Shown here piece by piece: positions 1-64,000 of a stretch of DNA of 64,000 nt. Source of the DNA: Sphingorhabdus sp. Alg239-R122 (lineage in GTDB: Bacteria; Pseudomonadota; Alphaproteobacteria; Sphingomonadales; Sphingomonadaceae); assembly GCF_900537065.1 (NCBI RefSeq), contig NZ_UNRC01000003.1:124001-188000 (forward strand). Direction: 5' to 3'. Each line of letters starts with the position of its first letter. Position 1 is the first letter of the stretch. The notes below the pieces were generated by a model, which made no database searches, was not told where the DNA came from, and was given only the letters and a program-made list of their open reading frames with translations. Position numbers and translations under genes: made by a program.

Positions 1-1
1 C

Positions 2-994
2 TTCCCGGTATCTATGGCGGTACAGAAAATCGTGCCCGCTATGCTGTCGGGCTGCACCATTGTGCTCAAACCTTCGCCATTCACGCCGCTTGCGACTTTG
101 CGTGTGGCCGAACTGATTGCAGATATCGTACCGGCAGGCGTGGTGAATATCATCACTGGTGAGGATGACCTGGGGCCGATGATTACCGCGCATCCGGATA
201 TCGACAAGATCACCTTCACAGGCTCGACCGCTACTGGCAAGCATATCATGGAGGGTGCGGCAAAAGACCTGAAACGCATCACGCTCGAACTGGGCGGCAA
301 TGATGCTTCGATCGTGTTGCCTGATGCCAATGTCGAAAAAGTGGCCGAGCAACTGTTCTGGTCCAGTTTTATGAATGCAGGGCAGGTCTGCATCGCGGCC
401 AAGCGCGTCTATATCCATGAGGATATTTATGATGAGCTGTCCGCCGCGATTGCTGAATATGCGAAAACCGTGAAAGTTGGCGATGGGTCACAGCAAGGCA
501 CTGCTGTCGGGCCGATTCAGAATGAAAAGCAATATGAGCGCGTGCTGGAACTGATCCAGGATGCAAAAGACAATGGCTATAAATTCCTGGTCGGCGGTGA
601 AGGCGCGCAGGATGATATTCCCGGCTATTACGTACCGGTCACCATTTTGGACAACCCGCCCGAAGATGCGCGGATCGTGGCCGAAGAACAGTTCGGCCCT
701 GTTATGCCGCTCATGAAATTTTCAACCACTGAAGAAGCTATCGCACGTGCCAATGCCAGTGAATATGGCCTTGCGGGCGCGGTCTGGACAGCTGATCCAG
801 ACAAGGGCGTGGAAGTGGCCGAGCAGCTTGAAACCGGAACGGTGTGGGTGAATGAATATCTCCACCTGTCACCTTTCGCGCCCTTTGGGGGCCATAAACA
901 ATCGGGCTTTGGCGCTGAATATGGCAAGGAAGGTTTAACCGAGTTCACCTATCCGCAGGTGATTACGGTGAAAAGAGACAATGTGCCCGCCTAA
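2..994 (+). CDS. NAD(P)-dependent aldehyde dehydrogenase, C-terminal part (5' end outside window)
   Basis: The reading frame is open from base 2, before the first internal ATG at 14, so the gene starts upstream of the window. About 330 residues of the catalytic and oligomerisation parts are present. LELGG carries the general-base Glu, and GQVC, about 34 residues later, carries the catalytic Cys (codon 389-391). EEQFGPVMPL and the late PFGGHKQSGFG are standard for the family. The enzyme oxidises an aldehyde to its acid; the substrate cannot be read from this part. A terminator follows at once, so it is probably the last gene of its transcript and separate from the thiolase behind it. Confidence 0.93.
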   Translation, partial: FPVSMAVQKIVPAMLSGCTIVLKPSPFTPLATLRVAELIADIVPAGVVNIITGEDDLGPMITAHPDIDKITFTGSTATGKHIMEGAAKDLKRITLELGGNDASIVLPDANVEKVAEQLFWSSFMNAGQVCIAAKRVYIHEDIYDELSAAIAEYAKTVKVGDGSQQGTAVGPIQNEKQYERVLELIQDAKDNGYKFLVGGEGAQDDIPGYYVPVTILDNPPEDARIVAEEQFGPVMPLMKFSTTEEAIARANASEYGLAGAVWTADPDKGVEVAEQLETGTVWVNEYLHLSPFAPFGGHKQSGFGAEYGKEGLTEFTYPQVITVKRDNVPA

Positions 995-1017
995 TCTTGG
1001 CAGCAGAAACCATGAAT

Positions 1018-1054
1018 GGGCGGCTCTCAAGTATGTGAGTGCTGCCCTTTTTAT
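1018..1054 (+). terminator. Rho-independent terminator after the aldehyde dehydrogenase
   Basis: GGGCGGCTCTCA (1018-1029) pairs with TGAGTGCTGCCC (1036-1047), with one G-U pair and one mismatch, around a 6-base loop. TTTTTATTT follows directly. Confidence 0.85.
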
Positions 1055-1075
1055 TTGACCCGCACTTCGCCATAA

Positions 1076-1093
1076 TTTAATCGTTTGATTAAA
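1076..1093. promoter_or_regulatory. 18-bp palindromic operator before the thiolase gene
   Basis: TTTAATCGTTTGATTAAA consists of perfect 7-bp arms (TTTAATC/GATTAAA) around GTTT. It lies 20 bases before the thiolase ATG. A -35-like TTGACC sits at 1055-1060, so the palindrome falls where the -10 would be and a bound repressor would block initiation. A similar site lies before the tetR gene at 3114-3131. The nearby TetR protein is the inferred ligand of both. Confidence 0.65.
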
Positions 1094-1112
1094 TAATAAT
1101 GGAGAACGAGTC

Positions 1113-2285
1113 ATGGGTGTAGCCTATATTGTTGATGCGGTGCGGACAGCAGGGGGCCGGCGGGGTGGCCGCCTTGCCGGCGTGCATCCAGTGGACCTAG
1201 GTGCGGCAACACTGGACGCGATTGCAGATCGCAATGATTTCGACCCGGCAGCTATTGAGGATGTGATTACCGGCTGTGTGATGCAGGGCGGCGAACAGTC
1301 GGGTGATGTTGGCCGTAATGCAGTGTTGGCATCGAAACTACCCGATAGCATTCCTTCGGTTTCCATTGACCGACAGTGCGGTTCTTCGCAGCAATCAATC
1401 CAGTTTGCGGCGCAGGCAGTGATGAGCGGAACGCAGGATATTGTCCTTGCGCATGGCATTGAAAGTATGACGCGCGTGCCGATGGGATCGACGGCAATCC
1501 TGTTCAAAAAAGCTGATATGGGCACCAATAAAAGTCCGCGTCTGGAACAGGCCTATCCCGGCATCCATTTCAGCCAGTTTATGGGCGCCGAAATGATAGC
1601 AAAAAAATATGGACTGTCGCGTGATGATTTAGACGCCTATGCGCTGGAAAGCCATAAACGTGCCATTGCCGCGACTGAAACAGAGTATTTTGAAAATGAA
1701 ATCGTACCCGTTGAGATCGACATTCCTGAAGGTCGTGAAATACATATAGTCGATGAGGGCATCCGCTTTGACGCCAGCATGGAAAGCATCGGTAGTGTCA
1801 AATTGTTGCAGGAAGGCGGTTCTATCACGGCGGCCAATGCCAGCCAGATTTGTGATGGTTCCTCTGCTGTATTAGTGGTGAGCGAGCAGGCATTGAAAGA
1901 CCATGGCCTCACGCCGCGAGCACGCATCCATAATCTTACGGTAACAGCAGGCGATCCGGTCATTATGCTGGAAGAACCGCTGTTTGCAACCGATCGCGCA
2001 TTGGAGCGCGCGGGCATGAAGATCGGTGATATTGATCTCTATGAAGTCAACGAAGCCTTCGCGCCCGTGCCATTGGCGTGGATGCAACATACAGGCGGTG
2101 ACCATGCAAAGCTCAATGTGCATGGCGGTGCCATCGCACTTGGCCATCCACTGGGCGCTTCGGGCACAAAATTGATGGCGACGCTCGTCAATGCGCTGGA
2201 AACACGAGGCGGCAGGTACGGCTTGCAAACCATGTGTGAAGGTGGCGGGCAAGCCAATGTCACTATTATCGAACGTTTGGGATAG
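1113..2285 (+). CDS. Acetyl-CoA acyltransferase (thiolase)
   Basis: The protein has 390 residues, the normal thiolase length. Cys89 in DRQCGSS is the acyl-accepting cysteine. NEAFAPVPLAW and GGAIALGHPLGASG carry the Asn and His of the active site, and the second cysteine is in MCEGGGQAN near the C-terminus. It cleaves 3-ketoacyl-CoA to acetyl-CoA and a shortened acyl-CoA in beta-oxidation or related side-chain degradation. The ATG has GGAGAACG upstream. The SDR gene begins 9 bases after the stop, so the two form an operon, probably controlled by the TetR protein at 3192. A biosynthetic acetyl-CoA acetyltransferase role is less likely given the catabolic neighbours. Confidence 0.93.
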   Translation: MGVAYIVDAVRTAGGRRGGRLAGVHPVDLGAATLDAIADRNDFDPAAIEDVITGCVMQGGEQSGDVGRNAVLASKLPDSIPSVSIDRQCGSSQQSIQFAAQAVMSGTQDIVLAHGIESMTRVPMGSTAILFKKADMGTNKSPRLEQAYPGIHFSQFMGAEMIAKKYGLSRDDLDAYALESHKRAIAATETEYFENEIVPVEIDIPEGREIHIVDEGIRFDASMESIGSVKLLQEGGSITAANASQICDGSSAVLVVSEQALKDHGLTPRARIHNLTVTAGDPVIMLEEPLFATDRALERAGMKIGDIDLYEVNEAFAPVPLAWMQHTGGDHAKLNVHGGAIALGHPLGASGTKLMATLVNALETRGGRYGLQTMCEGGGQANVTIIERLG

Positions 2286-2294
2286 GAAATAATT

Positions 2295-3077
2295 ATGAAA
2301 CTGGACTCATCAATATCGGCAGTGGTTACGGGCGGTGCATCTGGACTGGGCGCTGCAACCGTGGCGGCATTGGCCGAAAAAGGCGTAAAAGTCGCATTGT
2401 TCGATCTGAATGCAGAAAAAGGCGAAGCGCTTGCTACTGAGCTGGGCGGTGTTTTTTGTGAAGTGAATGTGACCGATGATGACAGCGTTGATGCCGGTTT
2501 TGCCAAGGCACGTGAAGCGCACGGGCAGGAACGCATATTGGTCAATTGCGCAGGCATTGGTGGGGCGATGAAAACCGCGAGCCGGTCGAAAGAAGACGGG
2601 TCGATCAAGCATTATCCACTCGATGCATTCAACACGGTCATACAGGTCAACCTGGTCGGTACATTCCGCTGCATCGCTAAATCAGCAGCAGGCATGCTGA
2701 CGCTCGACCCGTTGGAATGCGGTGATCGTGGCGCGATGGTGAACACGGCATCGGTGGCGGCGGAAGATGGTCAGATCGGGCAGGCGGCCTATAGCGCGTC
2801 CAAGGGCGGCGTGGTTGGCATGACGCTTCCCATCGCCCGTGACCTGTCGCGCGAGGGCATTCGCGTGAACACCATATTGCCGGGTATTTTCGACACGCCA
2901 TTGCTCGCGGGTGCGCCGGATCATGTGCGTGATGCGCTGGGCGCGATGGTGCCGCACCCTGCACGGCTCGGTCAGCCGCCTGAATATGCAAAGCTGGCGC
3001 TGTGCATGATTGAAACCGGTTATTTTAATGGCGAAGATGTGCGGCTTGACGGCGGCATCCGTATGGCACCGCGGTAA
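2295..3077 (+). CDS. SDR dehydrogenase, 3-hydroxyacyl-CoA dehydrogenase type 2-like
   Basis: The 260-residue protein is a classical short-chain dehydrogenase. TGGASGLG near residue 12 is the nucleotide-binding loop. NCAGIGGA, the Ser in NTASVAAEDG and YSASKGG form the remaining core and catalytic triad. FDLNAEKG after the second strand favours NAD over NADP. The insert with REAHGQERILVNCAG and the late PHPARLGQPPEYAKLA resemble HSD17B10-type 3-hydroxyacyl-CoA dehydrogenases. It would supply 3-ketoacyl-CoA to the thiolase just upstream, with which it is cotranscribed. Confidence 0.88.
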   Translation: MKLDSSISAVVTGGASGLGAATVAALAEKGVKVALFDLNAEKGEALATELGGVFCEVNVTDDDSVDAGFAKAREAHGQERILVNCAGIGGAMKTASRSKEDGSIKHYPLDAFNTVIQVNLVGTFRCIAKSAAGMLTLDPLECGDRGAMVNTASVAAEDGQIGQAAYSASKGGVVGMTLPIARDLSREGIRVNTILPGIFDTPLLAGAPDHVRDALGAMVPHPARLGQPPEYAKLALCMIETGYFNGEDVRLDGGIRMAPR

Positions 3078-3113
3078 AACATATCGGTGGCACCATGGAC
3101 CGTTACGAACTGA

Positions 3114-3131
3114 TTTAACCGAGCGTTTAAC
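3114..3131. promoter_or_regulatory. 18-bp operator-like palindrome before tetR
   Basis: TTTAACCGAGCGTTTAAC reads as TTAA-N-CG-NN-CG-N-TTAA and aligns base for base with the palindrome at 1076-1093. TTGACT (3137-3142) just downstream and CACTAT (3160-3165), 17 bases apart, could be the tetR promoter. The site would then be upstream-edge autoregulation. Confidence 0.55.
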
Positions 3132-3191
3132 ATGCATTGACTAGCCACCAATTAGCCGCCACTATGCGCATCAATATGAGGGGAGTGGCAG

Positions 3192-3827
3192 TTGGCCGTA
3201 ACGGAAAATAGCAGGAAAAAAGATGCGGCGCAGGAAGGCGCGCGCGAACAGTTGCTGGAAGCCGCGAGCATGATTATGCGCGACGGCGACACGGTGGATA
3301 TTTCGCTGAGTGAACTGTCACTGCGTGCCGGTTTGAATAGTGCATTGGTCAAATATTATTTTGGTAACAAGCAGGGGCTTATGCTGGCGCTGCTTGACCG
3401 GGATATGCATAATATCATCACAGGGCTTGATGCGTTGGTAGCAAAAGACATGCCGCCAGAGGACAAGATCCGCCTGCATATCGGTGCGGTAATCGACACC
3501 TATTATAATTATCCTTATCTCAACCGCCTGTTGATGCGGATGGTGCGCGATGCGGCACCCAAAGAGGCGAAGGAAATTGCCAGCAAATATCTACGCCCCA
3601 TTTCGGAGATTTATGGCACGCTTATCAGTGAAGGTGTGAAAACTGGTGTGTTTCGCGATATTGATCCGCAACTGTTCAATTTCACCGTAACAGGTGCGGC
3701 CGACCGTTTCTTTTCCGCGCGCCTGGTGCTCAGGCACTGCTATGATCAGGAAGGTGTGACAGAGGCGATGCGTGATGCCTATCGCCAGCATACCATTGAT
3801 ATCATCATGGCGGGGATATTGGCCTAA
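3192..3827 (+). CDS. TetR/AcrR family transcriptional regulator
   Basis: The start is TTG at 3192. An in-frame TGA lies at 3177 and no ATG or GTG occurs in frame between. GAGGGGAG ends 6 bases before the TTG. The 211-residue protein has an N-terminal TetR helix-turn-helix (ISLSELSLRAGLNSALVKYYFGNKQGLM in form) and an all-helical ligand domain. It follows a thiolase-SDR operon on the same strand. With paired palindromes before itself and before the thiolase, it probably represses both until an acyl-CoA or substrate binds. The ligand is unknown. Confidence 0.88.
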   Translation: MAVTENSRKKDAAQEGAREQLLEAASMIMRDGDTVDISLSELSLRAGLNSALVKYYFGNKQGLMLALLDRDMHNIITGLDALVAKDMPPEDKIRLHIGAVIDTYYNYPYLNRLLMRMVRDAAPKEAKEIASKYLRPISEIYGTLISEGVKTGVFRDIDPQLFNFTVTGAADRFFSARLVLRHCYDQEGVTEAMRDAYRQHTIDIIMAGILA

Positions 3828-3832
3828 CGGCG

Positions 3833-3944
3833 TTCTTGCGTTGAAGTGCACGGCACTGGTGTTTTCTATCCTTCGTGGCTATTTTTCGTTTCACGAAAAG
3901 CCTGCGGGAGCGTGGGCACGGTGCCGTGCGCTTCAACGCAAGAA
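3833..3944. repeat. 112-bp element with 24-bp inverted repeats (REP/MITE-like) between convergent genes
   Basis: The left arm 3833-3856 and right arm 3921-3944 match at 23 of 24 positions when one is reversed and complemented. The one difference is a possible G-U pair. Inside, GGCT...TTTTCGT (3877-3889) pairs with ACGAAAAGCC (3893-3902). The block fills the gap between tetR and the convergent DUF2147 gene and starts six bases after the tetR stop. It could be a two-way terminator or a small non-autonomous mobile palindrome. No second copy was seen in this window. Confidence 0.7.
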
Positions 3945-3965
3945 AGTAGTCAAGTTTCCAAAAAC

Positions 3966-4394
3966 CTAGCGCGCACGCCGCCATGTCTGTGACTGGCAAA
4001 ACGGGCCTATACATCCCTGTACTTTTAGCGTTCCATTCTTGCGTACTGACAGGAACGATTTGTAAGTTTTGCCTACTTTGGGATCATAAATTTTGCCGCG
4101 ATACTTACCGGCTTTTTCGGCCTTGAATCCGGATAGTACCGCTAGGCCCATGATAGGGCGCTTGCGCAGTTTAGGGTTGGGGTTCTCGGTATCTTTCGGA
4201 TTTGGCGTTGGTGGCGCGACCAGGAAACGGATAATCCGTCCGCAGATGGTGCTGCCGCACGGCTTGATCTCGATAATTGCGTCCTTGTCCTCAGTCACCC
4301 AGCGGCCTTCAATTGGCGCCTTGGCTGCTGCGGGTGTTGATATGGCCATGACCGCAGCAACGGCAAAGCTGGCGGGAAGCAGGTGTTTCAGCAT
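3966..4394 (-). CDS. DUF2147 family secreted protein
   Basis: The chosen start (ATG at 4394) gives 142 residues beginning MLKHLLPASFAVAAVMA, followed by a signal-peptidase-like STPAAAKA. Longer in-frame starts would put non-signal sequence in front. The mature part has GRWVTEDKDAIIEIKPCG, CGRIIRFL, GLAVLSGF and the repeated G-x-IYDP-x-x-GKTYKSFL pattern typical of DUF2147. The family is periplasmic and its function is unknown. It stands alone, convergent with tetR and divergent from the beta-helix gene. Confidence 0.85.
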   Translation of the reverse strand: MLKHLLPASFAVAAVMAISTPAAAKAPIEGRWVTEDKDAIIEIKPCGSTICGRIIRFLVAPPTPNPKDTENPNPKLRKRPIMGLAVLSGFKAEKAGKYRGKIYDPKVGKTYKSFLSVRKNGTLKVQGCIGPFCQSQTWRRAR

Positions 4395-4498
4395 ACGGGC
4401 ATTGTCCTTGTCGGTATTACGGTATAGCTTGCAGTGATAATACGGCGCTGCTGAACCTATGGTTACGCGCGTGCGAAAAATAATCAAGGAGTGGCTCA

Positions 4499-5698
4499 AT
4501 GCAGATTGTTTGGAAAGGCGCCATTATGGCCGGGGCCGCCATGGCTATGGCGCAGCCCGCCTGTGCAAAAGACATAATGGTGGAGGCTGGCGAAAATGCG
4601 CAGGAGCGCTTGCAGGAAGCATTGATACTGGCGCAGCCTGGAGATGTTGTTGTGATAGGCGAGGGCCGGTTTGACCTGACCGACGGCCTGTCGCTGGATA
4701 TAGACAATGTCACGGTACGCGGAAGCGGTCCCGGTAAATCAGTGCTGAGCTTTAAAAATCAACAGGGCGCGGGCGAAGGCCTGCTTGTAACATCGGATAA
4801 TGTGGTACTACGCGATTTTGCGGTAGAGGATACGCGCGGTGATGGCATTAAATCCAAAGGCGCGGATAATATTGTCTATTACAATGTGCGCGTTGAATGG
4901 ACGGGTGGGCCGAAAGAAACCAATGGCGCCTATGGCATTTACCCGGTGGAATCGGAAAATGTGCTAATTGACAAAGCGGTTGCGATCGGCGCGTCCGATG
5001 CGGGTATCTATGTAGGTCAGTCGCGGAATATCATCGTGCGGAACAGCAAGGCGCTGTTCAATGTAGCGGGCATAGAAATTGAAAACAGTTACGACGCCGA
5101 TGTCTTTTCAAATATCGCGATGCATAATACCGGCGGCATTCTGGTGTTTGACCTGCCAAATCTGCCGCAGCAGGGCGGGCGCAATGTGCGGGTTTTTTCT
5201 AACCGTGCGACCAAAAATGATACACCAAATTTTGCACCTGCAGGCAATATTGTCGCGGGTGTACCAATGGGAACGGGCGTGATGGTCATGGCGAACAATA
5301 ATGTCGAGATTTTCGGCAACGTTCTGGGTGGCAATGCAACATCCAATATCATTATCACCGGTTACCGTTTTGAATTTGATGATGAAAACTACCAGCCTGT
5401 GCCGGCCAATGTGCGGATCAGTATGAACCAGCATGGCAAGGCAGGTTACCAACCCGGATATCGCGGACTGGATCAGGCTGCAAAGGCGATGGGCGGTACT
5501 ATTCCGCCAATCCTTTGGGATGGGTCGGGCAGCAAGATTGCGAGCGATGACGCAGTGCAGGTGCTGACGCTGGGCCTGGCCGCACCTGACACGCCATTGG
5601 AGCAGGCAAAACCCGATGTGGTGGAGCTTGAAGGCAACACTGCGCGTGCATTGCCCGCTATCACCATGCCTGAAGCAATGGAGGCAGTGATCAGGTGA
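4499..5698 (+). CDS. Secreted parallel beta-helix protein (TIGR03805-like)
   Basis: The 399-residue protein starts with a signal peptide (MQIVWKGAIMAGAAMAMAQPACA). It continues as right-handed beta-helix turns with repeated N-x-V/I-x-x-N and G-I-x-x-x-x-S-x-x-x patterns, for example DNVTVRGSG, SENVLIDKA, SRNIIVRNS and NNVEIFGN. Families of this type occur beside a diheme cytochrome c of the SO2930 type, and that gene follows here with a 4-base GTGA overlap. The pair probably acts in the periplasm as a redox or polysaccharide-related unit of unknown substrate. I am confident of fold and pairing but not of function. Confidence 0.85.
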   Translation: MQIVWKGAIMAGAAMAMAQPACAKDIMVEAGENAQERLQEALILAQPGDVVVIGEGRFDLTDGLSLDIDNVTVRGSGPGKSVLSFKNQQGAGEGLLVTSDNVVLRDFAVEDTRGDGIKSKGADNIVYYNVRVEWTGGPKETNGAYGIYPVESENVLIDKAVAIGASDAGIYVGQSRNIIVRNSKALFNVAGIEIENSYDADVFSNIAMHNTGGILVFDLPNLPQQGGRNVRVFSNRATKNDTPNFAPAGNIVAGVPMGTGVMVMANNNVEIFGNVLGGNATSNIIITGYRFEFDDENYQPVPANVRISMNQHGKAGYQPGYRGLDQAAKAMGGTIPPILWDGSGSKIASDDAVQVLTLGLAAPDTPLEQAKPDVVELEGNTARALPAITMPEAMEAVIR

Positions 5699-6750
5699 TA
5701 CGGTTTCTTGTCTTTTTGGCTGCCTGTGTAGCGTTGGTGAGCGCGGCGTTGACGGCGCAGCCGGTTCCCAAAGTGAACGATGCGCTTATTACTGGCGATA
5801 AGCTGCCGCGCAAGCTGTCGGATTTTGGCTTTTTCGCCGATAGCGCTGCGAAACAACCGGTTGCCATGGTGCAGCCCTATGAACTGAATGCCCCGCTTTT
5901 CACCGACTATGCACGCAAGTTTCGTTATGCCTATGTCCCGGCGGGCGGGCGCGTGGAAGCAGGCGATAATGGCCGCCTGCTGTTTCCGGTGGGCAGTGCG
6001 CTTATCAAGAGTTTCGGTTATGATGATCCCGGTGGCGATGATGTCAGGCTACTGGAGACCCGGGTCTTGTTGCATCGCGCTGATGGCTGGGTTGCCCTGC
6101 CTTATGTTTGGGATGCCGACGGCAAGGACGCGACGCTCAAGGTTGCGGGCCGGCGCATGCCAGTGCGCTTTACCGATCCTTCCGGCGCAAAACGGGATAT
6201 CAGTTACGCTGTACCCAACAAGAACCAGTGCAAGGGCTGTCACGAACTGGGCGGTAAACTTGTGCCCATTGGTCCCAAACTGCGCAATATGGATGATGGT
6301 GTGCAGATTGGCGTATGGCAGGACCGCGGCTGGCTGGACAAGGGTATGGCGGTATTCGCGATGATGCCGGACTTTTCAGACAAGAAATTTTCATTGAATG
6401 ACCGCGCACGTGCCTATCTGGATATTAACTGCGCCCATTGTCATAACCGTGACGGTCCCGCGAGCAATTCGGGATTGTTTTTGGGCTTTGAAGAAACCGA
6501 TAGTACAGCGCTCGGTATCGGAAAACGCCCGGTCGCGGCCGGACGCGGTAGCGGAGGGCGTGAATTCGCGATAGTACCGGGTGACGCTGATGCATCCATC
6601 TTCACCTATCGCATGGACAACACTGACCCGGGCATTGCCATGCCTGAACTCGGGCGTTCGATTGTACATGACGAAGGTGTTGCGCTGATCCGTGAATGGA
6701 TATCCGTCATGAATGCGGATGGAAGCATAGATATAGAAAGCGATGACTGA
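5695..6750 (+). CDS. SO2930-family diheme c-type cytochrome (TIGR03806-like)
   Basis: The 351-residue protein starts at GTG, overlapping the beta-helix stop. It has an N-terminal signal (FLVFLAACVALVSAALTAQ). Two heme c sites are visible: CKGCH at residues 179-183 and CAHCH at 246-250. N-terminal NDALITGDKLPRKLSDFGFF and the late IAMPELGR-S-V-x-x-EG are features I associate with this family. It is an exported electron carrier or enzyme partner of the beta-helix protein; the reaction is not established. The mtnP-like gene begins on the next base after its stop. Confidence 0.88.
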   Translation: MIRFLVFLAACVALVSAALTAQPVPKVNDALITGDKLPRKLSDFGFFADSAAKQPVAMVQPYELNAPLFTDYARKFRYAYVPAGGRVEAGDNGRLLFPVGSALIKSFGYDDPGGDDVRLLETRVLLHRADGWVALPYVWDADGKDATLKVAGRRMPVRFTDPSGAKRDISYAVPNKNQCKGCHELGGKLVPIGPKLRNMDDGVQIGVWQDRGWLDKGMAVFAMMPDFSDKKFSLNDRARAYLDINCAHCHNRDGPASNSGLFLGFEETDSTALGIGKRPVAAGRGSGGREFAIVPGDADASIFTYRMDNTDPGIAMPELGRSIVHDEGVALIREWISVMNADGSIDIESDD

Positions 6751-7623
6751 ATGAGCGAATGGACAATCGGGGTGATCGGTGGATCTGGCCTTTATGCGAT
6801 TGACGGTCTTGAAAATGTACAGGAAATCCGTGTCGACAGTCCGTTTGGCGAGGCTTCCGATGCGCTCACCATCGGCACGCTGAACGGCCATAAATTCGTG
6901 TTCCTGCCGCGCCATGGCAAGGGCCACCGGATATCACCGACAGACCTGAATGCCCGCGCCAATATTGATGTGCTCAAGCGTGCGGGCTGCACTGACGTGC
7001 TGGCGATATCTGCGATAGGTTCGCTGCGTGAGGAATTGGCACCGGGCAAATTCGTGGTTGTGGACCAGTTTATCGACCGCACCGTGAACCGGGAAAAAAG
7101 CTTTTTCGGCAGCGGTATGGTAGCGCATGTATCGATGGCCGATCCTGTATGTTCGCGCATATCCGACCTGGCAGAGCAGGCGGCACAGGCGGCGGGTGCA
7201 GATGTGCATCGCGGAGGGACCTATCTGGCGATGGAAGGCCCGCAATTTTCATCACGCGCGGAAAGCCATATGTATCGCAGCTGGGGCTGCGATGTCATCG
7301 GTATGACCGCCATGCCCGAGGTCAAGCTCGCACGCGAGGCGGAGCTGCCCTATGCTTTGATCGGGATGGTGACCGATTACGATTGCTGGCGTGAAGGCGA
7401 GGATGCGGTCGAAGTGAACGCGGTAATTGCGCAGATGCAGGCCAATAGCGACCGCGCGCGCCAGATAGTGATAAAGCTGTCCGAAATCCTGCCGGAAGAA
7501 CGCGAAGCGAGCCCGATTGATACTTGCCTGGATTTTGCGATGATTACTGCGCCTGATGCCCGTGCCCCGGCATTGCTAGCAAAGCTAGATGCCGTGGCAG
7601 GGCGGGTATTAAATAACGCCTAA
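6751..7623 (+). CDS. mtnP: S-methyl-5'-thioadenosine phosphorylase
   Basis: The 290-residue protein belongs to the purine nucleoside phosphorylase family. IGVIGGSGLY opens the fold, LPRHGKGHRISP binds phosphate, and AISAIGSLREEL and YLAMEGPQFSSRAES form the nucleoside site. VIGMTAMPEVKLAREAELPYA is the conserved late block. It splits methylthioadenosine into adenine and methylthioribose-1-phosphate. Its ATG abuts the cytochrome stop, so it is cotranscribed with that pair. It also ends 4 bases inside the convergent radical SAM gene of the arsenic cluster, so a role in cleaving a 5'-modified adenosine made there is possible but unproven. Confidence 0.92.
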   Translation: MSEWTIGVIGGSGLYAIDGLENVQEIRVDSPFGEASDALTIGTLNGHKFVFLPRHGKGHRISPTDLNARANIDVLKRAGCTDVLAISAIGSLREELAPGKFVVVDQFIDRTVNREKSFFGSGMVAHVSMADPVCSRISDLAEQAAQAAGADVHRGGTYLAMEGPQFSSRAESHMYRSWGCDVIGMTAMPEVKLAREAELPYALIGMVTDYDCWREGEDAVEVNAVIAQMQANSDRARQIVIKLSEILPEEREASPIDTCLDFAMITAPDARAPALLAKLDAVAGRVLNNA

Positions 7624-8597
7624 GCCGAACAGCTTGCTCCGCCCAGGACGCAGAACCGTGCGCAATGCGGATGGTTGAGTTTGACCGGGCGCGATGCTTC
7701 TTTCAGTGCCTGTCCCATATCAAATTCTGCCTCGTAGGGCAGCAATGTGCACGCTGCCACGGTGGGTTTTTCCGCACCTTTATGTTTTACCACCATGCGG
7801 CTGGAAGCGCACATGATGCTCGTGGGTTTTACATCCAATATGCCCCAGCATTCGGTGGTGATCTCGGCAATATCGGCGCTCGCGTCCATTTCGGGGAATA
7901 GCACCAGCCGCTCCATATCGTCGGTGTCGATTTTGATGTTTTCGTCTGCGAATAGCTCAGCGTAACCGCGCCGCGCATCTGCATCGCTCTCGCTGCCCAG
8001 ATGGCGACCCGCCACGGCGATGCTGAACCCGTTGTTTGATAGCCATTTCAGGCCTGCAATACCTCTGTTCCAGCTATTGGGACCGCGCTCCTGTTCGTGG
8101 ATTTGCTGGGTGTAATAATCGAGGCTGACGCGCAGGGTAAGTTTGTCGTCATAAACTTTGCGCAGCGCCAGCAGCGCATCATTATGCCGCTGCATTGGCC
8201 GCATCGCGTTAGACAATACGAGTACATTGAAACCGCGGGCAAGGCAGGTTTCGAGTATGGCGAGCATATCGGGATTCATAAATGGTTCGCCACCGGTAAA
8301 TGCAATTTCACGTGTGGGCAGGTTTTCACGTGCAATCTCGTCTAGATATTCCGCGACTTCTGCGTGACTGATATAGACCAACGCATCATTGCGCGGGCTG
8401 CTCTCAATATAGCAGGATATACAGGCAAGGTTGCAGAGCGTGCCAGTGTTGATCCAGAGTGTCTCCAGCGCATGCAGATCAACGGACGCCCGTCTTTCGC
8501 CCTTGGCGGTGATATCAGGGTCGCGAAACTTGGCAGGGTCCAGCGGCGTGCGCTCGTTTATTTCGAACGGGCTGTTTTCTTGAAGGGCGGTAGCGAT
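7620..8597 (-). CDS. Radical SAM protein of the arsenic cluster, apparent ATC start
   Basis: The frame encodes 325 residues from ATC at 8597-8595. The cluster ligands Cys55, Cys59 and Cys62 (LCNLACISC) lie far upstream of the first conventional start (TTG at 8381), and FTGGEPFMNPD is the SAM-binding GGE. More cysteines near the end (AACTLLPY, HCARFCVLGGASC) could hold an auxiliary cluster. Between the CxxxCxxC and the in-frame TAA at 8627-8625 there is no ATG, GTG or TTG. ATC has a GGAG seven bases ahead; CTG at 8621 is the other choice. It sits in an ArsM/glycosyltransferase cluster but does not resemble the ArsS (TIGR04167) pattern. A radical transfer from SAM to an arsenical is inferred. 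Confidence 0.82.
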   Translation of the reverse strand: MATALQENSPFEINERTPLDPAKFRDPDITAKGERRASVDLHALETLWINTGTLCNLACISCYIESSPRNDALVYISHAEVAEYLDEIARENLPTREIAFTGGEPFMNPDMLAILETCLARGFNVLVLSNAMRPMQRHNDALLALRKVYDDKLTLRVSLDYYTQQIHEQERGPNSWNRGIAGLKWLSNNGFSIAVAGRHLGSESDADARRGYAELFADENIKIDTDDMERLVLFPEMDASADIAEITTECWGILDVKPTSIMCASSRMVVKHKGAEKPTVAACTLLPYEAEFDMGQALKEASRPVKLNHPHCARFCVLGGASCSA

Positions 8598-8624
8598 TTT
8601 ATATCTCCGAAGTGTGTGCAGGGC

Positions 8625-10052
8625 TTAACGCCGCAGTTTGGCCAAGAACCCGGCCCATCCGCGCGACCATTTGTTGAACACCTTGGCTTCATCCGATTTG
8701 AATGCGACGTCCTTGCTGTGTTCCGATCTGTTGGGATAGGGCAGGATCAGTGCGGCAATGCCGAATGTGGAGGATTTACCCTTGATCGCCATCGACCATG
8801 GCAGCAATTGGTCACCCGCATGCTTGCCGACAATCGTCGCACCCAGCACTTTACCGCCCTTCTTGACGATTTTTACAAAGCCTTCGGTTTCGAGTTCAGT
8901 AATTGCGCGATCATTATGCGAAAATTCGGATTTCCACACCGTGATTCTGTCGCCATGCTCTTTGCGCGCTTCCTGTTCGGTCATGCCTACATGTGCCAGT
9001 TCGGGGTCAATATATGTGACCCATGGCAGCGCCGAATAATCAACCTTGCTTGGCAGACCCATGCCGATTTCCAATACCATATTGGACCCTTCATAGCCCG
9101 ATGCGTGGGTAAAGCGCGGCCCCGGGCGGCAATCACCAATGGCATATATGTGTTTTTTATTTGTGCGGCGGCGCGCATCAACCTTTATGCCTTTGCGGTC
9201 ATAATCGACGCCGGCATTTTCCAGGTCCAGACCGTCAAAATTGACTTCGCGCCCTGTGGCGATCAGCAGGTGCGAGCCTGCCAGTTCACGGCCATCCTCC
9301 AGTGTCAGTGTGATGGTTCCGTCCGCCTGCGACACTTTGCTGCCGCGTGCATCCTCATGGATGGTGATACCATCGGCTTTCAGTCGCTCGATAACAATTT
9401 CCGCCGCTTCATTATCATCCTTTGGAAAGGGGCGACCAATAGTTGCTACAGTCACATTGCTGCCCAATAGACGAAATGCATGGGCCATTTCCATGCCAAT
9501 AGGCCCGCCGCCCACGACGAGCAGATGTTCAGGCAGCTCGGTTAGATCCCATAGGTTCTCATTGGTGAGGTAATCCACATCCTCTATGCCCTCCATCGGC
9601 GGGACAAAGGCACGGCTGCCGGTGGCAATGACGATACGGGGAGCGGATACTTCTTTTGTGTCTCCGCTGTTTAGGGCAACCCTTAATGTCCGGTCATTTA
9701 CGAAGGATGCTTCGCCGCGCATCACATCGACGCCCATTTCCTCAAAGCGTTCCTGGCTGTCTTCGGGGGCGATTGTGGTAATAGCGCCATGGATATGATC
9801 ATGTACTGCCTGGAAATCGACTTTGGGATCAGCGGCGTTGATGCCGAATTTAACGGCTTTGCGCATATCATCGGCGCGGTGTGCGGCGCTGATAATGGCT
9901 TTAGAGGGGACACAGCCATAGTTCAGGCAATCTCCGCCCATTTCACTGCGTTCGATTAGCGCAACGTTTAGCCCCAGCATAGCAAGACCGCCGGATGAAA
10001 CCAGCCCCGCCGATCCCGCGCCGATCACAAGTGCGTCATGCGTATATTTCAT
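8625..10052 (-). CDS. FAD-dependent pyridine nucleotide-disulfide oxidoreductase (dihydrolipoyl dehydrogenase/mercuric reductase-like)
   Basis: The 475-residue protein has the FAD fingerprint GAGSAGLVSSGGLA and the redox pair in GGDCLNYGCVPSKA. It also has a second dinucleotide site (VVGGGPIGMEMAHAF), ATGREVNFDGLDL, and the dimerisation domain (PWVTYIDPELAHVGMTEQEA). It lacks the N-terminal metal-binding domain and the C-terminal cysteine pair of true MerA, so it should not be called mercuric reductase. It is transcribed toward the radical SAM gene, divergently from arsM. In this setting it may reduce a pentavalent methylated arsenical or a thiol partner; that is inference. Confidence 0.88.
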   Translation of the reverse strand: MKYTHDALVIGAGSAGLVSSGGLAMLGLNVALIERSEMGGDCLNYGCVPSKAIISAAHRADDMRKAVKFGINAADPKVDFQAVHDHIHGAITTIAPEDSQERFEEMGVDVMRGEASFVNDRTLRVALNSGDTKEVSAPRIVIATGSRAFVPPMEGIEDVDYLTNENLWDLTELPEHLLVVGGGPIGMEMAHAFRLLGSNVTVATIGRPFPKDDNEAAEIVIERLKADGITIHEDARGSKVSQADGTITLTLEDGRELAGSHLLIATGREVNFDGLDLENAGVDYDRKGIKVDARRRTNKKHIYAIGDCRPGPRFTHASGYEGSNMVLEIGMGLPSKVDYSALPWVTYIDPELAHVGMTEQEARKEHGDRITVWKSEFSHNDRAITELETEGFVKIVKKGGKVLGATIVGKHAGDQLLPWSMAIKGKSSTFGIAALILPYPNRSEHSKDVAFKSDEAKVFNKWSRGWAGFLAKLRR

Positions 10053-10104
10053 TTTTATCCCCGGGCCGTTAATTCTGTTACATTATTCGCTGGATTTGCG
10101 ACAA

Positions 10105-10139
10105 GGTTACATTTAATCGCTCATTTAATGTGTGTAACC
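10105..10139. promoter_or_regulatory. Inverted repeat in the reductase-arsM divergent promoter region
   Basis: GGTTACA (10105-10111) and TGTAACC (10133-10139) are perfect inverted arms. Between them CATTTAAT occurs twice in direct orientation, 12 bases apart (10110-10117, 10122-10129). The region serves two divergent genes, and a regulator site is the natural reading. No ArsR gene is nearby to name as the ligand. Confidence 0.45.
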
Positions 10140-10198
10140 AAACATGTTTTGGTCGCGAATGACAAGGCATAACAGCATTTTGACCCTGGGAAGTATTG

Positions 10199-11254
10199 AT
10201 GAACATTGAAAATAGCCGTGATTATTATGGGTCCGTTCTGCAGGGATCAGATGACCTGAAAACGGATGCATGTGTAACTACCGAAGCGCCGCCGCAAGCT
10301 GTGCGTGACGCGCTGAAAAATGTGCATGAAGAAGTGAAATCGCGTTATTATGGATGTGGACTGATCGCGCCGCAGGCTATCGAAGGTGCGCGGGTGCTCG
10401 ATCTGGGCTCAGGTAGCGGACAGGACGCTTATATTCTGGCGCAGCTGGTGGGTGAGAAAGGCAGTGTTGTTGGCGTTGACACTACGCCCGAGCAGCTCGA
10501 AGTCGCGGACCGCCATCTGGAATGGCATCGTGAAACGTTCGGTTACGCAAAATCCAATGTGAGCTTTGTAGAAGGTGATATCGAAAAACTGGATGAACTG
10601 GGTCTGGAGCCCGGGAGTTTCGATATTATCGTGTCCAATTGCGTCATCAATCTGGTTGCGGACAAGGGCAAGGTGTTCCGTGATGCGCACAGATTGCTGG
10701 GGCAAGGGGGGGAAATGTATTTTTCCGATGTCTATTGCGACCGCCGCGTGCCGGCACATCTGCTGAATGACCCCGTGCTGCATGGAGAATGCCTGTCGGG
10801 TGCGCTATATTGGGGCGATTTCGACCGGCTTGCCAAAGAGGCGGGTTTTGCCGATCCGCGGGTCGTTAAAGACCGCCCCATGGGGATTGGCGATACACGG
10901 ATTCAGGAAATGCTGGACGGCATCAATTTCTTCTCTGCGACATATCGCCTGTTCAAACTGGACGAATTGGAAACGGAGTGTGAGGATTACGGGCAGGCGG
11001 TCATCTATAAAGGCGGTATCGAGGGGCAGGAACGTGTTTTCGAACTCGATAAGGGGCATATGATCGAAAAAGGCCGCGTGTTCCCGATCTGCGGCAATAG
11101 CTGGAAAATGCTCGCCGATACGCGTTTTGCCGAATATTTTGAATTTGTTGGCGATTTTGCGGTGCATTACGGTGTGTTCGCAGGCTGCGGTGGCGGTATG
11201 CCTTATGACGTTGAAGGCAAAGGCAGTGAGCTTGAAGCGGCGTTTTGCTGCTGA
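10199..11254 (+). CDS. arsM: Arsenite S-adenosylmethionine methyltransferase
   Basis: The start is ATG at 10199, behind GGGAAG; a TTG one codon earlier is in frame. The 351-residue protein has the SAM motif VLDLGSGSGQDAYILAQLVG and SFDIIVSNCVINL. Four cysteines at 25, 53, 148 and 198 fall in DLKTDAC, RYYGCG, SNCVINL and GECLSGALYW. Their order and spacing match the arsenic-binding cysteines recalled for algal ArsM. It methylates As(III) stepwise, the entry step to arsenosugars. The end carries ICGNSWKML and a Cys-Cys terminus. It is the first gene of an operon with the SDR gene 16 bases on. Confidence 0.92.
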   Translation: MNIENSRDYYGSVLQGSDDLKTDACVTTEAPPQAVRDALKNVHEEVKSRYYGCGLIAPQAIEGARVLDLGSGSGQDAYILAQLVGEKGSVVGVDTTPEQLEVADRHLEWHRETFGYAKSNVSFVEGDIEKLDELGLEPGSFDIIVSNCVINLVADKGKVFRDAHRLLGQGGEMYFSDVYCDRRVPAHLLNDPVLHGECLSGALYWGDFDRLAKEAGFADPRVVKDRPMGIGDTRIQEMLDGINFFSATYRLFKLDELETECEDYGQAVIYKGGIEGQERVFELDKGHMIEKGRVFPICGNSWKMLADTRFAEYFEFVGDFAVHYGVFAGCGGGMPYDVEGKGSELEAAFCC

Positions 11255-11270
11255 CGGGCGACCGGGTTTC

Positions 11271-12281
11271 ATGCGGATATTTCTGACAGGAGGTACGGGG
11301 CTGCTCGGCGGCGCGCTGGTGGGGTCACTGCTAGACGCCGGGTGCGACCTCTGCTTGCTTATGCGCGGTCAGGGCAGCGTGACGGATATGGATGGCCGCG
11401 ACCGCAGTGATGAGGTCAGCCGGGTAAACGGTGATATCACATTGCCGGACTTTGGTATGGAAACCGTGCCGGACAAAATTGATTTGCTCGTCCACTGTGC
11501 CGCACTTACCGATTTTGCCGCACATCAGGCGGATTATGATGCGATAAATATTGCCGGGACCGTGCATGCCATTGATCTGGCAAGAGCGTGGGGCTGTCCG
11601 TTGCTGCATGTCAGCACTGCCTATGTCTGCGGACGGCAGGATGGCGTGGTTGCAGAAGCGCCGCTGGGCGATCAGAATGATTTCACCAATGGATATGAAG
11701 CGTCCAAAGCGGCTGCCGAACGAATTGTTATGGCGGCTGCCGGTCAGGGGTTGGTGGCCGCCATTGCCCGGCCCAGCATCATTGTCGGGCGGCATAGCGA
11801 TGGCAAAATTTCGCAGATGGATAATTTCTACCAGCTGTTTCGCCTGATGGGCAGTGACAAGCTGGGCACAATACCTGCCCGCGGCGATGCGGCGTTTAAT
11901 TTTGTGCCTATTGACCATGTAGTGGCGGGGCTTGCGGCGATGGCGGGCGATATATCGGGTTTTGCGGGTGAAGCGGTGCATCTTGCCGCGCCGAAACCTG
12001 TCGTGGCATCTGTTTTGATAGATGCGATTGCCGGCTATGCGAACGCCGATCCGGTGAGGCTCGCCGTAAAAAGTGAGTTTGATTCCTCGGGGCTCACCAC
12101 GTCACAACAGCGGATGCACAGGCGCATCGGACCGCTCTATTTTGAATATTTCCAGCGTACGCCGCAGTTTGAGACGGATATTCTTGAGCAAAAATCTGGC
12201 ATAAAGTGCCCTCCTGTTGATAGCGCGGCACTACGGCGGATGATTGATTACTGTGTTGCAACCGGGTTTTTGGATTGGTGA
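11271..12281 (+). CDS. Extended SDR (NAD-dependent epimerase/thioester-reductase-like) of the arsenic cluster
   Basis: The start at 11271 gives 336 residues beginning MRIFLTGGTGLLGGALV, a textbook Rossmann opening. An earlier in-frame ATG lies inside arsM and is rejected. VHCAALTDF, the Ser in HVSTAYVCG and YEASKAAAE supply the catalytic residues. FNFVPIDHVVAGLAAM resembles the C-terminal part of NAD_binding_4 (male-sterility/thioester reductase) proteins. It follows arsM closely and meets the glycosyltransferase gene tail to tail three bases later. Oxidation or reduction of a sugar-bound intermediate is plausible. Its substrate is not known. Confidence 0.82.
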   Translation: MRIFLTGGTGLLGGALVGSLLDAGCDLCLLMRGQGSVTDMDGRDRSDEVSRVNGDITLPDFGMETVPDKIDLLVHCAALTDFAAHQADYDAINIAGTVHAIDLARAWGCPLLHVSTAYVCGRQDGVVAEAPLGDQNDFTNGYEASKAAAERIVMAAAGQGLVAAIARPSIIVGRHSDGKISQMDNFYQLFRLMGSDKLGTIPARGDAAFNFVPIDHVVAGLAAMAGDISGFAGEAVHLAAPKPVVASVLIDAIAGYANADPVRLAVKSEFDSSGLTTSQQRMHRRIGPLYFEYFQRTPQFETDILEQKSGIKCPPVDSAALRRMIDYCVATGFLDW

Positions 12282-12284
12282 AAC

Positions 12285-13034
12285 CTAGCGCACGTCGGGG
12301 TAAATATCGCCGAGTCGGTTTCGTGCGCCGAAACACCACATAATCCCGACTTTCAGGTAGATATAATTGGCCTTGAGCGCGCCCCATTCGGTAATACGCC
12401 GGTCCGAGGTAATCACCCAGCGCGGGGTCATCTTCACTTTGCCAAGCCGGGTAAGACCGATACATAGATCGGCTTCCTCCATAATCGTGGCGCTATCCGG
12501 GATACCGCCGACTTTCAAATAGTCGGCGCGGCGGAAAAACATGGCATGATCGCCAAATAGCAAGCGCACGCCGCGCGCGAATAGATGCGGCCTTGTGAGC
12601 GCAGGCGCATACCAGGTCTTGATCCAGTTGTGCAATGTCGTGCCCCAACGCGTGCGCGGTTTGCCGTTGCGCCCCGGACCCATGATACGCGGGGTAAAGC
12701 TGGCGAGAGCAATTTTTTCGTCAACCATAGTCGCGCGGATATGCGCAACCGCATCAATGGGTAGCAGGCTGTCGGCATGGAGCACGCACACCAGTTCACC
12801 TTTTGCCTGCTGCACGCCACAGTTAATTTGTGGCCCGCGGCCCTTCTTGGGCGCTTGCACCACGCGTGCATTCGCTGCCGTGGCAATGGCCACTGTATCA
12901 TCATCACTGCCGCCATCGACCAGCAGGACTTCGTCGGGCGCAGGCTCCATGGCAGCAATATTGGCGAGTGTGGCGGGGAGGGCGCTTTCTTCGTTCCATG
13001 CCGGGATCAATATGGTAACTTTGCGCTTGCTCAT
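12285..13034 (-). CDS. Family 2-type glycosyltransferase, TIGR04283 (arsenosugar-associated)
   Basis: The 249-residue GT-A protein starts KVTILIPAWNEESALPATLA, with VDGGSDDDT and the donor/metal-binding CVLHADSLLP. FGDHAMFFRRADYLKVGGIP, IMEEADLCIGLTRLG and the conserved end with RRITEWGALKANYIYLK are typical of TIGR04283. The gene overlaps the TIGR04282 gene by 4 bases (ATGA), so they are translationally coupled. Both families are named for their co-occurrence with arsenic methylation and radical SAM genes; the acceptor and donor have not been shown. Confidence 0.88.
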   Translation of the reverse strand: MSKRKVTILIPAWNEESALPATLANIAAMEPAPDEVLLVDGGSDDDTVAIATAANARVVQAPKKGRGPQINCGVQQAKGELVCVLHADSLLPIDAVAHIRATMVDEKIALASFTPRIMGPGRNGKPRTRWGTTLHNWIKTWYAPALTRPHLFARGVRLLFGDHAMFFRRADYLKVGGIPDSATIMEEADLCIGLTRLGKVKMTPRWVITSDRRITEWGALKANYIYLKVGIMWCFGARNRLGDIYPDVR

Positions 13035-13624
13035 AACCCCACCACGAGGTCAGGCCAGCGTTTCAGGTCTTCCGGTCTGTCGCAATCGGCCAGCATGGGC
13101 AGCATGAACGGCTCGATATCAAGCTCCTGCAACCGCTTCAATGTGGTGGGCAGCACCTTATCGGTGCTCCATGGCATATCTGTCAGCAGCTGAGGCAGCG
13201 GATATTTCATGCCAATCAGGTAATAGCCGCCATCTTCCGCCGGGCCGATCACCACGTCATGCGAATGGATCAGCAGATCGATTGAACTTTGGACAACCTC
13301 CACAGTTAGGTCGGGCGTATCTGCACCAAAAAACACATGTGGTGTATCGCGGGTCGCGGCAAGCAGGCGGTCTGTTAGATCACCTTCTGGCTGTTGTATA
13401 TAATCTGCATCATTGCCCAGCCAGTCACGAAATTCCGCCTCGCTGGCAAGGTCATATTGCACTTCAACCCTGTGGCCGCTGGCAAGCATTGTATTGAATG
13501 TGCGCTTTGCCAGCCTGCGGTGCAGTGCAGCTGCTCCATCCGCGCTCAGGGCTGGAATAAGCCGTGTCTTGGCGCGGCCTGGCACAGGATATTTGGCAAA
13601 AAGGATAAGTGTGGCGTTTGACAT
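13031..13624 (-). CDS. Glycosyltransferase of the DUF2064/TIGR04282 family (arsenosugar-associated)
   Basis: The 197-residue protein has LILFAKYPVPGRAKTRLIPALS at its start, a nucleotidyl-sugar signature. It also has FFGADTPDLT for the DxD-like site and IGPAEDGGYYLIGMK, the block most diagnostic for DUF2064. MPWSTDKVLPTTL follows, as in relatives. It is the first gene of the two-gene glycosyltransferase operon and faces away from the maiA-led block. Together with the neighbouring TIGR04283 protein it supports an arsenosugar-type assignment for the cluster. Confidence 0.87.
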   Translation of the reverse strand: MSNATLILFAKYPVPGRAKTRLIPALSADGAAALHRRLAKRTFNTMLASGHRVEVQYDLASEAEFRDWLGNDADYIQQPEGDLTDRLLAATRDTPHVFFGADTPDLTVEVVQSSIDLLIHSHDVVIGPAEDGGYYLIGMKYPLPQLLTDMPWSTDKVLPTTLKRLQELDIEPFMLPMLADCDRPEDLKRWPDLVVGL

Positions 13625-13719
13625 GCTGCAACAGCATTACCTGTTGCATGTGCGGAAACAAGGGTTGCTTTTGTGAGCCGCCCAAATCATGGTGCAGCGA
13701 CAACAAACGGAGCTCCCCA

Positions 13720-14352
13720 ATGTCCGATATTATTCTTTATGATTATATCCGTTCAACTGCGGCTTATCGTGTCAGATTGGCACTTAATCTGAAGGGTATC
13801 GATTACCGCAGCGAAAGCGTCAATTTGTTGCACGGCGAGCAGAAAGGTGACGCTTATACAGGGCGCAATCCGCAGGGTCTGGTGCCGATGCTTTCGATTG
13901 ACGGTCATGACCTGACTCAGTCACTGGCGATTGTCGATTATCTCGACACACGTTTTCCAGAACCGCGGCTGTTGCCTGCCGACCCTGCCGAGCGGGCAAA
14001 GACCCTGTCCTATGCGATGGTGATTATCGCCGATGTGCATCCAATCAACAATTTGCGCGTCTGGCAATATCTGAAAGACCCGTTCGGTCATGATCAAGGT
14101 GATGTGGTGCAATGGATGCACCACTGGATGCATACCGGCTATAGTGCGCTGGAACAGGCCGCGCCTGAGAGAGGTTTTTTTGGCGGTGATGCGCCTGACC
14201 TGGTCGATATCTGCCTGACTGGACAGATGTATAATGCGGAGCGGTTTAAGCTGCCGATGGATAAATTCCCGAAACTGGCGCGGATACATCAAGAATTGGG
14301 TGAACTGGATGCATTTAAGGCATCGCACCCCGATAATATGGAGAACGGGTGA
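13720..14352 (+). CDS. maiA: Maleylacetoacetate isomerase (zeta-class GST)
   Basis: The ATG at 13720 gives 210 residues starting MSDIILYDYIRSTAAYRVRLAL; the 37 residues possible upstream are cysteine-rich and not family-like. RSTAAYRVR is the glutathione-active Ser region, NPQGLVPML and LTQSLAIVDYLD complete the thioredoxin-like domain, and the all-alpha domain follows with INNLRVWQYL. It converts maleylacetoacetate to fumarylacetoacetate in tyrosine breakdown. Its pathway partners lie 4 kb downstream. The GFA gene overlaps its stop. Confidence 0.92.
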   Translation: MSDIILYDYIRSTAAYRVRLALNLKGIDYRSESVNLLHGEQKGDAYTGRNPQGLVPMLSIDGHDLTQSLAIVDYLDTRFPEPRLLPADPAERAKTLSYAMVIIADVHPINNLRVWQYLKDPFGHDQGDVVQWMHHWMHTGYSALEQAAPERGFFGGDAPDLVDICLTGQMYNAERFKLPMDKFPKLARIHQELGELDAFKASHPDNMENG

Positions 14353-14759
14353 TGAAAGTAGAAGGCGGCTGCTATTGCGGTGAAATCCGGTACAAGGCAG
14401 AGGGTGAACCAATTTTCAAAGCGGAATGTTATTGCCGCGAATGTCAGTATATTACGGGTGGTGCGAACTTGCTCGCGATGGCAATGCCTGGCGATAATTT
14501 TGAAATCACCAAGGGCGCGCCCAAAGGTTTTGCGCGCGGCGATATCGATGACCCTGTTACACGTCATTTTTGCGACAATTGCGGTACGCATTTGATGACG
14601 ACAACGCCGCGCTTTCCGCAGGGCGTTATCCTGAAAGTTGGCACACTGGATGATCCGTCGATGTTCGGCAAGGCGGACAGCGCCAATTTCGCGAGCGATG
14701 CGCAGTCATTTCACCGGTTGCCCGATGACATGCCCGTGCATCAGAAATGGATGCGATAG
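14352..14759 (+). CDS. GFA (CENP-V/glutathione-dependent formaldehyde-activating) family protein
   Basis: The 135-residue zinc-binding protein has GGCYCGEIRY, CYCRECQY and FCDNCGTHL, the three cysteine groups of the GFA fold. The ATG at 14352 overlaps the maiA stop; a GTG one codon earlier is equally in frame. GFA proteins bind glutathione, and a glutathione-dependent isomerase immediately upstream makes a thiol-handling role plausible. The substrate is unknown. Confidence 0.88.
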   Translation: MKVEGGCYCGEIRYKAEGEPIFKAECYCRECQYITGGANLLAMAMPGDNFEITKGAPKGFARGDIDDPVTRHFCDNCGTHLMTTTPRFPQGVILKVGTLDDPSMFGKADSANFASDAQSFHRLPDDMPVHQKWMR

Positions 14760-14764
14760 ACAGG

Positions 14765-17005
14765 ATGCGAAAATGGGCATGGACTGCTTTACCACTGCTG
14801 GCAATGGCTGCGCCTGTCTGGGGACAGGAAACGGATTCTGCGCCGCCCCCGGCACAGGATGATCCTGACTTTGAAGAATGTACCCTCTATGTGGAAGGAT
14901 GCAATTATTCGGGTGTATCACGCCGTCTTCCGGTTGAAGCGATCCGGCCCGTTACGGTCTGCTACGGACAGGATATGTTCGAAGGAGATGGCCTTACCCA
15001 TTTGTGTGAGGATATCGTTATTTTGGGTGAACCTTTGGCGCGCCCGGTCAGCGAGCGTGCCTTTTCCACCAGCTATGCGGATGTAGCGCAGGTACCCGGT
15101 TTCCGTTTGGAAAATGCGCTACGTGATGTTCCCGGCCTGCAGCAGTTCAGGCGCAGCGATGCGCGTTCGGCCAACCCCACCAGCCAGGGTATCACATTGC
15201 GCGGCTTGGGCGGCAATGCGTCATCGCGGGCGCTGGTAATGCTGGATGGTGTGCCGCAATCCGATCCTTTTGGCGGTTATGTAAGCTGGCCGGGATATGA
15301 TGCACTGACACTGTCATCTGTGCGCGTAAGGCGCGGCGGCGGCAGCGGAGCGGAAGGTTCCGGTGCAATTGCTGGAACAGTGGAATTGCTGAACGATGGG
15401 AATAGCGAGGCCGTATCTGCCGCACTGGCTTATGGCAGCCGTGACAGTATTGATGCGGATATTGCCATAGGGTGGAAACTGGGCGCAGGGCATCTTTCCA
15501 TCGGGGCAAGTTATCAGAGTGGGAATGGGTTTGTTCCGGTTATCGCGAGTCAGCGAGGTAGCGTTGACCGGCCCGCAGCCTACGAGCATGCCGGACTGGC
15601 TGCACGATTTGTTGTGCCGCTTTCCAACGACACTGAATTGCAAACCAGTGTCCGCGCTTTCACCGACGCACGGGAACGCGGTTTTGCGTTCAGCGAAAAC
15701 AGCAATGATGGCGCCGATGCCAGTATCAGGCTGGTGAACCGCAGTAGTGATGGCTGGCAATGGTCGGCACTGGGATATGTGCAGATACGTTCGCTGCAGA
15801 CAAGTTTTGGCGGGGTTGCGGCAGGCCGGAATTCTGTCCGCCGTGTGTTTGAGCAGTTCAATGTGCCTTCCACCGGTATTGGCGCGCGTTTTGAACTGCG
15901 CCCGGCAGTTGGTGATGATCTGGAACTGCGCATTGGCGGCGACTGGCGGCGCACGAGTGGCGAGACGAAAGAAAATTTCTTTTTCCAGAACGGGCAGCCA
16001 CTGCGCAACCGTTTTGCGGGTGGACGGACCGATACGCTGGGCGGTTATGTTGAGGCAAGCTGGCAGGCAACTGACAGGCTGATATTGACTGGTAGCGGCC
16101 GGCTTGATCGCTGGTGGGTATCGGGTGGTTTCCGCCGCGAAGTGAATATTGGTGGCAGCGTGCGCTCTGATGCGCAGTTTACAGGCCGCAGTGACTGGGA
16201 AGCGACCGGACGAACAGGTTTCACTTATGAAGCGAGCAATGCTATTTCCCTGCGCGGTGCGGCATATATGGGCTGGCGCCTGCCGACGTTAAATGAGCTG
16301 TTTCGCCCATTCCGTGTCGGGCCGGATGCCACGGCGGCGAACGAGAACCTCACCCCTGAAAGGTTGCGCGGAGCGGAAATCGGTGCTGATTTCGACTTGG
16401 GCAGTGTCGATCTTGGCATGACGCTGTTCCACAACCGTCTCGACAATGCGATTGCCAATGTCACGTTGGATAGCGGCCCTGGCCTTTTTCCCGGTGTCGG
16501 TTTTGTGTCAGGCGCAGGTGTGTATCGCCAACGGCAGAACCTGAACGATATCACATCCAGAGGCCTTGAGCTTGATGCCACATTCTACCTTGAAGATATG
16601 GTCGGCCTTGAGGATGCGGATATTACACTTGGTTATGCCTATATCGATGCGGAAGTGCGCGGGGTTGGTGATTCCGCTTTCCTGACTGGCCTGCGCCCGG
16701 CACAGGTGCCGCGGCACAATGCCAGCGGGTCTTTCCGCTGGGACAGTGATATGGGCGCCACCTTTTCGTTCACCGGACGCTATACAGGCAGCCAGTTCGA
16801 CGACGACGGAAGTAGCCGGTTGCTGGACGATGCGTTTACCGTGGATGCGTTCGCGGCCTATGACCTGACCGATAATCTGGCTCTGGAACTGCGCGGGGAA
16901 AACATGCTTGATGCGCGGGTAGAGACCGCGATCAGCAGTAGCGGGATTATTGAACGTGCACAGCCGCAGACATTCTGGCTTGGCGTCAGGGTGAAACTCG
17001 ATTAA
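14765..17005 (+). CDS. TonB-dependent outer membrane receptor
   Basis: The chosen ATG (14765) gives 746 residues with a signal peptide MRKWAWTALPLLAMAAPVWG; an ATG six codons earlier lies inside the GFA gene. A plug domain follows (ENALRDVPGLQQFRRSDARS, SQGITLRGLGGNASSRALVMLDGVP, SDPFGGYVSW). After it comes a beta-barrel of alternating strands ending in the required aromatic-rich strand (QTFWLGVRVKLD). It should import a siderophore, cobamide-like or aromatic ligand. Its place inside a tyrosine-degradation block hints at uptake of a substrate of that route, but the ligand cannot be read from sequence. Confidence 0.9.
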   Translation: MRKWAWTALPLLAMAAPVWGQETDSAPPPAQDDPDFEECTLYVEGCNYSGVSRRLPVEAIRPVTVCYGQDMFEGDGLTHLCEDIVILGEPLARPVSERAFSTSYADVAQVPGFRLENALRDVPGLQQFRRSDARSANPTSQGITLRGLGGNASSRALVMLDGVPQSDPFGGYVSWPGYDALTLSSVRVRRGGGSGAEGSGAIAGTVELLNDGNSEAVSAALAYGSRDSIDADIAIGWKLGAGHLSIGASYQSGNGFVPVIASQRGSVDRPAAYEHAGLAARFVVPLSNDTELQTSVRAFTDARERGFAFSENSNDGADASIRLVNRSSDGWQWSALGYVQIRSLQTSFGGVAAGRNSVRRVFEQFNVPSTGIGARFELRPAVGDDLELRIGGDWRRTSGETKENFFFQNGQPLRNRFAGGRTDTLGGYVEASWQATDRLILTGSGRLDRWWVSGGFRREVNIGGSVRSDAQFTGRSDWEATGRTGFTYEASNAISLRGAAYMGWRLPTLNELFRPFRVGPDATAANENLTPERLRGAEIGADFDLGSVDLGMTLFHNRLDNAIANVTLDSGPGLFPGVGFVSGAGVYRQRQNLNDITSRGLELDATFYLEDMVGLEDADITLGYAYIDAEVRGVGDSAFLTGLRPAQVPRHNASGSFRWDSDMGATFSFTGRYTGSQFDDDGSSRLLDDAFTVDAFAAYDLTDNLALELRGENMLDARVETAISSSGIIERAQPQTFWLGVRVKLD

Positions 17006-17016
17006 CCTGCGCGGTG

Positions 17017-17469
17017 ATGGCTGACAAATCGCCCCGCCTTGCCGAATTCATGCCGTATCGCCTGTCAATCGCATCCAATGCGGTCAGCGACCTGATTGCG
17101 CGCGAGTACCAAAACCGTTTTGGCCTGAAAATCGCGGAATGGCGTGTTATGGCGATACTGGGCGATGTGGGCAGCGCAACGCAGCGCGAGCTCGTCACCG
17201 CTACCCGCATGGACAAGGTTGCGGTGAGCCGGTCAGTCAAGGCATTGGCGGCACGTGCGCTTATCAAGCGTAACCCCAATGCCGCTGATGGGCGCTCACA
17301 ATATCTGCAGCTTAGCAAAACGGGCCATGAACTATATGACGAGATCATGCCGCATGCGGTGGATATGGAAAAACGGCTTTTATCGGCCCTGACCAATGGC
17401 GAGCAACGGGCCCTGGCCGACCTGCTTGACCGGCTTATGGTTCAGGCAGATGAAATTGCAGAGCCTTAG
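17017..17469 (+). CDS. MarR family transcriptional regulator
   Basis: The 150-residue winged-helix protein has LKIAEWRVMAILGDVG, ATQRELVTATRMDKVAVSRSVKAL (recognition helix) and the wing RNPNAADGRSQYLQLS. A GTG one codon upstream (17014) is also possible. It is followed within about 110 bases by hppD, whose promoter carries an 18-bp palindrome. It is therefore the likely local repressor of homogentisate-pathway genes, released by an aromatic ligand such as a hydroxyphenylpyruvate or homogentisate; the ligand is inferred. Confidence 0.9.
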   Translation: MADKSPRLAEFMPYRLSIASNAVSDLIAREYQNRFGLKIAEWRVMAILGDVGSATQRELVTATRMDKVAVSRSVKALAARALIKRNPNAADGRSQYLQLSKTGHELYDEIMPHAVDMEKRLLSALTNGEQRALADLLDRLMVQADEIAEP

Positions 17470-17490
17470 CGGGGTTTGTAAAATCGGTCC

Positions 17491-17519
17491 TTGCGCAAAC
17501 TAGTTTCAATTGTTACTAT
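17491..17519 (+). promoter_or_regulatory. hppD promoter with MarR-type operator
   Basis: TTGCGC (17491-17496) and TACTAT (17514-17519) are spaced 17 bases apart. TAGTTTCAATTGTTACTA (17501-17518) covers the spacer and -10; it reads TAGT-NN-CAATTG-NN-ACTA, symmetrical at 14 of 18 positions. A bound dimer would shut the promoter. The marR gene just upstream is the obvious candidate. Confidence 0.72.
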
Positions 17520-17578
17520 ATTTTATCATTCAGATAGCGCGATTCTCCGCGCTTCAGCTTTTTAGAAGGAAATATTCC

Positions 17579-18673
17579 ATGGCCGATCTTTTTGAAAATC
17601 CCGTTGGCCTTGACGGCTTTGAATTTGTCGAATTTTGTGCGCCTGAAAAGGGCCAGCTTGAGCCTGTGTTTGAAGCCATGGGCTTTTCACTGGTGGCGAA
17701 GCACCGTAACAAGGACGTAGATCTGTGGCGGCAGGGCGGTATCAACCTGATTGCCAATTATGAACCGCGCAGCGCGGCTTGGTATTTTGCGCGCGAACAT
17801 GGTCCCTCTGCCTGCGGCATGGCATTTCGCGTCAAGGATGCCAGCAAGGCTTATGACCTGCTTATTGAAAAAGGCGCAGAGCCTGTGCAGGTTGAAACCG
17901 GCCCGATGGAACTGCATATTCCCGCCATTCGCGGCATTGGCGGGGCGATCGTTTATCTGGTCGACCGTTATGGCGATGACCTGAGCATTTATGACATTGA
18001 TTTTGAATATCTGCCTGGCGTCGAAAAAGAGCCGGAAGGCGCAGGTTTCCATACCATCGATCATCTGACACACAATGTATACACCGGACGCATGAAATAT
18101 TGGGCGGACTATTATGAGACACTGTTCAATTTCCGTGAAATCCGTTTCTTCGATATTAAGGGCGAATATACCGGCCTGACATCGAAAGCGCTCACCGCAC
18201 CGGATGGCAAGATCCGTATCCCGCTCAATGAAGAGGGTGAAGGCGGCAAGGGCCAGATCGAAGAGTTCCTGCGCGAGTTTAACGGCGAAGGCATTCAGCA
18301 TATCGCGCTGATTTGTGAAAACCTTGTCGAATGCTGGGACCGGCTGAAAGAATTTGGCGTCCCGTTCATGACTGCGCCGCCGGCGACCTATTATGACATG
18401 CTGGACGAACGCCTCCCGGGCCATGGTGAGGATGCCGAAGCACTCAAGATGCGCGGTATCCTGCTGGATGGTACAACCGAAGGTGGTCAGCCGCGTCTGC
18501 TGTTGCAGATATTTGCGGAAGCACAGGTTGGTCCTGTCTTCTTTGAATTTATCCAGCGCAAGGGTGATGACGGCTTTGGCGAAGGTAATTTCAAGGCGCT
18601 GTTTGAATCGATTGAGCGGGATCAGGTCAGTCGCGGGGTGCTGAATGTGGATGAAAAGGAACCCGCGGAATGA
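17579..18673 (+). CDS. hppD: 4-hydroxyphenylpyruvate dioxygenase
   Basis: The ATG at 17579 has AGAAGGA upstream and gives 364 residues, normal for bacterial HPPD. The N-terminal half starts with [13 protein letters not shown]. The catalytic half has [12 protein letters not shown] (metal His near residue 162), [14 protein letters not shown] (second His) and [23 protein letters not shown] (Glu ligand). [18 protein letters not shown] closes the active site. It makes homogentisate from 4-hydroxyphenylpyruvate. It overlaps the VOC gene by 4 bases, and the fumarylacetoacetase follows. Confidence 0.96.
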
Positions 18674-19221
18674 CATTGCCATTTTCCCTCTCGCGCATTC
18701 ACCATGTCGCCTATCGATGCCGTGATGCCAAGGAAACGGCGGAGTTTTACCGCGATCTTCTCGGCATGGAATTCACCACGGCGTTTTCCGAGGACCATGT
18801 GCCGTCAACGGGGGAATATGACCCCTATATGCACATTTTTCTCGATTGCGGCGGCGGTAATGTGATTGCGTTTTTCGAATTGCCGAACCAGCCCGAAATG
18901 GGCCGCGACACGAATACGCCAGAATGGGTGCAGCATATCGCATTTGAAGTGCCGAGCGTGGAAGCCTTGCTGGCTGCAAAAGAACATATTGAGGCGAAAG
19001 GGATTGACGTGGTCGGTCCGACCTATCACGGTATTTTCCGTTCGATCTATTTCTTTGATCCGAATGGCCACAGGCTCGAACTCGCCTGCAACATTGGTAC
19101 CGACGCGCAGCATGAAGAGCTGCGCCGCGTAGCACCATTGATGCTGGACGAATGGAGCAAGACGAAAAAAGCGCCGCGGCACGCCGACTGGCTGCACAAT
19201 GACCCCGAAGCGGGAAATTAA
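18670..19221 (+). CDS. VOC superfamily protein (glyoxalase/extradiol dioxygenase fold)
   Basis: The 183-residue protein has two beta-alpha-beta-beta-beta modules. [23 protein letters not shown] and [12 protein letters not shown] would supply the His, His and Glu metal ligands of an extradiol-type or lyase active site. It overlaps hppD by 4 bases and precedes the fumarylacetoacetase by 13, that is, the place where homogentisate dioxygenase is needed. Whether it acts on homogentisate, on a thiol conjugate, or is an auxiliary lyase cannot be decided here. The family name is sure but the reaction is not. Confidence 0.85.
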
Positions 19222-19234
19222 AGTAAGGGAATAT

Positions 19235-20242
19235 ATGAAACTTGCATCGTTAAAACATGGCCGTGATGGCAAGCTTGTAGTCGTATCAAATGACCTCGCC
19301 TTTTACGCAGATGCCAGTCATATCGCGCCCACGATGCAGTCGGCGCTGGATGACTGGGACACGATTGCGCCGCAGCTTGAAGTGCTGGCACGCGACCTCG
19401 AACATGATGCGATTCCCAAAGAACGGTTTCACGAACGCGAAGCCGCTGCGCCGTTGCCGCGCGCCTATCAATGGGCGGACGGCAGCGCCTATGTGAACCA
19501 TGTGGAGCTGGTCCGCAAAGCACGCGGCGCGGAAATTCCCGCCAGCTTCTGGGAAGACCCGCTAATGTATCAGGGCGGCAGCGACGATATGATCGGTGCG
19601 CGTGATACCATCAAACTCGCTGACGAAGCATGGGGCTGTGACCTTGAGGCGGAAATCGTTGTTGTCACCGGTGATGTCCCGCAAGGTGTAACGCGCGAAG
19701 AAGCGCTGAAACATGTTCGGCTTGTTGGTCTGGTCAATGATGTATCCTTACGCAACCTGATCCCCGGCGAGCTCGCCAAAGGCTTCGGTTTTGTACAATC
19801 AAAACCGGCTAGCGCATTTTCGCCTGTATTCGTGACGCCTGATGCTTTGGGTGATCTGTGGCAGGATGGCAAATTACACCGTGTGCTACATGTCGATCTG
19901 AATGGCGAGCCATTTGGACGCGCAGTTGCATCTGATGACTGCACGTTTGATTTTGGTGTGTTGATTGCGCATCTGGCGAAGACGCGCAATATTGGGGCGG
20001 GTTCGATCATTGGTTCTGGCACTGTATCGAACCGTGATAGCGATGGCGGCCCGGGCAAACCGGTAAAAGATGGCGGCCTGGGTTATAGCTGCCTGGCCGA
20101 AGTGCGGATGGTGGAAAAAATCCTGGAAGGTGAAATGAAAACGTCGTTCCTCAGCTATGGGGATACGGTACGTATTGAAGTCAAGGATGATGATGGTCAC
20201 AGCATTTTCGGCATTATCAAACAGACTGTCGAACAGGCCTGA
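19235..20242 (+). CDS. Fumarylacetoacetate hydrolase family protein
   Basis: The start at 19235 has AAGGGA ahead and gives 335 residues. The N-terminal domain leads into the catalytic FAH barrel with ACCEPTABLE family landmarks: AEIVVVTGDVPQG, VRLVGLVNDVSLRNLIPGELAKGFGF and KPASAFSPVFVTPDALG. AHLAKTRNIGAGSIIGSGTVSNRD follows, and SYGDTVRIEVKDDDG sits near the end. It is of the long two-domain type used for fumarylacetoacetate cleavage to fumarate and acetoacetate, the last step of tyrosine degradation, in operon with hppD and the VOC gene. Confidence 0.93.
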   Translation: MKLASLKHGRDGKLVVVSNDLAFYADASHIAPTMQSALDDWDTIAPQLEVLARDLEHDAIPKERFHEREAAAPLPRAYQWADGSAYVNHVELVRKARGAEIPASFWEDPLMYQGGSDDMIGARDTIKLADEAWGCDLEAEIVVVTGDVPQGVTREEALKHVRLVGLVNDVSLRNLIPGELAKGFGFVQSKPASAFSPVFVTPDALGDLWQDGKLHRVLHVDLNGEPFGRAVASDDCTFDFGVLIAHLAKTRNIGAGSIIGSGTVSNRDSDGGPGKPVKDGGLGYSCLAEVRMVEKILEGEMKTSFLSYGDTVRIEVKDDDGHSIFGIIKQTVEQA

Positions 20243-20274
20243 TAGCCCGGCCCGAAAACTCAAAGTTTAGGAGA

Positions 20275-20310
20275 GGCGGGGAAGGCCATGGCCATTCCCC
20301 GCCATTTTTT
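20275..20310 (+). terminator. Rho-independent terminator between fumarylacetoacetase and tadC
   Basis: GGCGGGGAA (20275-20283) and TTCCCCGCC (20295-20303) form a perfect 9-bp stem, followed by ATTTTTTG. It ends the tyrosine operon and may also slow transcripts coming from the convergent tad genes. Confidence 0.93.
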
Positions 20311-20332
20311 GTTCCGGTAATGCTTATACGTC

Positions 20333-21346
20333 CTATTTCATCAGGGCGTCGTTGATCGAGCAGGCCGCAGGGCCAAGGATCACGATAAACAGCACTGGCA
20401 GAATGAACAGAATAAGCGGAACACTCATGATTGCGGGCAGGCGCGCCGCTTTTTCTTCGGCGCGCATCATCCGGTCATTACGGAATTCCGCCGAAAGTAC
20501 GCGTAGTGCGGACGCCAGTGGCGTACCGTATTTTTCGGTCTGGATCATGGTTGTCACCACACCTTTGACGGCATCCAGGTCGACACGGTATGCCAGGTTT
20601 TCAAAAGCCTGCCGGCGTTCGGTCAAAAAACTGAGTTCGATTGCGGTTAGCGCAAATTCATCACCCAGTTCAGGATAGGCGCGGCCCAGCTCCTTGGCTA
20701 CGCGGTTGAATGCCGCATCTACAGTCAGACCAGCCTCTGCGCAGATGACAAGCAGGTCGAGCGCGTCAGGCAGGCCTTTACGGATGGCATCGGTACGTTT
20801 GGTAACCTTGTTCGTCACATAAAGATCGGGAAATTTGTAACCGAGCCCAACGACAAGCGCGAAAGCACCGAATTTCTTGAACGGTGACCAATCGGGCAGC
20901 ATATCAAAGGCATAGATATACAGTGCAGCCAGACCACCGAAAACAATGGGCAATACCAGGCGGCCGAAAATGACGGCAACGGCAAGTTCTTTTGAACGGA
21001 TACCCGCCTGTGCGAGACGCTGCTGCGCCATTTTGAGCTGCTCATCCTGCAATACGCTCATTGATGAGAGGAACGTACGCATTCTGTCAGTGGTTTCGTT
21101 CTTCTGGATCAGGCTAGCGCGCTTTTTGGTTGTGGAGGCGGTAATACCCGCCTTCAACTGCTCACGCCGTTCGTTGAGCGCCTTGACGCGTTTGGCCATC
21201 GGGTCTTTGACAGTTGTTGCAGCATAGACTGCAATCAGAACTGCAAACATGGCAACTGCAGATAGCAATGTGGCAACCCACAATACGTCAACACCCAATA
21301 GTTTCGGGCCTGATGCGGCGATGATGAGAGGTCCGGCTATGTTCAT
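20333..21346 (-). CDS. tadC: Tad pilus inner-membrane platform protein TadC
   Basis: The 337-residue protein is of the type II secretion F (GspF) family. Membrane segments lie at the N-terminus (WVATLLSAVAMFAVLIAVYAA), around residues 130-170 and at the end (VPLILFILPVLFIVILGPA). The cytoplasmic part has KGLPDALDLLVICAEAGLTVDAAFNRVAKEL and the FL-T-ERRQAFENLA region. With TadB it forms the platform on which pilin is assembled. It is the last gene of the cpaA-to-tadC run; no tadD follows, only the terminator. Confidence 0.93.
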   Translation of the reverse strand: MNIAGPLIIAASGPKLLGVDVLWVATLLSAVAMFAVLIAVYAATTVKDPMAKRVKALNERREQLKAGITASTTKKRASLIQKNETTDRMRTFLSSMSVLQDEQLKMAQQRLAQAGIRSKELAVAVIFGRLVLPIVFGGLAALYIYAFDMLPDWSPFKKFGAFALVVGLGYKFPDLYVTNKVTKRTDAIRKGLPDALDLLVICAEAGLTVDAAFNRVAKELGRAYPELGDEFALTAIELSFLTERRQAFENLAYRVDLDAVKGVVTTMIQTEKYGTPLASALRVLSAEFRNDRMMRAEEKAARLPAIMSVPLILFILPVLFIVILGPAACSINDALMK

Positions 21347-21364
21347 GATAATATCTGCCTTCCC

Positions 21365-22345
21365 TTAAATTTCGAAATTGACCATTTTGGCCATGATGAA
21401 AGCGCCAATGCTCATCCAGACAGCACCGCCCAAGCCGGCAATAATAAGCCGGTCATCGGTAAAAAAGCCGCCCAAATACGTAGGATTGATCCACCAGACC
21501 ATACCGAATACGATAAAGGGCAATGCGCCAACGATATAGGCCGAGGCCTTGGATTCAGAGGACATGGCCCGGATCTTCAACTTCATCTGTGAACGCTTGC
21601 GCAGCACATCGGCAAGGTTGGCCAGTGTTTCAGCCAGGTTACCCCCGGTTTCACGCTGGATGGCAATGGTGATGCAAAAGAAGTTGAATTCAGGCGTACC
21701 CAGTTTTTTGGCTGTTTCTTCTAAAGCTTCATCCATCGAACGGCCAATCTTGATCCGTTCGGTCACGCTCTTGAATTCTTCGCCAACCGGACCTTCTATC
21801 TCCTGCGCAACCACAGTCAGTGTTTCTGTTACAGGCAGGCCGGAACGCAAACCGCGCACAAGCAATTCAATGGCGTCAGGAAAACTGCTGGTGAACTGAT
21901 TCACTCTGCGTTTGATCAGGAAGCCGATCACCAGATGGGGAAGGCCAAGGCCAAGCATGATGCCAACTGCACTGGACAGCATCAGGTTACCCGAACGCGT
22001 ATACACCAGGATCATGAACGTGATGGCGATGCCCAGGCTGACATAAGCATATTGGGCAATGGTCCACGATTTACCGGTCATATGAATTCGATTGGCCAGT
22101 ATATCGATACGGCTCTGCTTTTCACCTTCATTGACCATACGCGGTTTGCGTGCGGCCACGGCCTTGCGCATCTGCGCCTCGACAGTCGTCTGCGTGCTAT
22201 CGCTGTGCCGCAGCTTCATATCATGCAGGCGGCGAGCGCCAATCTTGTTCTTTGATGGCCCGGAAAAAGCGAAAATCAATAGCGCGGCAAGCGAGACGAT
22301 TCCCGTTACCAGCAATATATATTGCAAAATATCCGGCATATTCAT
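21365..22345 (-). CDS. tadB: Tad pilus inner-membrane platform protein TadB
   Basis: The 326-residue GspF-family protein has N-terminal membrane helices, FPDAIELLVRGLRSGLPVTETL and RIKIGRSMDEALEETAKKLGTPEFNFFCITIAIQRETGGNLAE. The last is the diagnostic GspF block. C-terminal helices include IVGALPFIVFGMVWWI. It precedes tadC by 18 bases. Upstream, only 64 bases separate it from cpaE, where the motor gene cpaF usually lies. Confidence 0.94.
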   Translation of the reverse strand: MNMPDILQYILLVTGIVSLAALLIFAFSGPSKNKIGARRLHDMKLRHSDSTQTTVEAQMRKAVAARKPRMVNEGEKQSRIDILANRIHMTGKSWTIAQYAYVSLGIAITFMILVYTRSGNLMLSSAVGIMLGLGLPHLVIGFLIKRRVNQFTSSFPDAIELLVRGLRSGLPVTETLTVVAQEIEGPVGEEFKSVTERIKIGRSMDEALEETAKKLGTPEFNFFCITIAIQRETGGNLAETLANLADVLRKRSQMKLKIRAMSSESKASAYIVGALPFIVFGMVWWINPTYLGGFFTDDRLIIAGLGGAVWMSIGAFIMAKMVNFEI

Positions 22346-22409
22346 TCCTGTCTGGCTGTGGCCATATTCACGCGGGCAGATAGCTGTGCGCGAATAAATG
22401 CCTGTTCAC

Positions 22410-23681
22410 TTATTTTTTCGGTTTGCTGGGCAGAAGGCTCTTAAAGTCTCCGAATTTTCCGAGAAGCGATTTTTTCGCACCGCTTTCATCTTCTTCATCT
22501 TCTTCAATTTCAGCCACGCCAAGCGCATATTCCGCCAGGTTTTTCAGGACAGCGCTGGCCTTGTGATTCTTATTGGCCTCAATAAATGGCTGCCCAAGCT
22601 TTGCGGCGTTGGCGACGGCTTTAAAGTCAGCCGGCACTACAAAATCCACCTTGCGTTCAACCGAAGCCTCAAAATCGGCTTTACTGATTTCCAGATTGCC
22701 TGGCTGCACCTTATTGGCGACCAGTATGACACGGGAATGCGGCGCGTTGCTTTTCAGCCATGAAAGAATGCGGATTGCATCGCGCGCGGAGGCCAGTGTC
22801 AGTTCCGCTACCACGACGGTGACGTTTACATCACCCATCAGGTGCGGATAATCGACTACCATGTTGCGCGGCAGGTCAGTCACGGTGCATTCAAACACCT
22901 GCTTGAATTCTTCCTGAAGCTGGAAAAAGGCCGCACCATCTGTCATCAGCGGCGCACTCAATGGTGCTTCCGCAGACAGCAGTGACAGTTTGTCGTTCGC
23001 CTTGATCATCGCGCGTTCGATAAATAACCCGTCAATACGGCTGGGATTATCGATTGCGTCGGTCAGGCCGCGGCCTGGTTCAAGGTCCATGGTAAGTGCG
23101 CCGGTGCCAAAGTGGACGTCAAGGTCCAAAAGCGCCGTATCGCGCGCGTTTTGCGTACTGAAATACCATGCCAGCGAAGTTGCAACCAGGCTGGCTCCCA
23201 CACCGCCACGCGTACCAATGACAGCAGTGCTGACATGTTGGTGCTCAGCGTTGCCTTCAGTTGTTTTCGGCGCATTGAAAATGGTCTGTGCCTGCGCGAG
23301 TGTATCGCGCAGCTGGTCCGCTGTAACGGGCTTGAGTAGATAGTCCTGCAGTCCGCTTACGATTAAGTCACGGTAAAGCCGTACATCATTGACCTGACCC
23401 ATCGCGATGACCACAGTGCCGGGTTCGCAGACTTCGGCAAGCGCATTGATATCATTGAGCGGATCACCTGATTCTGACAAGTCCACCAATAAAATATTGG
23501 GGCTCGCCGTGATCGACAGCGACTGGATTGCATTGCGCAATCCACCCTGATTGCACTTTTCAGGCTGCCAACCCATGTCAACTGCAACTTCGCGTACGAC
23601 ATCAAGTGTCGCATCATCGCAGACATAAGCGTTAAATGGATCACGGACACCCGTGGATGCCGGGTTAAATGGTGCGTTCAT
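22410..23681 (-). CDS. cpaE: Pilus assembly ATPase CpaE (TadZ)
   Basis: The 423-residue protein has an N-terminal receiver-like domain (FNAYVCDDATLDVVREVAVDM, SPNILLVDLSES, IVSGLQDYLLKPVTADQL). A MinD/ParA-type ATPase domain follows, with deviant Walker A GTRGGVGASLVATS, ALLDLDVHFGTGALTMDLEPGRGL and VILVANKVQ. The C-terminal tail is acidic and lysine-rich. It localises the Tad machine at the pole. Its ATG overlaps the cpaD stop (TAATG). Confidence 0.93.
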   Translation of the reverse strand: MNAPFNPASTGVRDPFNAYVCDDATLDVVREVAVDMGWQPEKCNQGGLRNAIQSLSITASPNILLVDLSESGDPLNDINALAEVCEPGTVVIAMGQVNDVRLYRDLIVSGLQDYLLKPVTADQLRDTLAQAQTIFNAPKTTEGNAEHQHVSTAVIGTRGGVGASLVATSLAWYFSTQNARDTALLDLDVHFGTGALTMDLEPGRGLTDAIDNPSRIDGLFIERAMIKANDKLSLLSAEAPLSAPLMTDGAAFFQLQEEFKQVFECTVTDLPRNMVVDYPHLMGDVNVTVVVAELTLASARDAIRILSWLKSNAPHSRVILVANKVQPGNLEISKADFEASVERKVDFVVPADFKAVANAAKLGQPFIEANKNHKASAVLKNLAEYALGVAEIEEDEEDESGAKKSLLGKFGDFKSLLPSKPKK

Positions 23682-24319
23682 TATTCGCCTCCCCCTGTTG
23701 CCGAGCTGCCACCAAGACTGCCGCTCCCCGGTGCTGCTTCACGGTATTTCTTGGCCGCTTTTGCACCATGTGAGACATCGGCCGTGCCGTCACTTTCCTT
23801 GCCGTGCACCAGGTCTTCCGGATCGGCTATCATGGCCGCCAGATTGCTGTTCAGTGCACAGCCAAAATTGCGGCTTGTGGCGTTGTTGAAATTATTTTCC
23901 TGCTTGCCGGCCCAGTCAGGACAGCCAGGAACACGGGCGCTGGAGCGGCTTACGACCACGCGAAGCCCGCCAGGTGCAATATTGCCTGTTGTAACAGGAG
24001 CTGCATCGGCAACTTCCAGACCATAACGTGATGCTACGGCCTCAACCATGGAGCGTGCGGCCAGACTGCCGCCGGGATTGTCGAGCGAAACACGGTCGCC
24101 ATATCCCAGGTCCATCGCATCAAACCATTCGGACAGAACCTGTTGCTGTTGCACTGGCAGGCTGCCGCCAGGTGTCAGGGACAGGTCCAGCGCATAATTG
24201 GCGCGTGACACAACAGGCTGATGTACAGAATTGAGCGTACGGTTATCTGCCATGCCGCCCGCGCATGCTGTGAGGGAAAGGGCAAGGGCGAGTATTACGC
24301 CTGATGATAGCTTGTTCAT
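23681..24319 (-). CDS. cpaD: Pilus assembly lipoprotein CpaD
   Basis: The ATG at 24319 has AAGGA eight bases ahead and gives 212 residues opening MNKLSSGVILALALSLTAC. The lipid-modified Cys is at 19. Longer in-frame starts at 24334 and 24355 would spoil the signal peptide. RVVVSRSSARVPGCPDWAGKQENNFNN and NFGCALNSNLAAMIADPEDLVHG are the core of CpaD. It is an outer-membrane partner of the CpaC secretin. Confidence 0.92.
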   Translation of the reverse strand: MNKLSSGVILALALSLTACAGGMADNRTLNSVHQPVVSRANYALDLSLTPGGSLPVQQQQVLSEWFDAMDLGYGDRVSLDNPGGSLAARSMVEAVASRYGLEVADAAPVTTGNIAPGGLRVVVSRSSARVPGCPDWAGKQENNFNNATSRNFGCALNSNLAAMIADPEDLVHGKESDGTADVSHGAKAAKKYREAAPGSGSLGGSSATGGGE

Positions 24320-24347
24320 GTGTAATTCCTTCATCTTACGACCTTTC

Positions 24348-25874
24348 TCATTCAAAACTGAAGCCGGGCTCAGCGGAAGCAGTTTTCACTTTCTTGCCCT
24401 TTTTCGATGCACGCTTCTGACTTGGGGGTGCTTTATATTTTGTATCAAGGCTTCCAAGTTCGGGTGCAGCCGGGTTTGAATTTTCAACGCCGGGTTTTGG
24501 ACGATCGCCGCCTGTGACGCCGTCACTTTGCTGATTCAGCAGCAATTGCTGGGCATCATTTGGTGCGCGGTATCCGTCGGTGGGCAGGACAATGTCATTG
24601 GCATTGATCGGCTTGACTAGATACGGTGTAACAATAATCACCAATTCGGTTTCACCGCGGCGATAGCTGCGCGATTTGAACAGGTTGCCCAGCACTGGGA
24701 TATCGCCAAGTACCGGTGTCTTATCGACCGAGTTTTGCGAGTTATTGCTGAGCAAGCCAGCAATCATCATGCTTTGGCCAGAGCCAAGTTCGACTGTCGT
24801 TTCTGCGCGGCGGATCGTCAGTCCCGGAATTTCAAAGCCGTTGAGCGATACTGCACCAGCGGAAGAAAGTTCCGATACTTCGGGGCTCACGCGCATGGAA
24901 ATACGCCCATTGGCTAAAACGGTTGGCGTGTATGATAGCGAAATGCCGAAATTGCGATACTCGACAGTTGTAGTGCCCAGCCCCTGAGAAATTGGGATCG
25001 GGAATTCGCCGCCGGCCAGGAAGTCGGCTGTTTCACCCGACAGGGCTGTCAGGTTTGGCTGCGACAACGTCGTGATCAGGCCAGCCTGTTCGCCCAGGTC
25101 AAATGCAAGACCGAGATCCAGTCCAAAAAGACTGGCAATGGCGGCAATTGTTGTCTGTCCCGATTGTCCGTTGATGGTTGCAGATCCGGTATTAGTGTCG
25201 AACACAACAGCGTCACGGCCACGGATCGCGCCAAAGCCAAAACCACCCGTCTGGTCAACCGTGGTAAAGTTGCCGTCCATCGCTTTCACCAGCGTGCGGC
25301 TGACTTCAGCTACGCGTACCTGAAGGTTCACCTGAAGCGGCGTCGCAGTGCGAAGTCGGCTCATTACCTGGGTATCGTCACCTACAAAGGCCTGCACCAG
25401 CCGTTCTGCTTCAGCGCCGTCTTCGGGTGCCGCAACCGTTCCGGTAAGCAGTACAACACCGTTCATGGTGTTGACGTTGATTTTGGCGTTCGGCATGGCC
25501 AGGCCAAGCATCTGGTCAACTGAGTCCAGGTTTGCACCGACACGCACTGTTGCCGAATAAACAATCGCGCCGCTGGCATTGCTGGCGTAAAGCGTGGTCT
25601 CACCCGTGCTTTTACCAAAGACATAAAGCTGGCGGTTCGATTTGACCTGCACATCGGCGATGCCTTCATTCGCGATAAACAGGTCGCTGATACCCGAAGG
25701 CAGGCTGATAAGCTGGCCACGGCCAATGGAAAGCACTATTTCGTTGCTGGGTTTTTCAACACGTGCCTGTGCCGCTGCGGGTGTGGCGGTCAGAGCGGTG
25801 AATGCGGTTGCCGCAATCATGCTGGCCAATGCCGGGCCCATAACCGACCTTTTGAATTTTTTTGCTTTGGTCAT
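24348..25874 (-). CDS. cpaC: Type II/III-like secretin CpaC (RcpA)
   Basis: The ATG at 25874 with GGAGG upstream gives 508 residues with a signal peptide ending TATPAAAQA. The periplasmic part includes a BON-like segment (GVVLLTGTVAAPEDGAEAERL). The secretin domain carries VNLQVRVAEVSRTLVKAMD, the LTALSGETADFLAGGEFPIP block and GSGQSMMIAGLLSNNSQNSVDKTPVLGDIPVLGNLF in form. The tail is Lys- and Pro-rich. It forms the outer-membrane pore for the Flp pilus. Confidence 0.94.
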   Translation of the reverse strand: MTKAKKFKRSVMGPALASMIAATAFTALTATPAAAQARVEKPSNEIVLSIGRGQLISLPSGISDLFIANEGIADVQVKSNRQLYVFGKSTGETTLYASNASGAIVYSATVRVGANLDSVDQMLGLAMPNAKINVNTMNGVVLLTGTVAAPEDGAEAERLVQAFVGDDTQVMSRLRTATPLQVNLQVRVAEVSRTLVKAMDGNFTTVDQTGGFGFGAIRGRDAVVFDTNTGSATINGQSGQTTIAAIASLFGLDLGLAFDLGEQAGLITTLSQPNLTALSGETADFLAGGEFPIPISQGLGTTTVEYRNFGISLSYTPTVLANGRISMRVSPEVSELSSAGAVSLNGFEIPGLTIRRAETTVELGSGQSMMIAGLLSNNSQNSVDKTPVLGDIPVLGNLFKSRSYRRGETELVIIVTPYLVKPINANDIVLPTDGYRAPNDAQQLLLNQQSDGVTGGDRPKPGVENSNPAAPELGSLDTKYKAPPSQKRASKKGKKVKTASAEPGFSFE

Positions 25875-25875
25875 C

Positions 25876-26889
25876 TTATTTACCTCCAACCGGAACAACG
25901 GTCACTGATTTGCCGCGTGAGATACGGACACTGGGTTGATTGCTGACTTGCACTGCGCGTACCGGTGCCCCCCCTACAGCCGGTGCGGCTGGCGGTGCGG
26001 GCGCTTTTGTTGCACGCGGGACGGTACGGCGCTGGAAACGCGATACATCGCCACCAGTGGAATAGGTCTTGTCGGTATCAACTGGACGATTGGCGACACT
26101 GTGCAGGAATTTTTCTTCCGCTTCCGGGTCATCGGAATCGGGGATTTCCACTTCGCCAGATGCAATGGCGCGTTCCAGTTCGGCCTCGTTATCCGCAATG
26201 GACCGCAGCGACAGGCTCAATGTACCGATTGTCTGCGCTACAGCGATTTTTTCGGCCAGTTTTGGTGTGGCTTCAACGGTCACCGTGCTGAATGTACGAA
26301 CCACAGACTTATTGTCCTCATTCACCGCATTTACACGTTGGTCTGTTGCCAGCACGCGCAGGTTGCGGATGATGGTTTCAGACGCCTTGAGTGCCGCTCC
26401 GCCATCCTTACCTGGCACGGTCTGTGTCAGGACAAGGTCGATACGGTCACCAGGGAAAACAAAGCCGGCCACGCCCGTACGCGCAGATACCGGAACCGTC
26501 ACGGCACGCATGCCAGCGCCCAATGCTGCTGCAAGGAACCCGCGGTCACCCGGATGCACAATGGCACCCTGGGTCAGCGGCTGACCTGCCGTGATCGGAT
26601 GGCGTACAACTGTGCCCACCAGCGATGCCTGATCGGTCTGGCCGCTCAGATAATATGCTTTTTCAATCAGGTCTTCCGGCCAGGGCTGGAAGGAAAAACT
26701 GTCGGGCGTGATAATTGTGCCCACGGGCAGCGAACGGGCAGCGACCAGTACTTTGGGTCCCTGGGCCGGTTGTGCGGCGGCTTCTACCTTTGGGGCAGCG
26801 GCGCCGGAGAACATGGCCTTGGCCAGAAAGGCGGTACCTATCGCTATGACCAGCGCGCCTACCAGTAATATCAGCTTTTTCTTATCCAT
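25876..26889 (-). CDS. cpaB: Flp pilus assembly protein CpaB (RcpC)
   Basis: The 337-residue protein has one N-terminal membrane helix (KKLILLVGALVIAIGTAFLAKAMF). It then has an SAF domain (VLVAARSLPVGTIITPDSFSFQPWPEDLI, TVVRHPITAGQPLTQGAIV) and a C-terminal RcpC domain (ATDQRVNAVNED, TVTVEATPKLAEKIAVAQTIGTLSLSLRS). It is periplasmic and helps the secretin assemble. It is separated from cpaC by one base and from cpaA by 47. Confidence 0.93.
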   Translation of the reverse strand: MDKKKLILLVGALVIAIGTAFLAKAMFSGAAAPKVEAAAQPAQGPKVLVAARSLPVGTIITPDSFSFQPWPEDLIEKAYYLSGQTDQASLVGTVVRHPITAGQPLTQGAIVHPGDRGFLAAALGAGMRAVTVPVSARTGVAGFVFPGDRIDLVLTQTVPGKDGGAALKASETIIRNLRVLATDQRVNAVNEDNKSVVRTFSTVTVEATPKLAEKIAVAQTIGTLSLSLRSIADNEAELERAIASGEVEIPDSDDPEAEEKFLHSVANRPVDTDKTYSTGGDVSRFQRRTVPRATKAPAPPAAPAVGGAPVRAVQVSNQPSVRISRGKSVTVVPVGGK

Positions 26890-26936
26890 GGTTTATACTG
26901 CCTCCATGCAGATACGGTTTCTTGTCGGTATGTATT

Positions 26937-27410
26937 TCAGGCAAAATGGTTAATATATCGTTCGCCAATGACCCACAGGCCGGCAAACGCGATTGCCATG
27001 CCATAGGGAATTTCGAGTTTATGTTTGGATCTCCTGATCGTGTGGATCATCGCCATGAAGATGGTCAGCAGACCGCCAGCCACAGACATGATGATGACCA
27101 CGGTCAACATGATCTCCCACGGGAACCACAGGGCGAGTGCGCCAAGAAGTTTGACGTCACCGCCGCCCATGGCGCCAATGATTTGCATGATGGTAAAAAA
27201 TGCGAATACGCCAAAAGCCAGTCCCAGCTGAATGGCGATATCTGGCCAGAACTGCATGCCTGTTGCCCACCAATAGGCGGGTGCGGCCAAGGCAATCATG
27301 GCATTGAGATAATGCTCAATCTCGCGGCGTTTAATATCGGTATATGCAGCATGCAATAGTCCGATTGCCAATGCGGCCAAGAGCCCGTAAGTAAGATTTT
27401 CCCCTGTCAT
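26937..27410 (-). CDS. cpaA: Prepilin peptidase CpaA
   Basis: The 157-residue membrane protein has about five hydrophobic segments. The two aspartates of the TadV/CpaA aspartic peptidase family lie in AAYTDIKRREIEHYLN and GAMGGGDVKLLGAL. It cleaves the Flp prepilin leader. It is the first gene of the run. Upstream, TTAC-N6-GTAA (27435-27448) is a small dyad that could belong to the tad promoter. Confidence 0.93.
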   Translation of the reverse strand: MTGENLTYGLLAALAIGLLHAAYTDIKRREIEHYLNAMIALAAPAYWWATGMQFWPDIAIQLGLAFGVFAFFTIMQIIGAMGGGDVKLLGALALWFPWEIMLTVVIIMSVAGGLLTIFMAMIHTIRRSKHKLEIPYGMAIAFAGLWVIGERYINHFA

Positions 27411-27491
27411 GGGTATTGGTATAACAACGATGGCTTACCAAATAGTAACCATGCCGTTTTTTTAACGATCACTATGAAAAAAGGATGAATT

Positions 27492-28484
27492 TTGGGGCGT
27501 GAAGATGTGACCGAGCCGGGAACGGATATGGAAACCTTTGACAGAAGGGCAATTCCGCAAGGGGCTAGTGAAAGCTATTGGGAAGCGCAGGACGGATGGA
27601 AAATTCGCCGCTTCGACTGGCCTGCCGAGCTGCCTGATGATTCGATCGCGCGTGGTTCGATGCTATTCATGGCGGGGCGCGGCGATTTGTATGAAAAATA
27701 TCTGGAGACATTTGCGCATTTCCATAAGGCTGGCTGGAACATAACCGCGTCCGATTGGCGCGGGCAGGCGGGATCCGGTCGTATGACCGATAGCCAGTAT
27801 ATCGGTCATATTGAGGATTTTTCTGTCTGGATCGACGATATCCGCTTCTTCTTCGAACAATGGAAAGCCAGCACACCAGGGCCGCATGCTATCATGGCGC
27901 ATTCGATGGGCGGGCATTTGATTGCACGGGCACTTATCGAAAAAGCGGTGGACCCGGATGCGGCCATATTGATTGCGCCGATGCTGGGTATGCGTGGGCT
28001 TAACCTGCCATTGCCTATCGGCCACTTCCTGACGCGGATCATGAAATGGATTGGCAATCCCAAGCGGCCCGCCTGGAAAGTGAGCGAAAAGCCCGCGTCA
28101 CCGCTCGAAATCCGGCAAAGCCTGCTCACCAATGACGATGACCGCTATGCCGATGAGCTGTTCTGGTGGGGCAAGCGGCCGGAACTGGTCATGGGACCGG
28201 CCAGCTGGAACTGGGTCGAACGTGCCTATGCTTCCGCGCGGCATATAAGGACAAAGAGGCAGTGGGAAAGTGTCGATACACCCGTATATATAGTCGCCAC
28301 CTCGGCGGACGAGCTGGTACGGCATCGTAATATCGAAGAAGCCGTGGAGCGCATGCCCAAGGCCGAGATGCTGGAATTTGGTGAGGAAGCAGCACATGAA
28401 ATATTGCGTGAGGTCGATGCCATACGTGATCGGGCGCTGGCTGGCATCGATGTATTTCTGGACCGGGCAACTGCACCAGAATGA
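27492..28484 (+). CDS. Alpha/beta hydrolase (lysophospholipase-like)
   Basis: The frame opens with TTG at 27492 behind AAAAGGA, giving 330 residues; an ATG at 27528 is the alternative. WKIRRFDWPAE leads to the fold, ASDWRGQAGSGRM follows, and AHSMGGHL contains the nucleophile Ser. VYIVATSADELVRHRNIEEA carries the Asp region, with the His in EEAAHEIL. This is the serine aminopeptidase/lysophospholipase (Hydrolase_4) type. It overlaps the oxidoreductase gene by 4 bases, so they form a pair. The substrate is unknown. Confidence 0.85.
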   Translation: MGREDVTEPGTDMETFDRRAIPQGASESYWEAQDGWKIRRFDWPAELPDDSIARGSMLFMAGRGDLYEKYLETFAHFHKAGWNITASDWRGQAGSGRMTDSQYIGHIEDFSVWIDDIRFFFEQWKASTPGPHAIMAHSMGGHLIARALIEKAVDPDAAILIAPMLGMRGLNLPLPIGHFLTRIMKWIGNPKRPAWKVSEKPASPLEIRQSLLTNDDDRYADELFWWGKRPELVMGPASWNWVERAYASARHIRTKRQWESVDTPVYIVATSADELVRHRNIEEAVERMPKAEMLEFGEEAAHEILREVDAIRDRALAGIDVFLDRATAPE

Positions 28485-29596
28485 GCGATTTTGATATCGT
28501 CATTATCGGCGCCGGTATAGCGGGCGCCAGCCTGGCATCCGAGCTTGCGGGCAGTGCAAAAGTCATGGTTGCCGAGCGGGAAGAATTTCCCGGTTACCAC
28601 AGTACCGGCCGTTCTGCGGCTTTCTGGACAGAAAGCTATGGTGGCCCGCAGGTGCAGCCGCTTACCAGCGCATCAGGCCCGTGGTTTGCCAACCCGCCCA
28701 GCCATATCAGTGCGCACAGCCTGCTTGTGAAGCGCGGTGCACTTACCATTGGCAAAGCATCAGACAAGGCAGCGCTCAAGGATTTTTATGAGACATTTGC
28801 CGGGAGCGTGTCGCATATTCATGAAGTTGGCCGCGATGTTCTGGAACAACATGTCGGCGGGCTGGATGCAGATTATCAGCACGGCGTTTATGAGCCTGAC
28901 TGCTGCGACATTGATGTCGCCGCCGTGCATCAGGGGTATTTGCGCCATGCCAGGGCACAGGGTGCGCAGCTGCGTACGCGGACGGCGCTGGAAAGTGCAC
29001 AATATGCGGACGGGCAATGGCATCTTGGGCTGGGCGGTGAAACTATCACCGCTGCAATTCTCGTCAATGCAGCAGGGGCATGGGCGGATAATATCGCGCA
29101 AATGGCGTCTGTGGCGCCGCTGAATATCACACCCTATCGCCGTACTGTGTTGCAGCTGCAGGTGGCCCCGACAGTCTCACGGGACCTGCCACTTGTGCTC
29201 GATATAAATGGCAACTTCTATTTCAAACCTGAAAATGGCCGGCTCTGGCTCAGCCCGCATGACGAAACCGAAACTGCTGCCGGAGATGTAGCTCCCGAAG
29301 AGCTGGACATCGCCACCACGATTGACCGGTTTGAGAAAATAGTGAACTGGAAAGTTGTCAGATTGGAAAAAGCGTGGGCGGGTTTACGTTCCTTTGCGCC
29401 TGACCGGCTACCTGTTTACGGATTTGATTCCGGCAATCCTGGTTTTTTCTGGTTTGCCGGACAGGGCGGTTTTGGTATTCAGACAGCGCCCGCTGCGGCG
29501 AAAATTGCGCGCATGCAGATACTGGAAGAACCCGCGAAGGCGATGGTCGAGGAAATTAACCCGGCCCCATATGCGCCTGCACGTTTTTGTGCATAA
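28481..29596 (+). CDS. FAD-dependent oxidoreductase, DAO (D-amino-acid/glycine oxidase) family
   Basis: The 371-residue protein opens with IVIIGAGIAGASLASELAG, the FAD fold. It continues with EEFPGYHSTGRSAAFW (shared by the glycine-oxidase-like group), VNAAGAWADNIAQMA, and the late PVYGFDSGNPGFFWFAGQGGFGIQTAPAAAKI in form. It would oxidise an amine or hydroxy acid with FAD. It is coupled to the hydrolase gene upstream. Confidence 0.88.
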   Translation: MSDFDIVIIGAGIAGASLASELAGSAKVMVAEREEFPGYHSTGRSAAFWTESYGGPQVQPLTSASGPWFANPPSHISAHSLLVKRGALTIGKASDKAALKDFYETFAGSVSHIHEVGRDVLEQHVGGLDADYQHGVYEPDCCDIDVAAVHQGYLRHARAQGAQLRTRTALESAQYADGQWHLGLGGETITAAILVNAAGAWADNIAQMASVAPLNITPYRRTVLQLQVAPTVSRDLPLVLDINGNFYFKPENGRLWLSPHDETETAAGDVAPEELDIATTIDRFEKIVNWKVVRLEKAWAGLRSFAPDRLPVYGFDSGNPGFFWFAGQGGFGIQTAPAAAKIARMQILEEPAKAMVEEINPAPYAPARFCA

Positions 29597-29691
29597 AATC
29601 TTTTATAAAGAGGTTTTGCAGTCGGCGCTCTGGTATAAGGCGAGCAAGATCGTTAGTGTCATTTACGAAATTAACCCTGAAGGAGAAAAAA

Positions 29692-29868
29692 ATGGGACAT
29701 CATTTTGAAATTTATAAAGATAAAGCTGGCGAATTTCGTGTTCGCTTCAAATACAATGACGAAATCATGTTTTCTACCGAGGGATATTCGAACAAAGCCG
29801 GCGCGCAAAATGCTATTGATTCAATCAAGAAGAACGGCCCTGGTGCCGACACAGTCGATAACAGCTAA
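29692..29868 (+). CDS. Small DUF1508 (YegP-like) protein
   Basis: The ATG at 29692 has AAGGAGA ahead and gives 58 residues. FEIYKDKAGEFRVRFKYND and the SNKAGAQNAIDSIKKNG turn are the single DUF1508 module. The same module is present twice in E. coli YegP. The fold is known but the role is not; these proteins are often stress-linked. Its stop is directly followed by the convergent rnhA stop, whose last codons contain a long inverted repeat (29880-29917). Confidence 0.88.
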   Translation: MGHHFEIYKDKAGEFRVRFKYNDEIMFSTEGYSNKAGAQNAIDSIKKNGPGADTVDNS

Positions 29869-30327
29869 TCAGAACTGATCAGCGACGCCGCTGGCAATTG
29901 CCATAGCGGCGTCGCTGGCCAGCATATCGGCGCGTTCATTATCTACGTCGCCCGCATGGCCTTTCACCCATTTCCATTCAATTTGATGCGGTGCCACCGC
30001 TTCAAGTAATTCCTGCCATAAGTCGGCATTTTTGACCGGTTTCTTGGCCGCTGTTTTCCAGCCATTTTTCTGCCAGCCATATATCCATTTGGTAATGCCG
30101 TCTTTCACGTAACTGCTGTCCGTGGACAGTGTCACACGGCAAGGACGTTTTAACGCCTGCAAAGCGCGAATGGCGGCCATAAGCTCCATGCGGTTATTGG
30201 TTGTATCCGCTTCTCCGCCGGATATTTCCTTTTCTTTTGTCCCATAACGAATCAAAGCGCCCCAGCCGCCCGGACCGGGATTGCCCTTGCATGCGCCATC
30301 AGTGGCAATTTCCACTGCCTTACTCAT
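29869..30327 (-). CDS. rnhA: Ribonuclease HI
   Basis: The ATG at 30327 gives 152 residues, the usual size. [16 protein letters not shown] carries the first Asp, [10 protein letters not shown] the Glu, [11 protein letters not shown] the second Asp and DNERADMLA the last Asp of the two-metal site. It cuts the RNA strand of RNA-DNA hybrids. Its start overlaps the thrB stop by 4 bases. Confidence 0.95.
29880..29917. repeat. 13-bp inverted repeat at the rnhA 3' end
   Basis: CAGCGACGCCGCT (29880-29892) and AGCGGCGTCGCTG (29905-29917) pair perfectly around 12 bases. The hairpin is coding for rnhA but lies just past the DUF1508 stop, so it could stop or protect that short transcript. There is no T run. 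Confidence 0.6.
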
Positions 30328-31283
30328 GCGAACATCACCGTATTTTTCGGGTCGCGGTAAAATTGCAGGCGTCTGACAAAATCCATAGGATTCTTGCGCG
30401 TTACAAGTGCATCGGACGGAGTGTTGATCCAATCATAGGCGCGGCTGAGCGTAAAGCGCAGAGCCGCCCCGCGTGCCAGCACATGCATCGCATATATTTC
30501 CGCATCGTCCTGCTCCAGATGCTCGCGATAGCCATTTAAAAGTGCGTTTGACAATGCGCGGTCAAACTTCTCCCCGTTTGGAGAAAAACACCAGGCAGCA
30601 TGGGTGATGGCAAGGTCATATGCGCGGATATCCGTGCAGGAAAAATAGAAATCGATTACGCCTTTAACCTGGTTGCCCAGCATCAGCACATTATCGGGAA
30701 ACAGGTCAGCATGAATGATCGAGTGCTGTAAACCCTCGGGCCAATTTTGCTCAAGATAAGCAAGCTCACTATTCACTATGTCTGGCAATTCACCATGAAT
30801 ATGTGCGAGCGAATCACCGCACTGCGCAGCCATTTCATTCCAGCTGGCGATGCCCATGCTATTGGGACGCCGGGTTTTGAAATCGGCGGCGGCCACATGC
30901 AACTCTGCAAGCGATGCACCTGCTGCCATGGCCTGCTTACTTGATGGCTGGGTAACCGACACACCCTGCAGGAATTCGATCAGGCAGGCCGGTTTCCCCG
31001 CCAGCTCCTGCAGTTGCATGCCATCATTATCGGCAATGGCACGCGGTACGGGCATACCCTTACCTGCAAGGTGGTCGAGGAGTGATATGAAAAACGGCAG
31101 ATCGTCAGGGTTCACACGCTTTTCATAGAGCGTGAGAATATAGCGCCCCGTTTCAGTCTCGACGAGGTAATTGCTGTTCTCAACGCCCTCGGCAATGCCC
31201 TTGAAACTGCGTAACTGACCAACACTATAGCGTGACAGAAATGCCGCCATGTCCTCTGCACTGACCTGTGTATATACAGCCAT
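30324..31283 (-). CDS. thrB: Homoserine kinase (aminoglycoside-phosphotransferase type, ThrB)
   Basis: The 319-residue protein has the APH kinase fold: [20 protein letters not shown] near the start, [12 protein letters not shown] as the catalytic loop and [17 protein letters not shown] as the metal-binding DFG equivalent. The N-terminal [15 protein letters not shown] is typical for ThrB of this class in alphaproteobacteria. It phosphorylates homoserine in threonine synthesis. It is linked to ispH (shared base 31283) and rnhA, a common sphingomonad and rhizobial order. Confidence 0.93.
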
Positions 31284-32230
31284 CAGGCGCTATCTGCCAT
31301 CAGTTCGCGGGGAAGTTTGAACACCATTTTTTCTTCGGCAGTGATGACGGTTTCTTCCTGCACGTTGAATTTTGTGCCAAGTTTTTCCACCACTTCACGC
31401 ACCAGCAGTTCTGGCGCAGAGGCTCCGGCGGTAAGGCCGAGTGTCCCGACGCCTTTTAGCCATGCAAAATCAATTTCATCTGCGCGCTGGATCAGGCGGG
31501 CACGGATACCTGCACGCTCGGCAACTTCGACAAGGCGAAGCGAATTGGAGCTGTTTGGCGCACCAATTACCAGTACCAGGTCACAGGAAGAAGCGATGGA
31601 TTTGACTGCAGCCTGCCGATTGGATGTTGCATAACAGATATCTTCACCCCTTGGCCCGACGATACTCGGAAAGCGTTTCTTCAACGCTTCAATAACGCCG
31701 CGCGTATCATCCACTGAAAGTGTTGTCTGGGTAAGGAAAGCCAGGCTTTCCGGATTTTCCACGTTCAGTGCTGCCACATCATCAGGTGTTTCCACCAATG
31801 TCATCTGGCCTTCTTCCACCTGTCCGAAAGTGCCGATTACCTCTGGATGGCCCTTATGGCCTATAAAAATAATATGCCGCCCTGCTTCGACTTGCCGTTC
31901 AGCCTGCCGGTGCACTTTTGAAACAAGCGGGCAGGTGGCGTCAACATAGGTGAGGCCGCGCTGGGCCGCCTTGTGCGGCACGGCCTTGGGTACACCGTGT
32001 GCGGAAAAAACGACCGGCACGCCATCGGGTACTTTATCGAGTTCTTCCACAAAAACGGCGCCTTTTGCTTTCAGGCTGTCGACGACATATTTATTATGCA
32101 CGATTTCATGACGCACATAGACAGGCGCACCGTATTTTTTCAGGGCAATTTCGACAATATCAATCGCACGGTCCACGCCGGCACAAAATCCGCGTGGAGC
32201 AGCAATTAAAAGCTGAAGATGCTGTTTCAT
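31283..32230 (-). CDS. ispH: 4-hydroxy-3-methylbut-2-enyl diphosphate reductase
   Basis: The 315-residue protein starts [21 protein letters not shown], with the first iron-sulfur cysteine. [16 protein letters not shown] holds the second and [12 protein letters not shown] the third. Conserved [11 protein letters not shown] and [11 protein letters not shown] are substrate-binding. It is the last enzyme of the non-mevalonate isoprenoid pathway. It heads the ispH-thrB-rnhA operon. Confidence 0.96.
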
Positions 32231-32350
32231 ATTCGGTTACCGTTCATTTTATGCACTTTATCAACCTGCCATGGCAATCACGGGCGTTGCGCTTCCCATA
32301 TGGGACGGATATGAAGCCAGTAAACACCTATTGAAGGAAAAGTCGAGATT

Positions 32351-33004
32351 ATGATGACATTGCGCGCTAAATCCATGGCTATTGTCGCCCCATTGATCGT
32401 TCTGGGCGGTTGTGCCGGTGATAATGAACTCCGTATTGGCCAGGGTGTAGGTGTCACATCTACCTTATCGGCATGCCCATCTGTGGCCATTCCTGACAAT
32501 ACAGGTGACATAACACTGTTCAACCCTGCCAGCAGCACCGACGCCAGTGCCATTGATGTTGTCGCAAATGTTACCAACCTGCGCAGTAGCTGTAATGAAG
32601 CGTCGGAAAAGATTTACGCTGTGGCGACATTTGATGTGCAGGCCCGCCGCAGCAACGCCAGTGGAGCGCGGCAGGTGACACTGCCTTACTTCTCCACTGT
32701 TGTTCGTGGTGGCACATCCGTGATTTCCAAGCGCATTGGTTCTGTCACGCTCAACTTTGCAGATGGTTCATATCGCGCCCAGGCCCAGGGGCAGGGCGCG
32801 GCCTATATTGACAAGGTGGCAGCGACACTACCCGCCGATATCCGTGAGAAAATCACGCGCAAGCGTAAAAGCGGTGACGTGGATGCAGCTGTGGACCCGC
32901 TGTCGGATCCAGCTGTACGTGCGGCGCTGGCCCGGACCAGCTTTGAACTGCTGGTCGGCTTCCAGCTTTCAGGTGACCAGTTGCGATATAATGTGACGCG
33001 ATAA
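32351..33004 (+). CDS. Putative lipoprotein, unknown function
   Basis: The 217-residue protein has an N-terminal signal with VLGGC just after a hydrophobic run (lipid-modified Cys21). ACPSVAIPDNTGDITLF and a middle beta-rich stretch follow, then ITRKRKSGDVDAAVDPLSDPAVR near the end. I recall no characterised family; the composition is that of an envelope protein. It is divergent from ispH, separated by 120 bases, and precedes argS. Confidence 0.75.
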   Translation: MMTLRAKSMAIVAPLIVLGGCAGDNELRIGQGVGVTSTLSACPSVAIPDNTGDITLFNPASSTDASAIDVVANVTNLRSSCNEASEKIYAVATFDVQARRSNASGARQVTLPYFSTVVRGGTSVISKRIGSVTLNFADGSYRAQAQGQGAAYIDKVAATLPADIREKITRKRKSGDVDAAVDPLSDPAVRAALARTSFELLVGFQLSGDQLRYNVTR

Positions 33005-33138
33005 GGGTTCAGCCAGAACCCGTCTTTCGGTAAAATCAATACCGGCCTGCCGCCAAACTCTTTTACATATATGGGAGTTAGGCTATTCACGCCATGCGAC
33101 AGGCTGCTAAGCACCCGCCGGGTGCAAGCCTATAGTAT

Positions 33139-34881
33139 ATGTCAGGATACACAAAAGTGACTATTTATAAACGCTTTGCCGATCATGTGGATGCGGTGCT
33201 CGACAATCTGGCGGCGGCTGGTGAGCTGCCTGCAGATATGCAGTTTACGGGCGTAACCGTAGAGCCGCCGCGTGATCCGTCGCATGGTGACCTTGCCACA
33301 AATGCAGCCATGGTACTGGCGCGCCAGGCAAAAACCAATCCGCGCGAACTGGCGGTGAAAATAGCCGCTGGACTGGAAAAGCTGGAAGACGTGACGTCTG
33401 CTGAAATCGCGGGACCTGGGTTTATCAATCTTCGGCTTGGTTTCCGGTGCTGGGTGTCAGAGTTGACTGAAATTGCGCGACTGAGTGATGGTTATGGCCG
33501 CTCTGACATGGGCAAGGGCCGCACCGTCAATGTCGAATATGTATCTGCAAACCCGACGGGTCCGATGCACATGGGGCATGTGCGTGGTGCCGTGGTTGGC
33601 GATGCACTGGCTTCTTTGCTCGAATTTGCCGGGCATAAGGTCGTGCGTGAATATTATATCAATGATGCCGGCGGACAGGTGGATACACTGTCTCGTTCCG
33701 TGCATCTGCGCTACTGCGAAGCGCTGGGCGGGGATATCGGGGATATACCCGAAGGCCTGTACCCGGGGTCCTATCTTATCCCTACCGGCAAGCGGCTGGC
33801 GGAAAAATATGGCGACACCTATGCATCTGCGGGTGAATCCGAATGGCTTGTCCTGTTCCGTGAAGAAGCCGTGAATGACATGATGGACATGATCCGCGCT
33901 GATCTGGCGCTACTCGGGATCAGGCACGATGTTTTTGCATCCGAGGCACAGTTGCATGTCGAAGGTAAGGCGGAAGCTGCCGAAGCGGAATTGCGCAGCC
34001 GTGATCTGGTTTATGATGGTGTTCTGGAAGCGCCCAAGGGCAAAACTGTTGAAGACTGGGAGCCGGTCGAGTTGCCGTTGTTCCGCTCGACAAAATTTGG
34101 CGATGACCAGGACCGGCCGATCAGGAAGTCGGACGGGAAATGGACTTATTTTGGTGCTGACCTCGCCTATCATTTTCAAAAACTGCAAAAAGCTGATGAA
34201 CTGATCGACATATGGGGTGCGGATCATGCGGGCACGGTCAAGCGGATCAAGGCAGCCGTTGCGGCACTGGCCGGGGAAGACGCAAAATTTGATGTGAAAC
34301 TTGTACAGATGGTCAAGCTGCTGCGCGATGGCGAGCCTGTTAAAATGTCGAAACGGTCGGGGACATTCGTGACATTGAAAGAAGTAGTCGATGAAGTCGG
34401 CAAGGACGCGGTGCGTTTTACCATGCTGACGCGTAAAGCCGACGCGCAGATGGAATTTGATTTCGCCAAGGTGGTAGAGGCGAGCCGTGATAATCCGGTA
34501 TTCTATGTGCAATATGCCCATGCGCGTATCCAGACCATGCTACGCAAAGCAGAGGCGGACGGTATTGCGCCTTCAGATGCCAATCTTGACCGGCTGGGTG
34601 AGGAAGAAATCGCACTTGTCCAGCAGGCTGCACAATTCCCGCGTATTGTAGAATCTGCAGCACAAAGCCGCGAACCACACAGGATTGCATTTTACCTGAA
34701 TGACCTGGCTGCGGCATTTCACGGTTTTTATAATTTGGGCAATGATGCCCCTGAAAAACGCATTTTACTGGTCGATGATGCCGAAATGACAGCGGCAAGG
34801 CTTTTCTTAGCGCAAAATATAGGGCAGACTATTGCCAATGGCTTGTCGATTATGGGGGTAGAGGCAGCCAATGAGATGTGA
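33139..34881 (+). CDS. argS: Arginyl-tRNA synthetase
   Basis: The 580-residue class I synthetase has ANPTGPMHMGHVRGAV (the HIGH-type signature), VKMSKRSGT (KMSKS loop) and the C-terminal anticodon-binding helices (HFQ-like DALR domain with FYNLGNDAP). The N-terminal ArgS-specific domain is included. The start at ATG 33139 keeps the family N-terminus (YKRFADHVDAVLDNL). It charges tRNA-Arg. The SPOR gene follows 30 bases later. Confidence 0.96.
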   Translation: MSGYTKVTIYKRFADHVDAVLDNLAAAGELPADMQFTGVTVEPPRDPSHGDLATNAAMVLARQAKTNPRELAVKIAAGLEKLEDVTSAEIAGPGFINLRLGFRCWVSELTEIARLSDGYGRSDMGKGRTVNVEYVSANPTGPMHMGHVRGAVVGDALASLLEFAGHKVVREYYINDAGGQVDTLSRSVHLRYCEALGGDIGDIPEGLYPGSYLIPTGKRLAEKYGDTYASAGESEWLVLFREEAVNDMMDMIRADLALLGIRHDVFASEAQLHVEGKAEAAEAELRSRDLVYDGVLEAPKGKTVEDWEPVELPLFRSTKFGDDQDRPIRKSDGKWTYFGADLAYHFQKLQKADELIDIWGADHAGTVKRIKAAVAALAGEDAKFDVKLVQMVKLLRDGEPVKMSKRSGTFVTLKEVVDEVGKDAVRFTMLTRKADAQMEFDFAKVVEASRDNPVFYVQYAHARIQTMLRKAEADGIAPSDANLDRLGEEEIALVQQAAQFPRIVESAAQSREPHRIAFYLNDLAAAFHGFYNLGNDAPEKRILLVDDAEMTAARLFLAQNIGQTIANGLSIMGVEAANEM

Positions 34882-34911
34882 TTTTGCCCCCGTTCCAAAG
34901 GGAATGCGTAG

Positions 34912-35700
34912 ATGGCGGGTGACAATATGACGGGCGAAAATGACAGTTTGGGCTTTGATGAAGATGATAGCCTGCCATGGCTGGAATCTGCCGAAGACTA
35001 TGATGAGGTTGAAGGCGGCAATATAGGCCGTATTCTGGGCTTCGTTCTCATGGGCTTGATTGCGCTTGCCGCGATTGCGGGCGGTGCATATTGGTATCAG
35101 AACAGTTCAGCGGGCGCTGGCAGCGATGGCGGTGGTGCGCTGATCACTGCTGAAAAAGACGATTACAAGATTCCACCCGAAGATCCGCAGGGCAAGGAAT
35201 TTGAAGGCACTGGTGATGCCAGCTTTAGCGCAAGCGAAGGTGTGCCGAAACAGGCGGCAATCGGTGATTCCGAAACAGCGGCCAAAAAAGCGGCAGAAAA
35301 ACCACGCGAGACCAAGGCCAAGCCTGCACCCAAAAAAGCCGCACCAGCCGCGCCAAAAGCCGTGAAACAGGCGCCGAAGCCCGAGACGAAAGAAGCGCCC
35401 AAACCTGCTTTTTCGGCACTGGAAGAAAAAAGCGCTGCTGATACGCCAAAAGCTACCACGCCCAAAGGCGTAATCGTGCAACTGGGTGCGTATAGCAGTG
35501 AAGCAAAAGCAAAAACGGGATGGACCGGGCTGGCACGTAAATATGATTATATTGCAAGCCTGCCCAAAACCATTGTTGCTGCCAATGTCGATGGCGGCAC
35601 TGTCTATCGCCTGAGTGCAATCGCGCCAAACAATGCAACCGCCAATAATGTGTGCAACCGGCTGAAAGCTTCGGGTGGGGCGTGCTATATCAGGCGTTGA
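34912..35700 (+). CDS. SPOR domain membrane protein
   Basis: The 262-residue protein has an acidic cytoplasmic N-terminus and one membrane helix (residues about 40-64, ILGFVLMGLIALAAIAGGAYW). A long Ala/Lys/Pro linker (KAAEKPRETKAKPAPKKAAP and similar) follows, then a C-terminal SPOR domain (GVIVQLGAYSSEAKAKTGW, VYRLSAIAP, VCNRLKASGGACYIR). SPOR domains bind denuded septal peptidoglycan, so a division-site role is likely. It sits between argS and nagZ. Confidence 0.88.
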   Translation: MAGDNMTGENDSLGFDEDDSLPWLESAEDYDEVEGGNIGRILGFVLMGLIALAAIAGGAYWYQNSSAGAGSDGGGALITAEKDDYKIPPEDPQGKEFEGTGDASFSASEGVPKQAAIGDSETAAKKAAEKPRETKAKPAPKKAAPAAPKAVKQAPKPETKEAPKPAFSALEEKSAADTPKATTPKGVIVQLGAYSSEAKAKTGWTGLARKYDYIASLPKTIVAANVDGGTVYRLSAIAPNNATANNVCNRLKASGGACYIRR

Positions 35701-35859
35701 TGCTTCGTTTTGACTCAGAATGGGACAGTGATCTGGCTGCTACCCTAAAAAACACCAAATTCACCATATTTCCACAATATAGGGGGTTTGGCCCTTTACC
35801 TACACCATATATCGCGTCACACTATCGCTTATGTTGACCGATTTTATCAGGATGAAAAC

Positions 35860-36867
35860 ATGAAACCGGTTATTTTCGGGCTATCGGGCCTTACCATGAC
35901 GGCTGACGAACGTGCATTTTTTGCCGAGGCGGATCCGGCGGGCTATATTATTTTCGGGCGCAATATCGGCACGCACGAACAGTTACGCGCTTTGACCGAC
36001 AGTATCCGCGAACTGCATGGCCGTGATGATGTGCTGATCCTGATTGATCAGGAAGGCGGACGGGTGGCTCGAATGCAGCCGCCGCACTGGCCCACCTATC
36101 CGGCAGGTGCGCAGTTCGACGCACTATACCACATTGCCCCTGCAAGCGCGATTGAGGCGATACGCCTGAATGCTGAAGCCATAGCGCTCGACCTGAATGA
36201 GGTGGGTATTAATGTCGATTGCCTGCCGCTGCTTGATGTGCGTCAAGCAGAAACGACATCTGCCATTGGCGACCGCGCACTGGGCAGTGAACCGTTGCGA
36301 GTGGCTGCACTGGGCCGGGCCACGCTGGATGGCTTGCGTCGCGGCGGCGTTGAGGGGATTGTCAAGCATATGCCAGGCCACGGCCGCGCGGTGGTTGATA
36401 GCCATATGGAATTGCCGCATGTCGATGCGGATGCAGCGGCGCTGGAAAGCGATATTGCACCGTTCAAAACACTGAACGATGCGCCGATGGCGATGACCGC
36501 GCATATTGTATATCGTGCCTGGGATGATGTGCGCCCTGCAACCCAGTCGCCTATGGTTATTGACGAGATTATCCGCGGTGAAATCGGCTTTGACGGGTTG
36601 CTGCTGTCCGATGATCTCGACATGAAAGCGCTCAAAGGGGATGTCCCCACCCGTGCACTCAAGTCAGTGGAGGCGGGTTGCGACATCGCGCTTAATTGCT
36701 GGGGACGCATGGATGAGATGCAGGGGATTGCGGACCTGTTACCCGAAATAAGCAAGGCTTCGAAAGTGCGGTTGGGTGGGGCACTGCGGCTTGTCGCGCC
36801 AGATGCAGCGCGGGAACGGCATAGCGAGTGTATTGCCAAACGTGATGAACTGCTGGAGCTGGCATGA
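35860..36867 (+). CDS. nagZ: Beta-N-acetylhexosaminidase
   Basis: The ATG at 35860 with AGGA upstream gives 335 residues, the GH3 family type without a second domain. LIDQEGGRVARM, the loop KHMPGHGRAVVDSH and the catalytic Asp in LLSDDLDMKAL identify it. It removes GlcNAc from anhydro-muropeptides in cell-wall recycling. It overlaps scpA by 4 bases. Confidence 0.95.
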   Translation: MKPVIFGLSGLTMTADERAFFAEADPAGYIIFGRNIGTHEQLRALTDSIRELHGRDDVLILIDQEGGRVARMQPPHWPTYPAGAQFDALYHIAPASAIEAIRLNAEAIALDLNEVGINVDCLPLLDVRQAETTSAIGDRALGSEPLRVAALGRATLDGLRRGGVEGIVKHMPGHGRAVVDSHMELPHVDADAAALESDIAPFKTLNDAPMAMTAHIVYRAWDDVRPATQSPMVIDEIIRGEIGFDGLLLSDDLDMKALKGDVPTRALKSVEAGCDIALNCWGRMDEMQGIADLLPEISKASKVRLGGALRLVAPDAARERHSECIAKRDELLELA

Positions 36868-37661
36868 ACGAGTTGGATATCCTTGATCTGGGAACTGCGC
36901 CCGACACGGCTTCGTTTGACGAGCTGGATAGCGCTGTTGGCGAGGATATACTCCATATTGATATAGATGGCTGGGAAGGCCCGCTTGATCTTCTGCTGGC
37001 TCTGGCGCGTAACCAGAAAGTCGACTTGCGCGAACTTTCGATACTGGAACTGACCGAGCAATATCTGCAGTTTATTGAAAATGCGCGCGCGCTGAAGCTG
37101 GAACTGGCGGCCGATTACCTGGTGATGGCGGCGTGGCTTGCCTATCTGAAATCCGCGTTACTGCTGCCCAAGGATCCCGAAATTGATCCGTCACCCGAAG
37201 AGCTGGCGCTACGGCTGCAGATGCGATTGCAGCGGCTGAATGCGATGCGGGAGGCAGGCGCTCGGCTTATGGCCCGGGACCGCATGGCACGTGATGTTTT
37301 CATGCGCGGAGATCCGGAAGGCCTGAAAGTCATTGCCAGCAAGAAATGGGAATGCAGCTATTTCGACCTCATTAGTGCCTATGCGCAGATAAAAATGCGT
37401 AGCATGCCTGCCGTACACATGGTCAAAAAACGCCATGTCATGACGCTGGAGGAAGCTTTGGCGCGGGTGTCAGCCATGGTGGGTACGGCGATACAATGGA
37501 CTGATTTGCAACGTTTCCTGCCGTCTGATGCGTCGGAGGATTTGCGGCGTTCGGCGCTGGCATCCAGTTTTCTTGCTGTACTGGAACTTGCCAAGCAGGG
37601 GCAGATTGAGTTGGCGCAGGAGGAGGCATTTGCGCCATTGATGATAAGGACATCCAGATGA
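36864..37661 (+). CDS. scpA: Segregation and condensation protein ScpA
   Basis: The 265-residue kleisin has DGWEGPLDLLLALARNQKVDLRELSILELTEQYL at its N-terminus and a middle charged region. A winged-helix-like end follows (VVFLAVLELAKQGQIELAQEEAFAPL in form). It links SMC heads in chromosome condensation. It overlaps scpB by 4 bases. Confidence 0.95.
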   Translation: MNELDILDLGTAPDTASFDELDSAVGEDILHIDIDGWEGPLDLLLALARNQKVDLRELSILELTEQYLQFIENARALKLELAADYLVMAAWLAYLKSALLLPKDPEIDPSPEELALRLQMRLQRLNAMREAGARLMARDRMARDVFMRGDPEGLKVIASKKWECSYFDLISAYAQIKMRSMPAVHMVKKRHVMTLEEALARVSAMVGTAIQWTDLQRFLPSDASEDLRRSALASSFLAVLELAKQGQIELAQEEAFAPLMIRTSR

Positions 37662-38290
37662 GCGAATATCTGATTGAAGAAAGCGATAGCGCTAGCACCG
37701 AAGAAGACTTGATTGTGTTTGAGGATGATGATGGTGCGCGCGCTGTAGAAGCTGCACTATTTGCTTCCGAAGTGCCAATGACGAAAGATCAGATTCGCGC
37801 CTATGTCGGTGATCAGGTTGATGTCACTGCGGCGCTCAAACAGCTGGAAAATGATTACGCAGGTCGCGGCATAGAATTGGTGCGGCGCGGCCAGGGCTGG
37901 CATTTCCAGACAAGCGCCGATCTGGCACATATGCTGCGCCGGGAGCGGGTGGACACGCGTAAATTGTCGCGCGCGGCGACGGAAACGCTTTCCATTATTG
38001 CCTATCACGAACCCGTCAGCCGCGCGGATATTGAATCCATTCGCGGGGTACAGACGAGCAAAGGCACGCTTGATGTGCTGATGGAAGCAGGCTGGATACG
38101 GCCCGCGGGGCGTCGTGAAGTGCCGGGGCGCCCGCTGATTTACGCGACTACGCCCGAATTCCTTGTCCAGTTTGGCCTTGCGAGCCGCCGCGACTTGCCG
38201 GGAATTGACGATTTGAAGGCTGCGGGCTTGCTGGATCCTGTTGATGAGGCCATGGAACAGCTGGGCTTTGAATCTGGCGAAGAAGAATAA
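37658..38290 (+). CDS. scpB: Segregation and condensation protein ScpB
   Basis: The 210-residue protein has two winged-helix domains: VEAALFASEVPMTKDQIRAYV, then SRAATETLSIIAYHEPVSRADIESIRGVQTSKG in form. The end PGRPLIYATTPEFLVQFGLASRRDLPGI is typical. It partners ScpA. The C-terminus is acidic. The tatA gene starts 56 bases after its stop, so read-through into tatABC is possible. Confidence 0.95.
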   Translation: MSEYLIEESDSASTEEDLIVFEDDDGARAVEAALFASEVPMTKDQIRAYVGDQVDVTAALKQLENDYAGRGIELVRRGQGWHFQTSADLAHMLRRERVDTRKLSRAATETLSIIAYHEPVSRADIESIRGVQTSKGTLDVLMEAGWIRPAGRREVPGRPLIYATTPEFLVQFGLASRRDLPGIDDLKAAGLLDPVDEAMEQLGFESGEEE

Positions 38291-38346
38291 AGATGCTGGA
38301 AAGTGCGGCCAATAGCGCGTAAACTTACCCGCAAAGGAGAAATGAC

Positions 38347-38571
38347 ATGCAACCGAGCTTATGGCAGCTTTTAATCGTTGCGGCGCTCGTGCTGATATTA
38401 TTTGGACGTGGCCGCATATCGGAAATGATGGGTGATGTCGGAAAAGGCATCCGCAGTTTCAAAAAAGGTATTTCCGAAGAGGATGAAGCCGATAAACCGG
38501 CCCGGCAGATAGAATCAAGCACTGCTGTATCAGAGGATCAGACTGCGCAGAAAATGTCGGAAAAGAAATAG
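38347..38571 (+). CDS. tatA: Sec-independent translocase subunit TatA
   Basis: The 74-residue protein has one membrane helix ([15 protein letters not shown]), the Phe-Gly hinge and the amphipathic helix [31 protein letters not shown] precedes the ATG. TatA oligomers form the channel for folded twin-arginine proteins. It is followed by tatB and tatC. Confidence 0.95.
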
Positions 38572-38638
38572 CTTTCTTTCCCGGTGCAGGTGTTTCTGCC
38601 TGCGCTTTTCCTTTCGTCATCTGTAAAGCGAGTCCGCA

Positions 38639-39004
38639 ATGTTTGACATTGGTGCCCCGGAAATTCTGCTTATCGCCATTGTTGCGATTATCGTTATCGG
38701 TCCAAAGGATTTACCGGTGGCATTGCGTTTTGCTGGCAAATGGGTGAGCAAGGCACGCGGCATGATGCGTGAGCTTCGCAGCGGTTTCGATTCTATGGTG
38801 CGTGAAGCCGAAATGGAAGAGATGGAAAAAAAGTGGGCGGAGAATAATGAACGCATTATGCGCGAAAGCGCAGATCAGGAAATGCTGCCATTGCCGCCCG
38901 AAGAGAAGGTCGAGCCTGATAGCGGTAAAACTACCATAGATGTTTCCGATAATGATGTCGGGACGTCTGGCAATATAGCCGATGCAGGGGATAAGCCCAC
39001 ATGA
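38639..39004 (+). CDS. tatB: Sec-independent translocase subunit TatB
   Basis: The 121-residue protein starts [26 protein letters not shown], the TatB form with the conserved Glu and Pro. It continues with an amphipathic helix ([21 protein letters not shown]) and a variable acidic tail. With TatC it recognises the signal peptide. Its stop overlaps the tatC ATG. Confidence 0.95.
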
Positions 39005-39786
39005 ACGGCGTTGATGAAAGCAAGGCACCGCTACTCGAGCATCTTTTGGAACTACGGCAGCGGCTGTTATGGTGTATTGCGGCATTGGCGGTTACGTTTG
39101 GCATATGCCTGTATTTTGCTGATGATATTTTCGGTTTACTGGTGCAACCCCTGACACATGCCTTTGGCGAAGGAGCTGATGGCAAGCTTATTTATACTAA
39201 GCTCTATGAAGCGTTTTTTGTTGAGATCAAGGTTGCGCTGTTCGCCGCGTTTTTCGTATCATTTCCTATCATCGCCAACCAGTTATGGGCGTTTGTTGCA
39301 CCCGGTCTCTACACCCAGGAAAAACGTGCTTTCCTGCCATTCCTTATTGCCACACCCTTATTATTCATCGCTGGGGCGGCGCTTGCATATTTTGTGGTGA
39401 TGCCGCTCGCCTTCACCTATTTTCTGAAATTTGAAGGCACGACAGGTGGTTTGCAGTTGGAGGCATTACCTGCAGCGGGTGAATATCTATCGTTGGTCAT
39501 GCAATTTATTCTTGCATTTGGAATCTGTTTTTTGCTGCCTGTCTTGCTGTTGTTACTCAATCGTGCAGGCCTTGTCTCGCGGGAGCAGCTCGCCAAACTG
39601 CGCCGCTATATGATCGTTGCATCTTTCGCATTGGCGGCAATCCTGACCCCACCCGATATCATTTCGCAGTTTATGCTTGGGCTGCCATTGATTTTGCTGT
39701 TCGAGGCATCGCTTCTGATTATGCGCATAACCGAACGGAAAAAGAAAAAGGCAGTCGCTGGGGGAGCTGACTACCTTAAAGAATAA
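39001..39786 (+). CDS. tatC: Sec-independent translocase subunit TatC
   Basis: The 261-residue protein has six predicted membrane helices. [21 protein letters not shown] is the signal-peptide-binding start, and [29 protein letters not shown] and [17 protein letters not shown] follow in order. It is the core receptor of the Tat system. The secreted diheme and PQQ enzymes elsewhere use Sec-like signals, so its clients are not obvious here. Confidence 0.96.
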
Positions 39787-39812
39787 CGGAATGATGCTGT
39801 GGTCGGCTCAGA

Positions 39813-39953
39813 TTAATCAATTGCCTCTTCGCCGGCTCTGCCGACTGATTCAATATCTTCTCCCAAACCTTTCACGGTGTTGCATCCCGCGACAAGAAAC
39901 GTCGCAGCTAATATTGCGGCAATCTTTACGCTCAGGGCGGTTGAAATATTCAT
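39813..39953 (-). CDS. Entericidin-family small lipoprotein
   Basis: This 46-residue gene starts at ATG 39953 behind GAGGA. The translation begins MNISTALSVKIAAILAATFL, then VAGCNTVKGLGEDIESVG. The lipidated Cys24 followed by NTVxGxGxDIxxxG is the entericidin A/B pattern. Entericidins are small outer-membrane lipoproteins under general-stress control. The EcfG-type promoter at 40075-40099 with a hairpin leader lies upstream, in keeping with that. It converges with tatC. Confidence 0.85.
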   Translation of the reverse strand: MNISTALSVKIAAILAATFLVAGCNTVKGLGEDIESVGRAGEEAID

Positions 39954-39985
39954 GGCTGACCATCCTCTTTAATCAAAATGCATAG

Positions 39986-40067
39986 GCCCGGACGGCAAAA
40001 GAAGGGGGAGGTCGCGCGTCCGGGCACTATTTAGCAGAATGGCAGGGAGGGGCGTATTGCCATTCTG
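39986..40067 (-). ncRNA. Two-hairpin leader or small RNA with CU-rich loops
   Basis: Read on the minus strand, CAGAATGGCA/TGCCATTCTG (40067-40035) forms a 10-bp stem with loop ATACGCCCCTCCC. GCCCGGACG/CGTCCGGGC (40025-39986) forms a 9-bp stem with a loop containing CCTCCCCC. Both loops are complementary to ribosome-binding sites. The first stem starts 8 bases past the -10 of the EcfG-type promoter. It can be the entericidin mRNA leader (ATG 33 bases on) or a separate anti-Shine-Dalgarno sRNA. No clear terminator follows the second stem. Confidence 0.5.
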
Positions 40068-40074
40068 AATAGGA

Positions 40075-40099
40075 AACCCACTGCGTGAGATTTAGTTCC
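40075..40099 (-). promoter_or_regulatory. EcfG-type general stress promoter
   Basis: On the minus strand GGAAC (40099-40095), 17 bases, GTT (40077-40075). This fits the GGAAC-N16/17-GTT form of alphaproteobacterial EcfG promoters (N16 followed by GGTT instead of CGTT). Transcription would start at the first hairpin, then reach entericidin. Confidence 0.65.
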
Positions 40100-40219
40100 A
40101 CAAAAAACAAGTTTTTTTAAAATTATGATCTTGCGGAATGAAGGTGGTGAATTATGGAATCACCGCTCTATGCCTATAAAAGAGCTCGTATGGTAAAGTT
40201 ACACAGGAAATGAGCAAAA

Positions 40220-40246
40220 AAAAGGCGGGATAAAATCCCGCCTTTT
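40220..40246 (-). terminator. Rho-independent terminator of the 79-residue protein gene
   Basis: AAAAGGCGGGAT and ATCCCGCCTTTT form a perfect 12-bp stem around AAA. On the minus strand the stem ends in a T run, 20 bases after the stop codon at 40266. Confidence 0.92.
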
Positions 40247-40265
40247 AGAAAATCATTAATCAAGC

Positions 40266-40505
40266 TCAGGGGCTTGTTGGCTCGTCATCGTCATTGCCTA
40301 CAGCGATGATGATACCAGCAATAATTGCTGCTGCTGCCAGAATAGCGATGATGATGCCGCTGCCACCTTCGAGTTCAGACTGTTCGTCAGATGCTTCAAC
40401 AGCACGAACCGCTTCAGCCTGATCAGCTTGAGCTGCCTGTGCCAGTACTGGCGATGTTGTCAGTGCAACTGCCGCAACTGCAGTGGCGATTGAACGTAAT
40501 TTCAT
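40266..40505 (-). CDS. Small secreted/membrane protein of unknown function (79 residues)
   Basis: The ATG at 40505 has AAGGAGG at ideal distance. The protein has a signal peptide (MKLRSIATAVAAVALTTSPVLAQA), a short charged segment (VRAVEASDEQSELEGG) and one hydrophobic helix (IIIAILAAAAIIAGIIIAV). An acidic tail NDDDEPTSP closes it. The strong ribosome site, own terminator and clean signal support a real, well-expressed gene. I recognise no family; similar small proteins occur in sphingomonads. It could be an envelope or stress peptide. Confidence 0.8.
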   Translation of the reverse strand: MKLRSIATAVAAVALTTSPVLAQAAQADQAEAVRAVEASDEQSELEGGSGIIIAILAAAAIIAGIIIAVGNDDDEPTSP

Positions 40506-40852
40506 TATATGGCCTCCTTCTTGAGCTCACATTTCGTCTCAAGTAGTTAATGGAATTAGCTACTTAAAACAACCCTTAAAACAAATATTCTTGCCGGATC
40601 GGAAACCCGACTCAAAATCTCTGTGCGAATCAATAACGTACCAACCCGACTTAAGTTCCTTCTATTGTGCAGCGCAGCCATGCGCAACCCTCAAAGCAGC
40701 TGGGGCATAACGTTTTACCTCAATTTGCAAACTCTCTATCGGGAGCATTGGTGCAAATCCTTCAAAAAACGCGTAAATGTTGTTTTCTCAATGCCGCACG
40801 ATTGCGGTGATTGTGTTGCAAAGGAGCCACATTTTCCTTTGGAAATGAATGG
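40506..40852. other. Intergenic region with a dyad before the 79-residue gene; no gene seen
   Basis: AAGTAGTTAA (40541-40550) and TTAGCTACTT (40556-40565) form a 10-bp near-perfect dyad. Beyond it, on the minus strand, TTTTAAG occurs twice 12 bases apart (about 40562-40580). This is probably the promoter and control region of the small gene. The rest up to the amidohydrolase stop shows no coding pattern; an open frame at 40623-40856 is not convincing. Confidence 0.5.
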
Positions 40853-42544
40853 CTAATTTGTTTTTTCATACAATTTTTCGCCGCCCACCCATGTCTCGAG
40901 AACCTGTATTTTTCTGATATCGCGCGGTGATGCGAACAGGATATCATTGTCAACAATTACGAAATCTGCGCGCATCCCTGGCATTAATGTACCGAATCGT
41001 TTTTCGGCGAATCCGGCATAGGCGGCATCATGCGTAAAGCCTGCTAGTGCCTGTAGCCGGGTAAGCCGTTCCTGTGGTTGCCAGCCACCAAACGGTTCTC
41101 CATCTGCATCTTCGCGGGTCATGGCGACTGCGATTCCCGGAAAGGGATTGGATGATTCGACGGGCGCGTCTGAGCCAAATGCCAGCTTCCCGCCCGCGTC
41201 GCGTATTGATTTCCATGCATAAGCTCCGGCAAGTCGTTCGAGGCCCAGCCTCGCTTCAGCCATCAGGCGGTCAGATGTCTGGTGCACAGGTTGCATAGAG
41301 GCGATGATTCCGTTTCGGCCAAAAGCGGCAATATCGGCAGGCTCGACAATCTGCGCGTGCTCAACACGCCAGCGCCGATCACCCTGAAAACTTTGTGATA
41401 GCTCGTTAATCGCTCCCAATATCTGCGCGTTGGCTTGATCGCCGATAGCGTGCACGGCGACCTGATAATTATCCATTGCAGCACGGCTCATCTGGTTGAG
41501 CAGCTTGGTGTCGTCGGTAAAGGCCAACCCCCTTTCTCCAGCCTTGTCAGCATAGGGTTGCTTGAGCCAGGCTCCGCGTGATCCAAGGGCACCATCCAGA
41601 TAAAGCTTCACACCATTCAGGCGAAGCTTGTCATCATAAAGCCACGGTGAAGGGCCGGTCCCGCCAATGGCCACCATCTGCTCGATTCCCGCAGCATAGG
41701 ACATGATGCGGATACGCAGCCAACGATTATCGCCAGCGCGCCGATAACTTTGCCAGTCTTGCATCGTAGTGCCCATATCGGCAATTGCGGTAACGCCCTG
41801 ACTGAGCAGGATTTGCTGTGCTTTTGCCAAAGCACGGTCACGGTCGGCGGGGCGCGGGGCAGGGACCGCTTTTTGCACCAGTGTTTCGGCCGCATCGACA
41901 AAAATGCCGCTTGGTTTCCCACCCGACCTCTCAATGCGTCCGCCCGGCGGGCTTTTTGATGCTGCAGTTACACCTGCGGTCGACATTGCACGGCTGTTGG
42001 CCCAGCCGGCATGTCCGTCAATGCGCTGGAGCCATACGGGACGGTCCGGCACCACCGCATCAATTTCCGCCGCTGTGGGAAAGCGGCCCAATCCCCATTT
42101 CTCCTGGTTCCAGCCACTACCCAATATCCATGGCAGCGAAGGATTTTCGGCGGCATAGCTGGCAATTTTTGCCTGAGCATCTGCCAATGATCTTGTGCCG
42201 GAAAGGTCTAGCGTGAGTGCCTGAAAACCAATACCCATGACATGGCCATGCGCGTCAATAAGGCCGGGCATCAGGTTCCGCCCCTTGCCATCGACCGTAT
42301 AGGTCACTTTTTTCGGCCTTTTGTCCCTGCGCAAGAGAAGCTGCTTCACTCGCCCTTCATTGTCGATGATCAGCCCGGTAAATTCGACAGTTTCGCCTTT
42401 TTCATTCAATGTAAAGCCGTTGACATTGTCGACCAGTGTATCGGCAGACACAGGGGCGGACACTGCTGCCATGGCAATAGCTATGCATAATGAAGCGATG
42501 CACTTAAGCTTGTGCATCTGTCTGGTGAATGTCGTTTTCATCAT
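40853..42544 (-). CDS. Secreted metal-dependent amidohydrolase (YtcJ-like)
   Basis: The 563-residue protein has a signal region (MHKLKCIASLCIAIAMAAVSAPVSA) and GRNLMPGLIDAHGHVMGIG with the metal His-x-His. WILGSGWNQEKWG, AVHAIGDQANAQIL and the late LAFGSDAPVESSNPFPGI give the remaining ligands and catalytic Asp. This is the Amidohydro_3 type. Several members hydrolyse amides or have unknown substrates. The ATG overlaps the stop of the upstream dehydrogenase, so the two are cotranscribed. Confidence 0.88.
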   Translation of the reverse strand: MMKTTFTRQMHKLKCIASLCIAIAMAAVSAPVSADTLVDNVNGFTLNEKGETVEFTGLIIDNEGRVKQLLLRRDKRPKKVTYTVDGKGRNLMPGLIDAHGHVMGIGFQALTLDLSGTRSLADAQAKIASYAAENPSLPWILGSGWNQEKWGLGRFPTAAEIDAVVPDRPVWLQRIDGHAGWANSRAMSTAGVTAASKSPPGGRIERSGGKPSGIFVDAAETLVQKAVPAPRPADRDRALAKAQQILLSQGVTAIADMGTTMQDWQSYRRAGDNRWLRIRIMSYAAGIEQMVAIGGTGPSPWLYDDKLRLNGVKLYLDGALGSRGAWLKQPYADKAGERGLAFTDDTKLLNQMSRAAMDNYQVAVHAIGDQANAQILGAINELSQSFQGDRRWRVEHAQIVEPADIAAFGRNGIIASMQPVHQTSDRLMAEARLGLERLAGAYAWKSIRDAGGKLAFGSDAPVESSNPFPGIAVAMTREDADGEPFGGWQPQERLTRLQALAGFTHDAAYAGFAEKRFGTLMPGMRADFVIVDNDILFASPRDIRKIQVLETWVGGEKLYEKTN

Positions 42545-43425
42545 TTTCCCTTATGCTGCATCCGGCGCACCAGTGCGCTCGTATCCTGCCGGTTGCCACC
42601 CATGGCCTGTACTTCGGCATAAAATTGGTCAATCAGCGCGGCGACAGGCGCGCTACCGCCCACATTGCGCACCTCTTCCAGTGCGAGGCCCAGATCCTTT
42701 CGCATCCAGTCAATGGCGAAACCGAAATCGAAGCGGTCTTCCGCCATTGAATGCCAGCGATTGTCCATTTGCCAGCTTTGCGCCGCACCGCCGGAAATTG
42801 CCTCAAACACTTTTTCGATATTGAGCTCGCTCGCCTGTGCGAAACGCAGCGCTTCTGACAGGCCACCTAATATACCAGCTATGGCAATCTGGTTTGCCAT
42901 TTTCGTTTGCTGCCCCGCACCTGGACCACCAACATGAACTATGCGCGCGGCATAGGGGGCCATGATGGGACGTGCCGCCTGCATGGCTTTATCAGTACCG
43001 CCGCACATGATCGAAAGCTGGCCATTTTCGGCACCTGCCTGGCCACCTGAAACCGGGGCATCGACGCAGTGCACGCCTACGGATTTTCCTTCTACGGAGA
43101 CTTGCCGAGCGATTCGCGCTGATACGGTGGTGTGGTCAATAAACAGTGCGCCCTGTTTCAACGTTTTGAAAACGCCATCACGGCCCAAAATCACATCGGC
43201 AAGGTCGTCATCATTGCCGACGCAGCTTATTACGATTTCGGCCTCGCGTGCTGCATCTGCAGGTGTATCTGCAATGGATGCCTCGGTATCTGTATTTTGC
43301 ACGCTCCAATCTTCGCATTTGGAACGTGTCCGGTTGAACAGCACCAGTTCATGCCCTGCGTTGGATAAATGCCGCGCCATGGGGCCGCCCATGACTCCGA
43401 TTCCGATAAAAGCTATTCTTGCCAT
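42541..43425 (-). CDS. NAD(P)-dependent beta-hydroxyacid dehydrogenase (3-hydroxyisobutyrate dehydrogenase family)
   Basis: The 294-residue protein starts IAFIGIGVMGGPMARHLSNAGHELVLFNRT, the family Rossmann opening. DAPVSGGQAGAENGQLSIMCGG is the substrate loop, GGPGAGQQTKMANQIAIAG contains the catalytic Lys, and DFGFAIDWMRKDLGLALEE is the C-terminal block. It oxidises or reduces a short beta-hydroxyacid or semialdehyde; the exact substrate is not readable. It is divergent from the threonine ammonia-lyase. Confidence 0.92.
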   Translation of the reverse strand: MARIAFIGIGVMGGPMARHLSNAGHELVLFNRTRSKCEDWSVQNTDTEASIADTPADAAREAEIVISCVGNDDDLADVILGRDGVFKTLKQGALFIDHTTVSARIARQVSVEGKSVGVHCVDAPVSGGQAGAENGQLSIMCGGTDKAMQAARPIMAPYAARIVHVGGPGAGQQTKMANQIAIAGILGGLSEALRFAQASELNIEKVFEAISGGAAQSWQMDNRWHSMAEDRFDFGFAIDWMRKDLGLALEEVRNVGGSAPVAALIDQFYAEVQAMGGNRQDTSALVRRMQHKGK

Positions 43426-43481
43426 GAGGCATGCTTAAACACTGTTTGCAAAAAGTGCCACATAAGATAGGGCATTTTCCC

Positions 43482-44711
43482 ATGAAAACCGAACCTGCCT
43501 CTCGCCTGACACTGGACCATATTCGTGATGCGCATAAACGCGTTGCCGATTCCATTGTACGCACGCCGACACTGCACAGCAAAACGCTATCCAAAATCAC
43601 CGGTGCCGAGATTTACCTAAAGTTCGAAAATCTGCAGTTTACGGCAGCATATAAAGAGCGCGGCGCGCTCAATTTCCTTAGCCAGATGGACGAAGAAAGC
43701 CGTGCGCGTGGGGTCATTGCGGCATCAGCTGGCAACCATGCCCAGGGCTTGGCCTATCATGGCACGCGGCTTGGTGTACCGGTGACAATCGTGATGCCGA
43801 AACCCACACCCACAATCAAAGTGCAGCAGACAGAGGCCAATGGCGGCAAGGTCATTTTATTCGGTGAGAAATTCGACGATGCCTATGAACATGCCCGTGA
43901 ACTTGAAAAAGAACGCGGTCTGACATTTGTGCACCCCTTTGACGATCCGGTAATCGCCGCAGGGCAGGGGACAGTCGCACTAGAAATGCTGGAAGATGAA
44001 CCGGAATTAAACCATCTGGTTATCCCGATTGGCGGCGGAGGGCTTTTTTCAGGCATGGGTACGGCGGCGCGCGGGATCAACCCTGATATCAACCTGACCG
44101 GTGTTCAGGCAGAGCTCTATCCTTCCATGTTTGCCAAGGTAAAGGGGCGGGACATGGCCTGTGAAGGCGATACGCTGGCCGAAGGTATTGCTGTGAAAAA
44201 ACCGGGCAGCTTCACGTCTGAAATAGTGGGCAGCCTGGCCGATGACATTGTGTTGGTAAGCGAAAGCCAGCTGGAAACTGCCGTCAGCTTGTTGCTGCAG
44301 ATTGAAAAGACCGTTGTTGAAGGTGCGGGCGCCGCGGGTTTGGCCGCTGTGATGAGCAATCGCGGCATTTTTGAAGGGCAAAAGGTTGGCATTGTACTAT
44401 GCGGCGGTAATATTGATACGCGGTTGCTTGCCAATGTGCTGTTGCGTGACCTGGCACGGTCGGGTCGTCTCGCCCGGTTGCAGATTCAGCTGCAGGACAG
44501 GCCAGGTGCGCTGTTCCGTGTGATGCGGCAATTTGATGCGCATAATGTAAATATCATCGAAATTTATCACCAACGGGTTTTTACGAACCTGCCGGCCAAA
44601 GGCCTGATCACCGATATTGAGTGCGAAGCACGTGACAAGGCGCAGCTTGACGGCCTGATCCAGGCGCTGCGTGATAATGATTACCGTGTCACACAGGTTG
44701 AACTGGCATAA
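43482..44711 (+). CDS. ilvA: Threonine ammonia-lyase (threonine dehydratase) with ACT domain
   Basis: The ATG at 43482 gives 409 residues. FTAAYKERGAL has the PLP lysine, AASAGNHAQGLAYH and PIGGGGLFSGM are cofactor and phosphate loops, and VLCGGNIDTRLL closes the catalytic domain. A single ACT domain follows (RLQIQLQDRPGALFRVMRQFDAHNVNIIEIYHQR in form). That layout is the short type (TIGR01127), either biosynthetic or catabolic. It deaminates threonine to 2-oxobutanoate. Confidence 0.92.
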   Translation: MKTEPASRLTLDHIRDAHKRVADSIVRTPTLHSKTLSKITGAEIYLKFENLQFTAAYKERGALNFLSQMDEESRARGVIAASAGNHAQGLAYHGTRLGVPVTIVMPKPTPTIKVQQTEANGGKVILFGEKFDDAYEHARELEKERGLTFVHPFDDPVIAAGQGTVALEMLEDEPELNHLVIPIGGGGLFSGMGTAARGINPDINLTGVQAELYPSMFAKVKGRDMACEGDTLAEGIAVKKPGSFTSEIVGSLADDIVLVSESQLETAVSLLLQIEKTVVEGAGAAGLAAVMSNRGIFEGQKVGIVLCGGNIDTRLLANVLLRDLARSGRLARLQIQLQDRPGALFRVMRQFDAHNVNIIEIYHQRVFTNLPAKGLITDIECEARDKAQLDGLIQALRDNDYRVTQVELA

Positions 44712-44752
44712 CGCAGCGTTGATATAGATTAATCATTGCGTGATGCCCTGTT

Positions 44753-44769
44753 ATTTGGTCGCACCAAAT
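44753..44769. repeat. Small perfect inverted repeat between ilvA and bpt
   Basis: ATTTGGT-CGC-ACCAAAT sits 42 bases after the ilvA stop. No T run follows, so it is more likely a regulatory dyad for bpt or a weak transcript end. Confidence 0.4.
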
Positions 44770-44876
44770 GCAGATTTGATGGTTAATCCGCTTTGCGCGG
44801 AATTGATTTTTTGCCATAAGCAGGGCTGTTTTGATGCTTAACAATTACATCAACAGTAATAAGGCCTGAAAATTAC

Positions 44877-45623
44877 GTGAGTGCACCTGCCCGTTTTCCC
44901 CGTTTTTTCGTGACCAGTCCGGGTCCATGCCCGTACCTGCCTGGCAAAAGCGAGCGTAAGGTATTCACCGAACTGTCGGGTGAACATGCGGATGAGCTGA
45001 ATGATGCGCTCAGTCGGATCGGGTTTCGCCGCAGCCAGAACGTGGCCTATCGTCCAAGCTGCGTGGATTGCAAGGCATGTGTTTCCGTGCGTGTGGTTGC
45101 GGATGAATTCAGGCCGAACGCATCACAGCGCCGTGCGCTGCGCCGTAATAGTGATTTGATTGCAACGGCATGCAAACCATGGTCGACACAGGAACAATAT
45201 GCGTTGTTGCAGGAATATCTGGAGGCACGTCACCCGGGTGGCGGTATGACGGAAATGGACGATGTCGATTATGCCGATATGGTCGAACAAACCCCAGTCA
45301 GCAGCTATATTATCGAATATCGTGAACCAGATGAGAATGGTGAAGCCGGACGGTTGGTGGGTGCTTGTCTGACCGATAGGCAGGGTGACGGCCTTTCGAT
45401 GATCTATAGTTTTTTTGATCCGGACCATCCTGCGCGTTCGGGCCTGGGCAATTTTATCATTCTTGATCATATTTTACGTGCTGCACAGGCAGAACTTCCC
45501 TATGTCTATCTGGGTTACTGGGTTGAGGGGGCAGCGCGGATGCAATATAAAACGCGCTATAAGCCGCTTGAAAGGCTGGGACCGGAAGGATGGCATCCTT
45601 TTGCAGATGGCAATAGGGACTAG
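44877..45623 (+). CDS. bpt: Aspartate/glutamate leucyltransferase (Bpt, N-end rule)
   Basis: The start is GTG at 44877; 248 residues. [24 protein letters not shown] opens the protein and [13 protein letters not shown] and [16 protein letters not shown] are the family blocks. [28 protein letters not shown] and [22 protein letters not shown] (both in form) complete the acyltransferase fold. It moves Leu from tRNA onto N-terminal Asp or Glu, marking proteins for ClpS-ClpAP. Confidence 0.95.
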
Positions 45624-45696
45624 TTTCTGGCCATAATCGGGAAGAAGTAAAATTATCACGTCAACATTCCCGAAATCTCTATACGCATCTGCTGCG

Positions 45697-47856
45697 ATGC
45701 GCGCGCTTTCTGTCGCTGTTTGGGGTGGGGCACTGGTGACACCGTCAATGGTGGTTGCTCAGCAGGAACAGGCGGTTGAAGAACAGGCCACCGACACAGA
45801 AACCGAAAACAACAAAGTACAGGACAGGCTGAATAACTCAGATGAAGCATTTTTGTCTGAAGCGCTTGATCCCGATGCGCCTTTGGCTCCGATGCCCGAC
45901 ATGGAAGTGGACTGGCCTGGTTTTGAGGATCTGCCGCCTTTGCCTGGTCCGCAGCCGCTGGCTGAAAATGAGAGTGATGCAACAGGTGAAATAGAAACTG
46001 ATCAGCCTGTGGAGCAGCTTGTCACTGAGGAGGAGGAACGCTTCCGCGAGCGCGAAGAAGCGGCCAGCGCGGCCAATTTTGTGGATTTGGGTGACAGCAA
46101 CCTGAGTTACCAGGTGAAATTCGATTATCTCGATTCCACCGAATTTGTGGCCGATCAACGTGGCGAGTTTGAAAGCCGGTTCAACCAGCTCTCCAAATTA
46201 CGCAATCTTGATGATGACGATGCTAATATTGCGCAAATTTCACGCCGCGCGAGTGAAGATCGCAAATTGCTGGACCAGTTGTTGCGTAATTATGGTTATT
46301 ATGATTCAGAAATTTACCAGCTGATCGAACGCGGCGGCACAGCGGGTGAACTCGAAGTAGAGTTTGGCCTGCAACTTGGGCCGGTTTACACGCTGGACGA
46401 CATTAACCTCGGCAGCTTGCTCACCATCAAAGATGATTACCCTATGCTGCGTGACGCATTTGGCCTTGAATCCGGCACACCGATTAATTCAGACGAGATT
46501 GTAGCCGCCAATTTGCGGCTTGACGAAAGCCTGGCGGAAAATGGGTATGCCTTTGCGGCTATTGGTGAACCAGATCTGCTGATTGACCATGCGGATAACA
46601 CAGGTGATTTGACGGTGCCCGTAACGCCGGAAGATAAATATCAGTTCGGGCAGATAATTGCGCCTGATGAAACTTTGATGAGTGCGCGGCATTATCAGCG
46701 GATCGCGCGGTTTGAGCCGGGGGATGTTTATCAGCGTTCGCGCATGGACGACCTGCGCCGTGCCATATTGGCAACCGGCCTTGTATCTTCACTGACACTT
46801 ACGCCTGTAAAGTCTGAAGACAGCAATACGCAAGGCGATATAAAAACCGTCAATGTGCAGGTGGATGCGGTCGCAGCGCCGCTGCGGACAATTGCGGGGG
46901 AGCTCGGCTATGGTTCGGGTGAAGGATTCCGGGCCGAAGTCAGTTGGGAGCACCGTAATTTCTTCCCATCTGAAGGCCTGGTGCGCGCGCGCGGCGTTGC
47001 AGGTACACAGGAACAGTTGGTCAGCCTGCTATTTCGGCGTAATAATTTCAAGGAACGCGACCAAGTGCTGACGGCACAGTTGCTGGTAAGCAATATCAAC
47101 CGCGATGCATTTGAAGCAAGTACCATATTGCTGCGCGCCGGGCTTGAGCGGCAGACTAACCTGATCTTCCAGAAAAAGTGGACATGGTCGATCGGAGCTG
47201 AAATTCTGGCCACTGATGAACGAGACATCACGGCGGACAATCTGGGGACGCAGCGCAAGACATTTTTCATCGGCGCTTTACCGGCGACACTCAATTATGA
47301 TGGCAGTAATGACTTGCTTGATCCGACTACAGGCTTTCGCTTAGGCGGGCAATTGTCACCCGAAATTTCGCTGCAGGACGGAACTTTCACCTATGTACGA
47401 GCACAACTGGACACGAGCTATTACCAACCGGTTTCTGACAATGTCGTGATCGCAGGGCGCGCGCGTGTGGCGAGTATCATCGGCGCAGATCTTTTACAGG
47501 TGGCCCCGTCGCGTAGGCTATACGCCGGCGGTGGTGGGTCAGTGCGTGGTTTCGGGTTTCAACAGATTGGCCCGCGCGATATAAACAATGACCCGATCGG
47601 AGGGCGTAGCCTGGTGGAATTCTCGCTTGAAACGCGGGTGCGTTTCGGTAATTTTGGTGTGGTTCCATTTATTGATGCGGGCAACATCTACAGCGATGTT
47701 TTCCCCGACAAGGCCAGCCTGCGCTTCGGCGCCGGTATTGGCGTGCGTTACTATAGCAGCTTTGGTCCCATCCGCGTTGATGTGGGAACACCCATTAATC
47801 CGCAACCTGGCGATAGCCGTATCGGCGTCTATATTTCGCTTGGGCAAGCTTTCTGA
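45697..47856 (+). CDS. tamA: Translocation and assembly module outer-membrane protein TamA
   Basis: The 719-residue Omp85-family protein has a signal peptide (MRALSVAVWGGALVTPSMVVAQQ). A long acidic low-complexity stretch follows, then POTRA domains (GPVYTLDDINLGSLL, FEPGDVYQRSRMDDLRRAILATG). The 16-strand barrel includes SRRLYAGGGGSVRGFGFQQIGP, the conserved RGF lid loop, and ends GPIRVDVGTPINP. It inserts autotransporters and other barrel proteins together with TamB. The tamB ATG overlaps its stop (TGATG). Confidence 0.93.
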   Translation: MRALSVAVWGGALVTPSMVVAQQEQAVEEQATDTETENNKVQDRLNNSDEAFLSEALDPDAPLAPMPDMEVDWPGFEDLPPLPGPQPLAENESDATGEIETDQPVEQLVTEEEERFREREEAASAANFVDLGDSNLSYQVKFDYLDSTEFVADQRGEFESRFNQLSKLRNLDDDDANIAQISRRASEDRKLLDQLLRNYGYYDSEIYQLIERGGTAGELEVEFGLQLGPVYTLDDINLGSLLTIKDDYPMLRDAFGLESGTPINSDEIVAANLRLDESLAENGYAFAAIGEPDLLIDHADNTGDLTVPVTPEDKYQFGQIIAPDETLMSARHYQRIARFEPGDVYQRSRMDDLRRAILATGLVSSLTLTPVKSEDSNTQGDIKTVNVQVDAVAAPLRTIAGELGYGSGEGFRAEVSWEHRNFFPSEGLVRARGVAGTQEQLVSLLFRRNNFKERDQVLTAQLLVSNINRDAFEASTILLRAGLERQTNLIFQKKWTWSIGAEILATDERDITADNLGTQRKTFFIGALPATLNYDGSNDLLDPTTGFRLGGQLSPEISLQDGTFTYVRAQLDTSYYQPVSDNVVIAGRARVASIIGADLLQVAPSRRLYAGGGGSVRGFGFQQIGPRDINNDPIGGRSLVEFSLETRVRFGNFGVVPFIDAGNIYSDVFPDKASLRFGAGIGVRYYSSFGPIRVDVGTPINPQPGDSRIGVYISLGQAF

Positions 47857-50800
47857 TGGGATATACGGATGCTGAAAAGGTAAAGCCGCCCAAAAGCTGG
47901 TGGCGCTGGCCAAGGCGTTTGGCTGTTGCATTGTTCATGGCGCTTGCCCTGCTTGTTGCAGCGGCCCTGTTACTTGATACCTCCATTGGCCGCCGTTTCC
48001 TGACAGAACAGCTTAGTTCTTATGAATTTGCCAACGGATTGCGCATTGAAATCGATGAAATTAACGGCTCGGTTTATGGCAAGAGCACGCTGAAAGGTGT
48101 ACGCGCCTATGACCCGGAAGGACTGTTTTTTGAAACGCCAGGTGCGCAGCTAGACTGGAAGCCGCTGGCCTGGGTTGGCAATAAACTTGATATCCGCGAA
48201 CTCATCATTGATCGCGGACGTCTGGTCAAGCGTCCTAAATTCACCGTTCTGGATGAAGACAGCCCGCTATTACCGGGTTTTGATATATCAATAGCAAAAC
48301 TGCATGCTGAAGATCTTGTGATTGAAGAGCAGGTCGCCGGCCGCAGGCAGATTGCGGACGTAGATATTAGTGCAGAAGTTGCCTCGGGTATTGTCAGGAT
48401 GAATGTGCTGGCCGGTGTGGAGGGAGGCGATGATCGCATATTGGTGCATCTTGACGCTGTCCCTGATGCCAACAAACTGTCGCTGAATGCGGATGTAAAT
48501 GCGCCAAAGGGCGGTGTTATCGGTGCGATAGCAGGGTTGGATGCTAGCTTTCGCGGCCGTATCACCGGTGATGGAGACTGGCAACAATGGGAAGGGGCAA
48601 TCCGTATTGATTCCGGCCCGGCCATGCTCACTGCGGCCAAGCTTTATCTGCGTGATGGCGAAGGGCAGCTTATTGGTCAGGCCTATCCGCGGTCATTTGT
48701 ATCTGGCGTGACGCAGCAATTGTTGGGCGAGGTGGTGAGCTTCAATGGCACTGGCACGATAGAGGGCCGTGTTCTGGATGGTACGATGCGTATCCAGTCA
48801 CCAGCTCTGGTCGCCCGCGCTGTCGGGGCCGTAGATCTGGGCGAAAATATTTTTGACGCCATGCAGGTTGACGGCCGGCTGCGCGGTGAAAACCTGTTGG
48901 GAGAGGGCATTGCACTGCGCGGCACCCGGTTTGATGCTGTGTTGGACGGACCTTTTAGTGACCTGGATGCTGATTATACGGCGCGTGCAGATGGACTGGA
49001 GGCTTCGGGTTTTGTGCTGACAGAGCCTATTATCAGCGGGACGGCGAACTGGAACGGGACCCGGGCACTTATTCCCGTGGAACTGCGTTCTGCTGGCGTC
49101 GGGAATGATAATGAACTTGTGGAACGCACTTTGCGCGGACTTGCCGCACAGGGTGATATTATCTGGCGAAATGGGCGGTTCCTGTCCGACAATATCGCGG
49201 TCACGGCAGAGGGCATGAAAGCGGACCTGAAACTACGGGGCATGGAGCGCCGCGGTGCCTATGCGCTTTCGGGCAATGCATTGTTCCCGGCGCTGGCAAT
49301 CGAAAATGTGGGTGCAGCCAACGTGAACAGCCAACTGCGCCTGGTATTTGGTGGCGGAAATCCATGGAGGCTCAGTGGTAATGCCACTGCATTGATGCAG
49401 TGGATAGAAAACAAGACACTTGTCAGCATTGCGGGAGAAAATATTCGTATTGCAACCAATTTCAACATTGGGCAGGGCTTGCCGCTGCTTCTGGATCAGT
49501 TGCGGCTATCGGCAAGCAAATTGCGTGCAACGGGTTCTGGACGCCGCCTTGCAGATGGCAATATCGAGCTTGTCGCCAAGGGCACTCATGAACAATATGG
49601 CCCATTCGCGCTTAATTTTGCGGGTAAGCCCGATACGGCGAATGCGGAGTTGCTGCTTGACGACCCACTGCCTTCACTTGGTCTTAAACAGGTCAGGTTG
49701 GCACTGGCACCGATTGCAGATGGATTTGAAATCAACGCGAAAGGTGGATCAACTCTGGGACCTTTCAGCGGCCTGGCACAGATATTCGCGCAGCCACAGG
49801 GCAAAACGCTGATCCGTATTGATAATCTGCTGGTATCAAAAACCCGGCTGCGCGGCGATCTGATTGCTGATGGCATGGCACTTAGCGGCAATCTGGCTGC
49901 ATCGGGCGGCGGGATCAATGGCAATCTGGCTATCAGTCCGCAAGGCGCAGGACAGCGTATCACAGCTGATTTAACAGCCCGCAACGCGCGATTTGAAGGT
50001 GATACGCCCATCACAGTGAGTCAGGGCAAGCTGGATGCCACTGCATTTCTGGTTACAGGACGCAGCGATATTGACGCCACCTTGAACGCTCAGGGTCTGA
50101 GGCGCGGCAATCTGTTTATCGGCAAGGTGGATGCTGCGGCAAAGCTCACCAATGGTGCAGGGCGTGTGACGGCAAATATTGCCGGGCGTCGTGGAAGCCG
50201 TTTTGAGCTGCGCACCGCCGCGAATATTGCGCCGAACACCGTCCGGTTCACAGCGAACGGGAAATATGGCCGCCGCAAGATTTCCATGCCGCGCAACGGT
50301 GTGCTGCGCCGATTGAAAAATGGCGGGTGGAATCTTGCGCAAACCCGTATCAATGTAGGGCAGGGGGCAACGGTGCTCTCCGGGCGTTTTGGCGGCGGTG
50401 TAACCGATATGGATTTTCAGATGTCGAAAATGCCGCTTGCGCTGGCCGATCTGGGCGTGGCCGAACTTGGGCTGGGCGGCACAGCTTCGGGTATCATTGA
50501 ATACCGACAGGAAAATGGCGCGGCGCCGACCGGTACGGCCAAGCTGCAGATTAAGCAGCTTACGCGTTCGGGCCTGGTGCTCACTTCGCGACCTGTGGAT
50601 GTGGCGGTCAATGCCGCGTTGGGAGCAAACGCTATGTCATTGCGGGGTGTGCTGCGCGACAAGGACAATAGTCTGGGCCGTTTCCAGGCGCGGATTTCGG
50701 CGTTGCCTGTTTCGGGTTCGCTGGTGCAGCGGCTGGAGCGTGGACGCCTATTTGGCCAGGTGCGTTATGCGGGCCCAGCCGATGCGTTATGGCGGCTGGT

Positions 50801-52025
50801 CAAAGTTGAAGTGTTCGACCTGACAGGTAAGGTCGACCTTGCGGCAGATGTTACGGGCAGCCTGGAAAACCCGCAAATTCGAGGCTCCCTTGCCACAGGC
50901 AATGCGCGGTTGGAAAGTGCGCTTTCCGGCACGGTTGTTGAGAATATCAAGGCACGCGGCCGGTTCTCCGGGTCCGTACTGACCCTGACAGGTTTTACAG
51001 GCTCCGCCCCCGGCGGCGGTACTGTTACAGGCAGCGGAACTGTCGATCTGGGCACCGAGCAGGGTGTGGGCGTCAACCTGACATTGCGTGCCAATCGTGC
51101 CCAGCTGCTGAACCGCGATGATATTGCCGCGACTGTCACCGGGCCAATCACAGTCAGGTCCAGCGGCAATGGCGGCGTATTGGGCGGCAATGTGACGATC
51201 AACAAGGGTCGTTTCCGGCTGGGCAATTCGGAAATTGAAAATAAACTACCCAATATTGCGTACCGCGAAGTCAATCGCCGTGCTGACGAACTGCCACCGC
51301 GAGTGGCCAGCAGTCCATGGCGTTATGATATTACCGCCAAGGCACGCAACCGGCTGGATGTCACGGGCCTTGGCCTGGAGAGTGAATGGGGTGCGGATAT
51401 CAGGCTCAAGGGTACGGTGGATGCGCCGCGTATAAGCGGGCGGGCGGATCTTGTGCGTGGTGATTACATCTTTGCCGGACGCAGTTTTGAACTGGAACGC
51501 GGGCGCATTTCATTCCGCAGCAATTCTCCGCCCGATCCGCGGCTGGACATTGTTGCCATTGCTGATGTGCAGGGATTGGACGCTACCATCAATGTAAATG
51601 GCACGGGATTGCGCCCTGAAATAACGTTTAACTCTGTACCTGCCATGCCTGAGGAAGAGTTACTCGCAAGGTTGCTATTTGGCACGTCCATCAACGATAT
51701 CAGTGCCGCCGAAGCGGTGCAGTTGGCCGCCGCTGTGGCTTCATTGCGTACAGGTGGCGGGCTTGATCCTATCAATCAGCTGCGTACCGCCGTTGGCCTG
51801 GACCGGCTGCGCATCATTGGCGCCGATGCCGCGACAGGTCAGAAAACATCGATCGCGGCGGGTAAATATATTACCCGCCGCGCCTATGTGGAGGTTGTAA
51901 CGGACGGGCGCGGTTACAGTGCGACACAGGTAGAATTCCAGATCACCCGCTGGCTTTCCATCCTGTCCAGCATCTCGACATTGGGCCGGGAAAGCGTCAA
52001 TGTGCGTATATCGAAAGATTACTGA
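47856..52025 (+). CDS. tamB: Inner-membrane/periplasm-spanning protein TamB
   Basis: The 1389-residue AsmA-like protein has one N-terminal membrane helix (LAVALFMALALLVAAALLLD). A very long repetitive beta-strand region follows, then the C-terminal DUF490 block (DDINLPNIAYREVNRRADELPPR-like, LNVTGLGLESEWGADIRLKGTVDAPRISGRADLVRG in form, and PEEELLARLLFGTSINDISA). It reaches from the inner membrane to TamA and also carries lipids in relatives. A 4.2 kb intact frame coupled to tamA. Confidence 0.94.
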   Translation: MGYTDAEKVKPPKSWWRWPRRLAVALFMALALLVAAALLLDTSIGRRFLTEQLSSYEFANGLRIEIDEINGSVYGKSTLKGVRAYDPEGLFFETPGAQLDWKPLAWVGNKLDIRELIIDRGRLVKRPKFTVLDEDSPLLPGFDISIAKLHAEDLVIEEQVAGRRQIADVDISAEVASGIVRMNVLAGVEGGDDRILVHLDAVPDANKLSLNADVNAPKGGVIGAIAGLDASFRGRITGDGDWQQWEGAIRIDSGPAMLTAAKLYLRDGEGQLIGQAYPRSFVSGVTQQLLGEVVSFNGTGTIEGRVLDGTMRIQSPALVARAVGAVDLGENIFDAMQVDGRLRGENLLGEGIALRGTRFDAVLDGPFSDLDADYTARADGLEASGFVLTEPIISGTANWNGTRALIPVELRSAGVGNDNELVERTLRGLAAQGDIIWRNGRFLSDNIAVTAEGMKADLKLRGMERRGAYALSGNALFPALAIENVGAANVNSQLRLVFGGGNPWRLSGNATALMQWIENKTLVSIAGENIRIATNFNIGQGLPLLLDQLRLSASKLRATGSGRRLADGNIELVAKGTHEQYGPFALNFAGKPDTANAELLLDDPLPSLGLKQVRLALAPIADGFEINAKGGSTLGPFSGLAQIFAQPQGKTLIRIDNLLVSKTRLRGDLIADGMALSGNLAASGGGINGNLAISPQGAGQRITADLTARNARFEGDTPITVSQGKLDATAFLVTGRSDIDATLNAQGLRRGNLFIGKVDAAAKLTNGAGRVTANIAGRRGSRFELRTAANIAPNTVRFTANGKYGRRKISMPRNGVLRRLKNGGWNLAQTRINVGQGATVLSGRFGGGVTDMDFQMSKMPLALADLGVAELGLGGTASGIIEYRQENGAAPTGTAKLQIKQLTRSGLVLTSRPVDVAVNAALGANAMSLRGVLRDKDNSLGRFQARISALPVSGSLVQRLERGRLFGQVRYAGPADALWRLVKVEVFDLTGKVDLAADVTGSLENPQIRGSLATGNARLESALSGTVVENIKARGRFSGSVLTLTGFTGSAPGGGTVTGSGTVDLGTEQGVGVNLTLRANRAQLLNRDDIAATVTGPITVRSSGNGGVLGGNVTINKGRFRLGNSEIENKLPNIAYREVNRRADELPPRVASSPWRYDITAKARNRLDVTGLGLESEWGADIRLKGTVDAPRISGRADLVRGDYIFAGRSFELERGRISFRSNSPPDPRLDIVAIADVQGLDATINVNGTGLRPEITFNSVPAMPEEELLARLLFGTSINDISAAEAVQLAAAVASLRTGGGLDPINQLRTAVGLDRLRIIGADAATGQKTSIAAGKYITRRAYVEVVTDGRGYSATQVEFQITRWLSILSSISTLGRESVNVRISKDY

Positions 52026-52026
52026 T

Positions 52027-52923
52027 ATGCGTTGCTGGCATCTATTGCTGCCGATAGCTTTGTTATCAGCATGTGGTGGATCAGAAAGGGGGCAGCCGAT
52101 GGCGGAAGAAGCGGAAACAGCGATCATGGAATGGCCGGACCTGCTGGAGCGGGAGCAGCCCAAGCCTGACGACACCATAAAATATGGCGATGATCCATTA
52201 CAGCTGATTGATGTGTGGAAACCGGCAGGCAAGGGCACGCACCCTGCGGTCATCATGATCCATGGCGGGTGCTGGCAGACCGACATTGCCGAGCGTGATA
52301 TCATGAACTGGATTGCCGACGACCTGCGCAAACATGGCGTGGGCGTGTGGAATATCGAATATCGCGGCGTGGACCGGGATGGCGGCGGATATCCGGGCAC
52401 GTTCGAGGATGTGGGATTAGCCGCTGACATGTTTGTGGCACAGGCGGAAGCATATGGTCTTCGCACCGACAAGATTATCGGCATTGGCCACAGTGCGGGC
52501 GGGCACCTGACGCTCTGGCTCGCCAACCGTCCTGCCATGCCTGCCGGTCAATTGCGCGGTGATGCCCCGGTAACGCTGGACCTTGCCATCAGCCAGGGCG
52601 GTCTGCCTGACTTGCGTGAAGGTATGAAGCGTGAAGGCCATCCTTGCGGTACGGAAGCACCAGCAAAGATGTCAGCAGGTGAATTTGCGCTGACATCGCC
52701 GCCGGAAATGGCGCAGGGGGATGTGCGGCAGGTATTGTTCCACAACACGCTGGATAAGATTGCGCCACCACAGTTTGCGCAGCGTTATATTGGCTTGCTG
52801 GATGGTGCGTCTCCTGAACTTATTGAAACGCCGGATGAAGGCCATGTCGAACTGGTCGCGCCGGATAGCGAAAGTTGGGCCCGGCAGCGCGAACTTATCC
52901 TGAAGGAATATGGCCTGAAATGA
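52027..52923 (+). CDS. Alpha/beta hydrolase lipoprotein, kynurenine formamidase-like
   Basis: The start at 52027 gives 298 residues opening MRCWHLLLPIALLSACGG, a lipoprotein signal with Cys16. IMIHGGCWQTDI is the oxyanion HGG block and GIGHSAGGHLTLWLAN holds the nucleophile Ser, both typical of formamidase/esterase members. Asp in FHNTLDKI and His in DEGHVEL would complete the triad. It overlaps the kynureninase start by 4 bases, so N-formylkynurenine is the likely substrate. The lipid anchor is odd for that pathway. Confidence 0.82.
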   Translation: MRCWHLLLPIALLSACGGSERGQPMAEEAETAIMEWPDLLEREQPKPDDTIKYGDDPLQLIDVWKPAGKGTHPAVIMIHGGCWQTDIAERDIMNWIADDLRKHGVGVWNIEYRGVDRDGGGYPGTFEDVGLAADMFVAQAEAYGLRTDKIIGIGHSAGGHLTLWLANRPAMPAGQLRGDAPVTLDLAISQGGLPDLREGMKREGHPCGTEAPAKMSAGEFALTSPPEMAQGDVRQVLFHNTLDKIAPPQFAQRYIGLLDGASPELIETPDEGHVELVAPDSESWARQRELILKEYGLK

Positions 52924-54143
52924 GTGGCTTGGAAGAAGCAAGAGCACGCGACGCAGCAGATCCGCTGGGCCAGTGGCGGAAGCATTTCGAACTGCCAAAA
53001 GATGTGACTTATCTTGACGGCAATTCGCTTGGGCCGCTTCCCCGAAAGGCGAAATCGGTCATGCAGGATGCAGTGGAGCGGCAATGGGGTCATGACCTGA
53101 TCCGCAGCTGGAACAGCAATGACTGGATTGGCGCGCCGCAACGTATTGGCGGCAAGATTGCGGGCCTGATTGGTGCGGCAGCGGGCGAGGTGATTGTCGC
53201 CGACAGTGTGTCGGTCAATATCTTCAAGCTGATTACCGCGATAGTCCGGCAGCGTGGCGGCACCACCCACATTATCAGTGAGACCGGCAATTTCCCGACA
53301 GACGCGCATGTCGCGGCGGGTGCGGCAGATATATTGGGGCTGGAACTTAAGCTTTTGCCACGTGACGAGATTGTGAGTGCCATCGCAGATGATACAGCGA
53401 TGCTACTGCTCACCCATGTCCATTATAAAACCGGCACGCGTTTTGATATGGCGGCCGTGACGGCTGCTGCAAAGGCAAAAGGCGTACCGGTTATATGGGA
53501 CCTGAGCCACAGTACCGGCGCTGTCCCGCTCGACCTGCCGCGTGATGGCGCACAATATGCCGTGGGATGCGGATATAAATATCTGAACGGCGGTCCGGGA
53601 GCACCCGCTTTCATCTATGTGGCAAAGGACCATCAGGAAGCGCTGCGCTCCCCTTTGCAGGGCTGGATGGGGCACAAAAGACCATTTGCGTTCGAAGATG
53701 CTTATGAGCCCGCATCCGGGCTGGATCGGATGTTGGTGGGGACTCCATCCATATTGTCGATGCTGGCGATGGAGGCAGGCGTGGATATTATGGCAGACGC
53801 CGATATGCAGGCGCTCTGGGAGAAATCGCAGGCGCTGTTCGATTACATGGCCGGCCTCATGGCGGCACGCTGCCCGCAGTTCCAGATGGTTTCACCAACC
53901 GATGCGGCTGAACGTGGCAGCCATATCAGCTTTGCGCACGAACATGCATGGCCGATCAACAATGCCCTGATCGCGCATGGCGTGATTGGCGATTTCCGTG
54001 CGCCCGACATACTCCGTCTTGGCCTGACGCCGCTCTACCTGGGGTTCGAAGATATCTGGCGCACGGTGGATATTCTTGGCGGGATTATGGATAGTGACGA
54101 GTGGCAGAAACCGCAATATAGCGAAGCGGCCAAGGTCACCTGA
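52920..54143 (+). CDS. kynU: Kynureninase
   Basis: The ATG at 52920 gives 407 residues. VTYLDGNSLGPLP opens the PLP fold. LLTHVHYKTGTRFDM, VIWDLSHSTGAVPLDL and VGCGYKYLNGGPGAPAFIYV (PLP lysine in GYKYLNGG) are diagnostic. PLQGWMGH and FRAPDILRLGLTPLYLGFEDIW end it. It splits kynurenine or 3-hydroxykynurenine into anthranilates and alanine. No tryptophan dioxygenase is in the window. Confidence 0.95.
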   Translation: MSGLEEARARDAADPLGQWRKHFELPKDVTYLDGNSLGPLPRKAKSVMQDAVERQWGHDLIRSWNSNDWIGAPQRIGGKIAGLIGAAAGEVIVADSVSVNIFKLITAIVRQRGGTTHIISETGNFPTDAHVAAGAADILGLELKLLPRDEIVSAIADDTAMLLLTHVHYKTGTRFDMAAVTAAAKAKGVPVIWDLSHSTGAVPLDLPRDGAQYAVGCGYKYLNGGPGAPAFIYVAKDHQEALRSPLQGWMGHKRPFAFEDAYEPASGLDRMLVGTPSILSMLAMEAGVDIMADADMQALWEKSQALFDYMAGLMAARCPQFQMVSPTDAAERGSHISFAHEHAWPINNALIAHGVIGDFRAPDILRLGLTPLYLGFEDIWRTVDILGGIMDSDEWQKPQYSEAAKVT

Positions 54144-56592
<2,449 letters not shown>

Positions 56593-56615
56593 TCATCCAG
56601 GTCACGAATAAATGA

Positions 56616-56649
56616 CAAGGTCCGCCAGTAATATTACTGGCGGACCTTG
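56616..56649. terminator. 34-bp perfect palindrome between katG and the HTH gene
   Basis: CAAGGTCCGCCAGTAAT is followed directly by its exact reverse complement. The hairpin lies 24 bases after the katG stop and 34 before the end of the convergent HTH gene, so it can act both ways. There is no long T run, but the stem is very strong. Confidence 0.75.
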
Positions 56650-56682
56650 CCTTGCGATATATGCCGCATTTGTGATGAAAGT

Positions 56683-57168
56683 TTAATTTTTACGCGAGCT
56701 CATAAACTTTTGAAATTGCTGCTGTTCCCATTTTCCGTTGAACACTGAAAATAGACCGAATATCACAAGCGCGTGTAGTGCAATTGCAAAAGCCCAAGCC
56801 AAGCCCACAATTATGACCCAGAGAAAGTCAGGGCTGAGTTTGATGTTCAAAATGTAAAGGCACGGCATCAAGATGATAAAGACAATCCAATTCATATGGA
56901 ATGCCTTTAAATTCTGCACATAGGTTATGGCCTCTTTTTCGGTCTTTTGCGTGTCAATTTGATTGGCTATAGATGTATTCGTCATGGTTTGCTCCTGTAT
57001 CAGTTCGCTGACGCTGGTTTCAAAAACAGCAGCTAGGCATTTTAGAGATTCCAGACTCGCATGATTCCCGTTCTCGATACGCTGGATTGTGCGCACGCTT
57101 AGGCCGGAATGCAGGGCTAGGTCTTCTTGTGACCACCCGCTATCAAGACGTCGTTTTTGAATACTCAT
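56683..57168 (-). CDS. XRE-type HTH protein with C-terminal 2TM domain
   Basis: The ATG at 57168 gives 161 residues. IQKRRLDSGWSQEDLALHSGLSVRTIQRIENG is an XRE helix-turn-helix, with a short linker. Two membrane helices follow (MNWIVFIILMPCLYILNI and FLWVIIVGLAWAFAIALHALVIFGLFSVF, in form). HTH+2TM proteins are membrane-bound regulators, often self-regulating. It may control the peptide genes upstream on the same strand or stand alone. AAGGT precedes the start. Confidence 0.85.
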   Translation of the reverse strand: MSIQKRRLDSGWSQEDLALHSGLSVRTIQRIENGNHASLESLKCLAAVFETSVSELIQEQTMTNTSIANQIDTQKTEKEAITYVQNLKAFHMNWIVFIILMPCLYILNIKLSPDFLWVIIVGLAWAFAIALHALVIFGLFSVFNGKWEQQQFQKFMSSRKN

Positions 57169-57489
57169 CGGTTTTACCTTTCTGTGCTGGTGCAAACCTT
57201 ATGACTTTTGGAGCGTGCGCCTACCACGACACGAAGGCGACATTAACCCGTCACCGGCATGACTCTAGTGGGATAGTATCAGGTTTCAAGAATGCAAAAA
57301 ACCCGGTTCACATTGCTGTGTTCCGGACTTTTTGTTTCAACTCGCCAGCGGTTTTCATACGAACTACGGCCCGTATCCTGGATTGGCATCGTTTAACCAT
57401 GGTGCCGCCGATATTGGTACGCCGTCTATATATGTACAGAAATAATAGACTGATAGCTGGCGTATTTCAGGTTTTCTGCTTCAGGTGCA
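57169..57489. other. Gene-free stretch between the HTH gene and the peptide gene
   Basis: About 320 bases with no convincing frame on either strand. A 30-codon minus frame starting at 57398 reads MVKRCQSRIRAVVRMKTAGE and could be a worn fragment of a mobile-element protein, but I cannot name it. The peptide transcript probably ends here, though no clear terminator is visible. Confidence 0.4.
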
Positions 57490-57711
57490 TTATTCGGTTA
57501 TCGTAATGATAGCTGATGATGCTGCAGAGCCATTGAACCATCTTTTGCCGTCTGTCAGGTCCAAATGCAGGCCAAAGTCAGCTATTGTCGCATCATCATC
57601 GACATCGACACCCTGCTCTTTGAGCAAGTTCAAAAAACTGCTCATGAACGTTACTCTGGCGGTTGGGCTTGTTTCCAATTTTGTACGCAATATTTTCCGT
57701 GATCTAGACAT
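57490..57711 (-). CDS. Putative RiPP precursor peptide (73 residues, YydF-like core)
   Basis: The ATG at 57711 has AGGAG six bases ahead; a longer frame from 57738 overlaps the radical SAM gene and lacks a better site. The peptide has a basic start (MSRSRKILRTKL), an amphipathic leader-like helix (FMSSFLNLLKEQG) and an acidic link (VDVDDDATIADFG). The end is KRWFNGS plus AASSAIITITE. RWFNGS at residues 57-62 resembles the RWILGSGH end I recall for B. subtilis YydF. It is 17 bases behind the YydG-like gene. Peptide status and modification are inferred. Confidence 0.62.
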   Translation of the reverse strand: MSRSRKILRTKLETSPTARVTFMSSFLNLLKEQGVDVDDDATIADFGLHLDLTDGKRWFNGSAASSAIITITE

Positions 57712-57728
57712 TTTTCTCTCCTGTGTAA

Positions 57729-58805
57729 TCAGCTGCATTCAACCAACATGTTCTCGAAGAAGGCAGCAGCATTCTCCTTCCCAAGAATCTGGTCAACCTT
57801 GTCCATTGATTTCAAGATTTCCTGTGTACGATAAAGATCAAAAACCTTGTAAACCCTCTGCGCGATATCATCTTTTTTAAAGATGGCATTGCATGCACTG
57901 CAAGCTCCTGGATATTCATCGAATTTTGGCATTCTGGCAAATAGCTCAGGATCAAGTCGTTTGATTATCTTGTAGAGTTCAGGAAAACCTTCGCGTTTGA
58001 TAACCCGGAACAGGAGCGAGGCCTCAACCCGTGTTCTGATCGCCGAAAGGCCTTCTTCAAATGCATTGCCGACAACGAGCCCTGGTGTTGCTCGATTAAA
58101 TGTCGAGCAACAAGGATAGGTTTTCCCATCCCAAAAAACTACTAGATCATGATATACTCTGCGGTAACATGTCTTCACTTTATCTGTGGCGGCTGCACCA
58201 TAATTAACGTCCCATTTGGTAGCGCGGCCCACTTTCGCAACGATCTTGTCTACCAGATGGACATTATTGACTTCGGTCAGATCAGGCACAAAATTCTTTA
58301 GGGTATCTTCCGGGTTTGTGAAAGTTCCTACAATATAAACAGGGATGCCAGTTGCGGCGACCAATTTGGCTGCGGTGCTAACCGCTTCAGGCGTAACAAA
58401 CTCTGCATGGGAGGGATCGCAGCTTATATTGAGGCGGCGTAAGCCAGTTGCTTTCAAATGAGCTGCAGTTATTTTTGCCTGTGCAGAGTCCGCCCCCCAA
58501 AAACCAGATGTTGCAACAGTGTAGGGAATGGCATGCAGCGCAGCTCGATCGGTCATCTTAAGGAACTCGTCCAGGTAATATAATGGTTCACCGCCAGTGA
58601 AACCTATCGATGAAAAGCAGTCCAGTTCAGCAACCTGATCGATAAGCCGTAAAGCTTCTGCGAGAGGCATTTTCTCTTTACGTTTAGGATTGCAGCCATA
58701 GCAGCAAAAATCGCAGCTAAGCGGACATGTCATGGTAGTATTAAGTACCAAAACGTCTTTTTCTTGTACGTCAGACCATTCGCGCAAATCATCGAATTCA
58801 GACAA
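57729..58805 (-). CDS. Radical SAM peptide-modifying enzyme, YydG (epipeptide epimerase)-like
   Basis: The 358-residue protein binds its cluster with Cys27, Cys31 and Cys34 (CPLSCDFCCYGCNP) and has GFTGGEPLYYLDEF. It shares with recalled YydG the SCDxCC arrangement, a SGFWG segment, GKTYPCCS (Cys232-Cys233, where YydG has its hydrogen-donor Cys), SLLFRVIKREGF and a C-terminal CSACNAIF. YydG turns L-residues of YydF into D-residues. The gene heads a two-gene unit with the 73-residue peptide. It has lower GC than its neighbours and an AT-rich leader. No YydHIJ protease or transporter is near. Confidence 0.8.
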   Translation of the reverse strand: MSEFDDLREWSDVQEKDVLVLNTTMTCPLSCDFCCYGCNPKRKEKMPLAEALRLIDQVAELDCFSSIGFTGGEPLYYLDEFLKMTDRAALHAIPYTVATSGFWGADSAQAKITAAHLKATGLRRLNISCDPSHAEFVTPEAVSTAAKLVAATGIPVYIVGTFTNPEDTLKNFVPDLTEVNNVHLVDKIVAKVGRATKWDVNYGAAATDKVKTCYRRVYHDLVVFWDGKTYPCCSTFNRATPGLVVGNAFEEGLSAIRTRVEASLLFRVIKREGFPELYKIIKRLDPELFARMPKFDEYPGACSACNAIFKKDDIAQRVYKVFDLYRTQEILKSMDKVDQILGKENAAAFFENMLVECS

Positions 58806-59072
58806 GGTAATTCTCCTGACTAAATTAATTTTAATATGCGACCTGAATGATTTTCTTTATAATTTAAGTTATGTCATGCATAACATAATCCTTATTAATC
58901 GTATTTTTACATAACATTTAATTAAAAATTTTTAATGTTATTTAAAAATAGAATAATACTTCATGCTATGTGAATATTTATCTATGTAATGAAATTTAAA
59001 TAACTACTTTATAATCATAACTGTTATTTTACAGAGAATAGTGAATAACAAGTTCAAGAGGCGTTGGTTAGT
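58806..59072 (-). promoter_or_regulatory. Very AT-rich upstream region of the peptide operon with CATAAC repeats
   Basis: CATAACAT occurs at 58879-58886 and 58910-58917. GTTATG-TCATG-CATAAC is an inverted pair near 58868-58884, and ATAACATT/AATGTTAT forms a second (58911-58941). AGGAGAATTACC lies just ahead of the radical SAM ATG on the minus strand. The base composition breaks sharply from both flanks. No gene is seen here. It is probably the promoter and operator array of the peptide genes and marks transferred DNA. Confidence 0.55.
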
Positions 59073-59223
59073 TCACTGCCCTCGATAATGGCGGCCATGG
59101 GCTGCCAAGATGTCAAGATCACCATCCACGTCGGCCAATTCGACATCGACAGTGTAGTTTTTCGCCGTATCAAAGGTCAAAAACGGGTGCGGTTTGAAAT
59201 CGGGCATTTGCGCGGCTGCCATG
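59073..59223 (-). pseudogene. Fragment of an FG-GAP/VCBS repeat protein
   Basis: The last 50 or so codons of a minus frame read PHPFLTFDTAKNYTVDVELA, then DVDGDLDILAAHGRHYRG. This resembles one FG-GAP calcium-binding repeat (DxDGDGDLDIV) with two residues lost. It stops at 59073, where the AT-rich island begins. No signal peptide or further repeats are present. I read it as a remnant of a larger secreted protein broken by the island. Confidence 0.45.
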
Positions 59224-59422
59224 GTTGATTTTGCGGCACCGGTAATCGCATATTTCCAAATACCCATCTGTACCCCCACGCATCTTAATGCGTGTAAAGA
59301 AGATAAACCGTGTATGCATGTCTTGTCCATGGCATATGTACCAAAGAATGAAGCGTGACAAAGCAAAGCCCCGGTCTGCAAGAATGCAAACCGAGGCCTT
59401 TCAATATTAGGTAATGCCGTGC

Positions 59423-60835
59423 TTACGACGAATAATACATATCGAATTCAACCGGTGATGGCGTTGTTTCCAACCGACTGACTTCTTCCCATTTCAGTTC
59501 GAGATAGGCATCGATCTGATCTTTTGTGAATACATCACCTTTGAGCAGAAATTCATGATCGGCTTCGAGTGCTTCAAGAGCTTCACGGAGAGAACCGCAT
59601 ACAGTCGGTACTTCGGCCAGCTCAGCAGGCGGCAGATCATACAGGTTTTTGTCCATTGCCTCGCCCGGATGAATCTTGTTCTGGATACCGTCCAGCCCGG
59701 CCATCAGCAATGCGGCGCAGGAAAGATAGGGGTTAGCCAGCGGATCAGGGAAGCGGAATTCGACACGCTTGGCCTTTTCACCGCTGCCATAGGGAATGCG
59801 GCAAGAGGCCGAGCGGTTGCGGCTCGAATAGGCGAGCAGCACCGGTGCTTCGAAACCTGGAACGAGGCGCTTATAGCTGTTGGTCGCGGGGTTGGTGAAC
59901 GCGTTACATGCCTTGGCATGCTTGATCACGCCGCCAATGTAATGCAGCGCCATATCGGACAGGCCGGCATAGCCATTGCCTGCAAATAGAGGCTTGCTGC
60001 CGTTCCAGATCGACATATGTGTATGCATACCGCTGCCGTTGTCATCTTTGATAGGCTTAGGCATGAAAGTCGCGGTTTTACCGTAAGCATGGGCGACTTG
60101 ATGCACTACATATTTGTACACCTGAATACGGTCGGCGGTCTCAACCAGTGTGCCGAATGTCAGGCCGAGTTCATGCTGCGCCGCGGCGACTTCGTGATGA
60201 TGCTTGTCCATCGGCAGGCCCATTTCCATCATGGTCGCAACCATCTCACCGCGAATATCAACGGCGCTGTCAACAGGCGCGACCGGGAAATATCCACCCT
60301 TGGCGCGCGGGCGGTGGCCCATATTGCCGGTCGGATACTCGGTAGCCGTGTTGGTCGGCAGCTCTATATCGTCAAGCTGAAAGCCCGACCCCGCATAGCC
60401 ATCTTCGATGCGGACATCGTCGAACATAAAGAATTCAGGTTCAGGGCCAACATAGACTGTATCACCAATCCCGGTGGATTTGAGATAGGCCTCTGCACGT
60501 TTTGCGGTGGAACGCGGGTCGCGCGCGTAAAGCTGTCCGGTTCCAGGTTCGACAATGTCGCAAAACAGGATAAGCATTGGCGTTGCAGAAAACGGGTCCA
60601 TATAGGCCGCATCCAGGTCAGGGCGCAGGATCATGTCGGATTCGTTAATCGCTTTCCAGCCTGCGATGGAGGATCCATCGAACATCAGGCCATCTTCCAG
60701 CGCGTCTTCGTCAATGGCATCCGCGCACATAGATAGATGCTGCCACTTGCCGCGCGGGTCGGTGAAACGGACATCGACCCATTCAATGTCATTTTCCTTG
60801 ATCAAGTCTACTATGTCTGCTGGCGATTTGCCCAT
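59423..60835 (-). CDS. glnA: Glutamine synthetase type I
   Basis: The 470-residue protein has [37 protein letters not shown] (ATP/glutamate site), [18 protein letters not shown] and [12 protein letters not shown]. The last carries the Tyr adenylylated by GlnE. It makes glutamine from glutamate and ammonia. It follows the PII gene on the same strand after 63 bases, the usual glnBA order. Confidence 0.97.
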
Positions 60836-60898
60836 GTTAGCCCTTTCTGTGCAGTGCCTTTTTTTGTCGGCATTGCCTGCTGGTTGAGATTTGGAAAC

Positions 60899-61460
<562 letters not shown>

Positions 61461-61464
61461 TGTG

Positions 61465-63630
61465 TTATTCTGCGGCCGGTGCTTCGCTATGCTCAGCGCC
61501 GTAATGAGCGCGGTCAATGACATAGGCGCGCACTGCCTCACTTTCTGTCTCTGACAGCACCGGGGCAAAACTGATCATGCCGCCCTGTTTCAGCAGCCCT
61601 TCCAGCACGACGCGGTCCCATGTGTCTTTATCGGCAAGCGTACCTGAACGACGCAGATCGGGAAGCACGCCGCCGCCTACTGCACCGCCGCCATGGCATA
61701 CCGAGCAATAACGCATATATAACTGGCGTCCCTGTGCAACCTGTGCATCTCCGCCTATCCGTTCGGGTGGGTTCCATTCTGCAGGTTCAGTCGCGGGTAG
61801 GGCAGGCAATTGGGCACTGCTGCCCAGCTTCATGACAATAAGGCGCGGAATACTGGGAATGGCATTGGCCGCGCCGCCGCCTTCACCGATAGTGAGTGGA
61901 TAAACGCCGCCTTTGCTGGTCAGAAAAGCGATATATTGTTCGCCGTCCACCATATAGGTGGATGCCCCGCCCAGCACGCCCGATTGTACGTTATAGGACC
62001 AGAGCTGTTCACCGCTATCGGCCGCATAAGCGCGCATTTGACCCAGCGCTGTACCCTGAAACACCAGATTGCCAGCTGTTGTCATGGTGCCGCCGTTCCA
62101 TGGCGTTTCCTGGTCAACCTTCCATGCTATCTCTCCTGTAACCGGATTGATGGCGACCAGCCGCCCTGTTGTTGCCGCGATAGCAGCCTTCACGGCGGCA
62201 CGGTCATCGGGCAGGGTAAAGCCTTCGCCGCTCGCGCCGGTATTGAAACCGATCGGCTTGCGTGCCTTGTCCAGATCATTCATCGGCGGCAGGTATGCCG
62301 CCGCAATCTGCTGCGCCGGGATATAGACTAGGCCTGTGTCCGGGCTGTAGCTCATTGGATGCCAGTTATGCGCGCCAAGCGCGGACGGCATGGCCAGAAA
62401 AGGTTTGCCCGTCCGGTAATAGCGCGCATCAGGGTTTTCGATGGGGCGTCCGGTTTCCAGATCATATCCTGTCGCCCAGTTGATACCGTCGATAAACGGT
62501 TCGGCGGAAACCAGCGATCCATCGGCGCGGTCGAGCACAAAGAAAAACCCGTTTTTGGGTGCCTGCATCAATACCTTGCGGGCCACGCCTTCATAGGTAA
62601 GGTCGGCCAGGATTATCGGCTGGGTAGCGGTGAAGTCCCAACTGTCTGCCGGTGTCTGTTGATAATGCCAGATATATTCACCGGTTTCAGGGTTCAGCGC
62701 GATGATGGAAGAGAGGAAAAGATTGTCACCTTCGCCATTGGAGCGTGCACCGTGATTCCATGGGTTACCATTGCCGGTGCCGATATAGATCTGGTCCAGT
62801 TTGTGGTCGTAAACGATGGCATCCCACACCGTTCCGCCGCCGCCTGATTCAACCCAGTCGCCGCTTTCCGACCATGTTCTGCGTGCGGTTTGCAATACAT
62901 CATCACTGGCCGCACCATCGGCTTCGCCGGTCGGATTGGGAACTGTATAAAACCGCCATTTGAGTGTGCCGTCATTCGCGTCATAGGCGCTGACATAACC
63001 GCGTACGCCAAATTCCGCGCCGCCATTACCGATCAGCACCATGTTTTTCACCACACGCGGCGTCCCGGTGATGGTGTAATTGCCGTCCTCTGGCGTCGTT
63101 TCACTCACCCATAACTGCGCGCCAGTGAGCGCGTCGAGCGCAATCAGCCGGCCATCCAACGTGCCGACATAAATCTTGCCCTTCCAGAATGCGACGCCGC
63201 GATTGACAACGTCACAGCACGCCTTGGCTGCCGTTTCACCCGGCACTTCGGGATCATAGGACCATAGTTCCTCACCAGTTTTTGCATCATAGGCGAACAC
63301 TTTTGACCAGGCAGTGGAAATATACATCCGGCCATCCACTACGACTGGCGTGGCTTCCTGTCCGCGCGCATCAGGCAGGTCAGCATACCATGCTATGCCA
63401 AGCTCGCTGACATTGTCGGTATTGATCTGCGTCAGCGGGCTATAGCGCCGTTCATCATAGCTGTAACCGGTCGCTGCCCAGTTTTTGCCATCACCTGGAT
63501 TCGCAAGATAAGCAGCATCGACTGTGGTGGTTTCGCTACGTTCCTGCTGTGTCTGCTGTACTTTTTCACAGCCTGTCAGCGCAAGCGCCGCCGCCATCAT
63601 GCCAACTAAAATGCCGCGCCCGCTGGGCAT
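61465..63630 (-). CDS. PQQ-dependent quinohemoprotein alcohol dehydrogenase (PQQ domain plus cytochrome c)
   Basis: The 721-residue protein opens with a lipoprotein-type signal (MAAALALTGC, Cys21). The beta-propeller has the vicinal Cys138-Cys139 disulfide (AKACCDVVNRG) that lies over PQQ, repeated W-motifs (TGEELWSYD, TGEIAWKVD, SGEQLWSYN) and GNPWNHGARS. The C-terminal domain carries CSVCHGGGAVGGG with one heme c. This is the type II layout, oxidising alcohols in the periplasm and passing electrons on. PQQ synthesis genes are not in the window. Confidence 0.94.
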   Translation of the reverse strand: MPSGRGILVGMMAAALALTGCEKVQQTQQERSETTTVDAAYLANPGDGKNWAATGYSYDERRYSPLTQINTDNVSELGIAWYADLPDARGQEATPVVVDGRMYISTAWSKVFAYDAKTGEELWSYDPEVPGETAAKACCDVVNRGVAFWKGKIYVGTLDGRLIALDALTGAQLWVSETTPEDGNYTITGTPRVVKNMVLIGNGGAEFGVRGYVSAYDANDGTLKWRFYTVPNPTGEADGAASDDVLQTARRTWSESGDWVESGGGGTVWDAIVYDHKLDQIYIGTGNGNPWNHGARSNGEGDNLFLSSIIALNPETGEYIWHYQQTPADSWDFTATQPIILADLTYEGVARKVLMQAPKNGFFFVLDRADGSLVSAEPFIDGINWATGYDLETGRPIENPDARYYRTGKPFLAMPSALGAHNWHPMSYSPDTGLVYIPAQQIAAAYLPPMNDLDKARKPIGFNTGASGEGFTLPDDRAAVKAAIAATTGRLVAINPVTGEIAWKVDQETPWNGGTMTTAGNLVFQGTALGQMRAYAADSGEQLWSYNVQSGVLGGASTYMVDGEQYIAFLTSKGGVYPLTIGEGGGAANAIPSIPRLIVMKLGSSAQLPALPATEPAEWNPPERIGGDAQVAQGRQLYMRYCSVCHGGGAVGGGVLPDLRRSGTLADKDTWDRVVLEGLLKQGGMISFAPVLSETESEAVRAYVIDRAHYGAEHSEAPAAE

Positions 63631-63737
63631 GCCTGCTTCTCCTGTGTTTCAGGGGAAAAGCTTAGCCATGATGCGGGGTAAAGGTCCAGCCGTTATTTTA
63701 CATTATCCACCGCTATCACTTGCCAGATCAGCAACGC

Positions 63738-64000
63738 TCAATAGGGCGGATTATGAAGGCCCTTGGGGCTTTCGGTAAATATCTCACAGCCGGTTTCAGT
63801 AATGCCGATGCTATGTTCAAACTGCGCAGACAGCGAGCGGTCACGCGTAACCGCTGTCCAGCCATCATCCAGCAATTTGACGCCCGGCTTGCCGACATTG
63901 ATCATCGGTTCGATTGTAAAGAACATGCCTGGTTTCAGCTCGGGCCCTGTGCCTGGCCGTCCCACATGCACCACTTCGGGCGCATCATGGAACAGGCGGC
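63738..64000 (-). CDS. map: Methionine aminopeptidase, C-terminal part (5' end outside window)
   Basis: The frame runs off the window. VHVGRPGTGPELKPGMFFTIEPMIN holds a metal Glu. DGWTAVTRDRSLSAQFEHSIGITETGCEI carries the last conserved metal-binding Glu and His, with the family end. It removes the initiator Met from new proteins. A longer protein than E. coli Map is possible from the tail KGLHNPPY. The gene follows its own direction toward the PQQ dehydrogenase. Confidence 0.92.
   Translation of the reverse strand, partial: RLFHDAPEVVHVGRPGTGPELKPGMFFTIEPMINVGKPGVKLLDDGWTAVTRDRSLSAQFEHSIGITETGCEIFTESPKGLHNPPY

What the first reader, a model, noticed from the sequence alone, without database searches (positions are those of the whole stretch)
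57490..59072. Epipeptide-like two-gene radical SAM peptide system in an alphaproteobacterial AT-rich island
A radical SAM enzyme with YydG-type features (SCDxCC, SGFWG, YPCCS, late CxxC) is followed 17 bases later by a 73-residue peptide with a leader-like helix and a RWFNGS segment close to the RWILGS of YydF. YydFG systems are known to me only from Gram-positive bacteria, with YydHIJ. Here protease and transporter are missing, the peptide has an extra AASSAIITITE tail, and the enzyme gene comes first. This would be a new branch of the family. The resemblance rests on recalled YydF and YydG sequences.
Basis: partly seen in the sequence, partly recalled or inferred. Interest (0 to 1): 0.93.

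Follow-up and report, generated by a model that had tools for sequence, protein, structure and literature searches.

The report
Gram-negative two-gene peptide epimerase system
A small inserted gene pair codes for an enzyme that probably flips amino acids in its partner peptide to the mirror-image form, a distant cousin of a Bacillus antimicrobial-peptide system that we found no report of in bacteria of this kind.

Summary
The gene pair is real: a 358-aa radical SAM/SPASM enzyme (57729-58805, -) and, 17 bases downstream, a 73-aa peptide (57490-57711, -). The same pair occurs in three Sphingobium genomes (68% and 66% identity) and, diverged, on two Allochromatium plasmids. The enzyme's nearest characterised relative is EpeE/YydG; the Cys and Asp mutated in the EpeE crystal-structure set are kept (C233, D220). 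It scores 103 bits on the YydG model against a cut-off of 300 and forms its own clade. The peptide is not a YydF by profile. RWFNGS has a weak match to YydF, but its Arg is Ala in Sphingobium and the segment is absent in Allochromatium. The pair lies on a 2.8-kb low-GC insert between katG and glnA, absent from both congeners searched. No ABC transporter or peptidase gene was found beside it. Best reading: a two-gene RiPP system making D-residues, most likely in the Ile tail. The chemistry is inferred, not shown. A new variant of the epipeptide kind.

The parts
57729..58805 (-). Radical SAM/SPASM enzyme, 358 aa, TTG start; predicted peptide epimerase of the wider EpeE/YydG superfamily
57490..57711 (-). 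Precursor peptide, 73 aa, 17 bases after the enzyme gene
   Evidence: AGGAG before the ATG
57499..57519 (-). Conserved C-terminal motif SSAIITI (residues 65-71), predicted core and main epimerisation site
   Evidence: Shared with Sphingobium (STNIITI) and Allochromatium (STSIITI, STSIVTI); 6 of 1646 ORFs, all six beside clade enzymes
57526..57540 (-). WFNGS (residues 58-62), weak match to the YydF W[IV]xGS segment; second candidate site (F59)
57574..57711 (-). Leader region (about residues 1-46; boundary inferred), predicted helices 3-14, 16-32, 40-45
   Evidence: pLDDT about 62-80 here; weak profile match to leaders of two other proteobacterial YydG-like loci
58704..58727 (-). CPLSCDFC, radical SAM CxxxCxxC motif (C27, C31, C34)
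58107..58109 (-). Cys233, aligned with EpeE Cys223 (proposed H-atom donor)
   Evidence: role from passages of PMC8326336 and PMC5682303
58146..58148 (-). Asp220, aligned with EpeE Asp210
   Evidence: 8ai6 is the D210A mutant
57891..57902 (-). C302xxC305, late SPASM cysteines
56595..59422 (.). Inserted low-GC island between katG and glnA
56683..57195 (-). HTH_3 + 2TM domain gene on the same island; a link to the pair is unproven

Best explanation
A horizontally acquired two-gene RiPP system. The precursor's leader (about residues 1-46) and the conserved GLHLDLTDGK stretch position the C-terminus in the radical SAM/SPASM enzyme. The enzyme cleaves SAM at its CxxxCxxC cluster, the 5'-deoxyadenosyl radical removes the C-alpha hydrogen of a beta-branched or hydrophobic residue, most likely Ile68, Ile69 or Ile71 of the SSAIITI tail (Phe59 a second candidate), and Cys233 returns a hydrogen from the other face, leaving a D-residue; the SPASM cluster helps to reset the cysteine. 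Shown here: the pair, its conservation and linkage, the empty site in two congeners, kinship of the enzyme with EpeE, conservation of the two residues. Inferred: horizontal origin (from the empty sites and GC), that the enzyme acts on this peptide, that the reaction is epimerisation, which residues change, that the leader is removed and the product exported by unlinked housekeeping systems (if at all), and an antibacterial or signalling use.
For: Nearest family TIGR04078 YydG epimerase, nearly full length, E 1.5e-29, 103 bits against 39.5 for the next model; Sphingobium homologue 115 bits. Closest solved structures are EpeE; the nine best Foldseek hits of the (poor) model are all EpeE chains. 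EpeE D210 and C223 positions are D220 and C233 here and are kept in the 5 relatives of the clade examined; EpeE has D and two Macrococcus YydGs E at the first position, whereas the four rows of another subclade (L018, L022, L023, L024) have N. The adjacent peptide is conserved with mostly synonymous change in Sphingobium. The tail motif is found in 6 of 1646 ORFs of at least 40 aa from the window and 20 of the loci then held, all six beside clade enzymes, including Allochromatium whose enzyme is only 31% identical. YydG is reported to epimerise Val and Ile (passage).
Against: No biochemical data. The enzyme scores a third of the YydG cut-off, and weak TIGR04078 matches (E up to 1e-5) also ring in 5 of 14 control genomes, so a match below cut-off is not specific by itself. 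The relation of its clade to YydG is unresolved in the tree. The first SPASM Cys is spaced differently from EpeE (CYRRVYHD against CPGYD). No peptidase, ABC exporter or immunity gene was recognised beside the pair in the window or in Sphingobium. The Allochromatium precursor match is strong only in the tail (E 0.013), and the Allochromatium peptides change as often at non-synonymous as at synonymous codons (7 and 7). Related SPASM enzymes do other chemistry on peptides.
Confidence: 0.67

Rival explanations
1. The enzyme forms a crosslink or other C-alpha/side-chain modification (as other SPASM maturases do) on the same peptide, not an epimer.
For: SPASM peptide maturases form C-C, C-O or thioether bonds (passages of PMC8326336); W and F at 58-59 could be crosslinked. 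The peptide has no Cys, so a thioether is excluded in the window and Sphingobium forms.
Against: Among the 25 models shown of 49 matched, no crosslinking maturase exceeds 29.4 bits (PqqE) against 103 for TIGR04078; the EpeE H-donor Cys and Asp are kept; the Trp-Phe pair is absent in Allochromatium.
Confidence: 0.17
2. True YydF-type epipeptide: the core is the RWFNGS region, and the tail is trimmed.
For: Profile match of LTDGKRWFNGSA with YydF (E 0.0033, 1 of 200 shuffles as good), no weaker than the matches that I use for the tail and leader.
Against: No TIGR04077 hit; Arg becomes Ala in Sphingobium; segment absent in Allochromatium while the tail is kept; Phe at the epimerised Ile place.
Confidence: 0.11
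3. The small ORF is not a RiPP precursor but a regulatory or stabilising partner of the enzyme, with another substrate.
For: The leader is conserved too; no export genes beside it.
Against: The tail is disordered in the model (pLDDT under 50 for 52-73), yet it is the part shared across the clade; no Pfam or NCBIfam family hit that would suggest a partner domain. A peptide-binding (RRE) fold was not tested.
Confidence: 0.05

Closest known systems
EpeE/YydG-EpeX/YydF epipeptide system (Bacillus subtilis; Macrococcus plasmids L019, L068)
   Same: SPASM radical SAM enzyme with EpeE D210/C223 counterparts, double-Cys YPCCS, late CxxC, S-x-D-x-x-H; small leader-core peptide next to it; weak W..GS match in the peptide
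   Different: 25% identity to a Macrococcus YydG; TIGR04078 103 bits against 431; peptide not TIGR04077; enzyme gene first; S[ST]xI[IV]TI tail; no peptidase or ABC transporter gene beside it; proteobacterial hosts
Allochromatium plasmid pair (L016, L017), annotated only as radical SAM/SPASM and hypothetical proteins
   Same: Same enzyme clade (98/95 support); 61-aa peptide ending CSTSI[IV]TIVY
   Different: Peptide upstream, with a 190-aa protein between; 31% enzyme identity; near type III CRISPR-associated genes
Other proteobacterial YydG-like radical SAM systems with V/A- or S/A-rich precursors (L018, L023, L024)
   Same: YydG-like enzyme (98 bits for L023), CC motif; weak leader resemblance for L023/L024 (E 0.0042)
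   Different: Putative precursors of 160-193 aa with repetitive stretches; N in place of D220; separate clade
Proteusin epimerases (PoyD, OspD)
   Same: Radical SAM C-alpha epimerisation using an enzyme Cys
   Different: One cluster plus an RRE, nitrile-hydratase-like leaders (literature only, passages of PMC8326336; not tested here)

Membership tests
YydG/EpeE epimerase (TIGR04078) | Score above the curated cut-off (300 bits) | tested here: not met
   103 bits, best family of all; Macrococcus YydG 431 bits
YydG/EpeE epimerase (TIGR04078) | Counterparts of Cys223 and Asp210 | tested here: met
   C233, D220
YydG/EpeE epimerase (TIGR04078) | Falls within the YydG clade | tested here: inconclusive
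   Own clade; backbone between subclades unresolved; only two YydG rows in the tree, both of unusual composition
YydG/EpeE epimerase (TIGR04078) | Peptide epimerase activity | not testable with these tools
   Needs biochemistry
YydF/EpeX epipeptide (TIGR04077) | Profile match (cut-off 35 bits) | tested here: not met
   No match at E up to 1 (window peptide) or 10 (Sphingobium L030 peptide); controls 75-76 bits
YydF/EpeX epipeptide (TIGR04077) | R-W-[IV]-x-G-S core segment | tested here: inconclusive
   RWFNGS aligns, E 0.0033, but AWFDGS in Sphingobium and nothing in Allochromatium
epeXEPAB operon | Linked peptidase and ABC transporter genes | tested here: not met
   Window 44-64 kb: none by inspection and none in a Pfam scan of 8 neighbours (it shows Omp85/TamB 5-11 kb away). 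Sphingobium L067: none in a Pfam scan of 9 neighbours; an MFS and a nucleoside transporter lie about 4.3 and 5.7 kb from the peptide gene. Present in Macrococcus
Radical SAM/SPASM protein | CxxxCxxC and SPASM domain | tested here: met
   PF04055 45.2 bits, PF13186 27.6 bits, both above cut-off

The most novel reading that the evidence does not exclude
A Gram-negative lineage of SPASM peptide epimerases with its own precursor family, whose core is a C-terminal S[ST]xI[IV]TI tail, working as a stripped two-gene unit without dedicated protease, exporter or immunity gene, so that the product either acts inside the cell or borrows host transport.
Probability: 0.45. Interest if true: 0.68.

Novelty: new variant of a known kind. 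Interest (0 to 1): 0.55.

Why it matters
Passages seen here place the epeXEPAB epipeptide locus in Firmicutes. A related enzyme-peptide pair in Sphingobium, its relatives and purple sulfur bacteria would widen the family, show which peptide part these SPASM enzymes really keep, and give a two-gene system that is easy to rebuild in E. coli. It also raises the question of what a D-amino-acid peptide does when no recognisable export or immunity gene travels with it.

Tried and rejected
Viral and phage origin: no relative in three related-loci scans of viral contigs, no stretch in a pattern scan and no match in the phage collection. The HTH-2TM gene as a system part: homologues in 5 of the other 58 relatives; none of these 5 has a close relative of the enzyme, though G055 has a distant YydG-like enzyme on another contig. 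A known RNA element: none at gathering threshold. Promoter scan: 8 sites against 6.1 expected, uninformative. Peptide homologues in 199 genomes of the family: only the window's own is credible; 14 others at E 0.04-0.1 are short matches in open frames of 190 to 1239 aa and were dismissed as noise. Peptide search in plasmids: nothing credible for the window peptide; for the Allochromatium peptide only the two Allochromatium records. Structure of the enzyme: mean pLDDT 56.7 with 3 sequences, so used only as weak support. Leader as a known leader family: no Pfam or NCBIfam hit; only the pairwise match, and the Allochromatium peptides do not match that leader set (E 0.58). More holders by a search of the class of one distant holder: 4 of 48 genomes, all four of the other subclades. 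Tree: of 32 collected enzymes two (L045_7465, L007_871) were left out before building; L005 and L013 gave no ORF meeting the motif filter. A first neighbour listing dropped ORFs that lie under longer antisense frames, the enzyme gene of L067 among them; it was therefore redone without that filter for L067 and checked by Pfam.

Full report
What is there. On the minus strand, window 57729-58805 codes for a 358-aa protein and 57490-57711 for a 73-aa peptide, with 17 bases between. Pfam finds Radical_SAM (45.2 bits) and SPASM (27.6 bits), both above cut-off. The best NCBIfam model is TIGR04078, YydG peptide epimerase: E 1.5e-29, 103.4 bits, residues 19-320 over model 3-303 of 309, but below its cut-off of 300; the next model has 39.5 bits. 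A true YydG from Macrococcus scores 431. Weak TIGR04078 matches (E up to 1e-5) ring in 5 of 14 control genomes, over the cut-off in one, so the family name alone proves little. In the PDB the best relatives are EpeE/YydG (8ai1 E 3.2e-17). In that alignment C233 falls on the second Cys of YPCCS and D220 on the Asp that is Ala in 8ai6, whose title names D210A; with the numbering offset this makes them EpeE Cys223 and Asp210. Cys223 is the proposed H-atom donor (passages of PMC8326336 and PMC5682303; PMC5808125, prints Cys 233 for YydG, apparently a slip).

Where it is found. Among 59 relatives only the window's own genome has a close match; the others are weak radical SAM matches, E 2e-13 or worse. 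At E 1e-8 it was 1 of 385 genomes of the class, the own one. With clade alignments, 4 of 396 genomes of the order matched at E 1e-12, 7 of 398 of the phylum at E 1e-15 and 4 of 48 in the class of one distant holder at E 1e-20; by score only the own genome is of this clade. A degenerate DNA pattern for FTGGE plus CDPxH, run once over genome contigs (84,980 species), hit 10 stretches: three Sphingobium genomes with the enzyme, one Phycisphaerae enzyme of a different make (CDPFH, no double Cys) and six with no ORF of at least 100 aa that carries the motif. The pattern demands a TTC Phe codon and the CDPxH motif, so it undercounts. The plasmid collection gave 12 records with a match, two of them Allochromatium at 30% identity.

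The peptide. In the three Sphingobium genomes a 75-aa peptide follows the enzyme gene at the same place, 66% identical for the two in the alignment; codon changes among the Sphingobium copies are mostly synonymous. In Allochromatium, upstream of the enzyme and a 190-aa protein, lies a 61-aa peptide, which changes at 7 synonymous and 7 non-synonymous codons between the two species, only one of the latter in the last 20 residues. Window ...GSAASSAIITITE, Sphingobium ...GSVASTNIITINH and Allochromatium ...ELACSTSI[IV]TIVY share S[ST]xI[IV]TI two residues from the stop. Of 1646 ORFs of at least 40 aa in the window and 20 of the loci then held, six carry this motif within the last 14 residues, and all six are these peptides. 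hhalign extends the match to LxxxLTxG (the His of LHxxLTxG only in A. tepidum), E 0.013, 0 of 200 column shuffles as good.

The YydF likeness. The window peptide and one Sphingobium peptide get no hit to TIGR04077, against 75-76 bits for two Macrococcus YydFs. Yet hhalign aligns LTDGKRWFNGSA with KSDKNRW[VI]AGSA (E 0.0033; 1 of 200 shuffles as good). Against it: Arg is Ala in Sphingobium, and Allochromatium has no such segment. Taking TIGR04077 positions as B. subtilis numbering (inferred from the offset of two), Phe59 stands where YydF has the epimerised Ile44. The leader resembles weakly the leaders of two other proteobacterial YydG-like loci, L023 and L024 (E 0.0042, 0 of 200 shuffles), while the Allochromatium peptides do not (E 0.58). 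With such tiny profiles none of these matches is firm.

Family tree. In a maximum-likelihood tree of 30 radical SAM proteins the window, three Sphingobium and two Allochromatium enzymes form a clade (98/95); two Macrococcus YydGs and the enzymes of the S/A- and V/A-rich precursor systems form separate groups, and the order among them is open. Only two true YydGs were at hand, with unusual composition, and the program warned of long branches.

Setting. In both congeners held (G001, G002) katG and glnA stand side by side with 77 and 88 bases between the aligned stretches; in the window 2.8 kb sits there (56595-59422), with 43.6% GC against 53.9%. No direct repeat of 14 bases or more was found in 56590-59430. 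The island also holds an HTH-2TM gene with homologues in 5 of 58 other relatives. In Sphingobium L030/L067 the pair sits at another place, between a TypA/BipA and a TelA gene. A Pfam scan of 8 neighbours in the window (44.9-64 kb; katG and glnA named by inspection) shows no ABC transporter or peptidase, but Omp85 and TamB genes 5-11 kb away; a scan of 9 neighbours in L067 shows none either, but an MFS and a nucleoside transporter about 4.3 and 5.7 kb from the peptide gene. A general exporter elsewhere in either genome was not looked for.

Reading. The most likely function is C-alpha epimerisation of one or more Ile in the peptide's tail by the EpeE mechanism. Shown: pair, linkage, conservation, kinship, catalytic residues. 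Inferred: substrate relation, chemistry, sites, processing, export, biological role. The searches for earlier reports were made; in their listings, and in the passages read, I saw nothing on this clade, and passages place epeXEPAB in Firmicutes. No paper was read whole; subscription journals and preprints are mostly not in that library.

Noticed in passing
L044 6483-9567 (own genome, contig C1, about 200.5-203.6 kb): A second, separate locus in the same genome: two tandem YydG-like radical SAM genes (51.7 and 46.3 bits on TIGR04078), a haem-oxygenase-like protein and a 76-aa peptide with an aroma-sacti domain match (28.4 bits, cut-off 30).
   Followed up: partly
L045 (G004, contig C1, 1.49-1.50 Mb) and L003: A relative carries three YydG-like radical SAM genes in a row near a dehydroquinate-synthase-like, a methyltransferase-like and an efflux-like gene (names by inspection); a fourth enzyme lies about 30 kb away.
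   Followed up: no
L018, L023-L026: YydG-like enzymes of other genomes beside 160-262-aa proteins (354 aa and downstream in L025) with V/A- or S/A-rich stretches, looking like a further class of precursors.
   Followed up: partly
L016 3460-4032, L017 3460-4032: A conserved 190-aa protein without Pfam or NCBIfam match between the Allochromatium peptide and enzyme genes, near type III CRISPR-associated genes.
   Followed up: no
window 56616-56649: A perfect 17-bp inverted repeat without spacer between the converging katG and HTH-2TM genes, terminator-like on the minus strand.
   Followed up: no
L031 3377-4390: Phycisphaerae radical SAM protein with CYYNCNP and SCDPFH motifs but no double Cys.
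   Followed up: no
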